A stretch of 50,881 bases of DNA from Sphingobacteriaceae bacterium. Its GTDB lineage: Bacteria > Bacteroidota > Bacteroidia > B-17B0 > Aurantibacillaceae. Under the pieces are notes generated by a model, which was given only the letters and a program-made list of their open reading frames with translations, was not told the DNA's origin and searched no databases. This document shows positions 1 to 50,881 of the stretch, in pieces. Each line of letters opens with the position of its first letter. Position 1 is the stretch's first letter. The stretch covers positions 1 to 50,881 of the forward strand of contig JAHEYG010000011.1 of the NCBI GenBank assembly GCA_023251725.1. The letters run 5' to 3'. The position numbers were made by a program, and so were the translations under genes.

Positions 1-2608
1 AATTTAAAGGTTTTACAGCGTAGCTGACATGTTTCCACGGTCCGGCATTTTCAGGTTCTTCCTGTATCCAAGAATAATCTTTTGCTTTATTATATTTTTT
101 AAGAATTTCCTGAAACTGAATGTTAGGAAAAGGATACAGCTGTTCCACTCTCACAAAAGCAACATCATCGGTTCCTTCTTTTGCACGACGTTCAATTAAA
201 TCGTAATAAATTTTTCCCGAACAAAAGCCGATGCGTGTTACTTTTTTTGCATCGGCACTTGCATCATCCAATATTTCCTGAAATTTTCCTTTAGTAAAAT
301 CGCTTAATTTGCTTACACAGGAAGGATAACGCAATAATTTTTTTGGAGTAAAACAAATTAATGGTTTTCTAAAATCGCGTTTTAACTGACGGCGTAAAGA
401 ATGAAACTGTTGTGCCGGTGTAGTTGCATTAATAATTTGTAAATTATTTTCGGCACACAATTGTAAAAAACGTTCAATTCTGGCTGAAGAATGTTCAGGT
501 CCCTGCCCCTCGTAACCGTGAGGCAACAACATTACCAATCCGTTCATTCTTCTCCATTTATACTCGGCCGAAACTAAATACTGGTCAATAATAATTTGCG
601 CGCCGTTAAAGAAATCGCCGAACTGCGCTTCCCAAATAGTTAAATAATTTGGTGCGGCAAAGGCGTAACCATATTCAAATCCCAAAACACCATACTCGCT
701 TAACAACGAATTATAAATATGCATTTTGCCTTTGGCACCAATGTTATTTAGCGGTGTGTATTCCTCTTCACTATCTTCCACTTTTACAACAGCATGTCTA
801 TGACTAAAAGTTCCGCGCTCAACATCTTGTCCGCTAAAGCGAATGTGACTTCCTTCCTGCAATAAACTTGCATAGGCCAGTAATTCGCCCATGGCCCAGT
901 CGTAATTATCGTTTGCAATCATGGCCTTACGGTCGTCGAACACTTTTTGTATTTTGTTGAAGAATTTTTTGTCTTTTGGAAGCTCAGTTGTTTTTTTAGC
1001 TAATTCCAAAAATATTTTTTCGTTTACCGATGTGTCGGGAGAAACTTCAAAATCTTTTGGCGTTGCCATTTTAATACCTTGCCAGTATCCGTCGAGGAAG
1101 GAAGTAATTTTTGCTTTCTCCACCTTACGGGCTTCATCCAAATTAGAAGATAATTCCTCTCTAAACGCCGCCTCTATTCCCGTTGCTTCAGCCGCTACTT
1201 CCGAACCTTCATCCGCTAATTTTTTTATTAAAATATCTTTCGGATTAGGATGTGATGCAATGGCTTTGTACAATAATGGTTGTGTAAAACGCGGCTCATC
1301 CCCTTCGTTATGACCATATTTTCTATAACATAAAATATCAATAAAAACATCGCGGTGAAAAGTCTGACGAAATTCCATTGCTAATTTCGAAACAAAACAC
1401 AAAGCTTCTGTATCATCACCATTAACATGAAACACCGGCGACAAAACAACTTTTGCTACATCGGTGCAATACGTTGCCGAACGACCATCTAAAAAATTAG
1501 TGGTAAATCCAACTTGATTGTTTACGATAAAATGAATGGTGCCTCCGGTTTTGTAACCGTCGAGCTGACTCATTTGCAAAACTTCATAAACAATTCCTTG
1601 TCCGGCAATAGCTGCATCGCCGTGTAAAAGTATCGGACAAGCTTTCGAAAAATCACCATCGTGATGTGTATCAATTTTGGCGCGAACAATTCCTTCCACA
1701 ATCGGATTCACAGTTTCTAAATGCGAAGGATTAGGCGTTAAACTAATGTGAATTTTTTTTCCTTCATCTGTTATTTGATCAGAAGAATAGCCCATGTGAT
1801 ATTTTACATCGCCTTCAAATAACGAATCTTCACTCGGGCGGCCTTCAAATTCGGTAAACACATCTTTGTAGGTTTTATGCATAATATTAGTGAGAATGTT
1901 TAATCGTCCGCGATGCGGCATTCCAATAACATAATCCTGAATTCCTAAATGCGCACCTTCATTAATCAAAGTTTGCATGGCAGGAATTAATGCTTCTCCG
2001 CCTTCTAATGAAAAACGTTTTTGCCCCACAAATTTTGTATGCAAATAATTTTCGAAAACAACCGCGTGAGTTAAGTTCACTAAAATTTCTCTTTTTTCTT
2101 TCGGTGTAAAATGCGGCGTATTTTTACTTTTTTCCATTCGCTCCTGCAACCATTTTACAACAACAGGATCTCTAACAAAAACATATTCGGCACCAATGCT
2201 TTGGCAATAGGTTTGCTCCAGGTGCGAAATAATATCGCGCAATTTTGCGGCACCAATTCCAATTTCATTTCCTGCCTGAAAAACGGTATCCAAATCTTTT
2301 TCAGTTAAACCGAAATTTACAATGTCCAAATTCGGTTTATATTCGCGGCGTTCGCGCACAGGATTGGTGTGTGTGAATAAATGTCCGCGCTGACGATAGC
2401 CGGCAATTAAACTAATCACTTTAAATTCTTTTGTAACATTTTCGGGAACTGCGCCGTTTGCACTTTCGTATGAAGTACGCGCAAATTCAAAACCTTTAAA
2501 AAAATCTCTCCATGATGGATCTACCGAATTGGCATCCTGCATATATTGCTGAAACAGGGCATCAATTGCGCTTGGATCGGAGGTTCCTACGTATGAAAAT
2601 TTATCCAT
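1..2608 (-). CDS. sucA: 2-oxoglutarate dehydrogenase E1 component (3' end outside window)
   Basis: E1 subunit of the 2-oxoglutarate dehydrogenase complex, the thiamine-diphosphate-dependent decarboxylase of the TCA cycle. The minus strand reads open from ATG at 2608 to the window edge, about 869 codons. This is slightly short of the 900-930 usual for the family, so only the C-terminus is missing. The N-terminal SucA signature (YVGTSDPSAIDALFQQY, then DPSWRDFF) is followed by the HRGRLN motif, the cofactor-domain signature GDAAIAGQG, GHNEGDEP, and the transketolase-like second half with AQFGDFFNGAQ and a GYEGQGPEHSSAR stretch. It is divergent from the SPOR gene with 75 bp between them. The downstream E2 gene, if present, lies outside the window. 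Identification is firm. Confidence 0.97.
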   Translation of the reverse strand, partial: MDKFSYVGTSDPSAIDALFQQYMQDANSVDPSWRDFFKGFEFARTSYESANGAVPENVTKEFKVISLIAGYRQRGHLFTHTNPVRERREYKPNLDIVNFGLTEKDLDTVFQAGNEIGIGAAKLRDIISHLEQTYCQSIGAEYVFVRDPVVVKWLQERMEKSKNTPHFTPKEKREILVNLTHAVVFENYLHTKFVGQKRFSLEGGEALIPAMQTLINEGAHLGIQDYVIGMPHRGRLNILTNIMHKTYKDVFTEFEGRPSEDSLFEGDVKYHMGYSSDQITDEGKKIHISLTPNPSHLETVNPIVEGIVRAKIDTHHDGDFSKACPILLHGDAAIAGQGIVYEVLQMSQLDGYKTGGTIHFIVNNQVGFTTNFLDGRSATYCTDVAKVVLSPVFHVNGDDTEALCFVSKLAMEFRQTFHRDVFIDILCYRKYGHNEGDEPRFTQPLLYKAIASHPNPKDILIKKLADEGSEVAAEATGIEAAFREELSSNLDEARKVEKAKITSFLDGYWQGIKMATPKDFEVSPDTSVNEKIFLELAKKTTELPKDKKFFNKIQKVFDDRKAMIANDNYDWAMGELLAYASLLQEGSHIRFSGQDVERGTFSHRHAVVKVEDSEEEYTPLNNIGAKGKMHIYNSLLSEYGVLGFEYGYAFAAPNYLTIWEAQFGDFFNGAQIIIDQYLVSAEYKWRRMNGLVMLLPHGYEGQGPEHSSARIERFLQLCAENNLQIINATTPAQQFHSLRRQLKRDFRKPLICFTPKKLLRYPSCVSKLSDFTKGKFQEILDDASADAKKVTRIGFCSGKIYYDLIERRAKEGTDDVAFVRVEQLYPFPNIQFQEILKKYNKAKDYSWIQEEPENAGPWKHVSYAVKPLN

Positions 2609-2683
2609 TTTTATAATAATAAATAAGGTACTAATTTAAGGTTTTTAATGAATTTTGAGTATTTTTAACCCTATAATCTCGGG

Positions 2684-3082
2684 ATGAAAAAACAATTTAT
2701 TTCTTTATACTTTCTATTGACAGCTTTTACTGTTTTTTCTCAGGAAAACCCTAACTCCCAGCAACTTCAAACTTCACTAAAAGTAAAGCAACTCATTGAT
2801 AAAAAAGCCTCTTATAATCGTGCAAACAATGGCGACTACGACGGATACCGCTTAAAGATTCATATTGGTGCGGATAGAGCGAAGGCCAGAGAGGTAAAAA
2901 ATAAATTCTCTGCTAAATACAACGACATTCTTTCTTACGAAGATTATCAGCAACCTAATTTTGTAATTACCGTTGGTGATTTCAGAACCAGACTCGAAGC
3001 ATTTGAAGCTTTAAAAAAAATACAGATTGAATTTCCGAATAGTTTTATTGTGAAAAGTAAAATTAAACCTAAGAGGATTTAA
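2684..3082 (+). CDS. Exported SPOR-domain protein
   Basis: A 132-residue protein with an N-terminal signal peptide (MKKQFISLYFLLTAFTVFSQ) followed by a linker and a single SPOR-like domain over roughly residues 50-130. The domain shows the family pattern YRLKIHIGADRAKA, then VTVGDFRTRLEAFEALKKIQ and a final FIVKSK strand. SPOR domains bind denuded glycan strands of peptidoglycan, so a periplasmic or cell-wall-associated role is likely. It stands alone, divergent from sucA. Homologues of this short single-domain type are common in Bacteroidota, and no specific function is known. Confidence 0.85.
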   Translation: MKKQFISLYFLLTAFTVFSQENPNSQQLQTSLKVKQLIDKKASYNRANNGDYDGYRLKIHIGADRAKAREVKNKFSAKYNDILSYEDYQQPNFVITVGDFRTRLEAFEALKKIQIEFPNSFIVKSKIKPKRI

Positions 3083-3128
3083 GGCTTTTAAGGCGATGGC
3101 ATGATTTTTAAATTCGCGAAAAAATTCT

Positions 3129-3136
3129 TAACTTTG
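3129..3136 (+). promoter_or_regulatory. Bacteroidota -7 element of the PIN toxin-antitoxin pair
   Basis: TAACTTTG matches the Bacteroidota -7 consensus TAnnTTTG. It lies 17 bases before the ATG of the small antitoxin-like ORF at 3154, so transcription should begin near 3142. No clear -33 TTTG was found. Confidence 0.55.
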
Positions 3137-3153
3137 TTTATAAGCAATTCATC

Positions 3154-3318
3154 ATGGTAACGGTAATAAAAAAAGGGAGTAGTAAATCGGTAATAATTCA
3201 TTTACTTCAAAAACTTAAAATTAAACAAGGGTTTAACGCAAAAAAATATTGCGGTGTCATTAAATTAAAATCCAGCCCACTGATTATTCAAAAAAGATTA
3301 AGAAATGAATGGTCCTAA
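3154..3318 (+). CDS. Small putative antitoxin of a PIN-domain toxin
   Basis: A 54-codon ORF (ATG at 3154, TAA ending at 3318). It begins MVTVIKKGSSKSVIIHLLQK and is strongly basic (about 15 Lys/Arg). It overlaps the PIN-domain toxin gene by 14 bp in another frame, the translationally coupled order antitoxin-then-toxin typical of vapBC loci. The sequence carries KKYCGVIKLKSSPLIIQKRLRNEW, split here as KKYCGVIKLK and SPLIIQKRLRNEW. This resembles short uncharacterised proteins I recall upstream of PIN genes in Bacteroidota. It is not an obvious AbrB, RHH or Phd fold from sequence alone. The antitoxin role is inferred from position and overlap. Confidence 0.7.
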   Translation: MVTVIKKGSSKSVIIHLLQKLKIKQGFNAKKYCGVIKLKSSPLIIQKRLRNEWS

Positions 3319-3676
3319 TATTTTAATTGACACCAACATCGCTCTTTATCTCCTTTCAGGCAATTCAACTATCGCCGAAATATTAAATGGGTCAACCATC
3401 TATATTTCTTTTATTACTCAACTTGAATTATTGGGTTACAAAGAAATCAACTCAAATGAACACCAAAAAATAAAGCAGTTTATTCATGATTGCATTATTG
3501 TGGATATTAATGAAGAAATTAAAAAACATACAATCGCCATCAAACAAAAACATAAATTAAAATTACCCGATAGTATTGTTGCTGCGACTTCACTATTTCT
3601 CGATATTCCGCTTCTCACAGCAGATAAAGAATTTGCTAAAATTTCGTCGCTTAACCTTGCTTTGTATAAAGAATAG
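3305..3676 (+). CDS. PIN-domain (VapC-like) toxin nuclease
   Basis: A 123-residue single-domain PIN protein, the usual VapC size. The acidic active-site residues are in the expected places: Asp9 in LIDTN, Glu40 in TQLELLG, Asp88 in LPDSIVAAT and Asp106 in LLTADKEF. VapC toxins are Mg-dependent ribonucleases that cut tRNA or rRNA; the target here is unknown. The start ATG lies inside the preceding small ORF, consistent with coupled translation of an antitoxin-toxin pair. All catalytic residues are present, so the toxin is probably functional. Confidence 0.88.
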   Translation: MNGPNILIDTNIALYLLSGNSTIAEILNGSTIYISFITQLELLGYKEINSNEHQKIKQFIHDCIIVDINEEIKKHTIAIKQKHKLKLPDSIVAATSLFLDIPLLTADKEFAKISSLNLALYKE

Positions 3677-3749
3677 AAAACTTGTTTAAAGTTCGAATCC
3701 TTTTTAATTTGTATTTTTATCATCACCATTTTAATTTACAAGAACATCA

Positions 3750-5282
3750 ATGAAAATTAATATCATAGGCGCGGGCATGTCGGGATTATGTGCAGGATGT
3801 TATTTGCAAATGAATGGTTTTGAAACCGAAATTTTTGAGAAACATTCTATTCCGGGCGGATTATGTACGAGCTGGAAAACCGGCGATTATACTATTGATG
3901 GCTGCGCACACTGGATTTTAGGAAGTGATGCGGGAAGTTCGTTTTACAAAATGTGGTCGGAGCTTTTGGATATGAAAAATATTGAATTTCATAATCACGA
4001 TGTGCGTGTGGAGGTGGATGTAAGACACAATGTAAATAAATACGGGAGCAAAACATTTATTTTATATACTGATATAAATGTTCTGGAAAAATATTTGTTG
4101 GATCTTTCTCCTGAGGATGAAAAACCAATAAAAGAATTTATTCGCTCCATGCGCGTGATGCAAAAATTTGATTTGCCTCCAATCATGGATGATTTGCCCT
4201 TTTTTCAGGCCATGTGGCGCGGGATAAAAATGACACGGTATTTAGAATTTGTGTATTGGTTTTTAAAATTAAAAAACGAAACTAATTTTACATTCGCTAA
4301 AAAATTAAAAAATAAATTTTTAAGAGAAAGTTTTGAATTCTTATACGACGGTTATGAAGTAAATATTTTGGTTATCACGATGCCGCTTTCTTGTTTCGAT
4401 AAAAAAAGTGCGGGCTACCCCATTGGAGGATCATTAGCCTTCGCCGAAAAAATGGAGAAACGCTATTTACAATTAGGCGGAAAAATACATTACAAAACTC
4501 CGGTTAAAAAAATATTGGTTGAGAATGGTGTTGCAAAAGGTTTGCTTGTAAGAAATAATGTTATTCATAATTCAGATATAATTCTTTCGGCGGCCGATTG
4601 GCATTTTACTTTGTTTGATGCGCTCGACGGAAAATTTGTTGATAAGAATGCACAGGATTTAAAGGATTTAAAAAAGCTGGAAGTTTTTTATTCGGTTTTG
4701 CAAATCGGTTTTGGAATTAATGCCGACTTAAAAGATTTTCCTCATTTTTTCAGATTTCCATTGGATGAAAAATTAGTTTTGCCCGACGGAACAATTTACG
4801 ACCGATTGGAAATTCATATTTACAATTACGATCCTACTCTGGCACCAAAAGGAAAAGTTTCGGTGGTGGTAAGTTTTTATACCAAAGAAGGAGATTTTTG
4901 GATTGACTTAAGAAAAAATAATCGCGTAAAATACCGTGAAGTAAAAAAAGATTTTGCTGATAAAATTTTACACTTAGTGGAGAAACGCTTAGGCACCATT
5001 ATAAAAGATAAAGTAGAAGTGATTGATATTGCAACGCCGGCAACAGTTTATCGATATACTAATAATTGGAAAGGCAGTACACAAGGATGGTTACCGGGAA
5101 AAAATTTATTGGCGGCGAGTCCGGTTGATTTTACTTTACCGGGATTAAAAAACTTTTATTATTCAAGTCATTGGAATCAGCCAGGCGGCGGATTACCCAT
5201 CGCCATAAAAACAGGAAGAGATATCGCAAAACATATTTGTAAAATAAATAAGAAGAAATTTATAACCGTTGCCGCAAAATAA
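3750..5282 (+). CDS. CrtI/phytoene-desaturase-like FAD oxidoreductase
   Basis: A 510-residue flavoprotein of the NAD(P)/FAD amine-oxidase superfamily. The N-terminal dinucleotide-binding motif is IIGAGMSGLCAG (GxGxxG at about 7-12), followed by an acidic strand end and PGGLCTSW. The C-terminal FAD signature is NQPGGGLPIAIKTGRDIA. This layout is that of phytoene desaturase, carotenoid isomerase and retinol-saturase-like enzymes. No phytoene synthase or carotenoid gene is nearby, so a carotenoid substrate should not be assumed. It is followed after 12 bp by a C45-type enzyme, so the two are probably cotranscribed. Substrate unknown; a hydrophobic or lipid substrate is inferred. Confidence 0.85.
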   Translation: MKINIIGAGMSGLCAGCYLQMNGFETEIFEKHSIPGGLCTSWKTGDYTIDGCAHWILGSDAGSSFYKMWSELLDMKNIEFHNHDVRVEVDVRHNVNKYGSKTFILYTDINVLEKYLLDLSPEDEKPIKEFIRSMRVMQKFDLPPIMDDLPFFQAMWRGIKMTRYLEFVYWFLKLKNETNFTFAKKLKNKFLRESFEFLYDGYEVNILVITMPLSCFDKKSAGYPIGGSLAFAEKMEKRYLQLGGKIHYKTPVKKILVENGVAKGLLVRNNVIHNSDIILSAADWHFTLFDALDGKFVDKNAQDLKDLKKLEVFYSVLQIGFGINADLKDFPHFFRFPLDEKLVLPDGTIYDRLEIHIYNYDPTLAPKGKVSVVVSFYTKEGDFWIDLRKNNRVKYREVKKDFADKILHLVEKRLGTIIKDKVEVIDIATPATVYRYTNNWKGSTQGWLPGKNLLAASPVDFTLPGLKNFYYSSHWNQPGGGLPIAIKTGRDIAKHICKINKKKFITVAAK

Positions 5283-5294
5283 TTTTTTAAAAAA

Positions 5295-7001
5295 ATGAGG
5301 ACGTTATTCAGAATATTAAAGCGTATTTTTTATGCTCTGCTTTGCTTTCTGGTAATATTTTTAATTTATTTTATTATTGTAGTCAGAGTTCCTGAACCTA
5401 ACATTGCAGATAAATCAGCACTGAACAATACCCGCGAAAAAATTTCTGATACTTTTTTTAAAACTAAAAATGGCTGGCTTAAAAAAAATCGTGCCGTTAA
5501 AAGTTCCGGTAATTTGTGGGAATTGTATGTAGAAGGAAATGGTTTTGAAAGAGGTGTTGCCAATGGTATTTTAACCAAAGAGCTTCACGAATTTCAGGAA
5601 GATGCATTTATTTCGCAAATACAAATTCTGGTTCCCAATTTAAATTATTTAAAATTCTTAAAATATTTTGTCGCCTGGTTTAACCGCGATCTTTCTTCCC
5701 ATATAATTGATGAATACAAAGAAGAAATTTATGGTGTATCGCAATTTGCTTCCGATAAATACGATTTTATTGCTTCCAAATATCACCGCATTTTAAATTA
5801 TCACGGAGCGCATGATATCGGTCACGCGTTGCAGGATAAAAATTTAGTAGTTGGTTGCACTTCGTTTAGCATTTGGGATAAAAAAAGTACGGATGGAAAA
5901 TTATTAGTGGGAAGAAATTTTGATTTTTACAGCGGTGATGATTTTGCCAAAAATAAAATTGTTCAGTTTACCAATCCCACCAACGGATTTAAATTTGTAA
6001 CTATTACCTGGCCGGGATTTTTAGGAGCCTGTAGCGGAATGAATGAAAAAGGAATTACCGTAACAATCAACGCTGCAAAAAGCGACATTCCCACCAACGC
6101 CGCAACACCCATTGCATTATTAGCCCGCGAAATTTTACAGTTTGCAAAAAATATAGATGAGGCCATAAAAATTGCGGAGAAAAAAAGTGTTTTCGTTAGC
6201 GAAAGTATTTTGGTGGGAAGTTCATCGGATAACAAAACTGTGAGCATCGAAAAAACGCCTAACAAAATGGATGTATATGAAGTTCCAAACTCAGATCAGA
6301 TTATTTGTCCTAACCATTATCAGGGGAAAGATTTTGCAACTGAACTAACTAATTTAACAAACATGAATGAAAGTTCTTCAATTTACAGAAAATTCCGATT
6401 GCAGCAATTGCTCGACCGTTACCCTACAATTAGTTATTTAGAAGCGGCCGCCGTTTTAAGAAATCGTTTTGGCATTAACGACAAAGACCTTGGCTTTAAT
6501 AATGAGAAATCATTAAACCAATTAATTGCGCATCACGCTGTAATTTTTAAGCCGGCCGATGGTTTGATGTGGGTTTCGGTTAGTCCGTACCAATTAGGCG
6601 AATTTGTTTGTTATGATATTAATAAAGTATTTAAAAACTACCAAAACCTTACTGAAGATAAAAAAATAAGCAGTGATTCGTTAAATATACCGGAAGATTT
6701 ATTTTTGAAGAGCAAGCAATACCAAGAGTTTCTAAAATTTAAATATTTAAAACAGTACATTCAGTTTATAACCAAAGCCACCAACAACATTGAATTAAGA
6801 ACCGATTTTGAAAACGATTTTGTTTCAAGTAATCCGCAAAGTTATATTACTTATGAAATATTGGGGAATTATTACTTGTCAAGGAAAAATTCAGCAAAGG
6901 CGATAGAATATTTTGAGAAAGCTTTAAGTAAAGAAATAGCTACTTTAAAGGAAAAAAGAGCAATAGAAGAAAAATTATTATATTGTAAAACCAGCCACTA
7001 A
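5295..7001 (+). CDS. Membrane-anchored C45/choloylglycine-hydrolase-like enzyme with C-terminal TPR
   Basis: A 568-residue protein with one N-terminal transmembrane segment (about residues 10-32), a central Ntn-hydrolase domain and a short C-terminal TPR-like helical unit (YEILGNYYLSRKNSAKAIEY). The nucleophile is likely Cys188 in VVGCTSFSIWD, followed by LLVGRNFDF, the classical Cys-x(n)-GRNxD pattern of C45 acyltransferases and choloylglycine hydrolases. These enzymes cleave or form amide bonds after autoproteolysis exposes the Cys; here the Cys is far from the N-terminus, so a long propeptide or none is removed. It lies 12 bp after the CrtI-like gene. Acyl-amide hydrolysis or acyl transfer at the membrane is the best guess. 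Confidence 0.8.
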   Translation: MRTLFRILKRIFYALLCFLVIFLIYFIIVVRVPEPNIADKSALNNTREKISDTFFKTKNGWLKKNRAVKSSGNLWELYVEGNGFERGVANGILTKELHEFQEDAFISQIQILVPNLNYLKFLKYFVAWFNRDLSSHIIDEYKEEIYGVSQFASDKYDFIASKYHRILNYHGAHDIGHALQDKNLVVGCTSFSIWDKKSTDGKLLVGRNFDFYSGDDFAKNKIVQFTNPTNGFKFVTITWPGFLGACSGMNEKGITVTINAAKSDIPTNAATPIALLAREILQFAKNIDEAIKIAEKKSVFVSESILVGSSSDNKTVSIEKTPNKMDVYEVPNSDQIICPNHYQGKDFATELTNLTNMNESSSIYRKFRLQQLLDRYPTISYLEAAAVLRNRFGINDKDLGFNNEKSLNQLIAHHAVIFKPADGLMWVSVSPYQLGEFVCYDINKVFKNYQNLTEDKKISSDSLNIPEDLFLKSKQYQEFLKFKYLKQYIQFITKATNNIELRTDFENDFVSSNPQSYITYEILGNYYLSRKNSAKAIEYFEKALSKEIATLKEKRAIEEKLLYCKTSH

Positions 7002-7042
7002 CCTGCCTGCCGTGGCGCAGGCTTAACAACGGCAGGCAGGTT
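7000..7042. repeat. GC-rich perfect inverted repeat at gene end
   Basis: Two 14-bp arms (AACCTGCCTGCCGT at 7000-7013 and its exact complement at 7029-7042) flank a 15-bp loop and begin inside the stop codon of the C45 gene. It is far more GC-rich than its surroundings. No T-run follows, so it is more likely a dispersed palindromic repeat that may stabilise the 3' end than a simple intrinsic terminator. Confidence 0.7.
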
Positions 7043-7101
7043 ACACTAATCTGCACTAATCCATGGTTATTAATTGTGAAACTAGCGGCTTAAAAATTTT
7101 A

Positions 7102-7109
7102 TATATTTG
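7102..7109 (+). promoter_or_regulatory. -7 promoter element of the adenylating-enzyme gene
   Basis: TATATTTG matches TAnnTTTG exactly. Its position puts the transcription start near 7115, only a few bases before ATG 7119. It overlaps the upstream in-frame TTG at 7107, which argues that 7119 is the true start and that the leader is very short. Confidence 0.5.
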
Positions 7110-7118
7110 GATATAAGT

Positions 7119-8411
7119 ATGATTCCAGAAATTGAAAAAAAATCAATCGCAGAAATTAAAATATTGCAGGAGCAAAAACTAAAAACGCTTTTGCAATATG
7201 TGAATTCGCATTCCAAATATTATCAAAATTTATTTAAAGCTAATTCAATTGATATAAAAAATATTAATTCAATTGCAGACCTTTCAATAATTCCGGTTAC
7301 TACAAAAGATGATTTATATAAATACAATAATGATTTTATTTGCGTTTCTCCCGATAAAATAATTGACTATGTAACAACAAGCGGCACACTTGGCGACCCG
7401 CTCACATTTGTTTTAACCGAAAAAGATTTAGAACGCCTCGCCTACAACGAAGCTATTTCTCTTGCTTGCACAGGCGGTACAAAAAATGATATTTACCAGT
7501 TAATGACCACGCTCGACCGCCGCTTTATGGCCGGACTCGCTTATTTTTTAGGAATAAAACATTTAGGTGCCGGTGTGGTTCGCGTTGGAAACGGAATGCC
7601 CGAATTTCAGTGGGACACCATTAAAAGATTACATCCTACCATTGCGATTGCGATTCCCTCTTTTATTTTAAAATTAATTGAATTTGCCGAACAAAATAAT
7701 ATTGATTACAAAAATTGTTCTATTCAAAAAATTATTTGTATTGGAGAAGCCATTCGAAATGTAGATTTTTCTTTGAATACTTTAGGAAAACGCATCAGCG
7801 AAAAATGGGATGTAAAATTATTCAGCACCTACGCCTCCACCGAAATGGGAGCCGCCTTTACAGAATGTGCTGAAGGAAAAGGAGGACACCATCATCCCGA
7901 ACTTCTAATAATTGAATTGCTTGATGAAAATAATAATCCCGTTAAAACCGGCGAACCGGGCGAACTAACGGTTACCACCTTGGGCGTTGAAGGAATGCCC
8001 TTGTTGCGATTTAAAACAGGTGATATTTGTATTGCACACAACAAAGCCTGCGCATGCGGACTAACAACAACAAGATTAAGCCCTATTATAGGCCGCAAAC
8101 AACAAATGATAAAATTCAAAGGCACTTCACTTTATCCTCCTGCATTGTATGACATTTTAAATACCATTTCTTACGTTGAAAATTATATTGTTGAAGTTTT
8201 TACCAATGAAATAGGTACCGACGAAATCACCATTAACATTGGTTCACTTACAGCGCCCGCCGATTTTGAAAAAGATTTGAAAGACCATTTCAGGGCTAAA
8301 TTAAGAGTGGCACCAAATATTAAATTGCATAGTCCGGAAACAATTTCTAAAATGCAATTGCCCGAATTGAGCAGAAAAGCGATTACTTTTATTGATAAAA
8401 GAATTAAATAA
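7119..8411 (+). CDS. PaaK-like (phenylacetate-CoA ligase family) adenylate-forming enzyme
   Basis: A 430-residue member of the ANL superfamily, close to the usual PaaK length. Visible motifs are the ATP-binding loop VTTSGTLGDP (about 85-94), YASTEMGAAF, LRFKTGDI, and the C-terminal hinge GRKQQMIKFKGTSLYP. CACG with an upstream Cys resembles the small metal-binding insertion of this family. It should activate a carboxylic acid as acyl-AMP and probably transfer it to CoA; the acid is not predictable. ATG 7119 is preferred to TTG 7107 because the TTG lies in a promoter element. The stop overlaps the next start by one base (TAATG), so it is translationally coupled to the acyltransferase. Confidence 0.85.
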   Translation: MIPEIEKKSIAEIKILQEQKLKTLLQYVNSHSKYYQNLFKANSIDIKNINSIADLSIIPVTTKDDLYKYNNDFICVSPDKIIDYVTTSGTLGDPLTFVLTEKDLERLAYNEAISLACTGGTKNDIYQLMTTLDRRFMAGLAYFLGIKHLGAGVVRVGNGMPEFQWDTIKRLHPTIAIAIPSFILKLIEFAEQNNIDYKNCSIQKIICIGEAIRNVDFSLNTLGKRISEKWDVKLFSTYASTEMGAAFTECAEGKGGHHHPELLIIELLDENNNPVKTGEPGELTVTTLGVEGMPLLRFKTGDICIAHNKACACGLTTTRLSPIIGRKQQMIKFKGTSLYPPALYDILNTISYVENYIVEVFTNEIGTDEITINIGSLTAPADFEKDLKDHFRAKLRVAPNIKLHSPETISKMQLPELSRKAITFIDKRIK

Positions 8412-9589
8412 TGATGAAAGAATTTATATCAGCCGCACCAAAAAGCACGAGCGAATTCGCCGAAGGGTTTAACTTTGATGTATTACGTCCGTTTTACGAT
8501 AGCGAGGTGAAGGCCGTTATGAATAAAATGTCGAGCGATGATTTGTATCATAACTTGATGGCATACCTATGGAAAGGTATTACCCGAGAAGAAGCTATAC
8601 AAAAAGCCCTGAATATAAATTCGATTCGCGAATTTCAAACGACTTATATGCATCATGCAATTTGGTCAATTGTAAATAGCAGCAGTACAGGTTTAAGCTG
8701 GAGTGGTTTGGAAAATTTAGATCACAACAAATCGTATTTGTATATTGCCAATCACCGCGATATTTTATTGGACAGCGCCATTTTGCAAATTATTTTAGAC
8801 AAAGAAGAATTTGCTACTTCTGAAATTACGTTTGGAAGTAATTTAATGGAGGAAGGTTTTATTACCGATTTCGGAAAAATGAACCGGATGTTCATGGTAA
8901 GAAGAGAAGGAAACGTTAAAGAGTTGTACGATATTTCGAAGCATTTGAGCGCTTACATTCGTTACACCATTTTAGATAAAAATGTAAGTGTGTGGATAGC
9001 TCAGCGAAATGGCCGTACTAAAGACGGTAACGACCAAACACAAACCGGATTATTAAAAATGCTTAACATGAGTGGTGGAAAAAATTTCGTTGATAATTTT
9101 TCTGCATTAAATATTGTTCCTCTTACCATTAGTTACGAATACGAACCCTGCGATTGGCTAAAAACACAGGAATTATATTTATCAACGCTTCATACTAAAT
9201 ACATTAAAACCCCCGGTGAAGATTTAAATAGTATTATAGCGGGCATTAAACAACCTAAAGGTAAAATTCATGTTCATTTTGGAAACCCAATAAAAAAAGA
9301 ATTAATTGAAATAGATAAAATTGGTAATGAAAATGAAAAAATTAAAAATTTAACTCAGGTGATAGACAATCATATTCATAATAATTATTTTTTGCATAAT
9401 GTAAATTATATTGCATACGATATTTTGAATCATACAACTGTTTTTGAGAAAAATTATTCGGCTGAAGAAAAAATTAATTTTTTAAATTATGTTGATGAGA
9501 AAATAAAAAATTTAAAAGGAGAGGTCGATGTATTAAAACAATTGTTTATTAAAATGTACAGCTATCCCGTAAAAAACAAATTGTATTAA
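8411..9589 (+). CDS. PlsC-like 1-acylglycerol-3-phosphate acyltransferase family protein
   Basis: A 392-residue protein with a PlsC-type acyltransferase core: YIANHRDILLDSA (about 111-123) is the active-site His-Asp block and IAQRNGRTKDGNDQTQTGL is the substrate/phosphate-binding block. The His and the conserved second Asp are separated by five residues rather than the canonical four, which I recall as typical of a Bacteroidota subgroup. There are about 90 residues of extra N-terminal sequence and a long C-terminal tail compared with minimal PlsC (about 240). It is coupled to the preceding adenylating enzyme. It probably transfers an acyl chain from ACP or CoA to a lipid acceptor. Its end overlaps the convergent gene by 4 bp. 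Confidence 0.82.
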   Translation: MMKEFISAAPKSTSEFAEGFNFDVLRPFYDSEVKAVMNKMSSDDLYHNLMAYLWKGITREEAIQKALNINSIREFQTTYMHHAIWSIVNSSSTGLSWSGLENLDHNKSYLYIANHRDILLDSAILQIILDKEEFATSEITFGSNLMEEGFITDFGKMNRMFMVRREGNVKELYDISKHLSAYIRYTILDKNVSVWIAQRNGRTKDGNDQTQTGLLKMLNMSGGKNFVDNFSALNIVPLTISYEYEPCDWLKTQELYLSTLHTKYIKTPGEDLNSIIAGIKQPKGKIHVHFGNPIKKELIEIDKIGNENEKIKNLTQVIDNHIHNNYFLHNVNYIAYDILNHTTVFEKNYSAEEKINFLNYVDEKIKNLKGEVDVLKQLFIKMYSYPVKNKLY

Positions 9590-10425
9590 AATAATATTCC
9601 CAGTTTTATATAAGCATTTAAACGGTTGGCCCCTCTGATTCTTCCGGGTGTAGTAACCTGAATATAATTATCATTAGAAGGTGTCGTTAACGAAAAAGGA
9701 TCCTTTTCTATTGCATCCCAAAAAGACGAAAATAAAGCAAACAACTGTGCGCTGCAACCATAATCAATTGTAAAACGATTAAAAAGAATTCTGCTCTTTC
9801 CAAAACCAAAAACAACATCCGGTCGCGCTGTAAACTGGCCTTGCTCTCCGAAATTTGTTAAATACAATGGTGTGTAACTCCCGTTATTATCCATTTTTAA
9901 GCGCATTATTTTAGGGTCGTAAAAACAGGCAGAGGTGTTGATAGTAATTCCTGTAAAAAAATATCCGCCCCAAGGTGCCACATAGCGATCGTGGTAAAAT
10001 TTAAAATACAAACAATAATTTATTCCGGTAATTTCATAATACTCTTGAGGATTATTTTCAAGTGCGTAACTATAAAAGGAGGTGCCTGTAGTGGGATTAT
10101 AAATTACTGCATTGTTAACTTTAATAGTAGAATAGTTATCAAATATAGTTTTATAAAATTTTACTGAAGCCCCAATCATTATTCTCGTTTTTAAAGCGTA
10201 CTCAAGGTACCCTTCATGAAATGTATTGAAAGCTAACCAGCCTTTGTTGGTATGACCTGCAGAATGTCCGATTAAAGTATTGCCGTTTTCATTGGTACCC
10301 AGTGTAACAGGACTAAAAGTAAAACCATATCCCAAAACAAATCTCTTCCCCATGTAACCCGGAGCTTTCTGTGAAAATAAATTCAGGGAGAAAGAAAAAA
10401 TAAATATTACTATTACTACTCTCAT
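9586..10425 (-). CDS. Exported hypothetical protein, probable outer-membrane beta-barrel
   Basis: A 279-residue protein with a signal peptide ending ...FSLNLFSQ. The body alternates aromatic and polar residues in strand-like stretches (IMIGASVKFYKTIF, NYCLYFKFYHDRYV, GYFFTGITINTS) and ends in YIKLGILF, a terminal aromatic typical of outer-membrane barrels. No named family is recognised. It follows the M48 peptidase gene by 5 bp on the same strand, so the two probably form a transcription unit. Confidence 0.65.
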   Translation of the reverse strand: MRVVIVIFIFSFSLNLFSQKAPGYMGKRFVLGYGFTFSPVTLGTNENGNTLIGHSAGHTNKGWLAFNTFHEGYLEYALKTRIMIGASVKFYKTIFDNYSTIKVNNAVIYNPTTGTSFYSYALENNPQEYYEITGINYCLYFKFYHDRYVAPWGGYFFTGITINTSACFYDPKIMRLKMDNNGSYTPLYLTNFGEQGQFTARPDVVFGFGKSRILFNRFTIDYGCSAQLFALFSSFWDAIEKDPFSLTTPSNDNYIQVTTPGRIRGANRLNAYIKLGILF

Positions 10426-10430
10426 AAAAA

Positions 10431-12587
10431 TTATTTTCCGGTTTTTAATTCGTAAAACATCTGGTAAATTTTAGCATTTACAAAATCTTTGGTGGCTTTT
10501 CCTCTAATTATTTCCTGCTTCATGTAAACTACTTTATTCTTTTTTAAATCATACAGTGCGCCGTAACAAGCAGCGGCGGTTTTAGTACCCTTTACACTTA
10601 CTATACCGGTTTTAAGAATATATTGCGTGCCGTATTTTGAAATAATTTTATTAATGTCGTTGGTATTAAAAATGGGTGCATGTGTATTATCTGAGCCGTC
10701 AACCTTTTCATAAATCCAATCGTTAATAACCGAATAGTCATTCATTTTATCTACATCAGCAGAAGTTATTAAACCTGGGTCTAAAGTCACTAATTTAAAA
10801 TTTTGTTTTTCGGCGCAAAGGTTTACTGTTTTAATAAGTTCTTCCTGACTAAGGTCAGATTCCAATTCAGTAATTTCGCTGTTTTTTCCGGTATAATTTA
10901 TCTGAATAAAAAAGGGCTCCAGAATTAAAACTTTTTCAATTTTTTCCTGGTCATGAATTCCATTTCCTTTTTTGTGTTTTTTACTTCTGTAAACATCATT
11001 TTTATTTCCCATACTGTATTCAGTAAAATCAACGGTTTGATTTGCAGAACCCGATGCGGGAAATTTTCCGACAAATTCTTTATCCTCCATAAACAAATCA
11101 ACAAAGGCTTCTTTATAATAAGCTGTATCGTAATTTTTAAAATTATTTTCTTTTTGAATGTTAGCAATCAAATCGGTTTTTGATTTGGCAGTTGATGAAT
11201 CTTTTTTAATAGGGGTTACTTGTTCGGGTTTTTTATTGGTTCTCACAAAATCAACAATGCCCCAACTGGTTTTAGATAACATTTTAAATAAACTATCTGT
11301 GAGGCTTCCCAATACTTCATCTTCCGGAAATTTTTTATGTGCTCGGTAAACATAATTTAACGACATAATGGTCCATTCATTAGGAGGCATCTTACTAATT
11401 AAATAATAAATTTGCTGAGGAAAACTTTCTACTTCACCATAAGCTTTTATCCCATCGCTTAAATACGAATCGTTATTATACTTTAGTAATCTAATATTAT
11501 ATAAACTTATGGCATATAAACATTTTGAAATTGTTTCTGTCAAATACACATTATTAGAATATTTTTTTGAAAGTATATAGGCTGCGTAAAAAGTATTGGC
11601 GTAATCGCGATTTTTTAAATACAACCTGCACAACTCAAAACGCGATAAATCTCTTATATAATTAAATTGCTCTTCGCCTAATAAATTATCCACTCTTCCG
11701 GAACTTGTTCTTGCTTTAATGAGTTCGCCAATGGCCGCTTTTCTTTTTGTGGTATTAGGATGCGTGCTTTTACTATCGTCTTCATTGGCGTTATTTCGAA
11801 TGGAAGAAACCTCTTTTAAAAAATAACCATTCGGAATTTTAAAATACTCCGTTTCGAGAAATGATTTATTAAACTCTACCAATTCAAATGGTAAATGCGC
11901 ATACTGCAAAACATCAAACGCTTTTTCGGCCTGAGCAAAATTAAAATTAGTTTGCTCAAACAATCTAAATCCTTCAATATCGGCTTCGCTTTCATATTCT
12001 TTCGAATACTGACATTTCTCAATAAGTTTATCGGCGTTAGTTTTTCCGGAATAATAATCGTTTTCAATTTTTTTGTTTTTAACGTAGCCGTTAATGTTGT
12101 GTTTTTTTACATAATGTGCAATTTCGTGACTCATAATATAAGCCATTTGCGCTTCGGTTTCGGCTTGTGCAATTAAACCAATATCAAAAAATAAATAACC
12201 TTTATCGTAACTGTAAGCATTTACTACTGCCGATTTTAAAGTAAAAATGTGTAATTGGCTTCTTAAAGTGGGATTGTTTTTTAAAACTAAATCGGCCAGT
12301 TTATTAAGGTATTTTGTAATCTCGTCGTTTATTAAAGTGTTGCCACTTTTTACAATTTTTTCGATTTCGTAATTAGATTCGGTAAGATAAATAGTTTTAA
12401 GCGCCTTATCATTTTCTTTGCCTTTATAAAGTTCGGTAATTTCGGTTTTTATAATTTTTCTGATGTCTTGTGTAAAAACCTCCGGCAAAACCCCTTCCGA
12501 TTTTAAGGGGTAATAATTTTTTTGTAAGTTTTGTTGAGAAACTAATTTTAATCCAATAATTAAAAATAAAAATAAACTCTTTTTCAT
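10431..12587 (-). CDS. M48-family exported metallopeptidase with long C-terminal region
   Basis: A 718-residue exported protease if started at ATG 12587, which gives a clean signal peptide (MKKSLFLFLIIGLKLVSQ); the open frame extends 16 codons further upstream without a signal sequence. The zinc motif HEIAH is at about 154-158, and the third ligand Glu is probably in KEYESEADIEGF. This is the pattern of M48 peptidases such as BepA/LoiP, which act in periplasmic or outer-membrane quality control. The remainder (about 350-718) has a helical-repeat-like stretch and then an alpha/beta domain I do not recognise. It is followed 5 bp later by an outer-membrane protein gene, consistent with an envelope role. 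Confidence 0.85.
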   Translation of the reverse strand: MKKSLFLFLIIGLKLVSQQNLQKNYYPLKSEGVLPEVFTQDIRKIIKTEITELYKGKENDKALKTIYLTESNYEIEKIVKSGNTLINDEITKYLNKLADLVLKNNPTLRSQLHIFTLKSAVVNAYSYDKGYLFFDIGLIAQAETEAQMAYIMSHEIAHYVKKHNINGYVKNKKIENDYYSGKTNADKLIEKCQYSKEYESEADIEGFRLFEQTNFNFAQAEKAFDVLQYAHLPFELVEFNKSFLETEYFKIPNGYFLKEVSSIRNNANEDDSKSTHPNTTKRKAAIGELIKARTSSGRVDNLLGEEQFNYIRDLSRFELCRLYLKNRDYANTFYAAYILSKKYSNNVYLTETISKCLYAISLYNIRLLKYNNDSYLSDGIKAYGEVESFPQQIYYLISKMPPNEWTIMSLNYVYRAHKKFPEDEVLGSLTDSLFKMLSKTSWGIVDFVRTNKKPEQVTPIKKDSSTAKSKTDLIANIQKENNFKNYDTAYYKEAFVDLFMEDKEFVGKFPASGSANQTVDFTEYSMGNKNDVYRSKKHKKGNGIHDQEKIEKVLILEPFFIQINYTGKNSEITELESDLSQEELIKTVNLCAEKQNFKLVTLDPGLITSADVDKMNDYSVINDWIYEKVDGSDNTHAPIFNTNDINKIISKYGTQYILKTGIVSVKGTKTAAACYGALYDLKKNKVVYMKQEIIRGKATKDFVNAKIYQMFYELKTGK

Positions 12588-12621
12588 TTTATGGATTTTA
12601 AACTGCCAACATTTATTGTTT

Positions 12622-12636
12622 CGTGGCATTGCCACG
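12622..12636. repeat. CGTGGC palindrome
   Basis: CGTGGC-ATT-GCCACG, a 6-bp inverted repeat upstream of the M48 gene. It shares its stem with the 5'-UTR hairpins near 14360 and 21815 but lacks their flanking CTATCCCG sequence and has no -7 element at the matching distance. Confidence 0.55.
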
Positions 12637-12646
12637 ACTTAAAATA

Positions 12647-12677
12647 AAAACTCCCCTGATTGCTCAGAGGAGTTTTA
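12647..12677 (-). terminator. Intrinsic terminator of the 548-residue exported protein gene
   Basis: On the minus strand, AAAACTCCTCTGA and TCAGGGGAGTTTT form a stem with one imperfect pair and a 4-base loop, followed by a T-rich run. It lies 16 bp after the stop at 12693. Confidence 0.85.
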
Positions 12678-12692
12678 TAAATGGTTTAAAAA

Positions 12693-14339
12693 TTATTCAA
12701 ACTTAATTTTAGCGAAGCGGTCTCTGCCTTTATCTTCGGTATAAATATAAATTTGATTGTCTTTACCCTGAACAAAAATTTCGCAATCGGATGGCGGGAT
12801 AAATTGCGTGTTGCGCTCCTGTATAGGTGCAAAGCAATAATCTTCGTTTTTCATCAATACTGTTCTATTTGTAACTTTCCCATCGGTAAAAGAAACGGTG
12901 TTGCATACAAAATTAGAACCGTGAATACCTTGCACCGATTTTAAATCCTTAGGTTCAAAATCAGATTTTTGATAACGTTCGATATTTTTAGGATGATCAT
13001 CATTTAAAATGTAAAGATTTTTTTGAGTTACCACAGCGATGTATTGTTTAAACACATGCGGAAAATTCATTCTCATTTCATTTCTAAGTGGCGCATTTTT
13101 TATCCATTCAAAATCACCGTTTTTTCCGAGCTTAGCTACAATCACATCCATGTACTCATATTGCCAGTAAGACGAATTACTGCCATAACTGCCGTAACTG
13201 CTGGAATTTACATATTGCTCTTTATATTGTTCTCCAACGTAATATACTGCATCGCCAACCGGAAAAATATAATCTAATTTATATTTAAAATATTTCGACC
13301 TTTTGGCATTCGATTCCAAAGCGTTTAGCATATCGTCGTTAAAAAACTTGGCGGTTTTTGCGGCCACCGAATTACTTCCTAAATTAATTTTAAAACTAAA
13401 AATTCCAACTTTTACCAAGTCGGCTCCTTTACGTTCTATTACATCCTTAACAAAACCTCCCACTACAATTTCGTTATCACTCGATTTCGAAAACTCAATA
13501 TCACTTACTAAATAATCATCATCAAACAAAAGCTCTAATTGTTTTGGAGTTTGGTCGGCCGAGTTCATTGCATAAAAATTAAGACGGTAACGTTTTTCTT
13601 TGGTAGTGGCGTTTTTCGACAAGCCGTTATAGCACCAATAAACATTGTCTTTGTCATCGAGATATAAACCGATAAATCCGACGCCTTCCGACTCGGTAGC
13701 ACCAAACATTCCACCAAAAATAGCTCCTAAATTAAATCCGCCTCCACTGTGTAATTTTTGAGCCACTGTTTTTGTCCATATTTTTTTCATACCTGTGGCA
13801 TCCATTAAAATAAAATCGGTTTTATACTGATCGTCTTTAGTGGCTTTATGACTGGCTTTAATTAAAAATTTAGTAGCGCTAGGATTCGGAAAAATATCAA
13901 AATCAACAAACTCATAATGGTCGGCACTAATTGTAACAATTTCTTTAAGATCGTTGGAAACAACGCCTGAAGAAGAAACAGTTTGAAAAAACAGAGTCAT
14001 TTTATCTGCTTTTTTATCGTATTGCCTCCTAAAAATAAAAACGTTTCCTTGTGCGTATTCCACGTCTTCAATTTTTGTTTGTCCTTCTTCATCTAAATTT
14101 ACTTCTTTAGAAAAAGCAGGTTTAAGGGAGCCTTTATCATATTTCTCAATAAAAAAAGAAGTTCCTTTTCCTTTACTTCTAATGCGATAACAATAAAAAC
14201 TATTATCATCGCCCCCCAACATGCGATTCATTTTGTTGTCGCGGTCGTTATCTAATTCGGGGCCGTTGGTTAATTTAACCTGTGCAAAATCCGACATGCT
14301 AAAACATAACATAGCGGCAAAAAATAGTTTTGATTTCAT
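12693..14339 (-). CDS. Exported protein of unknown function, probable beta-propeller-like
   Basis: A 548-residue protein with a signal peptide (MKSKLFFAAMLCFSMSDFAQ). The body is rich in short beta-strands with repeated aromatic-plus-Gly/Asp turns (IGLYLDDKDNVYWCYNG, VVGGFVKDV, VYYVGEQYKEQY), suggesting a propeller or other all-beta periplasmic fold. No catalytic motif or named family is recognised. The gene has its own promoter (-7 at 14384), a 5'-UTR hairpin and a strong terminator, so it is probably monocistronic. It sits between the M48 peptidase gene and the lipoprotein genes, all envelope proteins. Confidence 0.6.
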   Translation of the reverse strand: MKSKLFFAAMLCFSMSDFAQVKLTNGPELDNDRDNKMNRMLGGDDNSFYCYRIRSKGKGTSFFIEKYDKGSLKPAFSKEVNLDEEGQTKIEDVEYAQGNVFIFRRQYDKKADKMTLFFQTVSSSGVVSNDLKEIVTISADHYEFVDFDIFPNPSATKFLIKASHKATKDDQYKTDFILMDATGMKKIWTKTVAQKLHSGGGFNLGAIFGGMFGATESEGVGFIGLYLDDKDNVYWCYNGLSKNATTKEKRYRLNFYAMNSADQTPKQLELLFDDDYLVSDIEFSKSSDNEIVVGGFVKDVIERKGADLVKVGIFSFKINLGSNSVAAKTAKFFNDDMLNALESNAKRSKYFKYKLDYIFPVGDAVYYVGEQYKEQYVNSSSYGSYGSNSSYWQYEYMDVIVAKLGKNGDFEWIKNAPLRNEMRMNFPHVFKQYIAVVTQKNLYILNDDHPKNIERYQKSDFEPKDLKSVQGIHGSNFVCNTVSFTDGKVTNRTVLMKNEDYCFAPIQERNTQFIPPSDCEIFVQGKDNQIYIYTEDKGRDRFAKIKFE

Positions 14340-14355
14340 AAGTAGATTTTTTTAA

Positions 14356-14372
14356 CCGCGGCAATGCCACGG
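14356..14372 (-). promoter_or_regulatory. 5'-UTR hairpin (CCGTGGC type)
   Basis: Minus-strand CCGTGGC-ATT-GCCGCGG, a 7-bp stem with one G-U-type or mismatched pair, preceded by CTATC. It lies between the -7 element (14384-14391) and the ATG at 14339. The first stem base is expected about 5 bases into the transcript. Related hairpins occur at 20680 and 21810. Confidence 0.55.
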
Positions 14373-14383
14373 GATAGTTGTTT

Positions 14384-14414
14384 CAAATGTATTTTAAAAA
14401 ACAATAATATGCAA
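14384..14414 (-). promoter_or_regulatory. Promoter of the 548-residue exported protein gene
   Basis: On the minus strand TTG (14414-14412), 20 bases, then TACATTTG (14391-14384), an exact TAnnTTTG. The predicted start is near 14378. No LytTR-type TGTGAA pair is present here. Confidence 0.55.
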
Positions 14415-14451
14415 TTAAGTTGTTAAATTATTTTTATTGAAAAAGCGTTTG

Positions 14452-14910
14452 TCAAAATGAATACTCTTGTGAAACGCAGGTGTTGGCTTTAAAAGTAATA
14501 TTGTTAGAAGGAAAAGTAAAAAGTGTAACGTCAGAAGCATTAACAGCTACACCATAACTCGCATATTGTTTTGATTTGCTTGAGCCCAAATCCATAGTTA
14601 CAGTTAATGCACCGCCACCGCAAGCCGGCGCCACTGAATAATACGGGGTAGATGCCGATACTGTTCCTTTTAATACTCCATCTACATATATTTTAATGTT
14701 AGTTACACCGTATTTTACACAGGTATCGTAAAAAGGCTTTTTCCACCAAAACACAAATCGCCCCTGATAATTACAAGTGCCATTATCTTCGGTGGCTTTT
14801 GAATTAAAGTTAGTGCTGTTAGGGTCCATACAACCCGGAACACCGCATGCATTAAATATTACGACAGAAAAACATATTGCTAAAATTCCGAAAATAACTT
14901 TTGTTTTCAT
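14452..14910 (-). CDS. Small lipoprotein with CMDPxA-type N-terminal motif (paralogue 1)
   Basis: A 152-residue predicted lipoprotein: signal peptide ending VIFNAC, then GCMDPNSTNFNSKATEDNGTC. This Cys-bounded motif resembles the GCMDPxAxNYN...DDGSC element found in many Bacteroidota surface proteins. The rest (about 50-152) is a beta-rich domain with a second Cys pair, containing WWKKPFYDTC, KIYVDGVLKGTV and CGGGALTV. It is clearly paralogous to the next gene (15157-15627). A degraded copy of the LytTR-type box and an exact -7 element lie upstream. Function unknown; cell-surface location is inferred. Confidence 0.7.
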   Translation of the reverse strand: MKTKVIFGILAICFSVVIFNACGVPGCMDPNSTNFNSKATEDNGTCNYQGRFVFWWKKPFYDTCVKYGVTNIKIYVDGVLKGTVSASTPYYSVAPACGGGALTVTMDLGSSKSKQYASYGVAVNASDVTLFTFPSNNITFKANTCVSQEYSF

Positions 14911-14936
14911 ATTATTAATCTTTAAAGTTTAAAACG

Positions 14937-15000
14937 CAAACCTATTTTAAGACTTACCAAAGCTATTAATATTTTGTGAAAACGCTACATTTTGCAACGT
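14937..15000 (-). promoter_or_regulatory. -7 element with degraded LytTR-type box
   Basis: Minus-strand TAGGTTTG (14944-14937) fits TAnnTTTG. One TTCACA half-site lies at 14980-14975, 30 bases further upstream, one base closer than in the four good copies. The distal half-site expected near 14996 is not recognisable, although the GTAGC centre between the halves is partly kept. It is probably a weak or decayed version of the regulator site. Confidence 0.45.
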
Positions 15001-15008
15001 AATTAATA

Positions 15009-15057
15009 AAAGATTAAAGATTAAAGATTAAAGATTAAAGATTAAAGATTAAAGATT
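15009..15057. repeat. Heptanucleotide tandem repeat, 7 x AAAGATT
   Basis: Seven perfect copies of AAAGATT, directly beside the degraded regulator box of the lipoprotein gene and before the terminator of the upstream gene. The same unit recurs at 16158-16185. The copy number is likely to vary by replication slippage. Confidence 0.9.
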
Positions 15058-15065
15058 ATTTAATT

Positions 15066-15099
15066 AAAAAAGCTCAGTTATAAATAACCAAGCTTTTTT
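15066..15099 (-). terminator. Intrinsic terminator of second CMDPxA lipoprotein gene
   Basis: Minus-strand AAAAAAGCT ... AGCTTTTTT with an extended, slightly imperfect inner stem (GGTTAT/ATAACT), ending in a T-run. It lies 57 bp after the stop at 15157. Confidence 0.75.
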
Positions 15100-15156
15100 A
15101 TTTTTAAGATTCTTTCTTCGATTAATATTAATTTTTTTGTTACAGTAAATTAAATA

Positions 15157-15627
15157 TTACCAGAGATATTCCTGCGAAGTACAAGTGTTGCCAGCAAATG
15201 TATTATTACTAATTGGAATGGTATAAAGTGTAGCGTTAGAAGCGTTAACCAAAGTGGCATTGCTTGTTAATATTTTTGTTTTGCTTGTACCCAGGTCTTT
15301 TGTAACCGTTAAGGCACCACCACCGCAACTTGGAGCCGTAGTATAATATGGAGTGGTTATTGGTACGGTTCCTGCCAAGGCGCCATCTACATATATTTTA
15401 ACATTGGCCACACCATGAGCTACGCAACTATCGGTAAAACCTTTTTTCCACCAATAAACATATTGACCCTGATAGTTGCAGGTACCATCATCGTCGGTGG
15501 CTTTTGAGTTATAATTTGTGCTGTCTTTATCTTTACATCCTTTAACTGCACACGATGTAAAAATTAAATTTGAAGTTAAAGCTAATGCAGCTATAACTGT
15601 TACAATGGATTTCATTTTTGTTTTCAT
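15157..15627 (-). CDS. Small lipoprotein with CMDPxA-type motif (paralogue 2)
   Basis: A 156-residue predicted lipoprotein, signal peptide ending LIFTSC, followed by CKDKDSTNYNSKATDDDGTC, the same Cys-bounded motif as in the neighbouring paralogue. The C-terminal domain matches paralogue 1 closely: YWWKKGFTDSC, KIYVDGALAGTV, SCGGGALTVTKDLG and TCTSQEY. The two genes are a tandem duplication. Upstream it has a complete LytTR-type direct repeat and an exact -7 TAAATTTG. Function unknown; it probably folds as a small disulphide-stabilised beta domain on the cell surface. Confidence 0.72.
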   Translation of the reverse strand: MKTKMKSIVTVIAALALTSNLIFTSCAVKGCKDKDSTNYNSKATDDDGTCNYQGQYVYWWKKGFTDSCVAHGVANVKIYVDGALAGTVPITTPYYTTAPSCGGGALTVTKDLGTSKTKILTSNATLVNASNATLYTIPISNNTFAGNTCTSQEYLW

Positions 15628-15650
15628 TTTTTTAAGTTTTTAAGTTTTAT

Positions 15651-15716
15651 CAAATTTACTGAGATGATTATTTCAACGATTTTATATTTTGTGAAAAGGG
15701 TACTTTTTGGTGTGAA
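15651..15716 (-). promoter_or_regulatory. Predicted LytTR-activated promoter (site B)
   Basis: TGTGAA half-sites at 15690-15695 and 15711-15716 are 21 bp apart. On the minus strand the box reads TTCACACCAAAAAGTA then TTCACAAAAT, followed after 31 bases by TAAATTTG (15658-15651). This drives the lipoprotein gene starting at 15627. It shares spacing and sequence with sites at 16006, 18765 and 23523. Confidence 0.7.
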
Positions 15717-15801
15717 AACGATGAATTATTAAGTGGGACTATGTTAGATTTTTAATAATTATTTTTTACACTAAAATGAGAGCCCATTTTATATTTTAAG
15801 G

Positions 15802-15990
15802 CTATTCAAGAATGAAACGCATTCCTTGATGCGTGAGTAATAAATCATTTGTGATAGGAGGTTTATTAATTTCCTCGATTTTTTTCTTGCTAGTTTTCTT
15901 GATGTTTTCTGAACCCAAACGGCTTTTGTTTATTGAAAAAACGCATAATAAAATTAAAATTAGGGCGATGGTTGATATTATCTTTTTCAT
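15802..15990 (-). CDS. Small membrane or exported protein, unknown
   Basis: A 62-residue ORF starting at ATG 15990 (MKKIISTIALILILLCVFSI); the open frame extends six codons upstream but those would lie too close to the promoter. The N-terminal 20 residues form a signal peptide or single membrane helix. The rest is Lys-rich (KKTSKKKIEEINKPP) and ends LLTHQGMRFILE. No family is recognised. The gene is supported by a well-placed -7 element (16006-16013) and a full regulator box with the same geometry as at larger genes. It may be a small secreted or membrane effector of the LytTR circuit. Confidence 0.55.
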   Translation of the reverse strand: MKKIISTIALILILLCVFSINKSRLGSENIKKTSKKKIEEINKPPITNDLLLTHQGMRFILE

Positions 15991-16005
15991 TTTTTTTAGT
16001 TTCTT

Positions 16006-16071
16006 CAAATGTATTAAGATACCTATTTGTGTTATTGGATTTTTTGTGAAAGCGATACTTTTTAGTGTGAA
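16006..16071 (-). promoter_or_regulatory. Predicted LytTR-activated promoter (site C)
   Basis: TGTGAA half-sites at 16045-16050 and 16066-16071 (21 bp period). On the minus strand TTCACACTAAAAAGTAT then TTTCACAAAAA, then 31 bases to TACATTTG (16013-16006). It is upstream of the 62-residue ORF starting at 15990. Confidence 0.7.
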
Positions 16072-16157
16072 AGGTTAAGAATATTATAGAAAGAATGCGC
16101 GAATTGAGACTCTATCGCTAAGCCTCGCGACTCTCCACACCGAACCTTGAGATTTGA

Positions 16158-16185
16158 GATTAAAGATTAAAGATTAAAGATTAAA
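16158..16185. repeat. Heptanucleotide tandem repeat, about 4 x GATTAAA
   Basis: Four units of the same 7-base repeat as at 15009, preceded by degenerate units (GAGATTT). It lies 11 bp beyond the stop of the DUF5686 gene. The 60 bp before it (16084-16150) are GC-richer than the surroundings and carry no ORF I can support. Confidence 0.8.
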
Positions 16186-16195
16186 ATAAATTTAT

Positions 16196-18760
16196 TTACA
16201 ACTTAATCTCTATCGAAAACTTTACGCTGAATGGGCTCACATCTTTATGATCTAAATAAGTTAAGCGATGTATAAAATCTACTCTTAAACATTTTAAAAT
16301 ATTACTTACACCATATCCTACTTCAATGTAAGGTGTATTTATATTTAATCCGTTAATTGGGGTAATTGGTAAGCCGGCTTGTGTTTTATCGACTTGCATG
16401 TTTCTATTTTCGTCGCTTAAACTTCCAAATAAAACTTTGCCGCTGGCGTGTGTGCGCCATCCCCATTTTTGAATAAGCGGCACACGATTAAAAAATAATC
16501 CCTCAAAATTATGCTGCCAGGTTAAGGAGGCATATTTATCACTCACAAATTCTAAATAATTCATTTGGTTAAACGCATTGTTCAAATACAAATACGATTG
16601 ATTACCCTGATGAATAAATAAAAGCGGGAAGGGAATTCTGGAAGGTGTGTAACCGCCCGACAAAGTAATTGTGCTTCTTCCCAAAAAACCAAACATAAAC
16701 GATCGGCTAATGCCGGCACTAATTTTATGATACTCATAATCGCCCAATAGTTTAGAACCATAAGTATAACGCAAATTATAAATAAAATTATTTCGATTAA
16801 CTCTTACTTTAAAACGTTTGTTGCGTTTACTTCTCATGGCCACTTCGCCCGGCGAATATCTAAAATCGTAAACCAATTCGCTTACCTGAAAACAATTTTT
16901 TGTACGGCTGTCCGCTGCGTTTTCAGGATCCACTTTACATTCGAAAGAAAAAACGGGTTTATAAAAACGATTTTGTATTGTAAAATTTTGAGTTAAGCCG
17001 GCAATTAATTCGGTATTGCAATACAGCGAAAATTCTTGCAAATAATACGGATAAATAAATTTTCCGAAACGAGAGGCAGCCGCAAATATAGAAGTGGCTA
17101 AGCCCGAATTAAGAGCCAGAAAATCGGAAGTAATGCCTATTTGCTCTGCATCGAAATGATATTTTGCACCCAGTTCGCAATATCTTTTACGACTCATAAT
17201 TCTGCTCACTTCCAGTTCGGGTTTAAAGTGTATTGGTCCGCCGGTTGAAGCTGCCAAATAACCTCTTATGATCCAGTTCTTATTAAATTCCTGCGTAGTT
17301 CTAAAACCAATTCTGAAACGATGATGTTCAAATAAATTGTAGGCGTATAAATAAGGGTACGGACCAAATTCGATTTTCCCAAACGATTTATATCCCGAAA
17401 TTATTAAATCTAAAGTTTCTAACCAGCTTCTTACTTTGGGAATATTTTTTATGGAATCGATAATGGAATACATTTTTTTCTCGTCCTGCGTAAGCGCAAC
17501 CGGACGAATAGAATCAAAATTTTGCAAGGCCAGTGAATCGGTTGTATTGATTTCGATAGGTGTATCAAAAAAACTTAGCGGTTGCGGATTCACAAAAGAA
17601 TAATGATGGTAATTTGAATTTGTTTTTATTAATACCCCTGATGAGAGATCGGATAGTTCTGCCAAATCAACCACAATACGGGAGTTGGAGATAAACCAGG
17701 TTGAATCTATTTTTTTAAACTCGTGTTGAACTTTTATTTTTTCAACATAATTAATATTGGCCTCTTTATTAATTTGCGCATCCATTCTTATAAGTGAATA
17801 ATCTAATTTATCTATCCACATTTTACCGGCAAAGGCTAAGTCGAATTTATTTTTAGGATAAAATTTTATTTCGTAGCAAAAGCGGTCATTGATAAAAGTG
17901 CTATCCACTAAAAAATATTTGTAATTTATTTTCCACTCGTCGCAAATAGGCGAAACAAAATCTTTAGTTAAAATGTTTGAGAAATTATTATAAAAATTTA
18001 CGTTTTGTAAACCCGAACCAACAAACTGGTTAATGATGGAATTATCTGCGAGTGCGATACCCGAAATTTTTGAATTTAAAATACTCTCTTTACTTTTTTT
18101 AGGATTGTTTCGGAAATAATTTTTCGAAATAACTTCGCTCACAAAAACCGGAATTACAGGTTTGCCGTCTTCGCCTGCTACTTTTTGAGCATTGTCTATA
18201 ATTTTGGCGATGTTGCCAATGACTAAATTCTTTTTTAATTTATCGGAAATATTATCCAGACAAATTTCGCTGCGGGTATAGGTTTGGTATTCGAGTGCCG
18301 GTAAATTATTATTGCTGTTTTTTTGTTTGTGTGAAATTACTTTTCTTAAAATTGGCCAGGCGGGGTTTTCGCCCATTAAAATAGTAACTTCTTGCAATTG
18401 ATTAGAACTTGGTGATAATTGAAAATCGAGTTGAACAACATTGAGTGATTTGTTAATGCGTTTTGTTTTTGATTTATAACCTAAATACTGAACGGTTAAT
18501 GAATCGAATTGTTTACCGGTTTCAATTTTATATTCACCGTTAAAATCGGTAGTTACACCATTGGCGGTTCCTTTAACGTAAACGGTGGCAAACGGAATTG
18601 GTTCGGAACTTGAAACATCGGTAACTTTTCCTTTAATGGTTATTTGTGCTTTGAGCGTTCCGAATGATAAGGCAATTAAAAAAATTATAAATAAATAAAT
18701 AAATACTTTTTGTACATCTTTTTTAAATGCTGTATAGTGTATATTATTTGTTTCATTCAT
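16196..18760 (-). CDS. CarboxypepD_reg-like / DUF5686 outer-membrane protein
   Basis: An 854-residue protein from ATG 18760; the open frame runs 19 codons further but into the promoter. After a hydrophobic export segment (about 20-40) comes a carboxypeptidase-regulatory-like beta-sandwich (ITIKGKVTDVSSSEPIPFAT, then VTTDFNGEYKIE and YLGYKSKTKRI). The DUF5686 body follows, starting NPAWPILRKVISHKQK, with a C-terminal outer-membrane barrel (FEGLFFNRVPLIQKWGWR, FSIEIKL end). Such proteins are TonB-receptor-like in appearance but lack a plug; their function is unknown. A full LytTR-type box and a -7-like element lie directly upstream. It is the largest predicted target of the neighbouring kinase-regulator pair. 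Confidence 0.85.
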   Translation of the reverse strand: MNETNNIHYTAFKKDVQKVFIYLFIIFLIALSFGTLKAQITIKGKVTDVSSSEPIPFATVYVKGTANGVTTDFNGEYKIETGKQFDSLTVQYLGYKSKTKRINKSLNVVQLDFQLSPSSNQLQEVTILMGENPAWPILRKVISHKQKNSNNNLPALEYQTYTRSEICLDNISDKLKKNLVIGNIAKIIDNAQKVAGEDGKPVIPVFVSEVISKNYFRNNPKKSKESILNSKISGIALADNSIINQFVGSGLQNVNFYNNFSNILTKDFVSPICDEWKINYKYFLVDSTFINDRFCYEIKFYPKNKFDLAFAGKMWIDKLDYSLIRMDAQINKEANINYVEKIKVQHEFKKIDSTWFISNSRIVVDLAELSDLSSGVLIKTNSNYHHYSFVNPQPLSFFDTPIEINTTDSLALQNFDSIRPVALTQDEKKMYSIIDSIKNIPKVRSWLETLDLIISGYKSFGKIEFGPYPYLYAYNLFEHHRFRIGFRTTQEFNKNWIIRGYLAASTGGPIHFKPELEVSRIMSRKRYCELGAKYHFDAEQIGITSDFLALNSGLATSIFAAASRFGKFIYPYYLQEFSLYCNTELIAGLTQNFTIQNRFYKPVFSFECKVDPENAADSRTKNCFQVSELVYDFRYSPGEVAMRSKRNKRFKVRVNRNNFIYNLRYTYGSKLLGDYEYHKISAGISRSFMFGFLGRSTITLSGGYTPSRIPFPLLFIHQGNQSYLYLNNAFNQMNYLEFVSDKYASLTWQHNFEGLFFNRVPLIQKWGWRTHASGKVLFGSLSDENRNMQVDKTQAGLPITPINGLNINTPYIEVGYGVSNILKCLRVDFIHRLTYLDHKDVSPFSVKFSIEIKL

Positions 18761-18764
18761 AAAG

Positions 18765-18830
18765 TAAAGATATTTTACTCTTGAAGTCGGGCCGATTATA
18801 TTTTGTGAATAAGGCACTTTTTAGTGTGAA
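18765..18830 (-). promoter_or_regulatory. Predicted LytTR-activated promoter (site D)
   Basis: TGTGAA half-sites at 18804-18809 and 18825-18830 (21 bp period); minus strand TTCACACTAAAAAGTGCC then TTCACAAAAT. After 31 bases lies TATCTTTA (18772-18765), one base from the -7 consensus. A further TGTGAA at 18888 is exactly three 21-bp periods from the distal half. Confidence 0.65.
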
Positions 18831-18980
18831 AACCGAAAAATTTCATTTAAAGATATATGAATTTTGGTTGCGAAGACAGGTTTTGATTGTGAAAATAGGT
18901 GAAATTTCGTCTAATTAACAACTCTATTAGTTCATTGGGAAAGTTTAACTCCCTAAAGTAACCCTTAAGCTAATTTTGTT

Positions 18981-19014
18981 AAAACGGCCCACTATTTTAA
19001 CAGCATGCCGTTTT
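18981..19014. terminator. Intrinsic terminator after ELWxxDGT gene
   Basis: AAAACGGC and GCCGTTTT arms with an 18-base loop, with A/T runs on both sides. It lies 18 bp after the stop of the minus-strand gene at 19032. The 195 bp from here to the site D promoter hold no gene I can support. Confidence 0.6.
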
Positions 19015-19031
19015 TTATTTTTTGGAGGATT

Positions 19032-20663
19032 TTACTCAACAATAATTCTTCCGGTGGAAACTTGTCCGTTTTGTTCGGTTTTTATGAGATACAATCCTTT
19101 TGCAAATTCGCTTAAATCAATTAAATTTTTTGCGGCTTCGCCCTTTAGTGTTTGCGATATTATTAATTGTCCGTTGGCATTTATAATTTGCAGTGTTACG
19201 GGACTGTTAGATTCTGAATCGTAAACCAAATTAAATATGCCGTTGCTTGGGTTGGGGTAAATTCGTATTTTCTTATTCTCAGCATCTAAATTTAAAACGC
19301 CCGTTATTGTTGAAGTGTATTTCCATAATTCGTTTCCGGTAACAGCATTTTTCGCAACAAAATAAAGTGTTGAACCCATTACTTTAAAATTATTTGGATC
19401 TGAATTTGCTGTACCGGTATTAATATCACCAACTAATAAAGTACCGGATACTGTTCCATCAGATTGCCATAATTCATTCCCATTAATGCCGTCGTTGGCG
19501 CTGAAATAAATATTTGTACCTAAAACTGTAAATCCGGAAGGATTTGATCCTATTGTACCAACATTAATGTCCTTAACTAAAACAGTTCCGACAGCGGTTC
19601 CGTCACTTTTCCAAATCTCTTTTCCATTAATACCATCGTCGGCGCTGAAATAAATGTTTGATCCTAAAACTGTGAAGTCACGTGGAGTAGAATTATTTGT
19701 GCCAATATTAATATCTTTAACTAAAACTGTACCGGCAGCGGTTCCGTCACTTCGCCAAAACTCTGATCCATTAATTGCATCCGTTGCCTCAAAATAAATA
19801 TTTATACCTAAACCTGTAAATTGGTAAGCTCCAGAACCATTTGGACCAGGATTAATATCTTTAACTAGGATAGTTCCGGAGGCAGTTCCATCACTTTTCC
19901 ATAATTCGTCTCCATTAATTCCATTATTTGCATTAAAATAAATGTTTGCACCAAATACAGCTAAGAAGGAAGGATATGAATCTGGGTTTCCAGCATTAAT
20001 ATCCTTTACTAAAACAGTGCCGGCCGCAGTTCCATCGCTTTTCCATAATCCATTCCCATTAATACCATCATTTGCTTGGAAATAAATATTTGAGCCTAAA
20101 ACTGTAAGGAATGAAGGATCCGAATTATTTGTGCCAGGATTAATATCCTTAACTAAAACGGTACCTGCAACGGTTCCATCGCTTTTCCATAATTCGTTTC
20201 CTTTAATGCTATCATTAGCTTGGAAATAAATATTTGCACCTAAAACTACAATGCCAGATAAATTTGAGCTTTGGAATCCAAGTCGAATGTCTTTTACCAT
20301 CATAGTTCCAGAGGCCGTACCATCACTTTTCCATAATTCAGAACCATTAATACCATCATCAGCTGAGAAATAAATATTTGAACCTAATACTGTCATATAT
20401 TTTGGAAAAGATGAAAATGTGGGATTTATATCTTTAACTAAAACAGTTCCGGCTACCGTCCCGTCGCTTTTCCATATCTCTTTTCCATTAATGCCATCAT
20501 CTGCCTGGAAATAAATATTTGAACCTAGTACTGCCACGTCGGAAGGATTAGAATTATTTGTACCCGTATTAATATCACTTACTATTGAAAGTGTTTGTGC
20601 GTTAGTAATATTTGCTAATGAAACAATACCTGCACTTAAAATGAATTTGTAAATTTTTTTCAT
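19032..20663 (-). CDS. Secreted ELWxxDGT-repeat protein with T9SS sorting domain (paralogue 1)
   Basis: A 543-residue protein: signal peptide (ILSAGIVSLANITNAQ), then eight full ELWxxDGT repeats of about 50 residues (GSNIYFSADDGINGKEIWKS style, each ending GTVLVKDIN) plus a ninth degenerate one (ELWKYTST). It ends in a type IX secretion C-terminal sorting domain, about residues 470-543 (IRIYPNPSNGIFNLVYDSE ... GLYLIKTEQNGQ). The repeats probably form a beta-propeller or solenoid. The sorting domain directs export through the T9SS, usually to the cell surface. Its paralogue lies at 21852-23513. An AAACTATCCCG hairpin precedes the start. Confidence 0.9.
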   Translation of the reverse strand: MKKIYKFILSAGIVSLANITNAQTLSIVSDINTGTNNSNPSDVAVLGSNIYFQADDGINGKEIWKSDGTVAGTVLVKDINPTFSSFPKYMTVLGSNIYFSADDGINGSELWKSDGTASGTMMVKDIRLGFQSSNLSGIVVLGANIYFQANDSIKGNELWKSDGTVAGTVLVKDINPGTNNSDPSFLTVLGSNIYFQANDGINGNGLWKSDGTAAGTVLVKDINAGNPDSYPSFLAVFGANIYFNANNGINGDELWKSDGTASGTILVKDINPGPNGSGAYQFTGLGINIYFEATDAINGSEFWRSDGTAAGTVLVKDINIGTNNSTPRDFTVLGSNIYFSADDGINGKEIWKSDGTAVGTVLVKDINVGTIGSNPSGFTVLGTNIYFSANDGINGNELWQSDGTVSGTLLVGDINTGTANSDPNNFKVMGSTLYFVAKNAVTGNELWKYTSTITGVLNLDAENKKIRIYPNPSNGIFNLVYDSESNSPVTLQIINANGQLIISQTLKGEAAKNLIDLSEFAKGLYLIKTEQNGQVSTGRIIVE

Positions 20664-20679
20664 GGTGTTTAGTTTTTAG

Positions 20680-20697
20680 CCGAAGGCTTCCCCTCGG
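20680..20697 (-). promoter_or_regulatory. 5'-UTR hairpin with compensatory changes
   Basis: Minus-strand CCGAGGG-GAAG-CCTTCGG: a 7-bp stem with one G-U pair, flanked by AAACTATC upstream and GCTAAAAAC downstream exactly as in the hairpin at 21810, but with different stem bases. A -7-like TGTATTTG (20716-20709) stands 11 bases upstream, the same distance as at 14384. Confidence 0.55.
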
Positions 20698-20725
20698 GAT
20701 AGTTTATTCAAATACATTAACTCTT

Positions 20726-21793
20726 TTATCTTTTTTTCATATAATCTTTTAAATTGCTCTCTTTTATTTTAGCATTATAATCTTCAACAGCAATAAGGTT
20801 AAATGAAATCCCCCAGTCGGAATAAGCCAGAATTTCACCATCTGCGGCGTCTACCACATACTGCATCCAAACAACATGTTCTTTATTAGTTTCGGTATCT
20901 TTAAAGGTTAAAGTGTATCTTAAATTATCAGCTTCGGGTGCAATCATCACGTAAGCAGCATCCGGTTTATTATTCATAATTACCTCGCGATAGGTGGCAG
21001 CATCAACAAATTCAACTTTATTTTTGTAAGTATCAACGGCCTTACCTTGGCTCACTTGTTTATTAAGATATGGCGATAAGATATAAAGTGTTTTACCTTT
21101 TAGTTTTTCGCCATTAATTTTTGATGATTCTTTCCAGTATTCTTTTTTGGTTTTCGTTAAAAGAACATTACAGTATTTTTGAAGTTGATAAATGCCATAA
21201 TAAAAATCTTCTTCTAGTGGGTCTCTGGAAGCTAAATTAACGAACACAGAAGGAACAGCGGCGGGTTTTTCGGGCATTTTTAAAAGCAAAGTTCCCATAT
21301 CTAAATTACGATCGGTAACAGCGAAGATATCTTCCCACCGGTTTCCTTTTGTACCAATCAAGGGATCGTATCTGTTGGCCGCAAAACCGCCACCGCTCGA
21401 AATCATTGCAGCTAATCCACGGTCAACGTTAACTTTATTGAACATAAGGATGGCATAAGTTTTATCTTTTTTGCTGATAATTTCGGCCACTTCAGTATAA
21501 TTTTTGTATTCGATACCAGCCGATAATTTCCATATTTTATCTACCGCGTTTTTTAAGGATTGATTAAAATAAGCAAGCTTATCCTGATATTCTTTTAGCT
21601 GACCCGGCTTATCGGCAAACTTTGCAATTGTTTTTTCATCGCCTTGTTCAATGCAAACAATTAATTTGCGCGATTTTATGTCTTCCATGTCTTTAGTATT
21701 GGCGTATCCGGATTGCGCTTTGAGCGTTTGGTAAGAAGATGCTGAAATCATAATTACGATTAAACAGCTGAGAAGTGTTACTTTATTTTTCAT
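20726..21793 (-). CDS. Exported protein of unknown function
   Basis: A 355-residue protein with a signal peptide ending SSYQTLKAQ. The mature part mixes helices and strands; a glycine-rich stretch (MISSGGGFAANRYDPLIGTKG) and conserved-looking blocks LVCIEQGDEKTIAKF, LYILSPYLNKQVSQG and MIAPEADNLRYTL stand out. No named domain is recognised. It lies between two ELWxxDGT paralogues on the same strand, 58 and 62 bp from them, and carries a 5'-UTR hairpin like one of them. A shared surface or periplasmic function is inferred from context only. Confidence 0.6.
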   Translation of the reverse strand: MKNKVTLLSCLIVIMISASSYQTLKAQSGYANTKDMEDIKSRKLIVCIEQGDEKTIAKFADKPGQLKEYQDKLAYFNQSLKNAVDKIWKLSAGIEYKNYTEVAEIISKKDKTYAILMFNKVNVDRGLAAMISSGGGFAANRYDPLIGTKGNRWEDIFAVTDRNLDMGTLLLKMPEKPAAVPSVFVNLASRDPLEEDFYYGIYQLQKYCNVLLTKTKKEYWKESSKINGEKLKGKTLYILSPYLNKQVSQGKAVDTYKNKVEFVDAATYREVIMNNKPDAAYVMIAPEADNLRYTLTFKDTETNKEHVVWMQYVVDAADGEILAYSDWGISFNLIAVEDYNAKIKESNLKDYMKKR

Positions 21794-21809
21794 GATGTTT
21801 TAGTTTTAG

Positions 21810-21826
21810 CCGTGGCAAAGCCACGG
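21810..21826 (-). promoter_or_regulatory. 5'-UTR hairpin (CCGTGGC type)
   Basis: Minus-strand CCGTGGC-TTT-GCCACGG, a perfect 7-bp stem with a 3-base loop, preceded by AAACTATC and followed by CTAAAACTAAAACATC and the ATG at 21793. A weak -7-like TAAATTTA lies 15 bases upstream. Confidence 0.55.
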
Positions 21827-21851
21827 GATAGTTTATAATTTTAAATTTATT

Positions 21852-23513
21852 TTACTCAACAATAATTCTTCGGGTAGAAACTTGTCCGCTTTGTTCTGTT
21901 TTTATAAGATACAATCCTTTTGCAAATCCGCTTAAATCAATTAAATTTTTTGCGCCATCAGCATTTAGTGTTTGAGACATTACTATTTGTCCGCTTACAT
22001 TTAAAATTTGCAGTGTTACGAGACTGTTAGACTCAGAATCGTAAACTAAATTAAATACGCCGGTGCTTGGGTTGGGGAAAATTACTATTTTCTTATTCTC
22101 AACATCAAAATTTAAAACGCCTGCCGTTGATGGTGTATATTTCCATAATTCACCTCCATTAGCTAGATTAAAAGCACTAAAATAAAGTGTTCCACCCATT
22201 ACATTGAAATTGCTAGGGTTTGAATCGGATAAACCGGAATTGATATCACCCACCAATGAAGTACCTAATGCGGTTCCGTCAGTTGTCCATAACTCCTCTC
22301 CGTTAACACCGTCATTAGCACTAAAATAAATATTTGAACCAAGAACTTTAAATCCGGAAGGAAATGAACTATTTGCGCCCGATTTAATATCCTTAACTAA
22401 CATCGTGCCAGCTGTAGTTCCATCACTTTTCCATAACTCTGTTCCATAAACACCACCATCATAAGCATTAAAGTAAATGTTAGAACCTAAAACCGTGAAC
22501 CCTACAGGGTTTGAACTGAAAAGACTAAGGCCAACATTTATATCCTTAACCAGAACAGTTCCGGCGGCTGTTCCATCACTTTTCCATACTTCGGTTCCGT
22601 AATTGCCATCGTTGGCGCTAAAAATAATATTAGAACCAAAAACCTTCATCTCCGAAGGACCAGAGCCACTTGTTCCGGAATAAATATCCTTAACTAATAT
22701 AGTTCCTATAGTAGTTCCGTCAGTTTTCCATAATTCAGCGCCATTAATAACATCGATTGCTCTAAAATAAATATTAGCACCTAAAACTAGAAAGTTATCG
22801 GGAAATGATCCGGCTACTCCAGTATTAATATCCTTAACCATAACAGTTCCGACAAGAGTTCCATCAGTTTTCCATAATTCCGCACCATTAACTCCATCGT
22901 CTGCTAAAAAATAAATATTTGAACCCATAATTGTAAATCCTGAAGGGGATGAACTTCCGCTACCAACATTTATATCCTTAACTAAAACTGTTCCGGATGC
23001 AGTTCCATCAGTTTTCCATAATTCTGTGCCGTTAATTCCATCGTTAGCTATAAAATAAACATTTGAACCCAATCCTTTAAAACCTGAAGGACTTGAACTA
23101 CCAATAATCCCAACATTAATATCCTTAATTAAAATTGTTCCGGCTGCTGTTCCATCACTCTTCCATAATTCAGTACCTGCAATGCCATCACTTGCTTGAA
23201 AATAATTGCTCGAACCAAAAGCTGTATTTTCAATAGGGAACGAACTTAAGCCGCCTACATTAATATCTTTTACTAAAACTGTTCCGCCAGCCGTTCCATC
23301 ACTTTTCCATAACTCCGTTCCATTTGAACCGTCATCAGCGGCAAAATATAGTTTGTTATTCATAACACTAAAAGAAAAAGGTATAGATGAACCGTTTCCT
23401 GGATTAATATCACTTACAATAGAAAGCGTTTGTGCATTGGTAATTTTTGCTGATAAAACAATACCGGCACTTAAAATGTATTTGTAAATTTTTTTCACGT
23501 TGTTTATTTTCAT
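21852..23513 (-). CDS. Secreted ELWxxDGT-repeat protein with T9SS sorting domain (paralogue 2)
   Basis: A 553-residue paralogue of the 19032-20663 protein: signal peptide (ILSAGIVLSAKITNAQ), eight ELWK(S/T)DGT repeats and a ninth degenerate ELWKYTPS, then a T9SS sorting domain beginning IVIFPNPSTGVFNLVYDSE and ending GQVSTRRIIVE. ATG 23513 is chosen over the upstream TTG at 23525 because that TTG lies in an exact -7 promoter element (23523-23530). The two paralogues' signal peptides and sorting domains are nearly identical while repeats differ, suggesting duplication followed by repeat divergence. A LytTR-type box controls it. Confidence 0.9.
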   Translation of the reverse strand: MKINNVKKIYKYILSAGIVLSAKITNAQTLSIVSDINPGNGSSIPFSFSVMNNKLYFAADDGSNGTELWKSDGTAGGTVLVKDINVGGLSSFPIENTAFGSSNYFQASDGIAGTELWKSDGTAAGTILIKDINVGIIGSSSPSGFKGLGSNVYFIANDGINGTELWKTDGTASGTVLVKDINVGSGSSSPSGFTIMGSNIYFLADDGVNGAELWKTDGTLVGTVMVKDINTGVAGSFPDNFLVLGANIYFRAIDVINGAELWKTDGTTIGTILVKDIYSGTSGSGPSEMKVFGSNIIFSANDGNYGTEVWKSDGTAAGTVLVKDINVGLSLFSSNPVGFTVLGSNIYFNAYDGGVYGTELWKSDGTTAGTMLVKDIKSGANSSFPSGFKVLGSNIYFSANDGVNGEELWTTDGTALGTSLVGDINSGLSDSNPSNFNVMGGTLYFSAFNLANGGELWKYTPSTAGVLNFDVENKKIVIFPNPSTGVFNLVYDSESNSLVTLQILNVSGQIVMSQTLNADGAKNLIDLSGFAKGLYLIKTEQSGQVSTRRIIVE

Positions 23514-23522
23514 TAGTTTAAT

Positions 23523-23588
23523 CAAATGTAGTTTAGTGTTTACTTCAAAGACATAATATTTTGTGAATCGGGTACTTTATGGTGTGAA
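23523..23588 (-). promoter_or_regulatory. Predicted LytTR-activated promoter (site E), divergent with the kinase gene
   Basis: TGTGAA half-sites at 23562-23567 and 23583-23588 (21 bp period); minus strand TTCACACCATAAAGTACC then TTCACAAAAT, then 31 bases to TACATTTG (23530-23523). It lies between the ELWxxDGT gene and the TPR histidine kinase, so it could also affect the kinase operon. Confidence 0.72.
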
Positions 23589-23644
23589 TACCGATAAATA
23601 ATTTGTGTAGGCTTACCATTATAAAAAAAAGAGTATTTTTGGTT

Positions 23645-25726
23645 ATGCTCAAAGCGGCTTCGTGTCTTAAAATAATGATCCTTTGTTTACTCTTAAACAA
23701 TTTTCAAAATCAGCTTTGTTCACAATCTATTGTTTCCCAAAATAAAAACGATAACTATTTAAAGCGTTTAAGTGTAAAAGATTCTTTGTGGGAAGTTTAT
23801 AATAATCCCACAAATTCGGATACCAATCGAATAAAAACACTTCAACGAATTCTTTGGACTTACATGAGTACTAAACCCGACACTTCATTTATTTTAGCAA
23901 AACAAGAATTAATTCTAACTCAATTAACGAAACATAAAGTACTTGAAGGAAGGGCATTAATTGATGTGGGCGCTGCTTTACAAACCATCGGCAATTTTGA
24001 TGAAGCATTAGTATATTATTTAAAAGCAATTAAAATATTTGAAAATGAAAATAATAAAAGAGGATTAGGAGCTGTTTGTAATAACATCGGATTGCTGCAT
24101 CAGAACCAAGCCAATTATCCGGAGGCCTTAAAATATTATTTAAGATCGCTTCATACGAGTGAGGAAATTGGCGATAAATTAGTTGAGGGGAAAGCCTTAA
24201 CCAATATTGGAGCGCTTTATTATTTTCAGAAAGAATACGATAAAGCCACTAATTATTATGAAAAAGGAATACTCATAAATAAAGAAATTAAAAATAAATC
24301 GGCTGAAGCACTTTGTTACAGTAACCTTGGAATTATTTATAAATACAAATTAAATTTTAAGAAGGCCTTAGAATATTATTTGATGTCGCTTAATATCAGA
24401 GCAGAAATTGGCGATAAATCGGGGGTTGCTGCCTGTTATATAAATATTGGAGGTAATTTTCAGGATCAAAAAAAATATGAGGAAGCTTTGCAATATTATT
24501 TAAAAGCTATTGCTACTTCGAAGGAAATCGGAAAAAAACCGGAGATGTGCGTGAGCTATTTAAATTTATCAGTTTTATGTAACGAGTTACTAAATTATAA
24601 GAACGCCGTTCGGTATTCTGATTCTGCTTTAAAAATAGCCAAAGAAATGGGCGATATTAATAACGAACGTTTAGGTTACGAAATATTATCTAACATTTAT
24701 GCCAGATCAAAAAATTTCGAAGAAGCCTATAATTACCAGATTAAATTTAAAAAATTAACAGATAGCATTTATAATGCCGATAATAGTAAACAACTCGGCG
24801 ATTTAAAAACTCAATACGAAGTAGATAAAAAAGCCACTGAGCTTAAATTAACTTCGGAAGCCGAAAAAAAAGTAAGCGAAACTAAATTGAATCAAGAAAA
24901 AACTTTGCGTTACTTTTTATTTGGCGGATTAATTTTAGTATTGGCCGCTGGAATTACTTTTTTAAACCAACGCAACAAACAAAAAAAATTATCGGAACAA
25001 TTGCAATTAATAAATGAAGAGCTCAAAAAAATAAACGATTCTAAAACAAAACTATTTTCTATTATTGGTCACGATATAAAATCACCAATGGCCAGTATAC
25101 AAGGCTATACCGAATTAATTGCCGACAACAGCATTTCTTTTACCGAAACAGAAATAAAAGAATTTGCAAAAACCATGAACCTTTCGGTGAAAAATTTAAA
25201 TGCCATGCTCGATAATATTTTGTTGTGGGCCTTAAACGAAAGCAAACAATTAAAAACTCAGTTTAATGTATTAAGCATAAATGATGTGATTACCTCTTGT
25301 ATTGGATTATTAGCAGTAAACTCGCTTAAAAAAAATATTAAAGTTGTTTACACAAGTAATGTGGTTCAAAATATTGAAAGCGATAAAAACATATTGACCA
25401 CCGTTATCAGAAATATATTATCTAACGCCATAAAATTTTCGCAACACGATTCTGAAATTAAAATAAACTCCAAAATAGAAAACCATCAATTGGTTATCAG
25501 CATTTCGGATTCGGGTGTCGGGATGAATGCAGCACAAATTGATAATGTTTTAAAGCATCAAAAACAAGAAAGCACTTTAGGAACCGCCAACGAAAAAGGA
25601 AATGGTTTGGGTTTATTTTTATGTAACGAATTTATGCTTAAATTAGAGGGAGATTTTTTAATTGAAAGTGAACCCGGTAACGGAACCACTGTAATTTTAA
25701 AATTAAATATCACTAACTTTTCATAA
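23645..25726 (+). CDS. TPR-domain sensor histidine kinase
   Basis: A 693-residue membrane kinase started at ATG 23645 (the open frame begins at a TTG 42 bp earlier). Order: N-terminal signal or anchor (CLKIMILCLLLNNFQ), about six or seven TPR units (roughly 95-365; NIGLLHQNQANYPEALKYYL style), a coiled stretch, one transmembrane helix (about 422-440), then HisKA and HATPase. The phospho-acceptor His is about residue 476 in IIGHDIKSPMAS. The N box is RNILSNAIKFS, G1 is DSGVGM and G2 is GNGLGLF. The TPR region should face the periplasm. The next gene, 1 bp away, encodes its likely LytTR partner. Confidence 0.93.
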   Translation: MLKAASCLKIMILCLLLNNFQNQLCSQSIVSQNKNDNYLKRLSVKDSLWEVYNNPTNSDTNRIKTLQRILWTYMSTKPDTSFILAKQELILTQLTKHKVLEGRALIDVGAALQTIGNFDEALVYYLKAIKIFENENNKRGLGAVCNNIGLLHQNQANYPEALKYYLRSLHTSEEIGDKLVEGKALTNIGALYYFQKEYDKATNYYEKGILINKEIKNKSAEALCYSNLGIIYKYKLNFKKALEYYLMSLNIRAEIGDKSGVAACYINIGGNFQDQKKYEEALQYYLKAIATSKEIGKKPEMCVSYLNLSVLCNELLNYKNAVRYSDSALKIAKEMGDINNERLGYEILSNIYARSKNFEEAYNYQIKFKKLTDSIYNADNSKQLGDLKTQYEVDKKATELKLTSEAEKKVSETKLNQEKTLRYFLFGGLILVLAAGITFLNQRNKQKKLSEQLQLINEELKKINDSKTKLFSIIGHDIKSPMASIQGYTELIADNSISFTETEIKEFAKTMNLSVKNLNAMLDNILLWALNESKQLKTQFNVLSINDVITSCIGLLAVNSLKKNIKVVYTSNVVQNIESDKNILTTVIRNILSNAIKFSQHDSEIKINSKIENHQLVISISDSGVGMNAAQIDNVLKHQKQESTLGTANEKGNGLGLFLCNEFMLKLEGDFLIESEPGNGTTVILKLNITNFS

Positions 25727-25727
25727 T

Positions 25728-26477
25728 ATGCATACCACGCTGATAATCGACGATGAATCTTATTTTTCAATCGCTTTAAAAAAACAATTAGAATTACATT
25801 GTCCCGACATTTTAATTATCGGCAACGTTGCCAGTGTGGCCGAAGGAGTTTCTTTTATAAATGAACACAAGCCGAGTTTAATTTTTTTAGATATTGAAAT
25901 GCCCATGGAAGATGGTTTTTCTTTATTTAAATATTTTCCGAATCCCGACTTCGATGTGATTTTTACTACCGCGCACAATTCATACACTATACAGGCCATT
26001 CGGCATTCGGCATTAGATTATTTGTTGAAGCCGGTTAATAAAGAAGAGTTACAAAATTCGGTTCAGCGTTTTGTGGAGAAAAGACAATCGCAAAGCACCG
26101 CCAAAATTGCTAACCTTTTACATAATTTAGACATTCAGGTATTGTCGAAACAAAAAATTGCGGTGCCGGTTGGGCACGCTTTTGAATTTATTGAATTTTC
26201 CACCATTATAAGAGCTGAAGCGGATGATGCTTACACAAAACTATTTTTAATAAACGGAAAAAAAATATTGGTGACTAAATCATTAAATTTAATTGATAAT
26301 CTTTTGCCGCAAGAATTATTTTTTAGAATTCACCGCTCCCACATTATTAATTTATTGCATGTAAAAACCTATATCAAAAAAGAAGGCGGCACTGTAATTT
26401 TAGCCGATGATTCGGCTTTACCGGTTGCCTTATCTAAAAAAGAAGAACTTTTTACGAAGTTAAATTTGAAGATGTAA
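25728..26477 (+). CDS. LytTR-family response regulator
   Basis: A 249-residue two-component regulator: receiver domain (about 3-118) with acidic pair Asp8/Asp9, phospho-acceptor Asp55 in LIFLDIEMP, Thr in IFTTAHNS and Lys in DYLLKPVNK. A LytTR DNA-binding domain follows (about 150-245; AEADDAYTKLFLINGK, then LFFRIHRSHIIN). LytTR domains bind pairs of short direct repeats about 21 bp apart, which matches the boxes found upstream of four neighbouring genes. It follows the kinase by 1 bp and is surely cotranscribed. This is the probable activator of the surface-protein genes to its left. Confidence 0.95.
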   Translation: MHTTLIIDDESYFSIALKKQLELHCPDILIIGNVASVAEGVSFINEHKPSLIFLDIEMPMEDGFSLFKYFPNPDFDVIFTTAHNSYTIQAIRHSALDYLLKPVNKEELQNSVQRFVEKRQSQSTAKIANLLHNLDIQVLSKQKIAVPVGHAFEFIEFSTIIRAEADDAYTKLFLINGKKILVTKSLNLIDNLLPQELFFRIHRSHIINLLHVKTYIKKEGGTVILADDSALPVALSKKEELFTKLNLKM

Positions 26478-26487
26478 ATTGCTTTCT

Positions 26488-26495
26488 TATTTTTG
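26488..26495 (+). promoter_or_regulatory. -7 promoter element
   Basis: TATTTTTG fits TAnnTTTG, 25 bases before ATG 26521. It supports an independent promoter and this start for the exported hypothetical gene. Confidence 0.5.
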
Positions 26496-26520
26496 TGGGC
26501 AATTATTAAATCAACTTCCA

Positions 26521-27333
26521 ATGAAACATTTATTACTAGCTTCTATTGTTGTCGTGTCGTTAATAAGCCACGCCCAAATCAATCCCAAAAAAGATCCAAA
26601 ATATGATTATTGTTATAAAGAAACTTCTTTTGAAACTGATGATTACAAAATTTATTTTTTAGATGCAGTAAATACCGACGAAAGAGCCAAATTTAAAATT
26701 AGGGTGTTTAATAAAACCAATGACTATATTATTTTTAAACCCACCGATTTAATTTTTAAAATTAATGGCAGCGATTTACCGAGTGGGGATAAACCCATGA
26801 CCATTGGCCCCAATGATGAATCGGCCAAAGTAATAGATGTGAAAGGAAAAGGTTTACAAGTCGAAAAATTTACTTTCGAATTAAAAGCCGTTTATAAAGT
26901 AGCCGCAAATTCGCCGGGAATTAAAACTGCCGATTTTGATTTACCTCCATCCAAAAACGATTTTACTACCGGTAACTTTAAATGTAAACTTTTAAATAAT
27001 AAATTAAAAACCGATAAAAGTTCGGCCCAATTCGGTTGTACTTATGAAGGCGATGGTATTGGAATAATTGATCCTTATAAATGCGCAGCTATAATGCCGA
27101 AAGGAAAAGAAAATGCCAACAGCAAAAATTACACCGGCATGTTAATGGATAAAGGAAAGTATGAAGATTTTAATGTGGAGTTTAAAGAAATAAGCGGTGG
27201 CGGCGATATGCAAAAAGGTGGTCTCAAAATTAAATGGAACGATACTTTTCGGGAATCAAAAATTTCTCCCTTAAAAGGCGGCACCATTCAAATGGAAATC
27301 GACACTGAAAAGAGTATTGAGAAAAATAAATAA
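26521..27333 (+). CDS. Exported hypothetical protein
   Basis: A 270-residue protein from ATG 26521 with a signal peptide (MKHLLLASIVVVSLISHAQ). The mature region looks all-beta, with an FKIRVFNKTNDYIIFK segment resembling an immunoglobulin-like or DUF4352-like strand order, and later CKLLNNKLKTD, GCTYEGDGIG and YKCAAIM, so there are three Cys. No family is recognised with confidence. It is followed by a bidirectional terminator and a convergent gene. Confidence 0.6.
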   Translation: MKHLLLASIVVVSLISHAQINPKKDPKYDYCYKETSFETDDYKIYFLDAVNTDERAKFKIRVFNKTNDYIIFKPTDLIFKINGSDLPSGDKPMTIGPNDESAKVIDVKGKGLQVEKFTFELKAVYKVAANSPGIKTADFDLPPSKNDFTTGNFKCKLLNNKLKTDKSSAQFGCTYEGDGIGIIDPYKCAAIMPKGKENANSKNYTGMLMDKGKYEDFNVEFKEISGGGDMQKGGLKIKWNDTFRESKISPLKGGTIQMEIDTEKSIEKNK

Positions 27334-27354
27334 TTTAAAAATAAAATTTCTGAA

Positions 27355-27387
27355 AATAATCCCGGTGAACATCGGGATTATTTTTTT
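27355..27387. terminator. Bidirectional intrinsic terminator
   Basis: AATAATCCCG and CGGGATTATT arms with an 8-base loop, followed by seven T on the plus strand. It lies between convergent genes and overlaps the stop of the minus-strand gene at 27378. Confidence 0.85.
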
Positions 27388-28046
27388 GAGGCCTGTTGTA
27401 CAATGGCCGGATAGGCCGAAGTGCCAATTTGTTTTATACAATCCTTAATCGCTCCTCCCCAATAATTTCTTATTCCCATTCCTTTGGGGATGCACCACAA
27501 TCTTTTGTAACCAATTACTTGTTTGCTCTCAATATCAAACATCACAAAATAAAAGTAAGCGCTTACGCCTTTTTTATTAAACGATTCAACAATAAGCGAA
27601 CATCCTAATCCGCTTTTTTTAGTTTTGCTTTCGTATTTTTCAACCATACTTTGAATAGTGGTTTCCGGATTTTTTATTTTATATGTTTTATCCTCAGCAA
27701 TCATAAGGCTATCAACTATAATAGTTTTATTAATACTATTTACCGATTTAATAGCCTTAAACAACAATAATTTTTTAATGGCGCCACCTATATCGTAATT
27801 TAAAGGCTCGTTAATAAAAAAGTCGTTCCATTGGCGAAAATGGGTGTTTATTGTTTCGTTACTCGCGCTATCTTCCGAACCAAATAAATCGGCAAAGCTT
27901 CCGCTAAAACGCGCATTCGAAAAATCTACGCCAAACCAAACAGCCGAATCTCCATTTAAAAGTAAATTGTTTTGAGAATGAGAAGCAGAAAAGTAAAAAC
28001 TAAATATTATAACAATGGGAAGCCTTTGGCTAAAAAAAGTTTTCAT
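27378..28046 (-). CDS. Exported hypothetical protein
   Basis: A 222-residue protein with a signal peptide (IVIIFSFYFSASHSQ). The mature part begins NNLLLNGDSAVWFGVDFSNA, then an FADLFGSEDSAS stretch; later blocks are SLIVESFNKKGVSAYFYFVMFD and GYKRLWCIPKGMGIRNYWGGA. The VWFGVDFSNARF opening suggests a lipid-free periplasmic protein family common in Bacteroidota, but no name can be given. The ATG overlaps the gatA stop (ATGA), so it is translationally coupled to gatA, which is odd for an exported protein. Confidence 0.6.
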   Translation of the reverse strand: MKTFFSQRLPIVIIFSFYFSASHSQNNLLLNGDSAVWFGVDFSNARFSGSFADLFGSEDSASNETINTHFRQWNDFFINEPLNYDIGGAIKKLLLFKAIKSVNSINKTIIVDSLMIAEDKTYKIKNPETTIQSMVEKYESKTKKSGLGCSLIVESFNKKGVSAYFYFVMFDIESKQVIGYKRLWCIPKGMGIRNYWGGAIKDCIKQIGTSAYPAIVQQASKK

Positions 28047-29470
28047 TTTAATTTTTCGATTTGTTGGGCGAAACCAAATAATTTTCCCTCTTCAAAATAA
28101 TTGGCCATTATTTGAATTCCCATTGGTAAACCGTTGCTATGTTTACCGCTTGGAATAGAAATGGCGGGAATGCCGGTAATGTTTGCCTGAACTGTAAAAA
28201 TATCTTCTAAATACATTTTTATTGGGTCCGCACTGTTTTTTCCAAATTCAAATGCAGTGCCGGGCGTTGAAGGCGTAATTATAAAATCGTAATTTTTTAA
28301 TATTTCCAAAGTTTTTTGCTGCAACAGTCGTCTAACCTTCTGCCCCATGCTATAGTAGGCATCGTAATATCCGGCGCTTAAAACAAAAGTTCCCAACATA
28401 ATTCTTCGCTTCACTTCTTTGCCAAAACCTTCGCTCCGCGATTTTTTATACGTGCTTTCTAAATCGCCTGCAACACTGCTTCTAAATCCATAATGCACCC
28501 CGTCGAAACGCGACAAGTTGGAAGAAGCTTCGGCTGTAGTTAAAACATAATATACCGGAACCAAATAATCTAAGAATGGAAAATCAACCGCTTCAACAGT
28601 GTGACCGAGTTTTTTTAATTCATCTAATTTATTTAAAACACTTTGTTTTACTTCTTCATCAATTCCATTTGCTTCAATACAATCTTTTAAGTAAGCAATT
28701 TTATATTTTTTTGTTTCATTAACTTCAGTAGAATAATTCGGGACTTCTTTTTTAGAAACTGTTCCGTCAAATTCATCGGCACCTGCTATTACTTCCATCA
28801 CCAAGGCGGTGTCTTCAACCGTTTTTGTAATGGGACCAATCTGATCAAATGACGAAGCGTAGGCAATTAATCCATAACGCGAAACTCTTCCGTAAGTTGG
28901 TTTAAATCCAACAGCACCGCAAAACGAAGCGGGCTGACGAATAGAACCGCCGGTATCGGAACCCAAACTAAGGTGACAAAATCCAGCCGCCAAAGCCGCC
29001 GCTGCGCCACCTGAAGAACCGCCCGGAACAAATTTTTCGTTGAGAGGATTTAAAACATTTCCGAAAGCCGAATTTTCATTGCTGCTTCCCATAGCAAACT
29101 CATCGCAATTACATCTGCCAATAATTATAGCATCTTCGACCAACAACCGTTCAACCACTGTTGCAGAATACAATGATTCAAAATTTTCTAAAATTTTTGA
29201 AGAAGCCGAAACTTTATGGCCTTTGTAACAAATATTATCTTTTAATGCAACAATAACGCCAAATAATTTTCCTAACGGTTTGCCTCCACTGATTTTGGCA
29301 TCAATTGCTTTTGCCTGCTCAAGCGCACTTTTTTCAAAAACTTCCAAAAAAATATTCAAACGCTTTTTTTCATTAATGCCATTAATGGTTTCAGTAATTA
29401 AAGCAACGCAATTGGTTTTGCCCGACTTTAAATCGACTTGCAGATTTTTTATGTTCGAAAAATTATACAT
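28043..29470 (-). CDS. gatA: Asp/Glu-tRNA amidotransferase subunit A
   Basis: A 475-residue amidase, the usual GatA length. The catalytic triad is visible: Lys77 in VALKDNI, Ser152 in PGGSSGGAAAAL and Ser176 in DTGGSIRQPAS. It supplies ammonia from glutamine for amidation of misacylated Glu-tRNA(Gln) or Asp-tRNA(Asn) as part of the GatCAB complex; gatB and gatC are not in this window. It lies downstream of tatA with a hairpin between them. The last four bases overlap the start of an exported hypothetical gene. Confidence 0.96.
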   Translation of the reverse strand: MYNFSNIKNLQVDLKSGKTNCVALITETINGINEKKRLNIFLEVFEKSALEQAKAIDAKISGGKPLGKLFGVIVALKDNICYKGHKVSASSKILENFESLYSATVVERLLVEDAIIIGRCNCDEFAMGSSNENSAFGNVLNPLNEKFVPGGSSGGAAAALAAGFCHLSLGSDTGGSIRQPASFCGAVGFKPTYGRVSRYGLIAYASSFDQIGPITKTVEDTALVMEVIAGADEFDGTVSKKEVPNYSTEVNETKKYKIAYLKDCIEANGIDEEVKQSVLNKLDELKKLGHTVEAVDFPFLDYLVPVYYVLTTAEASSNLSRFDGVHYGFRSSVAGDLESTYKKSRSEGFGKEVKRRIMLGTFVLSAGYYDAYYSMGQKVRRLLQQKTLEILKNYDFIITPSTPGTAFEFGKNSADPIKMYLEDIFTVQANITGIPAISIPSGKHSNGLPMGIQIMANYFEEGKLFGFAQQIEKLK

Positions 29471-29485
29471 TTCTATTAAACAATA

Positions 29486-29515
29486 AAAGCGTCACCCGAT
29501 TTAGAATGACGCTTT
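29486..29515 (-). terminator. Intrinsic terminator of tatA
   Basis: Minus-strand AAAGCGTCA ... TGACGCTTT with a 12-base loop followed by TTTTATTGTTT. It stands between the tatA stop (29534) and gatA start (29470), so gatA probably has limited readthrough or its own promoter. Confidence 0.75.
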
Positions 29516-29533
29516 AAATATAATGAATCAATA

Positions 29534-29731
29534 TTATTTTTTAGTATCGGTAGCGTTGGTATCGTCAACGCCTTTTGATGCGTCTTTAAAATCTTTAACC
29601 CCGCGACCTAATCCGCGCATTAATTCAGGAATTTTTTTACCGCCAAACATTAATAAAATAATGATGAGGATAATAACTATTTCGGGCATGCCTAAACCGC
29701 CTAAAATACCGAGTATGAGTGTGCTTATCAT
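29534..29731 (-). CDS. tatA: Sec-independent translocase protein TatA
   Basis: A 65-residue TatA/TatE protein from ATG 29731, the right family size; the open frame continues 19 codons upstream but through the promoter. It has a short N-terminal segment, the membrane helix (MPEIVIILIIILLMFGGKK), the FGxKKxPEL hinge (GGKKIPELMRGLG), the amphipathic helix and a charged tail. TatA forms the pore of the twin-arginine translocase. tatC is not in this window. Confidence 0.93.
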   Translation of the reverse strand: MISTLILGILGGLGMPEIVIILIIILLMFGGKKIPELMRGLGRGVKDFKDASKGVDDTNATDTKK

Positions 29732-29750
29732 GTGTTTTAATTTTGTGATA

Positions 29751-29758
29751 CAAAGATA
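29751..29758 (-). promoter_or_regulatory. -7 promoter element of tatA
   Basis: Minus-strand TATCTTTG, an exact TAnnTTTG, 19 bases upstream of the tatA ATG at 29731. It rules out the longer open frame as the coding start. Confidence 0.5.
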
Positions 29759-29794
29759 ATAAAAAATTTGGTTTGGTGGTGAAGTCAATTTATA

Positions 29795-29827
29795 GTAAAA
29801 TTGAAGTAAAATTGAAGTAAAATTGAA
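29795..29827. repeat. 11-bp tandem repeat, 3 copies
   Basis: Three perfect copies of GTAAAATTGAA directly before the ATG at 29831. The unit is one helical turn long, and the copies occupy the expected leader of the membrane-protein gene. Confidence 0.85.
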
Positions 29828-29830
29828 CCC

Positions 29831-30235
29831 ATGTTAAACCGAATTTCTTCTATATTAACCGGAATTGCTGCTGGAATTGGTGTTATTTTTATAATGGAAT
29901 TTGTAAGTCATACAATGTATCCGCTGCCGGCCGGACTAAATCCCGAAAAAATGGAAGACATGCGACAAATTATGAAACAAATGCCAATGGGTGCTCTAAT
30001 AATGGTGATGGTTGGTTATTTTATTGGCGCGCTCGGGGGCGGAATAGTTTGTACCTTGATGTCGAAAGAATTTAAATTTAAAAATGTAATGTTTGTAGGA
30101 TTAATTTTAACCGTGTTCGGAATTTTAAATTTTATGACGGTGCCGCATCCGATGTGGTTTATGGTGGGAAGTTTGGCCGTTTATTTTGCGGGCGCATTTT
30201 TAGGATACAAACTAACCAAGATGATAAAAAAATAA
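29831..30235 (+). CDS. Small integral membrane protein
   Basis: A 134-residue protein with four predicted transmembrane helices (about 7-27, 57-80, 86-105 and 109-129). The segment between helices 1 and 2 is hydrophilic (PLPAGLNPEKMEDMRQIMKQ), and helix 2 holds a Gly-rich VGYFIGALGGGIV motif. No family is recognised by name. The stop overlaps the epimerase start by one base (TAATG), so the two are translationally coupled. Three 11-bp repeats lie immediately upstream. Confidence 0.65.
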   Translation: MLNRISSILTGIAAGIGVIFIMEFVSHTMYPLPAGLNPEKMEDMRQIMKQMPMGALIMVMVGYFIGALGGGIVCTLMSKEFKFKNVMFVGLILTVFGILNFMTVPHPMWFMVGSLAVYFAGAFLGYKLTKMIKK

Positions 30236-30639
30236 TGATTAAAAAAGTAGAACATATTGGCATTGCCGTGAAGAATTTAAAAAACGCTAACGAATTATTC
30301 GCGAAACTTTTCGGGAAAGAACATTTTAAAATTGAAAAAGTAGAAAGCGAAAATGTGAGTACCAGTTTTTTTATGCTGGGAGAAACTAAAATAGAATTGC
30401 TCGAGGCCACCGATGAAAATAGTTCAATACAAAAATTCATCACCAAAAAAGGCGAAGGCATTCATCACATTGCTTACGAAGTTGAAAATATTATTGAAGA
30501 AATGGCCCGCTTAAAAAAAGAAGGTTTCGAATTACTCAATGATAAACCAAAAAACGGCGCCGATAATAAACTCATTTGTTTTTTGCATCCTAAAAGCACT
30601 AATGGTGTTTTGGTGGAACTTGTTCAAGAGAAAAGATAA
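30235..30639 (+). CDS. mce: Methylmalonyl-CoA epimerase
   Basis: A 134-residue vicinal-oxygen-chelate enzyme, starting at ATG 30235 in the TAATG overlap with the preceding gene; the open frame extends further but inside that gene. Motifs: KVEHIGIAVKNLK with the first metal His, LLEATDENSSIQKFI, EGIHHIAYEV with the second His, and GVLVELVQE with the Glu ligand. It interconverts (R)- and (S)-methylmalonyl-CoA in the propionate-succinate route. The mutase genes are elsewhere. Confidence 0.9.
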   Translation: MIKKVEHIGIAVKNLKNANELFAKLFGKEHFKIEKVESENVSTSFFMLGETKIELLEATDENSSIQKFITKKGEGIHHIAYEVENIIEEMARLKKEGFELLNDKPKNGADNKLICFLHPKSTNGVLVELVQEKR

Positions 30640-30665
30640 TTCGTTCTGTAGTGTAAAGAAAAGAA

Positions 30666-31019
30666 TTACCGTTTGCGGTATTTTGCAGATGGTTCAGCAG
30701 CTTTTGAATGTGAAGTTTTTTTTGCAGAATACTTTTTACTTCTCACATTATCGGAACCAGAAATTTCAGAAGTAAAATCTTTCCCGATAAAGTCTGAAAC
30801 ATGAAATATGGTATCAAGATCTTCGAACATTAATCCCATTCCGGCTAAAGTTTTATGTTTACGCTTTTGAGAAGCAGTTAAACCTTCTATTTCTTTAAAT
30901 TTATTGGAAGGGATAATAATAATGCGCCCATCCACCATGTAAAGAATAATTTTTCCCTTAGGGAAACGTACCTTTTTTATAAGTGGTGATGTATTGTTAT
31001 ATCCGATTGTTTTATTCAT
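30666..31019 (-). CDS. DUF2442-domain protein
   Basis: A 117-residue protein. Residues about 15-75 match the DUF2442 pattern: FPKGKIILYMVDGRIIIIPS, then KEIEGLTASQKRKHKTLAGM and FEDLDTIFHVSDFIG. The C-terminal 40 residues are Lys/Ser-rich and probably disordered. It overlaps the upstream DUF4160 gene by 8 bp; the DUF4160-DUF2442 pair recurs in many bacteria and is often suspected of being toxin-antitoxin-like, which is not proven. Confidence 0.8.
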   Translation of the reverse strand: MNKTIGYNNTSPLIKKVRFPKGKIILYMVDGRIIIIPSNKFKEIEGLTASQKRKHKTLAGMGLMFEDLDTIFHVSDFIGKDFTSEISGSDNVRSKKYSAKKTSHSKAAEPSAKYRKR

Positions 31020-31299
31020 TTATTTTTATTGATTTTACTTTTTTATTAGCGTAAAACAAATTCAATTGTGATTTAACTGTAGTCATATTTATAATTAACA
31101 TCTTTTCAATTTCATTAATTTCTTTATTTGTAAAACCAATATTGTATTCTAATTCAACAGAAGGCTCAATCCAAAATTTGCAAATTCGTTCCAAATCACT
31201 TTGTTTATCTGTAACGTGTACATGTCTTCTGTTTTCATTTATATCACTCGAAAAAACAAAAAACACATATTTTAAAAACACCAACAGCTTTCCCATCAT
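31012..31299 (-). CDS. DUF4160-domain protein
   Basis: A 95-residue protein with the DUF4160 pattern: FVFSSDINENRRHVHVTDKQ near the start, a core CKFWIEPSVELEYNIGF and an EINEIEKMLIIN helix. It starts MMGKLL; either ATG (31299 or 31296) is possible because the -7 element at 31301-31308 puts the transcript start at about 31295, which would make the message leaderless or nearly so. It overlaps the DUF2442 gene by 8 bp, so the two form an operon. Confidence 0.8.
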   Translation of the reverse strand: MMGKLLVFLKYVFFVFSSDINENRRHVHVTDKQSDLERICKFWIEPSVELEYNIGFTNKEINEIEKMLIINMTTVKSQLNLFYANKKVKSIKINE

Positions 31300-31300
31300 T

Positions 31301-31331
31301 CAAATTTAGGGATTTTTAGCATGCATTCAAA
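31301..31331 (-). promoter_or_regulatory. Promoter of the DUF4160-DUF2442 operon
   Basis: Minus-strand TTTG (31331-31328), 19 bases, then TAAATTTG (31308-31301): both Bacteroidota elements are exact. The expected start coincides with the first ATG codons. Confidence 0.65.
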
Positions 31332-31357
31332 AAACGAATTCTTTTAATTCTTTTAAT

Positions 31358-31460
31358 TCATTTTAATGTCTCCTTATGAAAAAATTTCCAGGCTTTCCAA
31401 TATTCCTGATAGGTATTTACGGGTTCGAGGCGGGTGCCTTTTAGTTCTCCTTCTAAACAT
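31358..31460 (-). pseudogene. 3'-end fragment of a DUF3179 gene
   Basis: On the minus strand this stretch reads CLEGELKGTRLEPVNTYQEY followed by WKAWKFFHKETLK and a stop. It matches the C-terminus of the intact DUF3179 protein (CLEGELKGARLEPINAYQEY...). The DNA of 31370-31459 and 32226-32315 is 90 bp with 6 differences. Homology stops upstream of the Cys codon and there is no start codon, so only the last 33 or so codons remain. It is 856 bp from the intact gene's copy. Confidence 0.85.
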
Positions 31461-31467
31461 GATGCCT

Positions 31468-31499
31468 TTTGTGGATTTGCGAAAAAAATATTACCTTTA
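31468..31499 (+). promoter_or_regulatory. Promoter of the kinase-like gene
   Basis: TTTG (31468-31471), 20 bases, then TACCTTTA (31492-31499), one base from the -7 consensus, six bases before ATG 31505. It lies immediately beyond the end of the duplicated fragment. Confidence 0.5.
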
Positions 31500-31504
31500 C
31501 ATAA

Positions 31505-32143
31505 ATGTCCGTAAAACATGAATTACAGAGTGTCATTTCAGGAAATGGATCGGTTAGGAATGGAAAAATTATCCAAACAATTACCAACCACCTTAGAAGA
31601 AAAAAGAAAACAGTTTCTGAACTTAAAAAAACAAAGCTCATCAAAGAGCAAGAAACGAAGGTCTTAATAGAATTTATCGACAACAAAAATCTTTGGTATA
31701 AAGACTTTGATCCATCCAAGTATATTGGTGAAGGAGCCGAGCAGAAGATATACGAATTTTCTGATCCTAAATTTGTTTTAAAGCTTAATGATTCTATTTT
31801 TTATGAATTGTGGGAAGATTATTTCAATAGTATTTTAATTCATAATTATTTCTTTCCTCATTTAGCATATCAATTACTTGGCTTTCTTAAATACGAGGAT
31901 AAATTATATGCCGTGGTTAAACAACCGTTTGTAAGGTCAACAGAAAACACAAACCTTATTAATGTTAAAGAATTTTTGAGTGCGAATGGTTTCGTAAATA
32001 AAAAGGCCAACGATTATTATCATCCGGATCTTGGAATAATTGTAGAGGATTTGCACGATGAAAATGTTTTAACGGAAGAAGGTTCTTTACAATTTATAGA
32101 TACTGTTTTTTTTCTTATGCCATCTTTTTTCGATAAAGATTAA
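31505..32143 (+). CDS. Stand-alone kinase-fold protein (polyvalent-protein kinase type)
   Basis: A 212-residue protein with a protein-kinase-like fold. The Gly-rich loop is IGEGAEQKIYE, the ATP-anchoring Lys is in FVLKLND, the catalytic-loop equivalent is VEDLHDENVL and the metal-binding Asp is in LQFIDTVFF. This arrangement resembles the kinase domain found in polyvalent proteins of phages and conjugative elements, seen here as a separate gene. The N-terminal 60 residues are basic and coiled. It lies between two copies of a DUF3179 3' end. Whether it phosphorylates a protein or a small molecule is unknown. Confidence 0.7.
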   Translation: MSVKHELQSVISGNGSVRNGKIIQTITNHLRRKKKTVSELKKTKLIKEQETKVLIEFIDNKNLWYKDFDPSKYIGEGAEQKIYEFSDPKFVLKLNDSIFYELWEDYFNSILIHNYFFPHLAYQLLGFLKYEDKLYAVVKQPFVRSTENTNLINVKEFLSANGFVNKKANDYYHPDLGIIVEDLHDENVLTEEGSLQFIDTVFFLMPSFFDKD

Positions 32144-32164
32144 AATCTGTCGCGTTACCCGGCG

Positions 32165-32212
32165 CAACCTCACCCGTCCCTCCGGGACACCTTCTCCCAC
32201 GGGGAGAGGGAA
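32165..32212. repeat. GC-rich dispersed repeat (copy 1)
   Basis: CCTCACCCGTCCCTCCGGGA followed by CACCTTCTCC and GGGGAGAGGG, an imperfect palindrome unlike the AT-rich surroundings. The style matches the REP-like intergenic repeats scattered through many Gram-negative genomes. A diverged second copy is at 33473. Confidence 0.65.
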
Positions 32213-32213
32213 A

Positions 32214-33410
32214 TCACTGCAACGACTCCTTATGAAAATATTTCCAGGATTTCCAATATTCCTGATAGGCATTTATGGGTTCGAGGCGGGCGCCTTTTAA
32301 TTCTCCTTCTAAACAATGTCCGCTAAAATTCCATTTTGAGTTGGTTTCAGTGTCTGTCAAAAAATTATTTGTATCGTTTTTAAATTCCAAAACTTTTCCA
32401 TTTACAGTTCTTTTCCAAACGTGAAACGAAACCGAATCGTTTTCAAGTGCCACCAACACCGCCATATTTTTTACATTATCGTTAATGGTTTTTTCTTTCA
32501 CTATTTTTTTCCACTGATAGGCTTTTGAGGTTCCGTTAACGGTAATTCCCAAAACTAAAACAAAGGGATTCCATTCTCCAACATTATTTTCGTTAACCAT
32601 GTCGGTTGCGCTTAATGAAAATCCATTTTTAAATTGCTCGTATTTTTTTGTACTTGAAGAATCGGGCTGCATAATTAATGTTTCGGGATATTTTTCTAAC
32701 CACTTTTGCAATGTGCTTTGCTCACAATAAATTTCTTGCATTTGTTTTCCTTTTAATTTCCCATAAAAAGCTTCGCCAGTTTCCTGATACCACCAGCTTT
32801 TTGTTTCGGTATCTTCAAACAAAGCATTACGGTTTTTCATTCCCACAATTTTAAAACGGAGATAATTTCCGTCTACCACCGGTGAAAAAACTCTTCCCGA
32901 ATGGCACATTCCGCAATAAGTTACCAATACCGGAATATTTCCCAACGAATCCTGCACTTGATGATGGTAAACAATAAATTCGAGCGGATAAACTTTACAT
33001 TTATTTTTATCGTTTATTCCAATAACAATTGTACTAAGCGGCAAAGAGCTTTCATTCGCGTTTTTGAAAATAATATTTTTAGGTTGATGAAACATTTTTT
33101 CGGGATTCATAAATATATTGAGAACATAAATAAAAAAAATAATAAAAATTAAAAGAAGCGAAAGAATTATTTTTTTAAACCATTTTCCGTTCCTGAATAT
33201 TTTTATGAAAGGATAAATAAAAAGCAGCGCCCCTAAACCAAAAATAAAAATCTTCCAATAATTAAAATACCAGCACAGAAAAAAATAATCCGAATCCTGA
33301 CTCCCCGGAAAAGGTATTAATAAATAATTTCGAAGGGCAGTAGGCACTAAAAGCAAAATCAATCCCAGCCAAAAAAATAAAATATAATATTTGTCAAATA
33401 TTTTTTTCAC
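32214..33410 (-). CDS. DUF3179 membrane protein
   Basis: A 398-residue protein with GTG start at 33410. Three N-terminal transmembrane helices (about 10-28, 47-65 and 75-97) precede the DUF3179 domain (about 110-395). Domain blocks are YPLEFIVYHHQ, PVLVTYCGMCHSGRVFSP with a CxxCH-like pair, KSWWYQETGEAFYGKL and KAYQWK. The Cys-Gly-Met-Cys-His sequence is a redox- or heme-suggestive motif, but heme attachment has not been shown for this family. Function unknown. Its 3' end has a truncated duplicate at 31358. Confidence 0.85.
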   Translation of the reverse strand: MKKIFDKYYILFFWLGLILLLVPTALRNYLLIPFPGSQDSDYFFLCWYFNYWKIFIFGLGALLFIYPFIKIFRNGKWFKKIILSLLLIFIIFFIYVLNIFMNPEKMFHQPKNIIFKNANESSLPLSTIVIGINDKNKCKVYPLEFIVYHHQVQDSLGNIPVLVTYCGMCHSGRVFSPVVDGNYLRFKIVGMKNRNALFEDTETKSWWYQETGEAFYGKLKGKQMQEIYCEQSTLQKWLEKYPETLIMQPDSSSTKKYEQFKNGFSLSATDMVNENNVGEWNPFVLVLGITVNGTSKAYQWKKIVKEKTINDNVKNMAVLVALENDSVSFHVWKRTVNGKVLEFKNDTNNFLTDTETNSKWNFSGHCLEGELKGARLEPINAYQEYWKSWKYFHKESLQ

Positions 33411-33472
33411 ACTAATAAAATATATGTTTCAGAAATAGTTTATTGATAAACAAAATCTTTTTCGCTTTGTTG

Positions 33473-33521
33473 ACCCCATCCGTCCTTGCTCCGCAGGACA
33501 CCTTCGCCTTAAGGAGAAGGG
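33473..33521. repeat. GC-rich dispersed repeat (copy 2)
   Basis: CCCCATCCGTCCTTGCTCC, GCAGGACACCTTCGCC and TTAAGGAGAAGGG: same orientation and build as the copy at 32165. The two copies flank the DUF3179 gene. The rest of 33411-33593 is AT-rich with no gene I can support. Confidence 0.6.
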
Positions 33522-33593
33522 TATTTTTTTAAAAAAATAAACACAGAACCCGGAATAAATAATAATCAACTCGAAATAAATAATCCGAAATAA

Positions 33594-34541
33594 CTACTCC
33601 TCCATTCCCAAATGTATCAACGCATCGCCTTCATTTACTATTGGCTGACTATTTACTCCAACAATATATCCATCGTGCGGCGACAAAATTTTTTGTTCTA
33701 TTTCCCCGAAAGGGTTACAAATTACACCGAGCAAATCATCTTTTTGCACGTGCGCTCCGTTATGCGCGTTCATGTGAAATAACCCGCTGTCGGCCGCACG
33801 AACCCAGGTGCCTTTTACAATTTTTACTTCGCCGTTATTAGGAATATCTGTATCAACCATGTTATACGCTTTCATTAAACGCATACAGCCATGCACACCT
33901 TCGTTAATTGCTAAGTAATCGAAACGCATACTTTCGCCACCTTCATAAACTAAAATGGGCTTGTGATGTTTACCGGCTTCGTGACGTAAAGTTCCTTCGC
34001 GGTAATTACTATCAATAATTAATGGCGGCGAAAATTTTTCGGCGAGCGCTAAGTTGTCGGGGAAATCAAATACACAACGCAACTGCGGATAATTATTAAT
34101 TTTTGCTCCGCCCGTATGAAAATCAATTCCAAAATCAATTAGCGGAATAATATGTTTCATTAAATCGTGTGCAATTCTGCTGCCGAGCGAACCTTTTTTA
34201 TTGCCCGGAAAGCAACGATTTAAATCGCGGCCATCGGGCAAATCGCGCGTACTGTACAAAAACGAAACAATATTTATTACAGGAATGGCAATTACCGTTC
34301 CGCATTTTAATTTTTGTATCTCATCACTCGTAATTAATTTCCGTATTATTTCAATACCGTTGGTTTCTTCGCCATGCATACCGGCGCTAAATAAAATAGT
34401 TGGTCCGGCATTTTTAGAGCGAAATACGTGAACAGGAATTTCTATTTTAGTTTGCGTGTGTAATTCGTAAGCATTTAAAACCACGCGCTTATTTTCGCCG
34501 GAGGCAATGTGCTGACCGTTAATTTCAATAACTTTACTCAT
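33594..34541 (-). CDS. AstE/AspA-like zinc deacylase of the RimK operon
   Basis: A 315-residue succinylglutamate desuccinylase/aspartoacylase-family enzyme. Zinc ligands are His56 and Glu59 in SAGMHGEETNGIEI, with the third His in GIDFHTGGA; GRDLNRCFPG is the substrate-binding block and VYEGGESMRFD carries the likely general-base Glu. The C-terminal beta domain is present. The family cleaves N-acyl groups from amino acids. It follows rimK by 3 bp, and this trio (retropepsin-like, RimK, deacylase) recurs in other bacteria, so it may process glutamylated products. Exact substrate unknown. Confidence 0.85.
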   Translation of the reverse strand: MSKVIEINGQHIASGENKRVVLNAYELHTQTKIEIPVHVFRSKNAGPTILFSAGMHGEETNGIEIIRKLITSDEIQKLKCGTVIAIPVINIVSFLYSTRDLPDGRDLNRCFPGNKKGSLGSRIAHDLMKHIIPLIDFGIDFHTGGAKINNYPQLRCVFDFPDNLALAEKFSPPLIIDSNYREGTLRHEAGKHHKPILVYEGGESMRFDYLAINEGVHGCMRLMKAYNMVDTDIPNNGEVKIVKGTWVRAADSGLFHMNAHNGAHVQKDDLLGVICNPFGEIEQKILSPHDGYIVGVNSQPIVNEGDALIHLGMEE

Positions 34542-34544
34542 AAA

Positions 34545-35435
34545 TTATTCTCCCGGTTTATTAAATTCATTTCTTTCAACGTATTCAATTATTTTTCCGG
34601 CAATATCTAAACCTGTTGCGCCTTCAATACCTTCTAATCCCGGCGATGAATTTACTTCCATTACTAAGGGTCCGCGATTGCTTTGCAACAAATCAACACC
34701 GGCAATTCCTAATCCTAATTTTTTTACTGCTTTTATTGCGGTTGCTCTTTCTTCGGCCGAAAGATTAATTACTGTTGCTGTTCCACCACGGTGTAAATTA
34801 CTTCTGAACTCGCCTTCTTTTGCCTGACGTTTCATGGCGCCTACAATTTGTCCGTCAACCACAAACACTCTTATATCTGCCCCTTTCGATTCTTTAATAA
34901 ATTCCTGAACCAATAAACTCGCTTTTAATTTTAAGAAAGCTTCTATTACTGATTTTGCCGCTTTTTGATTTTCTGCTAAAATTACACCGATGCCTTGTGT
35001 ACCTTCTAATAATTTAATTACGCAAGGCGCACCGCCAATTTGTTCAATTACATTATCAATATCTTTTGGCTGATTAGCAAATGCGGTTTTTGGCATTCCT
35101 AAACCTGCGCGCGCTAAAATTTGTAAGCTTCGTAATTTATCTCGCGAGCGAACCAAGGCTTGCGATTCAACTGCAGTAAAAATTTTCATCATTTCGAACT
35201 GACGAACCACTGCAGAACCATAAAATGTTGCTGACGCTCCTATGCGCGGAATAACTGCATTAACGCCGGTAACTTCTTTGCCGCCGTTGTAAATATGCGG
35301 ACGGCCCTGTTCAATTACCAAAACACATTTCATGTGATCGAGAATAAGGGTTTCGTGTCCGCGTTTTTCGGCGGCTTCCACTAATCGCATGGTGGAATAC
35401 AAATTTTTGTTGCGAGATAAAATGGCAATTTTCAT
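34545..35435 (-). CDS. rimK: RimK-type ATP-grasp glutamate ligase
   Basis: A 296-residue ATP-grasp ligase, close to RimK of E. coli in length. Motifs: [14 protein letters not shown], the pre-grasp domain with [26 protein letters not shown] with the Gly-rich loop, [20 protein letters not shown] and the metal-binding [14 protein letters not shown]. RimK adds glutamate residues to the C-terminus of ribosomal protein S6 and can make poly-alpha-glutamate. It is the middle gene of a three-gene operon. Confidence 0.93.
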
Positions 35436-35445
35436 AGCTGTAAAT

Positions 35446-35895
35446 TTAAATAATTTCTAATCCGCCGGTGTGAATTTGATTGGGATCGATAATGAATTTT
35501 CGTTTTAATATTCTTCTTCCAATTAAAACCGGATAGCGCATACTTTCGCGATCGCTTAATGAAAGTGTGCTGCGGATAATTTTTTTTCCTATTTTAATTT
35601 TGGTTTTTATAATGTACCGTTCTTCCATTTCGCCGAACGAGTTTTTTATTTTCTTTTTATCGAACTCAGTAAACTCGTGAATTTTTTCGGAATATTCAGG
35701 GTGCAATTCATCTAATAATTTAAAATACAAAACATTTTTACCATCCACATTTTTAAGTAAAATATCTTGGCAATGAATAGAAGAAGTGTAGGCACCGGTA
35801 TCAATTTTGGCTTCCACGCCAAATAAATTCAGCTCCGGAAAATCAACAAATTCTCGACGCCCTATTAATCGCATAATATATTTTGCCGGTTCCAT
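35446..35895 (-). CDS. RimK-associated retropepsin-like (RimB-type) protein
   Basis: A 149-residue protein of the ATP-dependent zinc protease / RimK-LysX C-terminal-like family. The DTGA aspartic-protease-like motif is at Asp32-Ala35 ([15 protein letters not shown]), and [15 protein letters not shown] is the conserved end block. Such proteins are encoded beside rimK in many genomes; the Pseudomonas counterpart is called RimB. Despite the Asp-Thr-Gly motif, protease activity is not certain. It is the first gene of the operon, 10 bp before rimK. Confidence 0.85.
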
Positions 35896-35935
35896 TTAAA
35901 CAACAGCAATTTATTAAAAATTATTATTATAAAAA

Positions 35936-35968
35936 ATATTCGCGTTAATTAGTGTAATTCGTGGCTAA
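35936..35968. repeat. ATTAGTGTAATTCGTGG-type dispersed element
   Basis: ATTCGCGTTAATTAGTGTAA followed by TTCGTGGCTAA, a phrase that I recall as frequent in Bacteroidota intergenic DNA. It contains the stop codon and last codons of the DAO-type gene. A related stretch (TTACACTAATCTGCACTAAT, in the other orientation) is at 7041-7060. Confidence 0.5.
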
Positions 35969-37087
35969 ATATTTCCTAAACCGCTCCACATTTACTTCAG
36001 CATTAAGTTCCGAATTTTTACTAATATAATTTAAGAGCTGTTCGGCAAAATAGGGCGCCAGCATTACACCTTTGGTTCCCATACCGTTAAACACAAATAA
36101 ATTATTGTACTGAGGATGTTTTCCTAAAACTGGTCGCCGGTCAATCACAGAAGGACGAACTCCGGCATTATGCGACTTAATTTTATAATCAGCTACAGTT
36201 ATTTTTTTTAACTTTTCCTGAAGTTCAATGAGGCCATTTTGGGAAGTGTTATCATTTAAATCTTCCCAATTATAAGTCGCTCCTGTTTTAAACTGATTTT
36301 CTTTGTCAGAAAAAATAAATCCATTTTTATTAATGATATCGGTTTCTATTTTTAAATCGTTGCTTTCTATAGTGAGAATTTCGCCTTTTGCGGGTTTTAA
36401 GGGAATGTAATTAAAAAACGGGTTATGCTTTACTAAATATCCTTCGGCAAAAATTATTTTAGAGGCAACAAATTCTTTATAAATTATTTTTTCGGAAGTG
36501 ATTAATTGTGTGTATTCAAATTTTTCATTGGCAAAACTATTCTTTTCGGTTAAATATTTTCGTGTGCTTTCTAAAAATAAATTCACGTTTAAATTACCCG
36601 ACTCCGTCACCTTAGAAAAACCAAATTCGCTTTGTTTTATATTTTGTGAGTGATTTTCGGTGTAAATTTCTTTATAGAGATACTTTTTTAATTCGCCATT
36701 TGCTTTTTTATGCCACAAATCAACTTCTTGTTGTTCCGAAAATAATTTTACAATGTTTCTTTTAATAATTAATTTACAATTAAGATTTTTTCCGACCTCT
36801 TTATAAAACCTCAACATCTCCGGTAATATTTCATCTGCCATCCAACTTTTACTGAGTCGTTTAAAAATAATGGGATTAAATATTCCGGCCGCCACTTTTG
36901 AGCAATTTGATAATTCGGGTTTATCAATCACCATTACCGAAAAATTATTTTCAATAAGTTTCAAGGCCAAAACACTTCCGGCCAAGCCCTGTCCCACAAT
37001 TATAAAATCGAAAGTTTTTATGTTATTTTTGTTTTGATTTGAATCCGCGTTTTTCTCCCCGATAAGCACCTGATAAATAAACCACAA
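35945..37087 (-). CDS. DAO-type FAD-dependent oxidoreductase (start uncertain)
   Basis: Up to 380 residues. The FAD-binding motif is FDFIIVGQGLAGSVLALKLI, with VMVIDKPE ending the second strand; NNLFVFNGMGTKGVMLAP is the C-terminal FAD block of D-amino-acid-oxidase/glycine-oxidase-like proteins. The start is unclear. ATG 37087 gives a 22-residue leader and a 65-bp overlap with the upstream gene, GTG 37069 is an alternative, and the natural position after the upstream stop (37021) is an ATA. The terminal residues NYTN lie in a dispersed repeat. Substrate unknown; an amine or amino acid is likely. Confidence 0.8.
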   Translation of the reverse strand: MWFIYQVLIGEKNADSNQNKNNIKTFDFIIVGQGLAGSVLALKLIENNFSVMVIDKPELSNCSKVAAGIFNPIIFKRLSKSWMADEILPEMLRFYKEVGKNLNCKLIIKRNIVKLFSEQQEVDLWHKKANGELKKYLYKEIYTENHSQNIKQSEFGFSKVTESGNLNVNLFLESTRKYLTEKNSFANEKFEYTQLITSEKIIYKEFVASKIIFAEGYLVKHNPFFNYIPLKPAKGEILTIESNDLKIETDIINKNGFIFSDKENQFKTGATYNWEDLNDNTSQNGLIELQEKLKKITVADYKIKSHNAGVRPSVIDRRPVLGKHPQYNNLFVFNGMGTKGVMLAPYFAEQLLNYISKNSELNAEVNVERFRKYLATNYTN

Positions 37088-37619
37088 TTCGGCCTCCGAA
37101 TAATTGTTGTTTTTCGTTTATATCGGCAAATAATTCAACACCTATTCCTAAATCGTATTTAAATTTATAAATACCTTGTAAACTAATATACCCTCCCAAC
37201 ACATTGCTAATTACGGCGTGAAAATAGCCGACAGAATCTTCTTTTGCCACCACAAAGTTATCGTAAGAAGGGCCGATAAATGCAGCAAAATTTGTCCTAT
37301 TTCGCTCTCTGCGTAATCCGTAGCATAAATGTCCCGAAATGTTGTTATTAGCTAATAATTGATCGCCACTCATAAAAAAACCAATTTGCAAATAATGGCG
37401 TTGCAAATGAAATTGAAAATCGACACTAATTAAACTTTGATCTCTGATTCTTACAGTAGAAAATGCTTTGCCAATACCCAATGTTAAATAGTTATTGTAT
37501 TTTCGATAACGCTTTCCGTCAAATTCCAACTCCTGTTTAGGATTATAGGGCAAAGTATCTTTTTGCGAAAAGCCAAAACAAAAATTAAAAAGAAATAATA
37601 TGGTAGCTAATTTTTTCAA
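37023..37619 (-). CDS. Exported hypothetical protein, probable small outer-membrane barrel
   Basis: A 198-residue protein with TTG start at 37619 and signal peptide (KKLATILFLFNFCFGFSQ); no ATG exists in the signal region. The body alternates polar and aromatic residues (NYLTLGIGKAFSTV, SVDFQFHLQRHYLQIGFFMS, DLGIGVELFADIN), typical of an 8-stranded barrel. It ends in a basic tail that overlaps the DAO-type gene. It is divergent from a lipoprotein gene. No family recognised. Confidence 0.65.
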   Translation of the reverse strand: MKKLATILFLFNFCFGFSQKDTLPYNPKQELEFDGKRYRKYNNYLTLGIGKAFSTVRIRDQSLISVDFQFHLQRHYLQIGFFMSGDQLLANNNISGHLCYGLRRERNRTNFAAFIGPSYDNFVVAKEDSVGYFHAVISNVLGGYISLQGIYKFKYDLGIGVELFADINEKQQLFGGRIVVYLSGAYRGEKRGFKSKQK

Positions 37620-37639
37620 TTCTGCTAATTTACGTACTA

Positions 37640-37672
37640 TTTGTAACGGTTTAAATTTTTAAAGTATATTTG
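37640..37672 (+). promoter_or_regulatory. Bacteroidota promoter with TTTG and TATATTTG
   Basis: TTTG (37640-37643), 21 bases, TATATTTG (37665-37672): both elements are exact. The expected start (about 37678) falls on the run of TTG codons of the lipoprotein gene, implying a leaderless message begun at TTG. Confidence 0.65.
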
Positions 37673-37675
37673 TTC

Positions 37676-38179
37676 TTGTTGAACGCAAAGCTTTACATAT
37701 TTTTATTTTTCTGCGGCGTATTTTCAGCCTGTAATAATCCTAAGGAAACTGCAATTACCAATGAAACCATTAAAACCAAAGATAATTTTCATTGGCCCAT
37801 AGGTAAATTCATTTTCGTTACAAAAGAGGGGATGTTTTTTGAGGAATGGGTTAAAATAGATTCGGTAACATTTAAAGGTAGTAATTTTTTCATTAATAAA
37901 GCTAAAAACGATACCCTTTTTACCGTTACAATGAAATTAACAAGAGGTAAAGAAAAAACATCGCTGTTATTTAAACTAAAAGGTGAAAATAATAAAGACA
38001 GCGAATTTACCCTTATTAAAGAAGATGAAAATCTGTACGTTTTTGAAAATCCTTTTCATGATTATACTTCCATTATGCAATACAAAATTTTGGGAGATAC
38101 TGCCATTGAAGTAACAGAAAGAGGTTTTGTAAAAAACAAAGAGCGGGAAGAAAAATATATTATGAAAAAAATTGATTAG
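37676..38179 (+). CDS. Small lipoprotein, unknown function
   Basis: A predicted lipoprotein of about 167 residues; no ATG precedes the signal peptide, and TTG at 37676 (or 37679) is the likeliest start because the TTG at 37670 lies in the -7 element. The signal peptide ends GVFSAC (lipobox), followed by a linker and a beta-rich domain (FHWPIGKFIFVTKEGMFFEEW, VTMKLTRGKEKTSLLFKLKG, VFENPFHDYTSIMQYKI) resembling small lipocalin-like domains, such as DUF6265-type proteins, though I cannot confirm that. It overlaps the convergent large gene by 4 bp. Confidence 0.6.
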   Translation: MLNAKLYIFLFFCGVFSACNNPKETAITNETIKTKDNFHWPIGKFIFVTKEGMFFEEWVKIDSVTFKGSNFFINKAKNDTLFTVTMKLTRGKEKTSLLFKLKGENNKDSEFTLIKEDENLYVFENPFHDYTSIMQYKILGDTAIEVTERGFVKNKEREEKYIMKKID

Positions 38180-41100
38180 AAAAACGCCCTGATGGTGGCC
38201 CCGCCAATATTTACAATATTTGCATCCGGCGATTTTCGTCCATCGTAATTAATGCTGATTTGAATGTTTCCTGTTAAATTTCGCTGATAACTTATGCCCC
38301 ATGTATAATTATATCCCGGCCGTAACGCATTCAGCATTTCATAAGCCACCGGCGAATTCTGAACATCATTATAGGTAATGCTTAAAAAATCGGCCCTCAA
38401 ATTAAAACTTCCTTTTTCAGATTGATTGTATTTCAACTCTAAAGCAAAATCGTTAATCGACGCTTTCTGAAAACCGCCTTCACCAATATTTTGTTTATTT
38501 GTGAATTTATAAATTGCACTTATGCGAATGGCGGTGTTCGGCTGAAAACTTAATTTCTGTTCTAAATCATAATATTCAATTGTATAATTACGTTGCGAAA
38601 AAAATTGCGAGGCATAGCCTTTTAAACCGCTTACATCATGACTTAAAAAACTCCACGACTTTAAAAAATTAAGTCGCATCCTAAATTCGTGAGAATAATT
38701 TTCACGCGAATCTAATCCGTTTAATAAAAGCTGTTTGGTTTTGTTATTCAAAAAAGTATAATCGGCGCCAAATACCGTGGCCGATTGATTAAAAAATACA
38801 CTTTGCCTCAAAGCATAATTGGTAGAAAGTAAACTAGTATCTTTAACAGTGCTGTTAAAAAAATCGGAATTAAAAAACTGTCCGTTATCATACGTTTTAT
38901 TATCTACCCTAAAAACACTTTGTGTGGCAAAACGCCCAACGAATTTTGCCAATCCTTTGCTGTCTTCTTTTAATAAAACTACCGGCCGTATATTAAACGA
39001 AAAACTTAATTGGTTCTGTAATACTTTCACGTATTGCGATGTAGGCGTGTAAACACGAATGTATTTTAACTGGTCGGCAAATTGTCCTACTTCAAATTCG
39101 TTGAGCTCTTTTATTCCATTGCTGTTATAATCGTTCCATGCAAACTGACCTTGCCCGGGAGCCACTTCCACATAATAAAATTCTTTTTTATTTTCTAATC
39201 CGTAACCGGTTTCATAAAAAAGGGTGGATGTAATTAATCCTTTAAATAATCGCGGACTATACTCTACCCTTCCCAATAAACTATTATCGGGTTTTAAAGC
39301 ATTGCTCACCACGTTTTTTAATTGCAAATCGCGATAGGTAAATAATAAAGTGATTGGATGATTTTTTATACTGTAAACATTTAATTGAAGTCCCAAATTT
39401 TGCGCATAAGTGCTGTCTTTAATTACATCGTTATACGCTTGTCTGTCGCGACGCTCGCGGTAAAATAATTTTATTTTGTTTTTTATGGTATCCGAATTTG
39501 TAATATTTGCTTCCCATTCCCATAACTGATAAGTTCGTGGTAAAAGTGTGTTGGTGGGAATGGATCTGAAAATATTGTGTTCAAATTCGTCGCTTAGTGA
39601 AATTTTAAATTTTCCGAAACCCTGAGAAATTCCGCTTTTGTGCCTGTAAAATTCGGTGTTAACCGGATTATTACTGGTGGTTAAGTAGGAACCGTCGTAT
39701 TGAACATTAAATCGGTTTTTTGTTACCCTGCCGGTTAATTGCTGTTTGTTGCCGCTAAAAAAACTTCCTTCTAAAAAAGTATTGTAAGCATAAATTAATT
39801 TATAGCGATTGGCTTTTTCAATTCCTAATTCTGCTCTTCCAATGTGCTGATCTGTATTTATGGCATCAACATAAGGGCGGTTCCAATCGCGCTGAAACTC
39901 TACGGTTCTGAAACGTTCTATCTGATTAAAATTTTGCGCTACATATTCGTAATTGATGTTGTAAATTAATTTAGCCGGATTTTTGTCGGAGGAATCTTTT
40001 TTAAAAATAGATTGATTATTACTTTTTAATTTATAGCCATAACCCTGATCGTTTTGTTTATCGAACGGACTGAAAGTATTTATATCGTTTTTCGAATACG
40101 CTCCTTCCATTACCAAATTATGGTTTTTATCAAAAGTATATTCAAAGCCTCCGGTAGCCATTTGATTTTGTTTTGGAGTTACGAGAGGGATAACCGGTTC
40201 ATAATTTCCCTGAGGTTTGCCGCCAACCGGCACTACCCATTTATACACTTTTCCATTAGCGGCTGCAGAAATTTGAATGTAATTACCGTTCCCAAATCCA
40301 ACATTCGAAAATTTATTTCTGTATTTGGCACTATCGGGACTGGTTGAATAAACAAAAATTCCATAATAGGTTGTAAGGCCAACAACGGTGTCTTTTTTCC
40401 AATAAAAAACATCGCTGTTATTAAAATTAGTAAGTTCGGCGCCGCTAAAAACCGCTTTGCTAATTGTATCGCCAATGTCAAATAATACTTTTTTTTGATC
40501 TTGTGTAAGAGTTTGCTGCAGCGATTTCTCTTTGTCGTCTTGTTCGGTATAAAAATTTCCGAATATTTTTAATTTACCAATCTCCACTTCTTCACTCACA
40601 AAAAATAAACTGCGGCCATAATTCCGTTCGGCATATTGAAACTCTGCTACAATACGTTTATCTTTTGTAATAATTTGCCGGGCAGTAAAAACTAATTCGC
40701 CCGTGTTATAATCAATAATGTAATCGTTTTGCTGTCCGCGTTGCATCAATCTCCCGTCAATATAAATTTTTTCCGTTCCGGATAAAACAATAATAAAAGG
40801 TTCGTTGTTGGCACCTACCAAACGGTATGGGCCTTGATTATTTTCTTTCCCAAAAATAACATTGCGTGCAAATTTTCCTTTTGAAACGGCTCCCGCAACG
40901 GTGGTTCTGAAAGTGACTGCTTTTTTTCCGATGGTGTCTGAATAAATATTTGAAATCTGCGCCCCTTGCGCCCGTTTATAAAAATTCATGAAGTAACTGT
41001 TATTGGGTTTCGACAATTGATAATCGCCAACAATTAATTTGGTACTTTTATTAGAGAGTTGAATAAATACTTTATCAAATTCCTGTAATTGTGCTGTAGT

Positions 41101-41667
41101 TCCATCGGCCTGAAAAGGAATATTATTATCGGTGGCCACCATTACCAAATCAATTTCGGGAGTTAATTTACCGCTTACCTGTAAATTTAAATTGGAGTTC
41201 ACTACTACATCCTGGTTATTTCCGAAAGTTATTCCTCTACTAAGACTTCCGTTTTTACTAAGGCCATCATTCATAAAAAAACCTGTACTCTTATTATTAT
41301 CATTAAAGGTTATTGAAAAAGGATTTCCGGGCCGCGTTAAATCTCTTGTAACAACATTTAAATCCTTGTGAAAAAAAGGTTTTTCAAAATTATATGGGAA
41401 AGTTTTGTAAGTTACTCTTAATGTATCGGGATGTTTTCCGTTTTCAAAAATAATAGCGTGCAATGCGTAATCAATTTTATATTTTAACGAATCGCTTTCT
41501 ACTAAATAAGGCTTTATACTTCCGGGAACTATACTTAATGTATCTAAATAAAGTGTATCGCCAATAAGCAGAAATTTTTTGTTGCGCGAATTATTATTTA
41601 ATTGCGAAAACAATTCTCCCGCCGTTAGGCAGAAAAAAAATAAGAGTAGCAATTGCTTTGTTTTCAC
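38176..41667 (-). CDS. Large exported outer-membrane protein
   Basis: A 1163-residue protein with a signal peptide (LLLLFFFCLTAGELFSQ). The first 300 residues contain GSLSRGITFGNNQDVVVNSN, LQVSGKLTPEIDLVM and QLQEFDKVFIQL, which resemble segments I associate with SprA-like gliding and type IX secretion proteins. The protein is half the length of SprA, so it is only a relative at best. The rest is a long series of antiparallel-strand segments ending in IGGATIRAFF, typical of a big outer-membrane barrel; WNDYNSNGIKELNEFEVGQ is a Ca-binding-like loop. Function unknown. Confidence 0.75.
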   Translation of the reverse strand: MKTKQLLLLFFFCLTAGELFSQLNNNSRNKKFLLIGDTLYLDTLSIVPGSIKPYLVESDSLKYKIDYALHAIIFENGKHPDTLRVTYKTFPYNFEKPFFHKDLNVVTRDLTRPGNPFSITFNDNNKSTGFFMNDGLSKNGSLSRGITFGNNQDVVVNSNLNLQVSGKLTPEIDLVMVATDNNIPFQADGTTAQLQEFDKVFIQLSNKSTKLIVGDYQLSKPNNSYFMNFYKRAQGAQISNIYSDTIGKKAVTFRTTVAGAVSKGKFARNVIFGKENNQGPYRLVGANNEPFIIVLSGTEKIYIDGRLMQRGQQNDYIIDYNTGELVFTARQIITKDKRIVAEFQYAERNYGRSLFFVSEEVEIGKLKIFGNFYTEQDDKEKSLQQTLTQDQKKVLFDIGDTISKAVFSGAELTNFNNSDVFYWKKDTVVGLTTYYGIFVYSTSPDSAKYRNKFSNVGFGNGNYIQISAAANGKVYKWVVPVGGKPQGNYEPVIPLVTPKQNQMATGGFEYTFDKNHNLVMEGAYSKNDINTFSPFDKQNDQGYGYKLKSNNQSIFKKDSSDKNPAKLIYNINYEYVAQNFNQIERFRTVEFQRDWNRPYVDAINTDQHIGRAELGIEKANRYKLIYAYNTFLEGSFFSGNKQQLTGRVTKNRFNVQYDGSYLTTSNNPVNTEFYRHKSGISQGFGKFKISLSDEFEHNIFRSIPTNTLLPRTYQLWEWEANITNSDTIKNKIKLFYRERRDRQAYNDVIKDSTYAQNLGLQLNVYSIKNHPITLLFTYRDLQLKNVVSNALKPDNSLLGRVEYSPRLFKGLITSTLFYETGYGLENKKEFYYVEVAPGQGQFAWNDYNSNGIKELNEFEVGQFADQLKYIRVYTPTSQYVKVLQNQLSFSFNIRPVVLLKEDSKGLAKFVGRFATQSVFRVDNKTYDNGQFFNSDFFNSTVKDTSLLSTNYALRQSVFFNQSATVFGADYTFLNNKTKQLLLNGLDSRENYSHEFRMRLNFLKSWSFLSHDVSGLKGYASQFFSQRNYTIEYYDLEQKLSFQPNTAIRISAIYKFTNKQNIGEGGFQKASINDFALELKYNQSEKGSFNLRADFLSITYNDVQNSPVAYEMLNALRPGYNYTWGISYQRNLTGNIQISINYDGRKSPDANIVNIGGATIRAFF

Positions 41668-41941
41668 TTTAATTTCTAATGGTTTTTAAAGATAGGAAAT
41701 AGCCATATATCCATAACATGTAAAACAAAAATCCTAATGGCTATTCGAAGTGCCAAATAAAAAACAAATTATCATCAAATCAAATATCCATGTTACGGTT
41801 TCAGCGAAAGGCAAATGCGATTATAAACCAATCTCATTTATTTAGTAAAACGAAAAATTCACGTCTTAAATTGTGTAATTATGAGATAAAAAACATATAA
41901 TTTCCAATTAAAATTGATTATCATTATCGGAAATTTTAAAT

Positions 41942-42709
41942 ATGCCTCGCATTATAACATATAACGTTAACGGGATAAGGGCTGCTTTAGGAAAAGGTTT
42001 AATTAACTGGATGAAGTTGGCGAAACCCGATATTTTGTGTGTTCAGGAAATTAAAGCCCATCCCGAGCAAGTTGCAGTTTTTGATTTTGAGGAACTGGGT
42101 TATGAGCATTATTGGCATCCGGCACAAAAAAAAGGATACAGCGGGGTTGCAATATTTACAAAAATAAAACCCGATAAGGTAATTTATGGATGTGGAATTG
42201 AAAAATACGATTTCGAGGGGCGATTTATTCGTGCCGATTTTGGAGATGTTTCGGTAGTTAGCGTATATCACCCAAGCGGAAGCAGCGGTGATGAGCGACA
42301 GGATTTTAAAATGAAATGGCTACAAGATTTTCAAAAATACGTTGATAATTTAAAGAAAATGCGTTCGAAACTGATACTTTCGGGCGATTTTAATATTTGT
42401 CATAAACCTATAGATATTCATAACCCGGTATCAAATGCCAATACTTCCGGTTTTTTACCCGAGGAGCGCGAATGGATGGAACAATTTATGCAATCGGGAT
42501 TTGTAGATTCATTCCGTTATTTTAACACCGAACCGCACCAATACAGCTGGTGGAGCTATAGGGCCGGATCGCGTGGCAAAAATCTGGGTTGGCGAATAGA
42601 TTACAATTTGGTGACCGAAAATCTTAAAAAAAACCTCAAACACTCTGTAATTTTGTCCGAAGCCATGCATAGCGACCATTGTCCTGTTCTGTTGGATATT
42701 GATTTTTAG
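41942..42709 (+). CDS. xth: Exodeoxyribonuclease III (AP endonuclease)
   Basis: A 255-residue EEP-fold nuclease of the Xth/ExoA family, full length. Motifs: TYNVNGIRAA with Asn8, CVQEIKA with the metal-binding Glu, VSVYHPSGS, LSGDFNICHKPIDI with the Asp-Asn pair, GWRIDYNLV and SDHCPVLL with the catalytic His. It cuts DNA at abasic sites in base-excision repair and removes 3' blocks. The 274 bp upstream of it (41668-41941) hold no gene I can support, only a TATCTTTA-like -7 for the divergent gene (41694-41687). Confidence 0.95.
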   Translation: MPRIITYNVNGIRAALGKGLINWMKLAKPDILCVQEIKAHPEQVAVFDFEELGYEHYWHPAQKKGYSGVAIFTKIKPDKVIYGCGIEKYDFEGRFIRADFGDVSVVSVYHPSGSSGDERQDFKMKWLQDFQKYVDNLKKMRSKLILSGDFNICHKPIDIHNPVSNANTSGFLPEEREWMEQFMQSGFVDSFRYFNTEPHQYSWWSYRAGSRGKNLGWRIDYNLVTENLKKNLKHSVILSEAMHSDHCPVLLDIDF

Positions 42710-42779
42710 CCCCCTTTCCCCTAAAAGGGTGAAATTTTTATTGTGTTATAAAAAAATTAGTTATTTTTAGAGAAAAGTA

Positions 42780-42787
42780 TAATTTTG
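42780..42787 (+). promoter_or_regulatory. -7 promoter element of the ABC binding-protein gene
   Basis: TAATTTTG fits TAnnTTTG, 33 bases before ATG 42821. No good -33 was found. Just upstream, 42713-42730 carries a short CCCTTT/AAAGGG palindrome that may end xth transcription. Confidence 0.45.
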
Positions 42788-42820
42788 TAGCTTAATATAT
42801 CTTATTATTTTTTCACTGTT

Positions 42821-44587
42821 ATGAATAAATTTTTCGGCGTTATTTTTTGTTCGGTTGTCACAGCGGGTTTTTTTAGCTCATGCGGTGGTGATGATAATAG
42901 TAAAGACCATGGCACATCTGAGGCTAAGGGCGGCATTTATTTAGGCGGCATCGCCCGTTTAAATGAAGTAGAAAACATTAAAAGTCTCATTCCTTTTGCA
43001 ATGAATGATGTGGTGAGTTATCACTTAGGCGCACAGGTGTATGAAGGCCTTGTAAAATACAATCAAACTGATTTAAGTTTAATTCCCGGACTTGCCACTA
43101 GATGGGAAGTGAGCGAAGATCAGACACAATATACTTTTCATTTACGGGCAGGCGTAAAATTTCATGATGACCCTTGTTTTGCTGATGGTAAAGGACGAAT
43201 TGTTACTGCTATTGATTTTAAATATTGTTTCGACCGCCTTTGTGCAACTGATCCTTCCAACAATTTATTTGACGTTACCTTTAAAGATAAAGTAGAAGGT
43301 GCGAATGAATCATTTGAAGCTTCTAAAGGAGGCAAAAAAACAGGTGTTTCGGGTGTTAAGATTGTAAACGATTCTACCATCACTATAAAATTATTAAACA
43401 TAGATCCCAGCTTCCTTAATATTTTAGCAATGCCGGGATGCTATATTTATCCGAACGAAGCAGTTACAAAATACGGAGTTGATATGCGTACTAAAGTGGT
43501 TGGTACCGGACCATTTGTTATAGAAACAGTTAAAGAAGGCGAAGTAATTTTGATGAAGAAAAACCCTAATTATTGGGGTGTTGATGCCAATGGAACTAAA
43601 TTACCTTATTTAGATGGGATTAAATGGACCTTCATTCGCGAGAAACAATCAGAGGTATTGGAGTTCAAACGTGGTAATATTGATATGATTTACCGTATTC
43701 CTGTTGTAATGTTTCATGAATTAATGGGTGATTTAGAGCACGCAAAAGAGCGCAAAAACGATTTTATTATTTTAAACTCAATAGCCTTAAACACCAATTA
43801 TTTTGGTTTTAATTGTCAGAGCAACTTATTTTCTAAAAAAGAAGTTCGTCTGGCATTTAATGCTGCTATTGATCGCCATAAGATTGCTGATTTCACTATT
43901 CAGGGAGAAGGTAATTCGGCCGACTACGGATTTGTTCCATATAATGAAGCCTTTGAAGCAGCGGGTTATAATTACAAAGCTTTAAAAGGTTTTACTTATG
44001 ATCCTGAAAAAGCAAAAGAATTAATGAAGAAGGCCGGCTATGCAAATGGAAAAGGTTTTCCGAAACTTACTTTGGAGATTAACAGCGGTGGTGGTGACCG
44101 TAATATTTTAGTAGCTGAAGTTGTACAAAAAATGTTGAAAGAAAATCTGAATGTAGATATTGAAATTAATATTGTTCCTTTAGGAGAGCACATTGAAAAT
44201 GTACAGTCGGCAAAAACTGATTTTTTCCGTTTTGCCTGGGTAGCCGATTATCCGGATCCTGAAACTTTCTTAACCATGTTTTATGGCAAACACGTTCCAA
44301 AATCTATGTCAGAAAAAGCTTATATGAATTTCGGTCGTTACGTCAATCCTAAATTCGACTCTGCGTTTAATGCCGCTCGTATTATTCCTGACAAAACAAA
44401 ACGCTTTGAAGCCTTATCGGCCACCGAGCAATTAATTATTGACGACGCAGCGCTTATGCCCATTTTTTATGACGAGAACTTCCGTTTAGAGCAATTAAAC
44501 GTTCGTAATCTTCCGGAGAACACAATGAATTATTTTGATCTTACTACTACTTACTTGATTCCTTTAGATAAGATGAAGAAAAAATAA
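42821..44587 (+). CDS. ABC-transporter substrate-binding lipoprotein (SBP family 5)
   Basis: A 588-residue binding protein of the dipeptide/oligopeptide/nickel class. Signal peptide with lipobox-like TAGFFSSC (Cys21), then SYHLGAQVYEGLVKYNQTD, the LATRWEVSEDQTQYTFHLR motif, VKFHDDPCFADGKGR, GTGPFVIETV and KNPNYWGVD: all in the order of DppA/OppA proteins. No permease or ATPase gene is beside it, so it may be an orphan or work with distant components. It probably imports peptides; the ligand is not predictable. A terminator follows. Confidence 0.92.
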   Translation: MNKFFGVIFCSVVTAGFFSSCGGDDNSKDHGTSEAKGGIYLGGIARLNEVENIKSLIPFAMNDVVSYHLGAQVYEGLVKYNQTDLSLIPGLATRWEVSEDQTQYTFHLRAGVKFHDDPCFADGKGRIVTAIDFKYCFDRLCATDPSNNLFDVTFKDKVEGANESFEASKGGKKTGVSGVKIVNDSTITIKLLNIDPSFLNILAMPGCYIYPNEAVTKYGVDMRTKVVGTGPFVIETVKEGEVILMKKNPNYWGVDANGTKLPYLDGIKWTFIREKQSEVLEFKRGNIDMIYRIPVVMFHELMGDLEHAKERKNDFIILNSIALNTNYFGFNCQSNLFSKKEVRLAFNAAIDRHKIADFTIQGEGNSADYGFVPYNEAFEAAGYNYKALKGFTYDPEKAKELMKKAGYANGKGFPKLTLEINSGGGDRNILVAEVVQKMLKENLNVDIEINIVPLGEHIENVQSAKTDFFRFAWVADYPDPETFLTMFYGKHVPKSMSEKAYMNFGRYVNPKFDSAFNAARIIPDKTKRFEALSATEQLIIDDAALMPIFYDENFRLEQLNVRNLPENTMNYFDLTTTYLIPLDKMKKK

Positions 44588-44611
44588 TCCGCGCAGCGGA
44601 AAGAGCTTTAA

Positions 44612-44648
44612 AAAATCCTGCTAAAAATTTGGCGGGATTTTTTTATTT
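44612..44648 (+). terminator. Intrinsic terminator of the binding-protein gene
   Basis: AAAATCCTGC and GCGGGATTTT arms with one T-G pair and a 10-base loop, then a T-run, 25 bp after the stop. Confidence 0.85.
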
Positions 44649-44656
44649 TAACAGGC

Positions 44657-44688
44657 TTTGTTCTTTTATGTTTCCTTAAATACATTTA
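44657..44688 (+). promoter_or_regulatory. Promoter of ispD-polX
   Basis: TTTG (44657-44660), 20 bases, TACATTTA (44681-44688), one base from the -7 consensus and 14 bases before ATG 44703. It overlaps the longer open frame, so that earlier start is unlikely. Confidence 0.55.
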
Positions 44689-44702
44689 TATTTAATATTA
44701 TT

Positions 44703-45377
44703 ATGTCAGACCAAAAACATGTTATAATTGTAGCCGGAGGCACCGGTGTTCGTATGAATCACGAAGTGCCGAAGCAATTTATTAAAATCGACGGTAAACC
44801 GATTATAACATACGCCATCGAAAAATTTTTAAGTTATGATGTAAGCATAAATGTGATTTTAGTTTGTCACGCCGATTATCTGAAACATTTAAACGCCCTA
44901 CTCTCAGAATATTTTCCTAAAAACAACTTTAAGGTTACTAACGGCGGAGCAACAAGGTTTCAATCGGTAAAAAATGGGTTGAATTTAATTAAGGATACTA
45001 ACGGTATGGTGGCTATACACGATGCTGCACGTCCTTTTGTAAGCATTGCCACTATTAAAAATTGTTTTGAAACAGCGGCGCAAAAAGGAAATGCTATTCC
45101 GTTTATTCCTTTAAACGAAAGTTTGCGGCATGTTGAGAATGAAAAAAATAATTGGGTGGACCGAAATGATTTTAAAATTATTCAAACGCCGCAATGTTTT
45201 AAAATTGATTTAATAAAAAAAGCCTTCGAGCAAGATTATAATTCAGCATTTACCGACGATGCCACCGTACTTGAACAAACCGGCGTTGTAATAAATTTGG
45301 TGGAAGGAAATTCGGAAAATATAAAAATTACCACGCCTACCGATTTAAAAATGGCAGAATCGTTATTATCAAAATGA
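44703..45377 (+). CDS. ispD: 2-C-methyl-D-erythritol 4-phosphate cytidylyltransferase
   Basis: A 224-residue CTP transferase of the MEP isoprenoid pathway, the normal length. The N-terminal motif is IIVAGGTGVRMNHEVPKQF, where the usual start of the block is AAGxGxRM, with VPKQF fully kept. VAIHDAARPFVS, the RNDFKIIQTPQCFK block and FTDDATVLEQ with VEGNSENIKITTP complete the family set. ATG 44703 is supported by promoter position. The last four bases overlap polX (ATGA). Confidence 0.93.
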   Translation: MSDQKHVIIVAGGTGVRMNHEVPKQFIKIDGKPIITYAIEKFLSYDVSINVILVCHADYLKHLNALLSEYFPKNNFKVTNGGATRFQSVKNGLNLIKDTNGMVAIHDAARPFVSIATIKNCFETAAQKGNAIPFIPLNESLRHVENEKNNWVDRNDFKIIQTPQCFKIDLIKKAFEQDYNSAFTDDATVLEQTGVVINLVEGNSENIKITTPTDLKMAESLLSK

Positions 45378-47035
45378 ATACCGAAGACATAGCTGATGCA
45401 TTGGAGATAACTGCAAAACTTCAAGAACTCCATGGCGAAAATCCGTTTAAGGTAAGAGCACTCAGTGGTGCCGCCTATAAACTTTCTAAAACACGAATGG
45501 ATTTGCGCGGTAAATCACAAAATGAAATTGAACAAATTGAAGGTGTAGGAAAAGGCATTGCTGCAAAAATAATTGAATTGCTTAGCACCGGAACCACCGA
45601 AGAGTTCGAAGAATTAAAAAACAAAACACCCCTCGGAGTTATTGAAATGTTGGGCGTAAAAGGATTGGGACCAAAAAAAGTTCGTCAGCTTTGGAAAGAA
45701 TTAAATGTTGAGAGTCTTGGTGAATTGCTTTACGCCTGCCACGAAAACCGTTTGGTAGATTTAAAAGGTTTTGGCATAAAAACGCAGGAGAGCGTTCAAA
45801 AAAATATTGAGTTTAAACAAAGTAATTCCGGAAAAATTCATTTTGCGAGGGCCGAGAAAGAAGTTCTTCAAATGGTTAAAAATTTAAAACAAAATATTTC
45901 TTTCATTGAAAATATTTCAGCCACCGGTGAAGTTCGCAGAAAATGTGATATCATCACTAAAATTGAAATCATTGCGTCCACCAACGAAATTGAGGAAGTA
46001 AAAGTAATTTTAACCGAACAATTAGGTTTTATTGAAGATGAAGAAATTGAAAACACTTTTGTGTATGGTAACGAGGGTTGCCCGACAATAATATATTTAT
46101 GTGCCCCCGAAAATTTTTACAAAGAATTATTTGAAACCACCGGCTCTTCCGAATTTATTGAACAGTTTTTAGAAACAGAAATTGAAACTCCTGAATCGGA
46201 AGAAGAAATTTTTGAATCACAAGGTTTACAATTTATTGAACCCGAATTACGCGAATCATCTTCGATAATAAAAATCGCGAAAGAAAATAAAATTCCAAAA
46301 CTCATTGAGTATTCCAACTTAAAAGGCATTTTGCATAATCACAGCACTTACAGCGATGGCATGAATACTTTGCAGGAGATGGCGGAATATTGTAAAGAAT
46401 TAGGTTTCGAATATTTTGGTATTTGCGACCACTCACAAACTGCAGTTTATGCAGAAGGATTAAAACCCGAAAAAGTTTTATTGCAGCAAAAAGAAATTGA
46501 TAAACTTAATAAACAATTAGCTCCCTTTAAAATTTTTAAAGGAATAGAAAGCGATATTTTAAACGACGGGCGATTAGATTATGAAGAAGATATTTTAAAA
46601 ACATTTGATTTTGTTGTCGCCTCCGTTCATTCTAATTTAAAAATGGATGAAGAAAAAGCAACGCATCGTTTATTAAAAGCCATTGAAAATCCGTACACGA
46701 CCATACTCGGACATCCAACAGGAAGATTATTATTAGCACGAGAAGGTTATCCGCTTAATCACAAAAAAATAATTGATGCTTGTGCAGCAAATGGTGTAAT
46801 CATTGAATTAAACGCGCATCCGTACAGATTGGATATTGACTGGAGTTGGATACCTTATTGCATTGAGAAAGGTGTAAAAATTTCTATCAACCCTGATGCG
46901 CATCAAAAAGAAGGATTGAAAGATATGTGTTACGGAGTTTACTCGGCCCGCAAAGGAATGCTGGATACTAAAAATTGTTTTAACGCGTTATCGTTGGAGG
47001 AAATTGAAAAATATTTTAATTCACGTAAAAAATAA
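45374..47035 (+). CDS. polX: PolX-family protein: helix-hairpin-helix, degenerate polymerase, PHP domain
   Basis: A 553-residue PolX/PHP protein, near the usual 570. Order: Pol-beta-like 8-kDa domain with helix-hairpin-helix (EGVGKGIAAKIIEL, LGVKGLGPKKVRQLW), a palm region (about 150-250) and a PHP phosphoesterase domain (about 310-550; HNHSTYSDGMNTLQ, FGICDHSQTAVYAEGL, GIESDILNDGRLDY, LGHPTGRLLL, SINPDAH). The palm block reads RRKCDIITKIEIIAST where active enzymes have RRxxxxxGDID, so both metal-binding Asp appear replaced. Polymerase activity is doubtful; PHP exonuclease activity looks intact. Confidence 0.88.
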   Translation: MNTEDIADALEITAKLQELHGENPFKVRALSGAAYKLSKTRMDLRGKSQNEIEQIEGVGKGIAAKIIELLSTGTTEEFEELKNKTPLGVIEMLGVKGLGPKKVRQLWKELNVESLGELLYACHENRLVDLKGFGIKTQESVQKNIEFKQSNSGKIHFARAEKEVLQMVKNLKQNISFIENISATGEVRRKCDIITKIEIIASTNEIEEVKVILTEQLGFIEDEEIENTFVYGNEGCPTIIYLCAPENFYKELFETTGSSEFIEQFLETEIETPESEEEIFESQGLQFIEPELRESSSIIKIAKENKIPKLIEYSNLKGILHNHSTYSDGMNTLQEMAEYCKELGFEYFGICDHSQTAVYAEGLKPEKVLLQQKEIDKLNKQLAPFKIFKGIESDILNDGRLDYEEDILKTFDFVVASVHSNLKMDEEKATHRLLKAIENPYTTILGHPTGRLLLAREGYPLNHKKIIDACAANGVIIELNAHPYRLDIDWSWIPYCIEKGVKISINPDAHQKEGLKDMCYGVYSARKGMLDTKNCFNALSLEEIEKYFNSRKK

Positions 47036-47064
47036 TTCTGCATTTTTAATTTTTAATTAATAAA

Positions 47065-48591
47065 ATGCCAATATTAAATTCAATAGCATCGTGGTTAATG
47101 AAAAAGCGGATGCATCAAATTGATCTTTTCATAAAATATCCGTACGAAGTTCAGAACGAATGGATGCTGAATTTAGTGAAAGATGCAAAGGATACCGAAT
47201 TCGGGAAAAATAATAATTTCTCTCAAATAAAAAATTACAATCAGTTTAAAAAAAATATTCCCATACAGGATTACGAAAGTTTAAAACCATTTATTGAACG
47301 TACCCGCCGCGGCGAACAAAATTTATTATGGCACAGTGATGTAAAATGGTTTGCCAAAAGTAGTGGTACCACCGATAAAAGTAAATTTATTCCGGTGAGT
47401 AACGAATCGCTCAACGGCTGTCATTATAACGGTGGCCGTGATATGGTAACTTTACATTGCGTAAATAATCCCGAAACACTTTTATTCACAGGGAAAAATT
47501 TAGCACTGGGCGGAAGTTTTAAAACCGATGAATTCGGGAATCATAATTCATTTCAGGGTGATGTGAGTGCCATTATTATTCAGAATTTACCCAAGTGGGC
47601 CGAATTTTTTAGAGCGCCCGATGTAAATATTGCTTTGATGAATGAATGGGAAAATAAACTCGAAAAATTAGCGGCGAGTATGATGAAAGAAAATGTAACC
47701 AGTTTAGCAGGCGTTCCGAGCTGGATGCTCGTTCTTCTTAAAAAAATAATGGAATTAAAAAATGCAAAAACAATTAATGAAGTTTGGCCCAATTTAGAAG
47801 TTTATTTTCATGGCGGTGTTAGTTTTGCCCCATATAAAGAACATTTTAAACAATTTTTTAATAACGATAAAATAAATTATATACAATTATACAGCGCTTC
47901 GGAAGGATTTTTCGGAATACAAGATCAGGTAAAAAGCGATGATCTGCTTTTGATGTTGGATTACGGAATTTTTTACGAATTTATTCCCATTGAAGATATT
48001 ACTTTACAAAATCCAAGAATTTATAATTTATCTGAAATAAGTAAAGGAATAAATTACGCCATTGTAATAAGCACCAACGCCGGTTTGTGGCGATATCAAT
48101 TAGGAGATACGGTGCAATTTACCAGTACCAATCCGTACCGATTAATAATTACAGGGCGCACCAAACATTTTATTAATGTTTTTGGCGAGGAATTAATGGT
48201 ACACAATACCGATCAGGCCATTTCTTTAGCTTGCGAAAAAACGGGCGCACTGGTAAGCGAATACACTTTGGCGCCGGTGTATATGGCTATCGACAGCGGC
48301 GCGCACGAATGGCTGATTGAATTTGAAAAAGAACCCGAAAATTTTGATTACTTTGTATACGTTTTAGATTCGGGTCTCAAACAATTAAATTCAGATTACG
48401 AAGCTAAACGGTATAACGATTATGTTTTAAAAGCACCCATCGTTATTAATTTACCGGTTGGCAGTTTTTATAAATTTTTGAAAAGCGAAAATAAATTAGG
48501 CGGTCAATTTAAAGTGCAGCGATTAAGTAATAACAGGAATTTTGTAGAGAGAATTAAAAAAATAATTCACCAATCACAAACAATCGTTTAA
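47065..48591 (+). CDS. GH3-family acyl-adenylate enzyme
   Basis: A 508-residue GH3 (auxin-responsive-promoter family) protein of the ANL superfamily. Motifs: FAKSSGTTDKSKFIPVS (about 97-113, ATP loop), GVSFAPYKEHF, IQLYSASEGFFGIQD, GLWRYQLGDTVQFT and ITGRTKHFINVFGEEL. Plant members conjugate amino acids to acyl acids; bacterial members have no settled role. It starts 29 bp after polX and is followed 6 bp later by an exported hypothetical protein. Confidence 0.9.
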   Translation: MPILNSIASWLMKKRMHQIDLFIKYPYEVQNEWMLNLVKDAKDTEFGKNNNFSQIKNYNQFKKNIPIQDYESLKPFIERTRRGEQNLLWHSDVKWFAKSSGTTDKSKFIPVSNESLNGCHYNGGRDMVTLHCVNNPETLLFTGKNLALGGSFKTDEFGNHNSFQGDVSAIIIQNLPKWAEFFRAPDVNIALMNEWENKLEKLAASMMKENVTSLAGVPSWMLVLLKKIMELKNAKTINEVWPNLEVYFHGGVSFAPYKEHFKQFFNNDKINYIQLYSASEGFFGIQDQVKSDDLLLMLDYGIFYEFIPIEDITLQNPRIYNLSEISKGINYAIVISTNAGLWRYQLGDTVQFTSTNPYRLIITGRTKHFINVFGEELMVHNTDQAISLACEKTGALVSEYTLAPVYMAIDSGAHEWLIEFEKEPENFDYFVYVLDSGLKQLNSDYEAKRYNDYVLKAPIVINLPVGSFYKFLKSENKLGGQFKVQRLSNNRNFVERIKKIIHQSQTIV

Positions 48592-48597
48592 AATAAA

Positions 48598-49395
48598 ATG
48601 AAAATTAAAAAAAATATTTTTTTAATTGTACCGATTGCTTTATGCCTGGGTTTTAGCGGCGATAAACCTTCTTACACTATAAAACAAGTATATAATTATT
48701 TTACTTCCGATAATTTAGGAAATACTTATTTAGTGAATGGCGAAGAAATAACAAAATACAATGCTTCGGGACAATTATTTAAAAAATATAGCAACAAACG
48801 ATTTGGAAATATTACTATGGTGGATGCCACTAACGCCTTAAAAATATTATTGTATTATAAAGATTTTCAAAATATTGTTTTTATTGATGATCAATTATCA
48901 CAAAACGGTGATTTAATTTCGCTCGAAAATTTAAATTACGAACAAACCGATTTGGTTTGTACTTCGTTTAATAATAGTTTCTGGATTTACAATAAACAAA
49001 ATAACGAACTGGTTCGCTTTAATGAAAATTCGTTACCAGTTGCAAAAACAGGTAACTTAAAACAACTTTTGCAGGCCGAAATAAAACCCAATTTTATGTT
49101 GGAGCAAAACAGTTATCTGTATTTAAATTGCCCCAACCTAGGCGTATATGTGTTTGATATTTATGGCACATTTACTAAGATTATCGGCTTAAAAAACCTG
49201 TCCTGGTTTCAGGTAAATAACAATACTCTTTTTTATTTTAAAAATCATCAACTGGTTTCTTATAATTCAAAAACATTTGAAGAAAAGTCGGAAGAGTTTA
49301 GCGATACGCTCATAAAAACGGTACGTCTCGAGAAAGATAAATGGTTTATACAATACCACGATTCACTAAAAATTTACACAAATACTCAAAAATAA
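48598..49395 (+). CDS. Exported hypothetical protein, probable partial beta-propeller
   Basis: A 265-residue protein with a signal peptide (FLIVPIALCLGFSG). Repeated short strands such as NLGNTYLVNGEEITKYNASG, NSFWIYNKQNNELVRFNEN and LGVYVFDIYGTFTKIIGL resemble blades of a six- or eight-bladed propeller with about 45-residue spacing. No named family. It directly follows the GH3 gene and precedes a PaaE-like gene that has its own promoter, so it probably belongs with GH3. Confidence 0.6.
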   Translation: MKIKKNIFLIVPIALCLGFSGDKPSYTIKQVYNYFTSDNLGNTYLVNGEEITKYNASGQLFKKYSNKRFGNITMVDATNALKILLYYKDFQNIVFIDDQLSQNGDLISLENLNYEQTDLVCTSFNNSFWIYNKQNNELVRFNENSLPVAKTGNLKQLLQAEIKPNFMLEQNSYLYLNCPNLGVYVFDIYGTFTKIIGLKNLSWFQVNNNTLFYFKNHQLVSYNSKTFEEKSEEFSDTLIKTVRLEKDKWFIQYHDSLKIYTNTQK

Positions 49396-49398
49396 ACG

Positions 49399-49430
49399 TT
49401 TGGTCAATCCCCTGAAATAACGTATTTTTG
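49399..49430 (+). promoter_or_regulatory. Promoter of the ferredoxin-reductase gene
   Basis: TTTG (49399-49402), 20 bases, TATTTTTG (49423-49430): both exact. It lies in front of ATG 49452 and overlaps the TTG start of the longer frame, which is therefore unlikely. Confidence 0.65.
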
Positions 49431-49451
49431 GGACTTATTTTTCAGAATCCA

Positions 49452-50525
49452 ATGGCCAAATTTTCTCCTCTTAAAGTTAAAGATATTCGCCGCGAAACGA
49501 ACGATGCGGTTTCGATAGCATTTGATGTTCCTCCTATTTTACAAATACCATTTCAGTTTAAGCAAGGGCAATACATTACTTTAAAATTAAATATTAAAGG
49601 CGAAGAAGTGCGCCGTTCTTACAGTATTTGCACAAGTCCGTATTCCGAAAAAGAATTGCGTGTGGCTATTAAGGAAGTTAATGGCGGAAAGGTTTCTACT
49701 TATATCAATCGCCATTTAAAAGTGGGTGATACGCTGGAGGTAATGCCGCCGATGGGAAATTTTCATTCGGTACTATCGGGCAACAATAAAAAGAAATACG
49801 TTTTATTTGCGGGCGGAAGCGGTATTACACCTATGATGAGTATTTTAAAAAGTGTTTTGCACATCGAAAAAAACAGTAACGTTACATTAATTTATGCCAA
49901 CCGAAATGAAGATGCAGTTATTTTTAAATCGGAATTAGAAAAAATTGTAAGCGAAAATAAAACTAATTTTAAATTAGTTAATGTTTATGATTCACCAAAA
50001 AATTCTCTTCCTGATTTGCAAAAAGGTTTAATTACGTCCGAAAAAGCAAAACATTTATTGGAAAACATTAACGGATTAAAAGCAGATGAATATTTTATTT
50101 GCGGTCCGGCGCCGATGATGGAAAATATTAAAACAGCTTTAGAGAATTTAAAAACGCCAAAAGAAAAAATTCGCATCGAATATTTCAGTAGCGTTATTGA
50201 AGCCGTTGAAAAAGCAGAAGGAACTTCGTTGGGGAAAAATTTAAAAAGCAATATTACCATCATTCAATATGGCGTTGAAACTAAATTTGAATTAGAAGGC
50301 GACGGCTCCAGTATTTTAGATGCCGCTATTGATGCCGGAGTAGATGCGCCGTTCAGTTGCAAAGGAGCAGTATGTTGTACTTGCCGTGCAAAAGTACTAG
50401 AAGGAAAGGTAAAAATGGATGCTAATTTTGCACTTACAGATGCCGAAGTGGCTTCCGGTTTTATTTTAACGTGCCAGTCGCATCCGTTAACCGATAAAGT
50501 AGTGGTGGATTATGATGCGACTTAA
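49452..50525 (+). CDS. PaaE-like ferredoxin/FAD-NAD(P) reductase
   Basis: A 357-residue three-domain electron-transfer protein from ATG 49452. FAD domain: EVRRSYSICTSP. NAD domain: LFAGGSGITPMMSILKS and FICGPAPMM. C-terminal plant-type 2Fe-2S domain: CKGAVCCTC then a final Cys after exactly 29 residues (Cx4Cx2Cx29C). The layout is that of PaaE, the reductase of phenylacetyl-CoA epoxidase, and of HCP or oxygenase reductases. None of the other paa genes is in the window, so the oxygenase partner is unknown. Confidence 0.9.
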   Translation: MAKFSPLKVKDIRRETNDAVSIAFDVPPILQIPFQFKQGQYITLKLNIKGEEVRRSYSICTSPYSEKELRVAIKEVNGGKVSTYINRHLKVGDTLEVMPPMGNFHSVLSGNNKKKYVLFAGGSGITPMMSILKSVLHIEKNSNVTLIYANRNEDAVIFKSELEKIVSENKTNFKLVNVYDSPKNSLPDLQKGLITSEKAKHLLENINGLKADEYFICGPAPMMENIKTALENLKTPKEKIRIEYFSSVIEAVEKAEGTSLGKNLKSNITIIQYGVETKFELEGDGSSILDAAIDAGVDAPFSCKGAVCCTCRAKVLEGKVKMDANFALTDAEVASGFILTCQSHPLTDKVVVDYDAT

Positions 50526-50881
50526 TTTTTTTATTTCCCAACTTTTTTACTAAACAAAACTATTTACGAATAATTTTTAGCGAAATTGCTTCGTGTCATT
50601 TTACCCAGACCGTTATATTTATTTTTATGAATTAATCGCGAACAAAACATAATTTGGAGCTTTGTTTTTATTCAAAGGCTGTTTAATTTGAATTTTATAG
50701 GGTAGTCTAGTTGGAAATGCTTGAAGCAAAGTCCATTAGGTTAAATCTTTAAAACTAAATAGTCGAACCTCATATTCTCTATAAGCATTAATAACATTAC
50801 GTTTGTTCAAAAACTGTGTGATAAAAATCTGCCGAAAAAGCTAAAAAAAGGTTTAAAAAGCGGCAGATTTGTATATGCTCG
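50526..50881. other. AT-rich region with no supported gene
   Basis: 356 bp after the reductase gene with no ORF or tRNA that I can support. A run of short hairpin-prone sequence and one exact inverted repeat at 50825-50870 are the only structure seen. A gene may begin beyond the window. Confidence 0.6.
50825..50870. repeat. 10-bp perfect inverted repeat
   Basis: AAATCTGCCG (50825-50834) and CGGCAGATTT (50861-50870) with a 26-base A-rich loop. It may be a terminator for a gene outside the window or the end of a repeat element; T-runs are short on both sides. Confidence 0.5.

Follow-up and report, generated by a model that had tools for sequence, protein, structure and literature searches.

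This locus raises the question why a row of neighbouring genes, most of them unrelated to each other, should start behind one and the same precisely spaced DNA element. In the window, i.e. the whole stretch of 50,881 nucleotides that was analysed (contig JAHEYG010000011.1 of assembly GCA_023251725.1), four minus-strand boxes of the form TTCACA-N15-TTCACA (TGTGAA on the plus strand) are present. All four are intergenic, their half-sites recur with a period of exactly 21 bp, and the proximal half-site stands exactly 31 nt from a -7 element in each case (Table). A sequence-only reading had proposed these positions and spacings together with a centre common to the boxes. Inspection of the letters confirmed both, the sequence AAAGT being exact in four of four boxes. 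Judging from the DNA, we consider it quite likely that the boxes are operators for a response regulator of the LytTR type, probably the adjacent one, which would drive local exported proteins. Four and probably five neighbouring surface-protein genes possess a common regulatory switch beside a sensor-kinase/LytTR pair.

Table. Features of the locus, with coordinates of the window. R1 is a sequence-only model described in the text; its ranks refer to the genome from which the window derives. Typing with Pfam covered ten proteins of the window.
Feature	Position	Strand	Details
Lipoprotein-like CMDPxS protein, 152 aa	14452..14910	-	putative target of the degenerate site; no Pfam match
Degenerate fifth site	14937..14980	-	TTCACA at 14975-14980, then 30 nt, then TAGGTTTG at 14937-14944
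Lipoprotein-like protein, 156 aa	15157..15627	-	putative box A target; no Pfam or NCBIfam match
Box A, TTCACACCAAAAAGTACCCTTTTCACA	15690..15716	-	-7 element TAAATTTG at 15651-15658; R1 rank 1
62-aa protein	15802..15990	-	putative box B target; ATG inside ORF 15802-16008; no NCBIfam match
Box B, TTCACACTAAAAAGTATCGCTTTCACA	16045..16071	-	-7 element TACATTTG at 16006-16013; R1 rank 2
DUF5686 protein with CarboxypepD_reg-like domain	16196..18760	-	putative box C target; Pfam
Box C, TTCACACTAAAAAGTGCCTTATTCACA	18804..18830	-	-7 element TATCTTTA at 18765-18772, one mismatch; R1 rank 3
Second ELWxxDGT-repeat protein with T9SS sorting domain	19032..20663	-	probably in box D transcript; Pfam and NCBIfam
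355-aa protein	20726..21793	-	probably in box D transcript; no Pfam or NCBIfam match
ELWxxDGT-repeat protein with T9SS sorting domain	21852..23513	-	first gene behind box D; TIGR04534, TIGR04183, Por_Secre_tail
Box D, TTCACACCATAAAGTACCCGATTCACA	23562..23588	-	-7 element TACATTTG at 23523-23530; R1 rank 5
Third in-phase half-site TACACA, one mismatch	23604..23609	-	21 bp beyond box D, towards the divergent kinase gene
TPR histidine kinase, HisKA and HATPase_c, FimS-like	23603..25726	+	Pfam; divergent from box D
Response regulator, receiver and LytTR domain	25728..26477	+	Pfam Response_reg (1.3e-18) and LytTR (7.3e-15)

Such spacing is hard to obtain by chance, as the sequence-only reading had maintained: allowing one mismatch, the half-site pair has five matches in the window as compared to a mean of 0.30 in 100 shuffles, none of which reached five. 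When the pair was combined with the centre AAAGT and up to three mismatches were permitted, four matches were obtained in the window, all exact, versus a mean of 0.05. Between the four sites, pairwise identity averages 0.83 in the box and 0.77 over the first 8 nt past the box and in the -7 element, but it drops upstream (0.39), in the remaining spacer (0.41) and downstream (0.45), and to speak of otherwise unrelated DNA was therefore fair. Because box and -7 element are alike while the surrounding DNA is dissimilar, boxes A-D are not recent copies. It is accordingly extremely unlikely that we are looking at copied promoters or at a dispersed repeat without a regulatory role, since flanks in the window are dissimilar with box and -7 element kept, and since the genes behind the boxes are mostly unrelated to each other according to Pfam and NCBIfam. 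Near-identical three-copy arrays that do look like a dispersed element occur in one genome of the family, G017, at several places (L398, L399, L400 and L404). An Rfam search of the window yielded no matches.

The motif is also rare in the remainder of the genome (3.14 Mb in 132 contigs, 75% complete). The exact half-site pair has five matches, four of which are the window boxes and one of which is unrelated, while the control pattern matched once. Pair plus centre with up to three mismatches gave seven matches versus nine for the control, and nothing beyond the four in the window was above chance. R1, a sequence-only model made from 38 boxes of other organisms with the window left out, returned 43 matches up to an E-value of 10, among which boxes A to D occupied ranks 1, 2, 3 and 5 with E-values of 2.0e-5, 2.3e-4, 0.0054 and 0.0061, respectively. 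Frequent copies at random sites across the genome, which would speak against a regulon, are thus not what was found, and the outcome favours the sequence-only reading. The boxes chosen for training R1 included no tandem repeats, a single in-frame site (L269) and only a minority of the Allomuricauda group described below. The degenerate fifth site, which has one perfect half-site and no clear distal one, ranked 7 of 43 (15.3 bits, E 0.075); this match is not significant alone, yet it lies in the expected place. The site was absent from the R1 matches when the window alone was searched, and in that search a separate match (23574-23607, 12.3 bits) covered the third half-site of box D.

Regarding the genes behind the boxes, box D is probably followed by an operon consisting of the two ELWxxDGT genes and the 355-aa gene between them, and no box is present in the gap before the second ELWxxDGT gene. 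For the 355-aa protein, a single weak match (E 3.8e-6) outside its own genome was detected among 87 genomes of the family. The ATG of the DUF5686 gene lies just 5 nt past the -7 element of box C, and the predicted transcript is therefore possibly leaderless. The 152-aa CMDPxS protein behind the degenerate site resembles the 156-aa protein behind box A. The kinase that diverges from box D matches the FimS model NF053520 with an E-value of 1.5e-86 over 516 residues, but its score of 291 bits is below the cut-off of 600 bits. FimS of Porphyromonas is a kinase controlling surface-protein genes, and its partner FimR is a LuxR-type regulator, unlike the LytTR partner in the window. As to the kinase gene itself, a later ATG at 23645 is the likelier start.

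If the -7 element is assigned to positions -12 to -5 or so, the proximal half-site covers roughly -48 to -43, slightly above where a -33 element usually lies, and no TTTG is evident there in the four window promoters. In the simplest interpretation, an activator would take over the -33 contact at these promoters. In the mechanism we propose, the FimS-like membrane TPR kinase would sense a signal and phosphorylate the LytTR regulator, a dimer of which would bind two TTCACAnnA half-sites on one DNA face, two helical turns apart and just upstream of the expected -33 element. The bound regulator would then recruit RNA polymerase to promoters with a good -7 element (TAnnTTTG) and no evident -33 element. 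Switched on in this manner would be the two type IX-secreted ELWxxDGT proteins, the 355-aa, DUF5686 and 62-aa proteins and probably the two lipoprotein-like proteins.

This architecture agrees with what has been described for LytTR operators, which comprise two, sometimes three, direct repeats of 9 bp with 10-13 bp between them, spaced about two helical turns apart and located just upstream of the promoter (PMC11347149 and PMC6193735). The operators of AgrA, HdrR/BrsR, YpdB, RcoM and CoxC resemble the window boxes (TTCACAnnA with 12 bp between) in repeat layout. However, the word differs, and in the window a Bacteroidota -7 element at a fixed 31 nt takes the place of a -35/-10 promoter. LytTR operators may also serve repression: the LytTR protein CoxC, which uses three repeats, is a repressor (PMC11347149), its repeats overlapping the -35 element, and box D likewise has a third half-site. 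A mainly repressing role of the boxes is nonetheless unlikely, because they lie upstream of the -33 position rather than over it, in promoters lacking an evident -33 element, and because most LytTR regulators bind upstream and activate (PMC11347149).

The reading as LytTR operators is supported by comparison with other genomes, which the sequence-only reading had suggested as a check. The complete 66-bp architecture, TTCACA-N15-TTCACA-N31-TAnnTTTG, was scanned in GTDB genomes and found in at least 119 stretches. Of the 119 listed, judging by their names, 112 are from Bacteroidota and 4 from elsewhere, AT-rich composition and the Bacteroidota -7 element biasing the pattern towards this phylum anyway. 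A LytTR profile built from 62 regulators near other loci detected a LytTR gene at 70 of the 119 loci listed and gave no match at 49, some of which are on short contigs. At 55 listed loci, mainly from Allomuricauda, Flagellimonas and kin, the LytTR regulator lies approximately 130-360 bp upstream of the box; these were treated as one orthologous case. The only one of them read whole, L219, has the box between the LytTR regulator and a histidine kinase (HisKA_2). Outside this group, a LytTR gene is present at 15 of the 64 loci listed. In the clearly separate cases, the distance from the end of the LytTR gene to the box is 7 bp at L187, 31 bp at L208, 50 bp at L218 and 109 bp at L273, while the box precedes a lone LytTR gene at L258 and L263 and a kinase-regulator pair at L159. 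Seven of the 64 listed sites fall within long frames, and three or more are made of TTCACAA-type tandem repeats; in both cases the matches probably reflect chance. The exact 20-base motif, searched in 150 relatives, had two other matches (G107 and G109) with no -7 element at 31 nt, which were taken as chance.

R1 was also run over the 87 genomes of the family, and the surroundings of 18 untrained and two training places were examined. The top matches were the two training loci (G113 and G039), directly followed by untrained ones. LytTR genes lie within 5 kb of eight of the nine best untrained matches (L354-L362, at least 24 bits), whereas from the 14 LytTR proteins per 3.14 Mb we estimate an expectation of about 4% per match; L356-L358 are orthologous, which reduces the number of independent cases. 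In seven of these nine, the LytTR gene is within 120 bp, ending 22-119 bp before the match or starting 85 bp past its beginning. L361, the sole one without a LytTR gene, is a 4.9-kb contig. Nine weaker untrained matches include two with LytTR (L363 and L367), and the tenth-ranked match, G017:C1, has no LytTR gene in its 3-kb locus. Of 12 family places, 11 have a -7 element with no more than one mismatch exactly 31 nt away and one has it at 30 nt, a count that is not independent of R1 because the model has the 31-nt spacing built in. At two of these 11 places an equally good -7 element is nearer to the box, and several family boxes (L354-L358) match the distal half-site poorly.

A sample of the whole phylum, searched with one mismatch, gave 25 matches outside the genome of the window versus 18 for the reversed control, by which no phylum-wide enrichment was shown. 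LytTR genes were found beside three of the 25 matches and none of the 18 controls. Inside long frames were 13 of the 18 control matches, many of them in evidently homologous stretches, as compared to seven of the 25 pattern matches. Repeats with a 21-bp period were further sought de novo at 60 other LytTR genes. In a first scan, the combination of period 21 and distance 31 scored five, level with two other cells, and the scan was dropped because three of the five were near-identical stretches in three genomes (L067, L077 and L090). A second scan of 60 LytTR regions detected 46 intergenic pairs at period 21 versus a mean of 7.7 at other periods. Up to 150 bp from the LytTR gene, period 21 was seen in 16 pairs, which came from 11 of the 60 regions; the next best was period 14 with nine. 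Heptamer arrays inflate periods 14 and 21, and three of the 16 pairs (L081) resemble such arrays. The excess near LytTR genes lends weak support to the LytTR reading.

The same scan bears on the idea that the boxes are operators of another direct-repeat regulator, e.g. an activator of the AraC/XylS type. These activators use repeats approximately 21 bp apart that adjoin the -35 element, so that geometry alone cannot separate them from LytTR regulators. Indeed, 37 control regions devoid of LytTR were also rich in 21-bp repeats (22 pairs versus an average of 4.1 for the other periods), although part of them are heptamer arrays; three of originally 40 control regions had been removed beforehand, as they held LytTR. 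Given that LytTR genes adjoin the box in separate lineages, we regard a regulator of this type as very unlikely.

If the binder is a LytTR protein, it has to be asked which one, since the genome encodes 14 of them and proximity alone cannot settle the matter. In AgrA, residues N201 and S202 within the motif FhRhHRS make the DNA contact (PMC4227749), and the corresponding motif of the window regulator, FFRIHRS, fits. H[RK][ST] is present in 70 of 70 LytTR proteins near pattern boxes among the matches listed, HRS in 11 of 11 near family boxes, and H[RK][ST] in 14 of 50 from other regions, while regulators beside CCACTTA-type repeats have HH instead. HRS being the family consensus, the motif is consistent with the LytTR reading and does not decide it. 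Taking H[RK][ST] as proof for the neighbour was rejected, as it does not single this regulator out among the 14. A search of solved structures for LytTR contacts matched mainly receiver domains. Among 100 relatives, no close relative of the window regulator was found (best identity 44%, no usable ortholog), and the pairing of regulator and box therefore rests on neighbourhood. Binding by one of the 13 other LytTR proteins is rather improbable. It would be compatible with the H[RK][ST] motif in five of these 13 and with the observation that LytTR proteins at most 26% identical to the window regulator also adjoin such boxes, which makes overall LytTR similarity no predictor of the operator word. 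However, wherever another genome has an adjacent LytTR gene, the box lies next to that gene, and different repeat words stand beside three other LytTR genes of the same genome (ACCACTTAT near L106, TCACTTATTAAA near L101 and TCCCAAA near L102). We infer that the neighbour is most likely the one among the 14 that binds the boxes, and that it would act as activator rather than repressor.

Direct repeats of LytTR operators are known already; the TTCACA word and its fixed geometry are new to the literature searched. Neither was found in print in the open-access literature, and no Bacteroidota LytTR operator was found there beyond a prediction for Bacteroides in PMC6193735. The LRS-like operons listed in its Table 3 have predicted 11-bp direct repeats, 11 bp apart (period 22), which stand 11 bp upstream of TGTA-19-TATCTTTG. 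As in the window, these are direct repeats near a promoter in Bacteroidota. They differ by their word (TCCGGTATTCA/ACCGGAAATCA), by the period of 22 instead of 21 and by a gap of 34 nt between the repeats and the -7 element. Moreover, they involve a membrane LytTR protein acting on its own operon only, with no kinase and no cluster of exported targets. LRS-like systems combine, within a single operon, a LytTR protein and an inhibitory membrane protein; the window instead has a TPR histidine kinase gene followed by that of a receiver-LytTR protein.

A broader reading, to which we assign about even chances, is that TTCACAnnA-N12-TTCACAnnA, rigidly spaced by 31 nt from TAnnTTTG, represents a common Bacteroidota LytTR operator. 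Used by distant LytTR regulators, it would repeatedly place a kinase/LytTR pair in control of neighbouring surface proteins, type IX-secreted ones among them, and of its own kinase or regulator gene. If this holds true, the targets of many orphan LytTR systems would be readable from sequence, as a fixed operator word and distance would allow direct target prediction. The operator would provide type IX-secreted proteins with dedicated local control, from promoters where an activator seems to substitute for a missing -33 element. Recurrence of the switch beside LytTR regulators and exported proteins in Bacteroidota suggests a common way of turning on dedicated surface proteins. Among 27 proteins downstream of boxes elsewhere, chosen for a usable frame, nine carry a type IX sorting domain, Por_Secre_tail or CHU_C (L353, L355, L356, L218, L366, L204, L180, L230 and L275), which fits the window because both ELWxxDGT proteins bear a type IX tail. 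Five are kinases or a LytTR protein (L363, L159, L207, L258 and L219), and the remaining 13 include surface proteins cut by the locus end, three proteins without a match and unrelated enzymes.

Boxes resembling the putative LytTR operator of the window (two TTCACA half-sites with a 21-bp period, located 31 nt before the -7 element TAnnTTTG) were also detected in other Bacteroidota genomes. One Flavobacteriales MAG carries three matching boxes (L185, L243, L238), each starting with TTCACATACAAAA and ending with GTCATTCAC, and two of them share a contig with a LytTR gene. These boxes likely represent another local regulon. One Flavobacteriaceae genome contains four one-mismatch matches (L286, L300, L302, L304), in which the half-sites read TTCACAACA or TTCACATCA and the -7 element ends with TTTA; no LytTR gene was found in the 3-kb loci around these matches.

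In G017, a genome of the window's own family, arrays of at least three TTCACA half-sites with 21-bp period occur at 14 places, one of which precedes a LytTR regulator. A -7 element at exactly 31 nt is present in only three of the 14 arrays, which constitute either a large regulon or else a repeat family. Four arrays (L398, L399, L400, L404) are near-identical and may correspond to a dispersed element.

Repeats of a CCACTTA-like word, likewise spaced by 21 bp, adjoin other LytTR genes (L106, L101, L072, L076), whose products carry HH instead of HR in the DNA-contact motif. It is possible that word and residue pair reflect a LytTR recognition code.

In the putative box D transcript, each of the two downstream genes is preceded by AAACTATCCCGNGG, behind which comes a GC-rich inverted repeat. 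This element has no match in Rfam, and the own genome contains just three copies of it. Heptamer arrays resembling the AAAGATT repeats of the window exist in relatives, where they inflate repeat counts at period 14 and 21.

Repeat features of the window and array loci of G017
Feature	Position or loci	Remark
Perfect 7-bp tandem repeats (AAAGATT)	15009-15058 and 16157-16185	intergenic, adjoining boxed genes
AAACTATCCCGNGG, then GC-rich inverted repeat	20692-20705 and 21821-21834	minus strand
G017 half-site arrays	L332, L393-L400, L402, L404, L406-L408	same family as window
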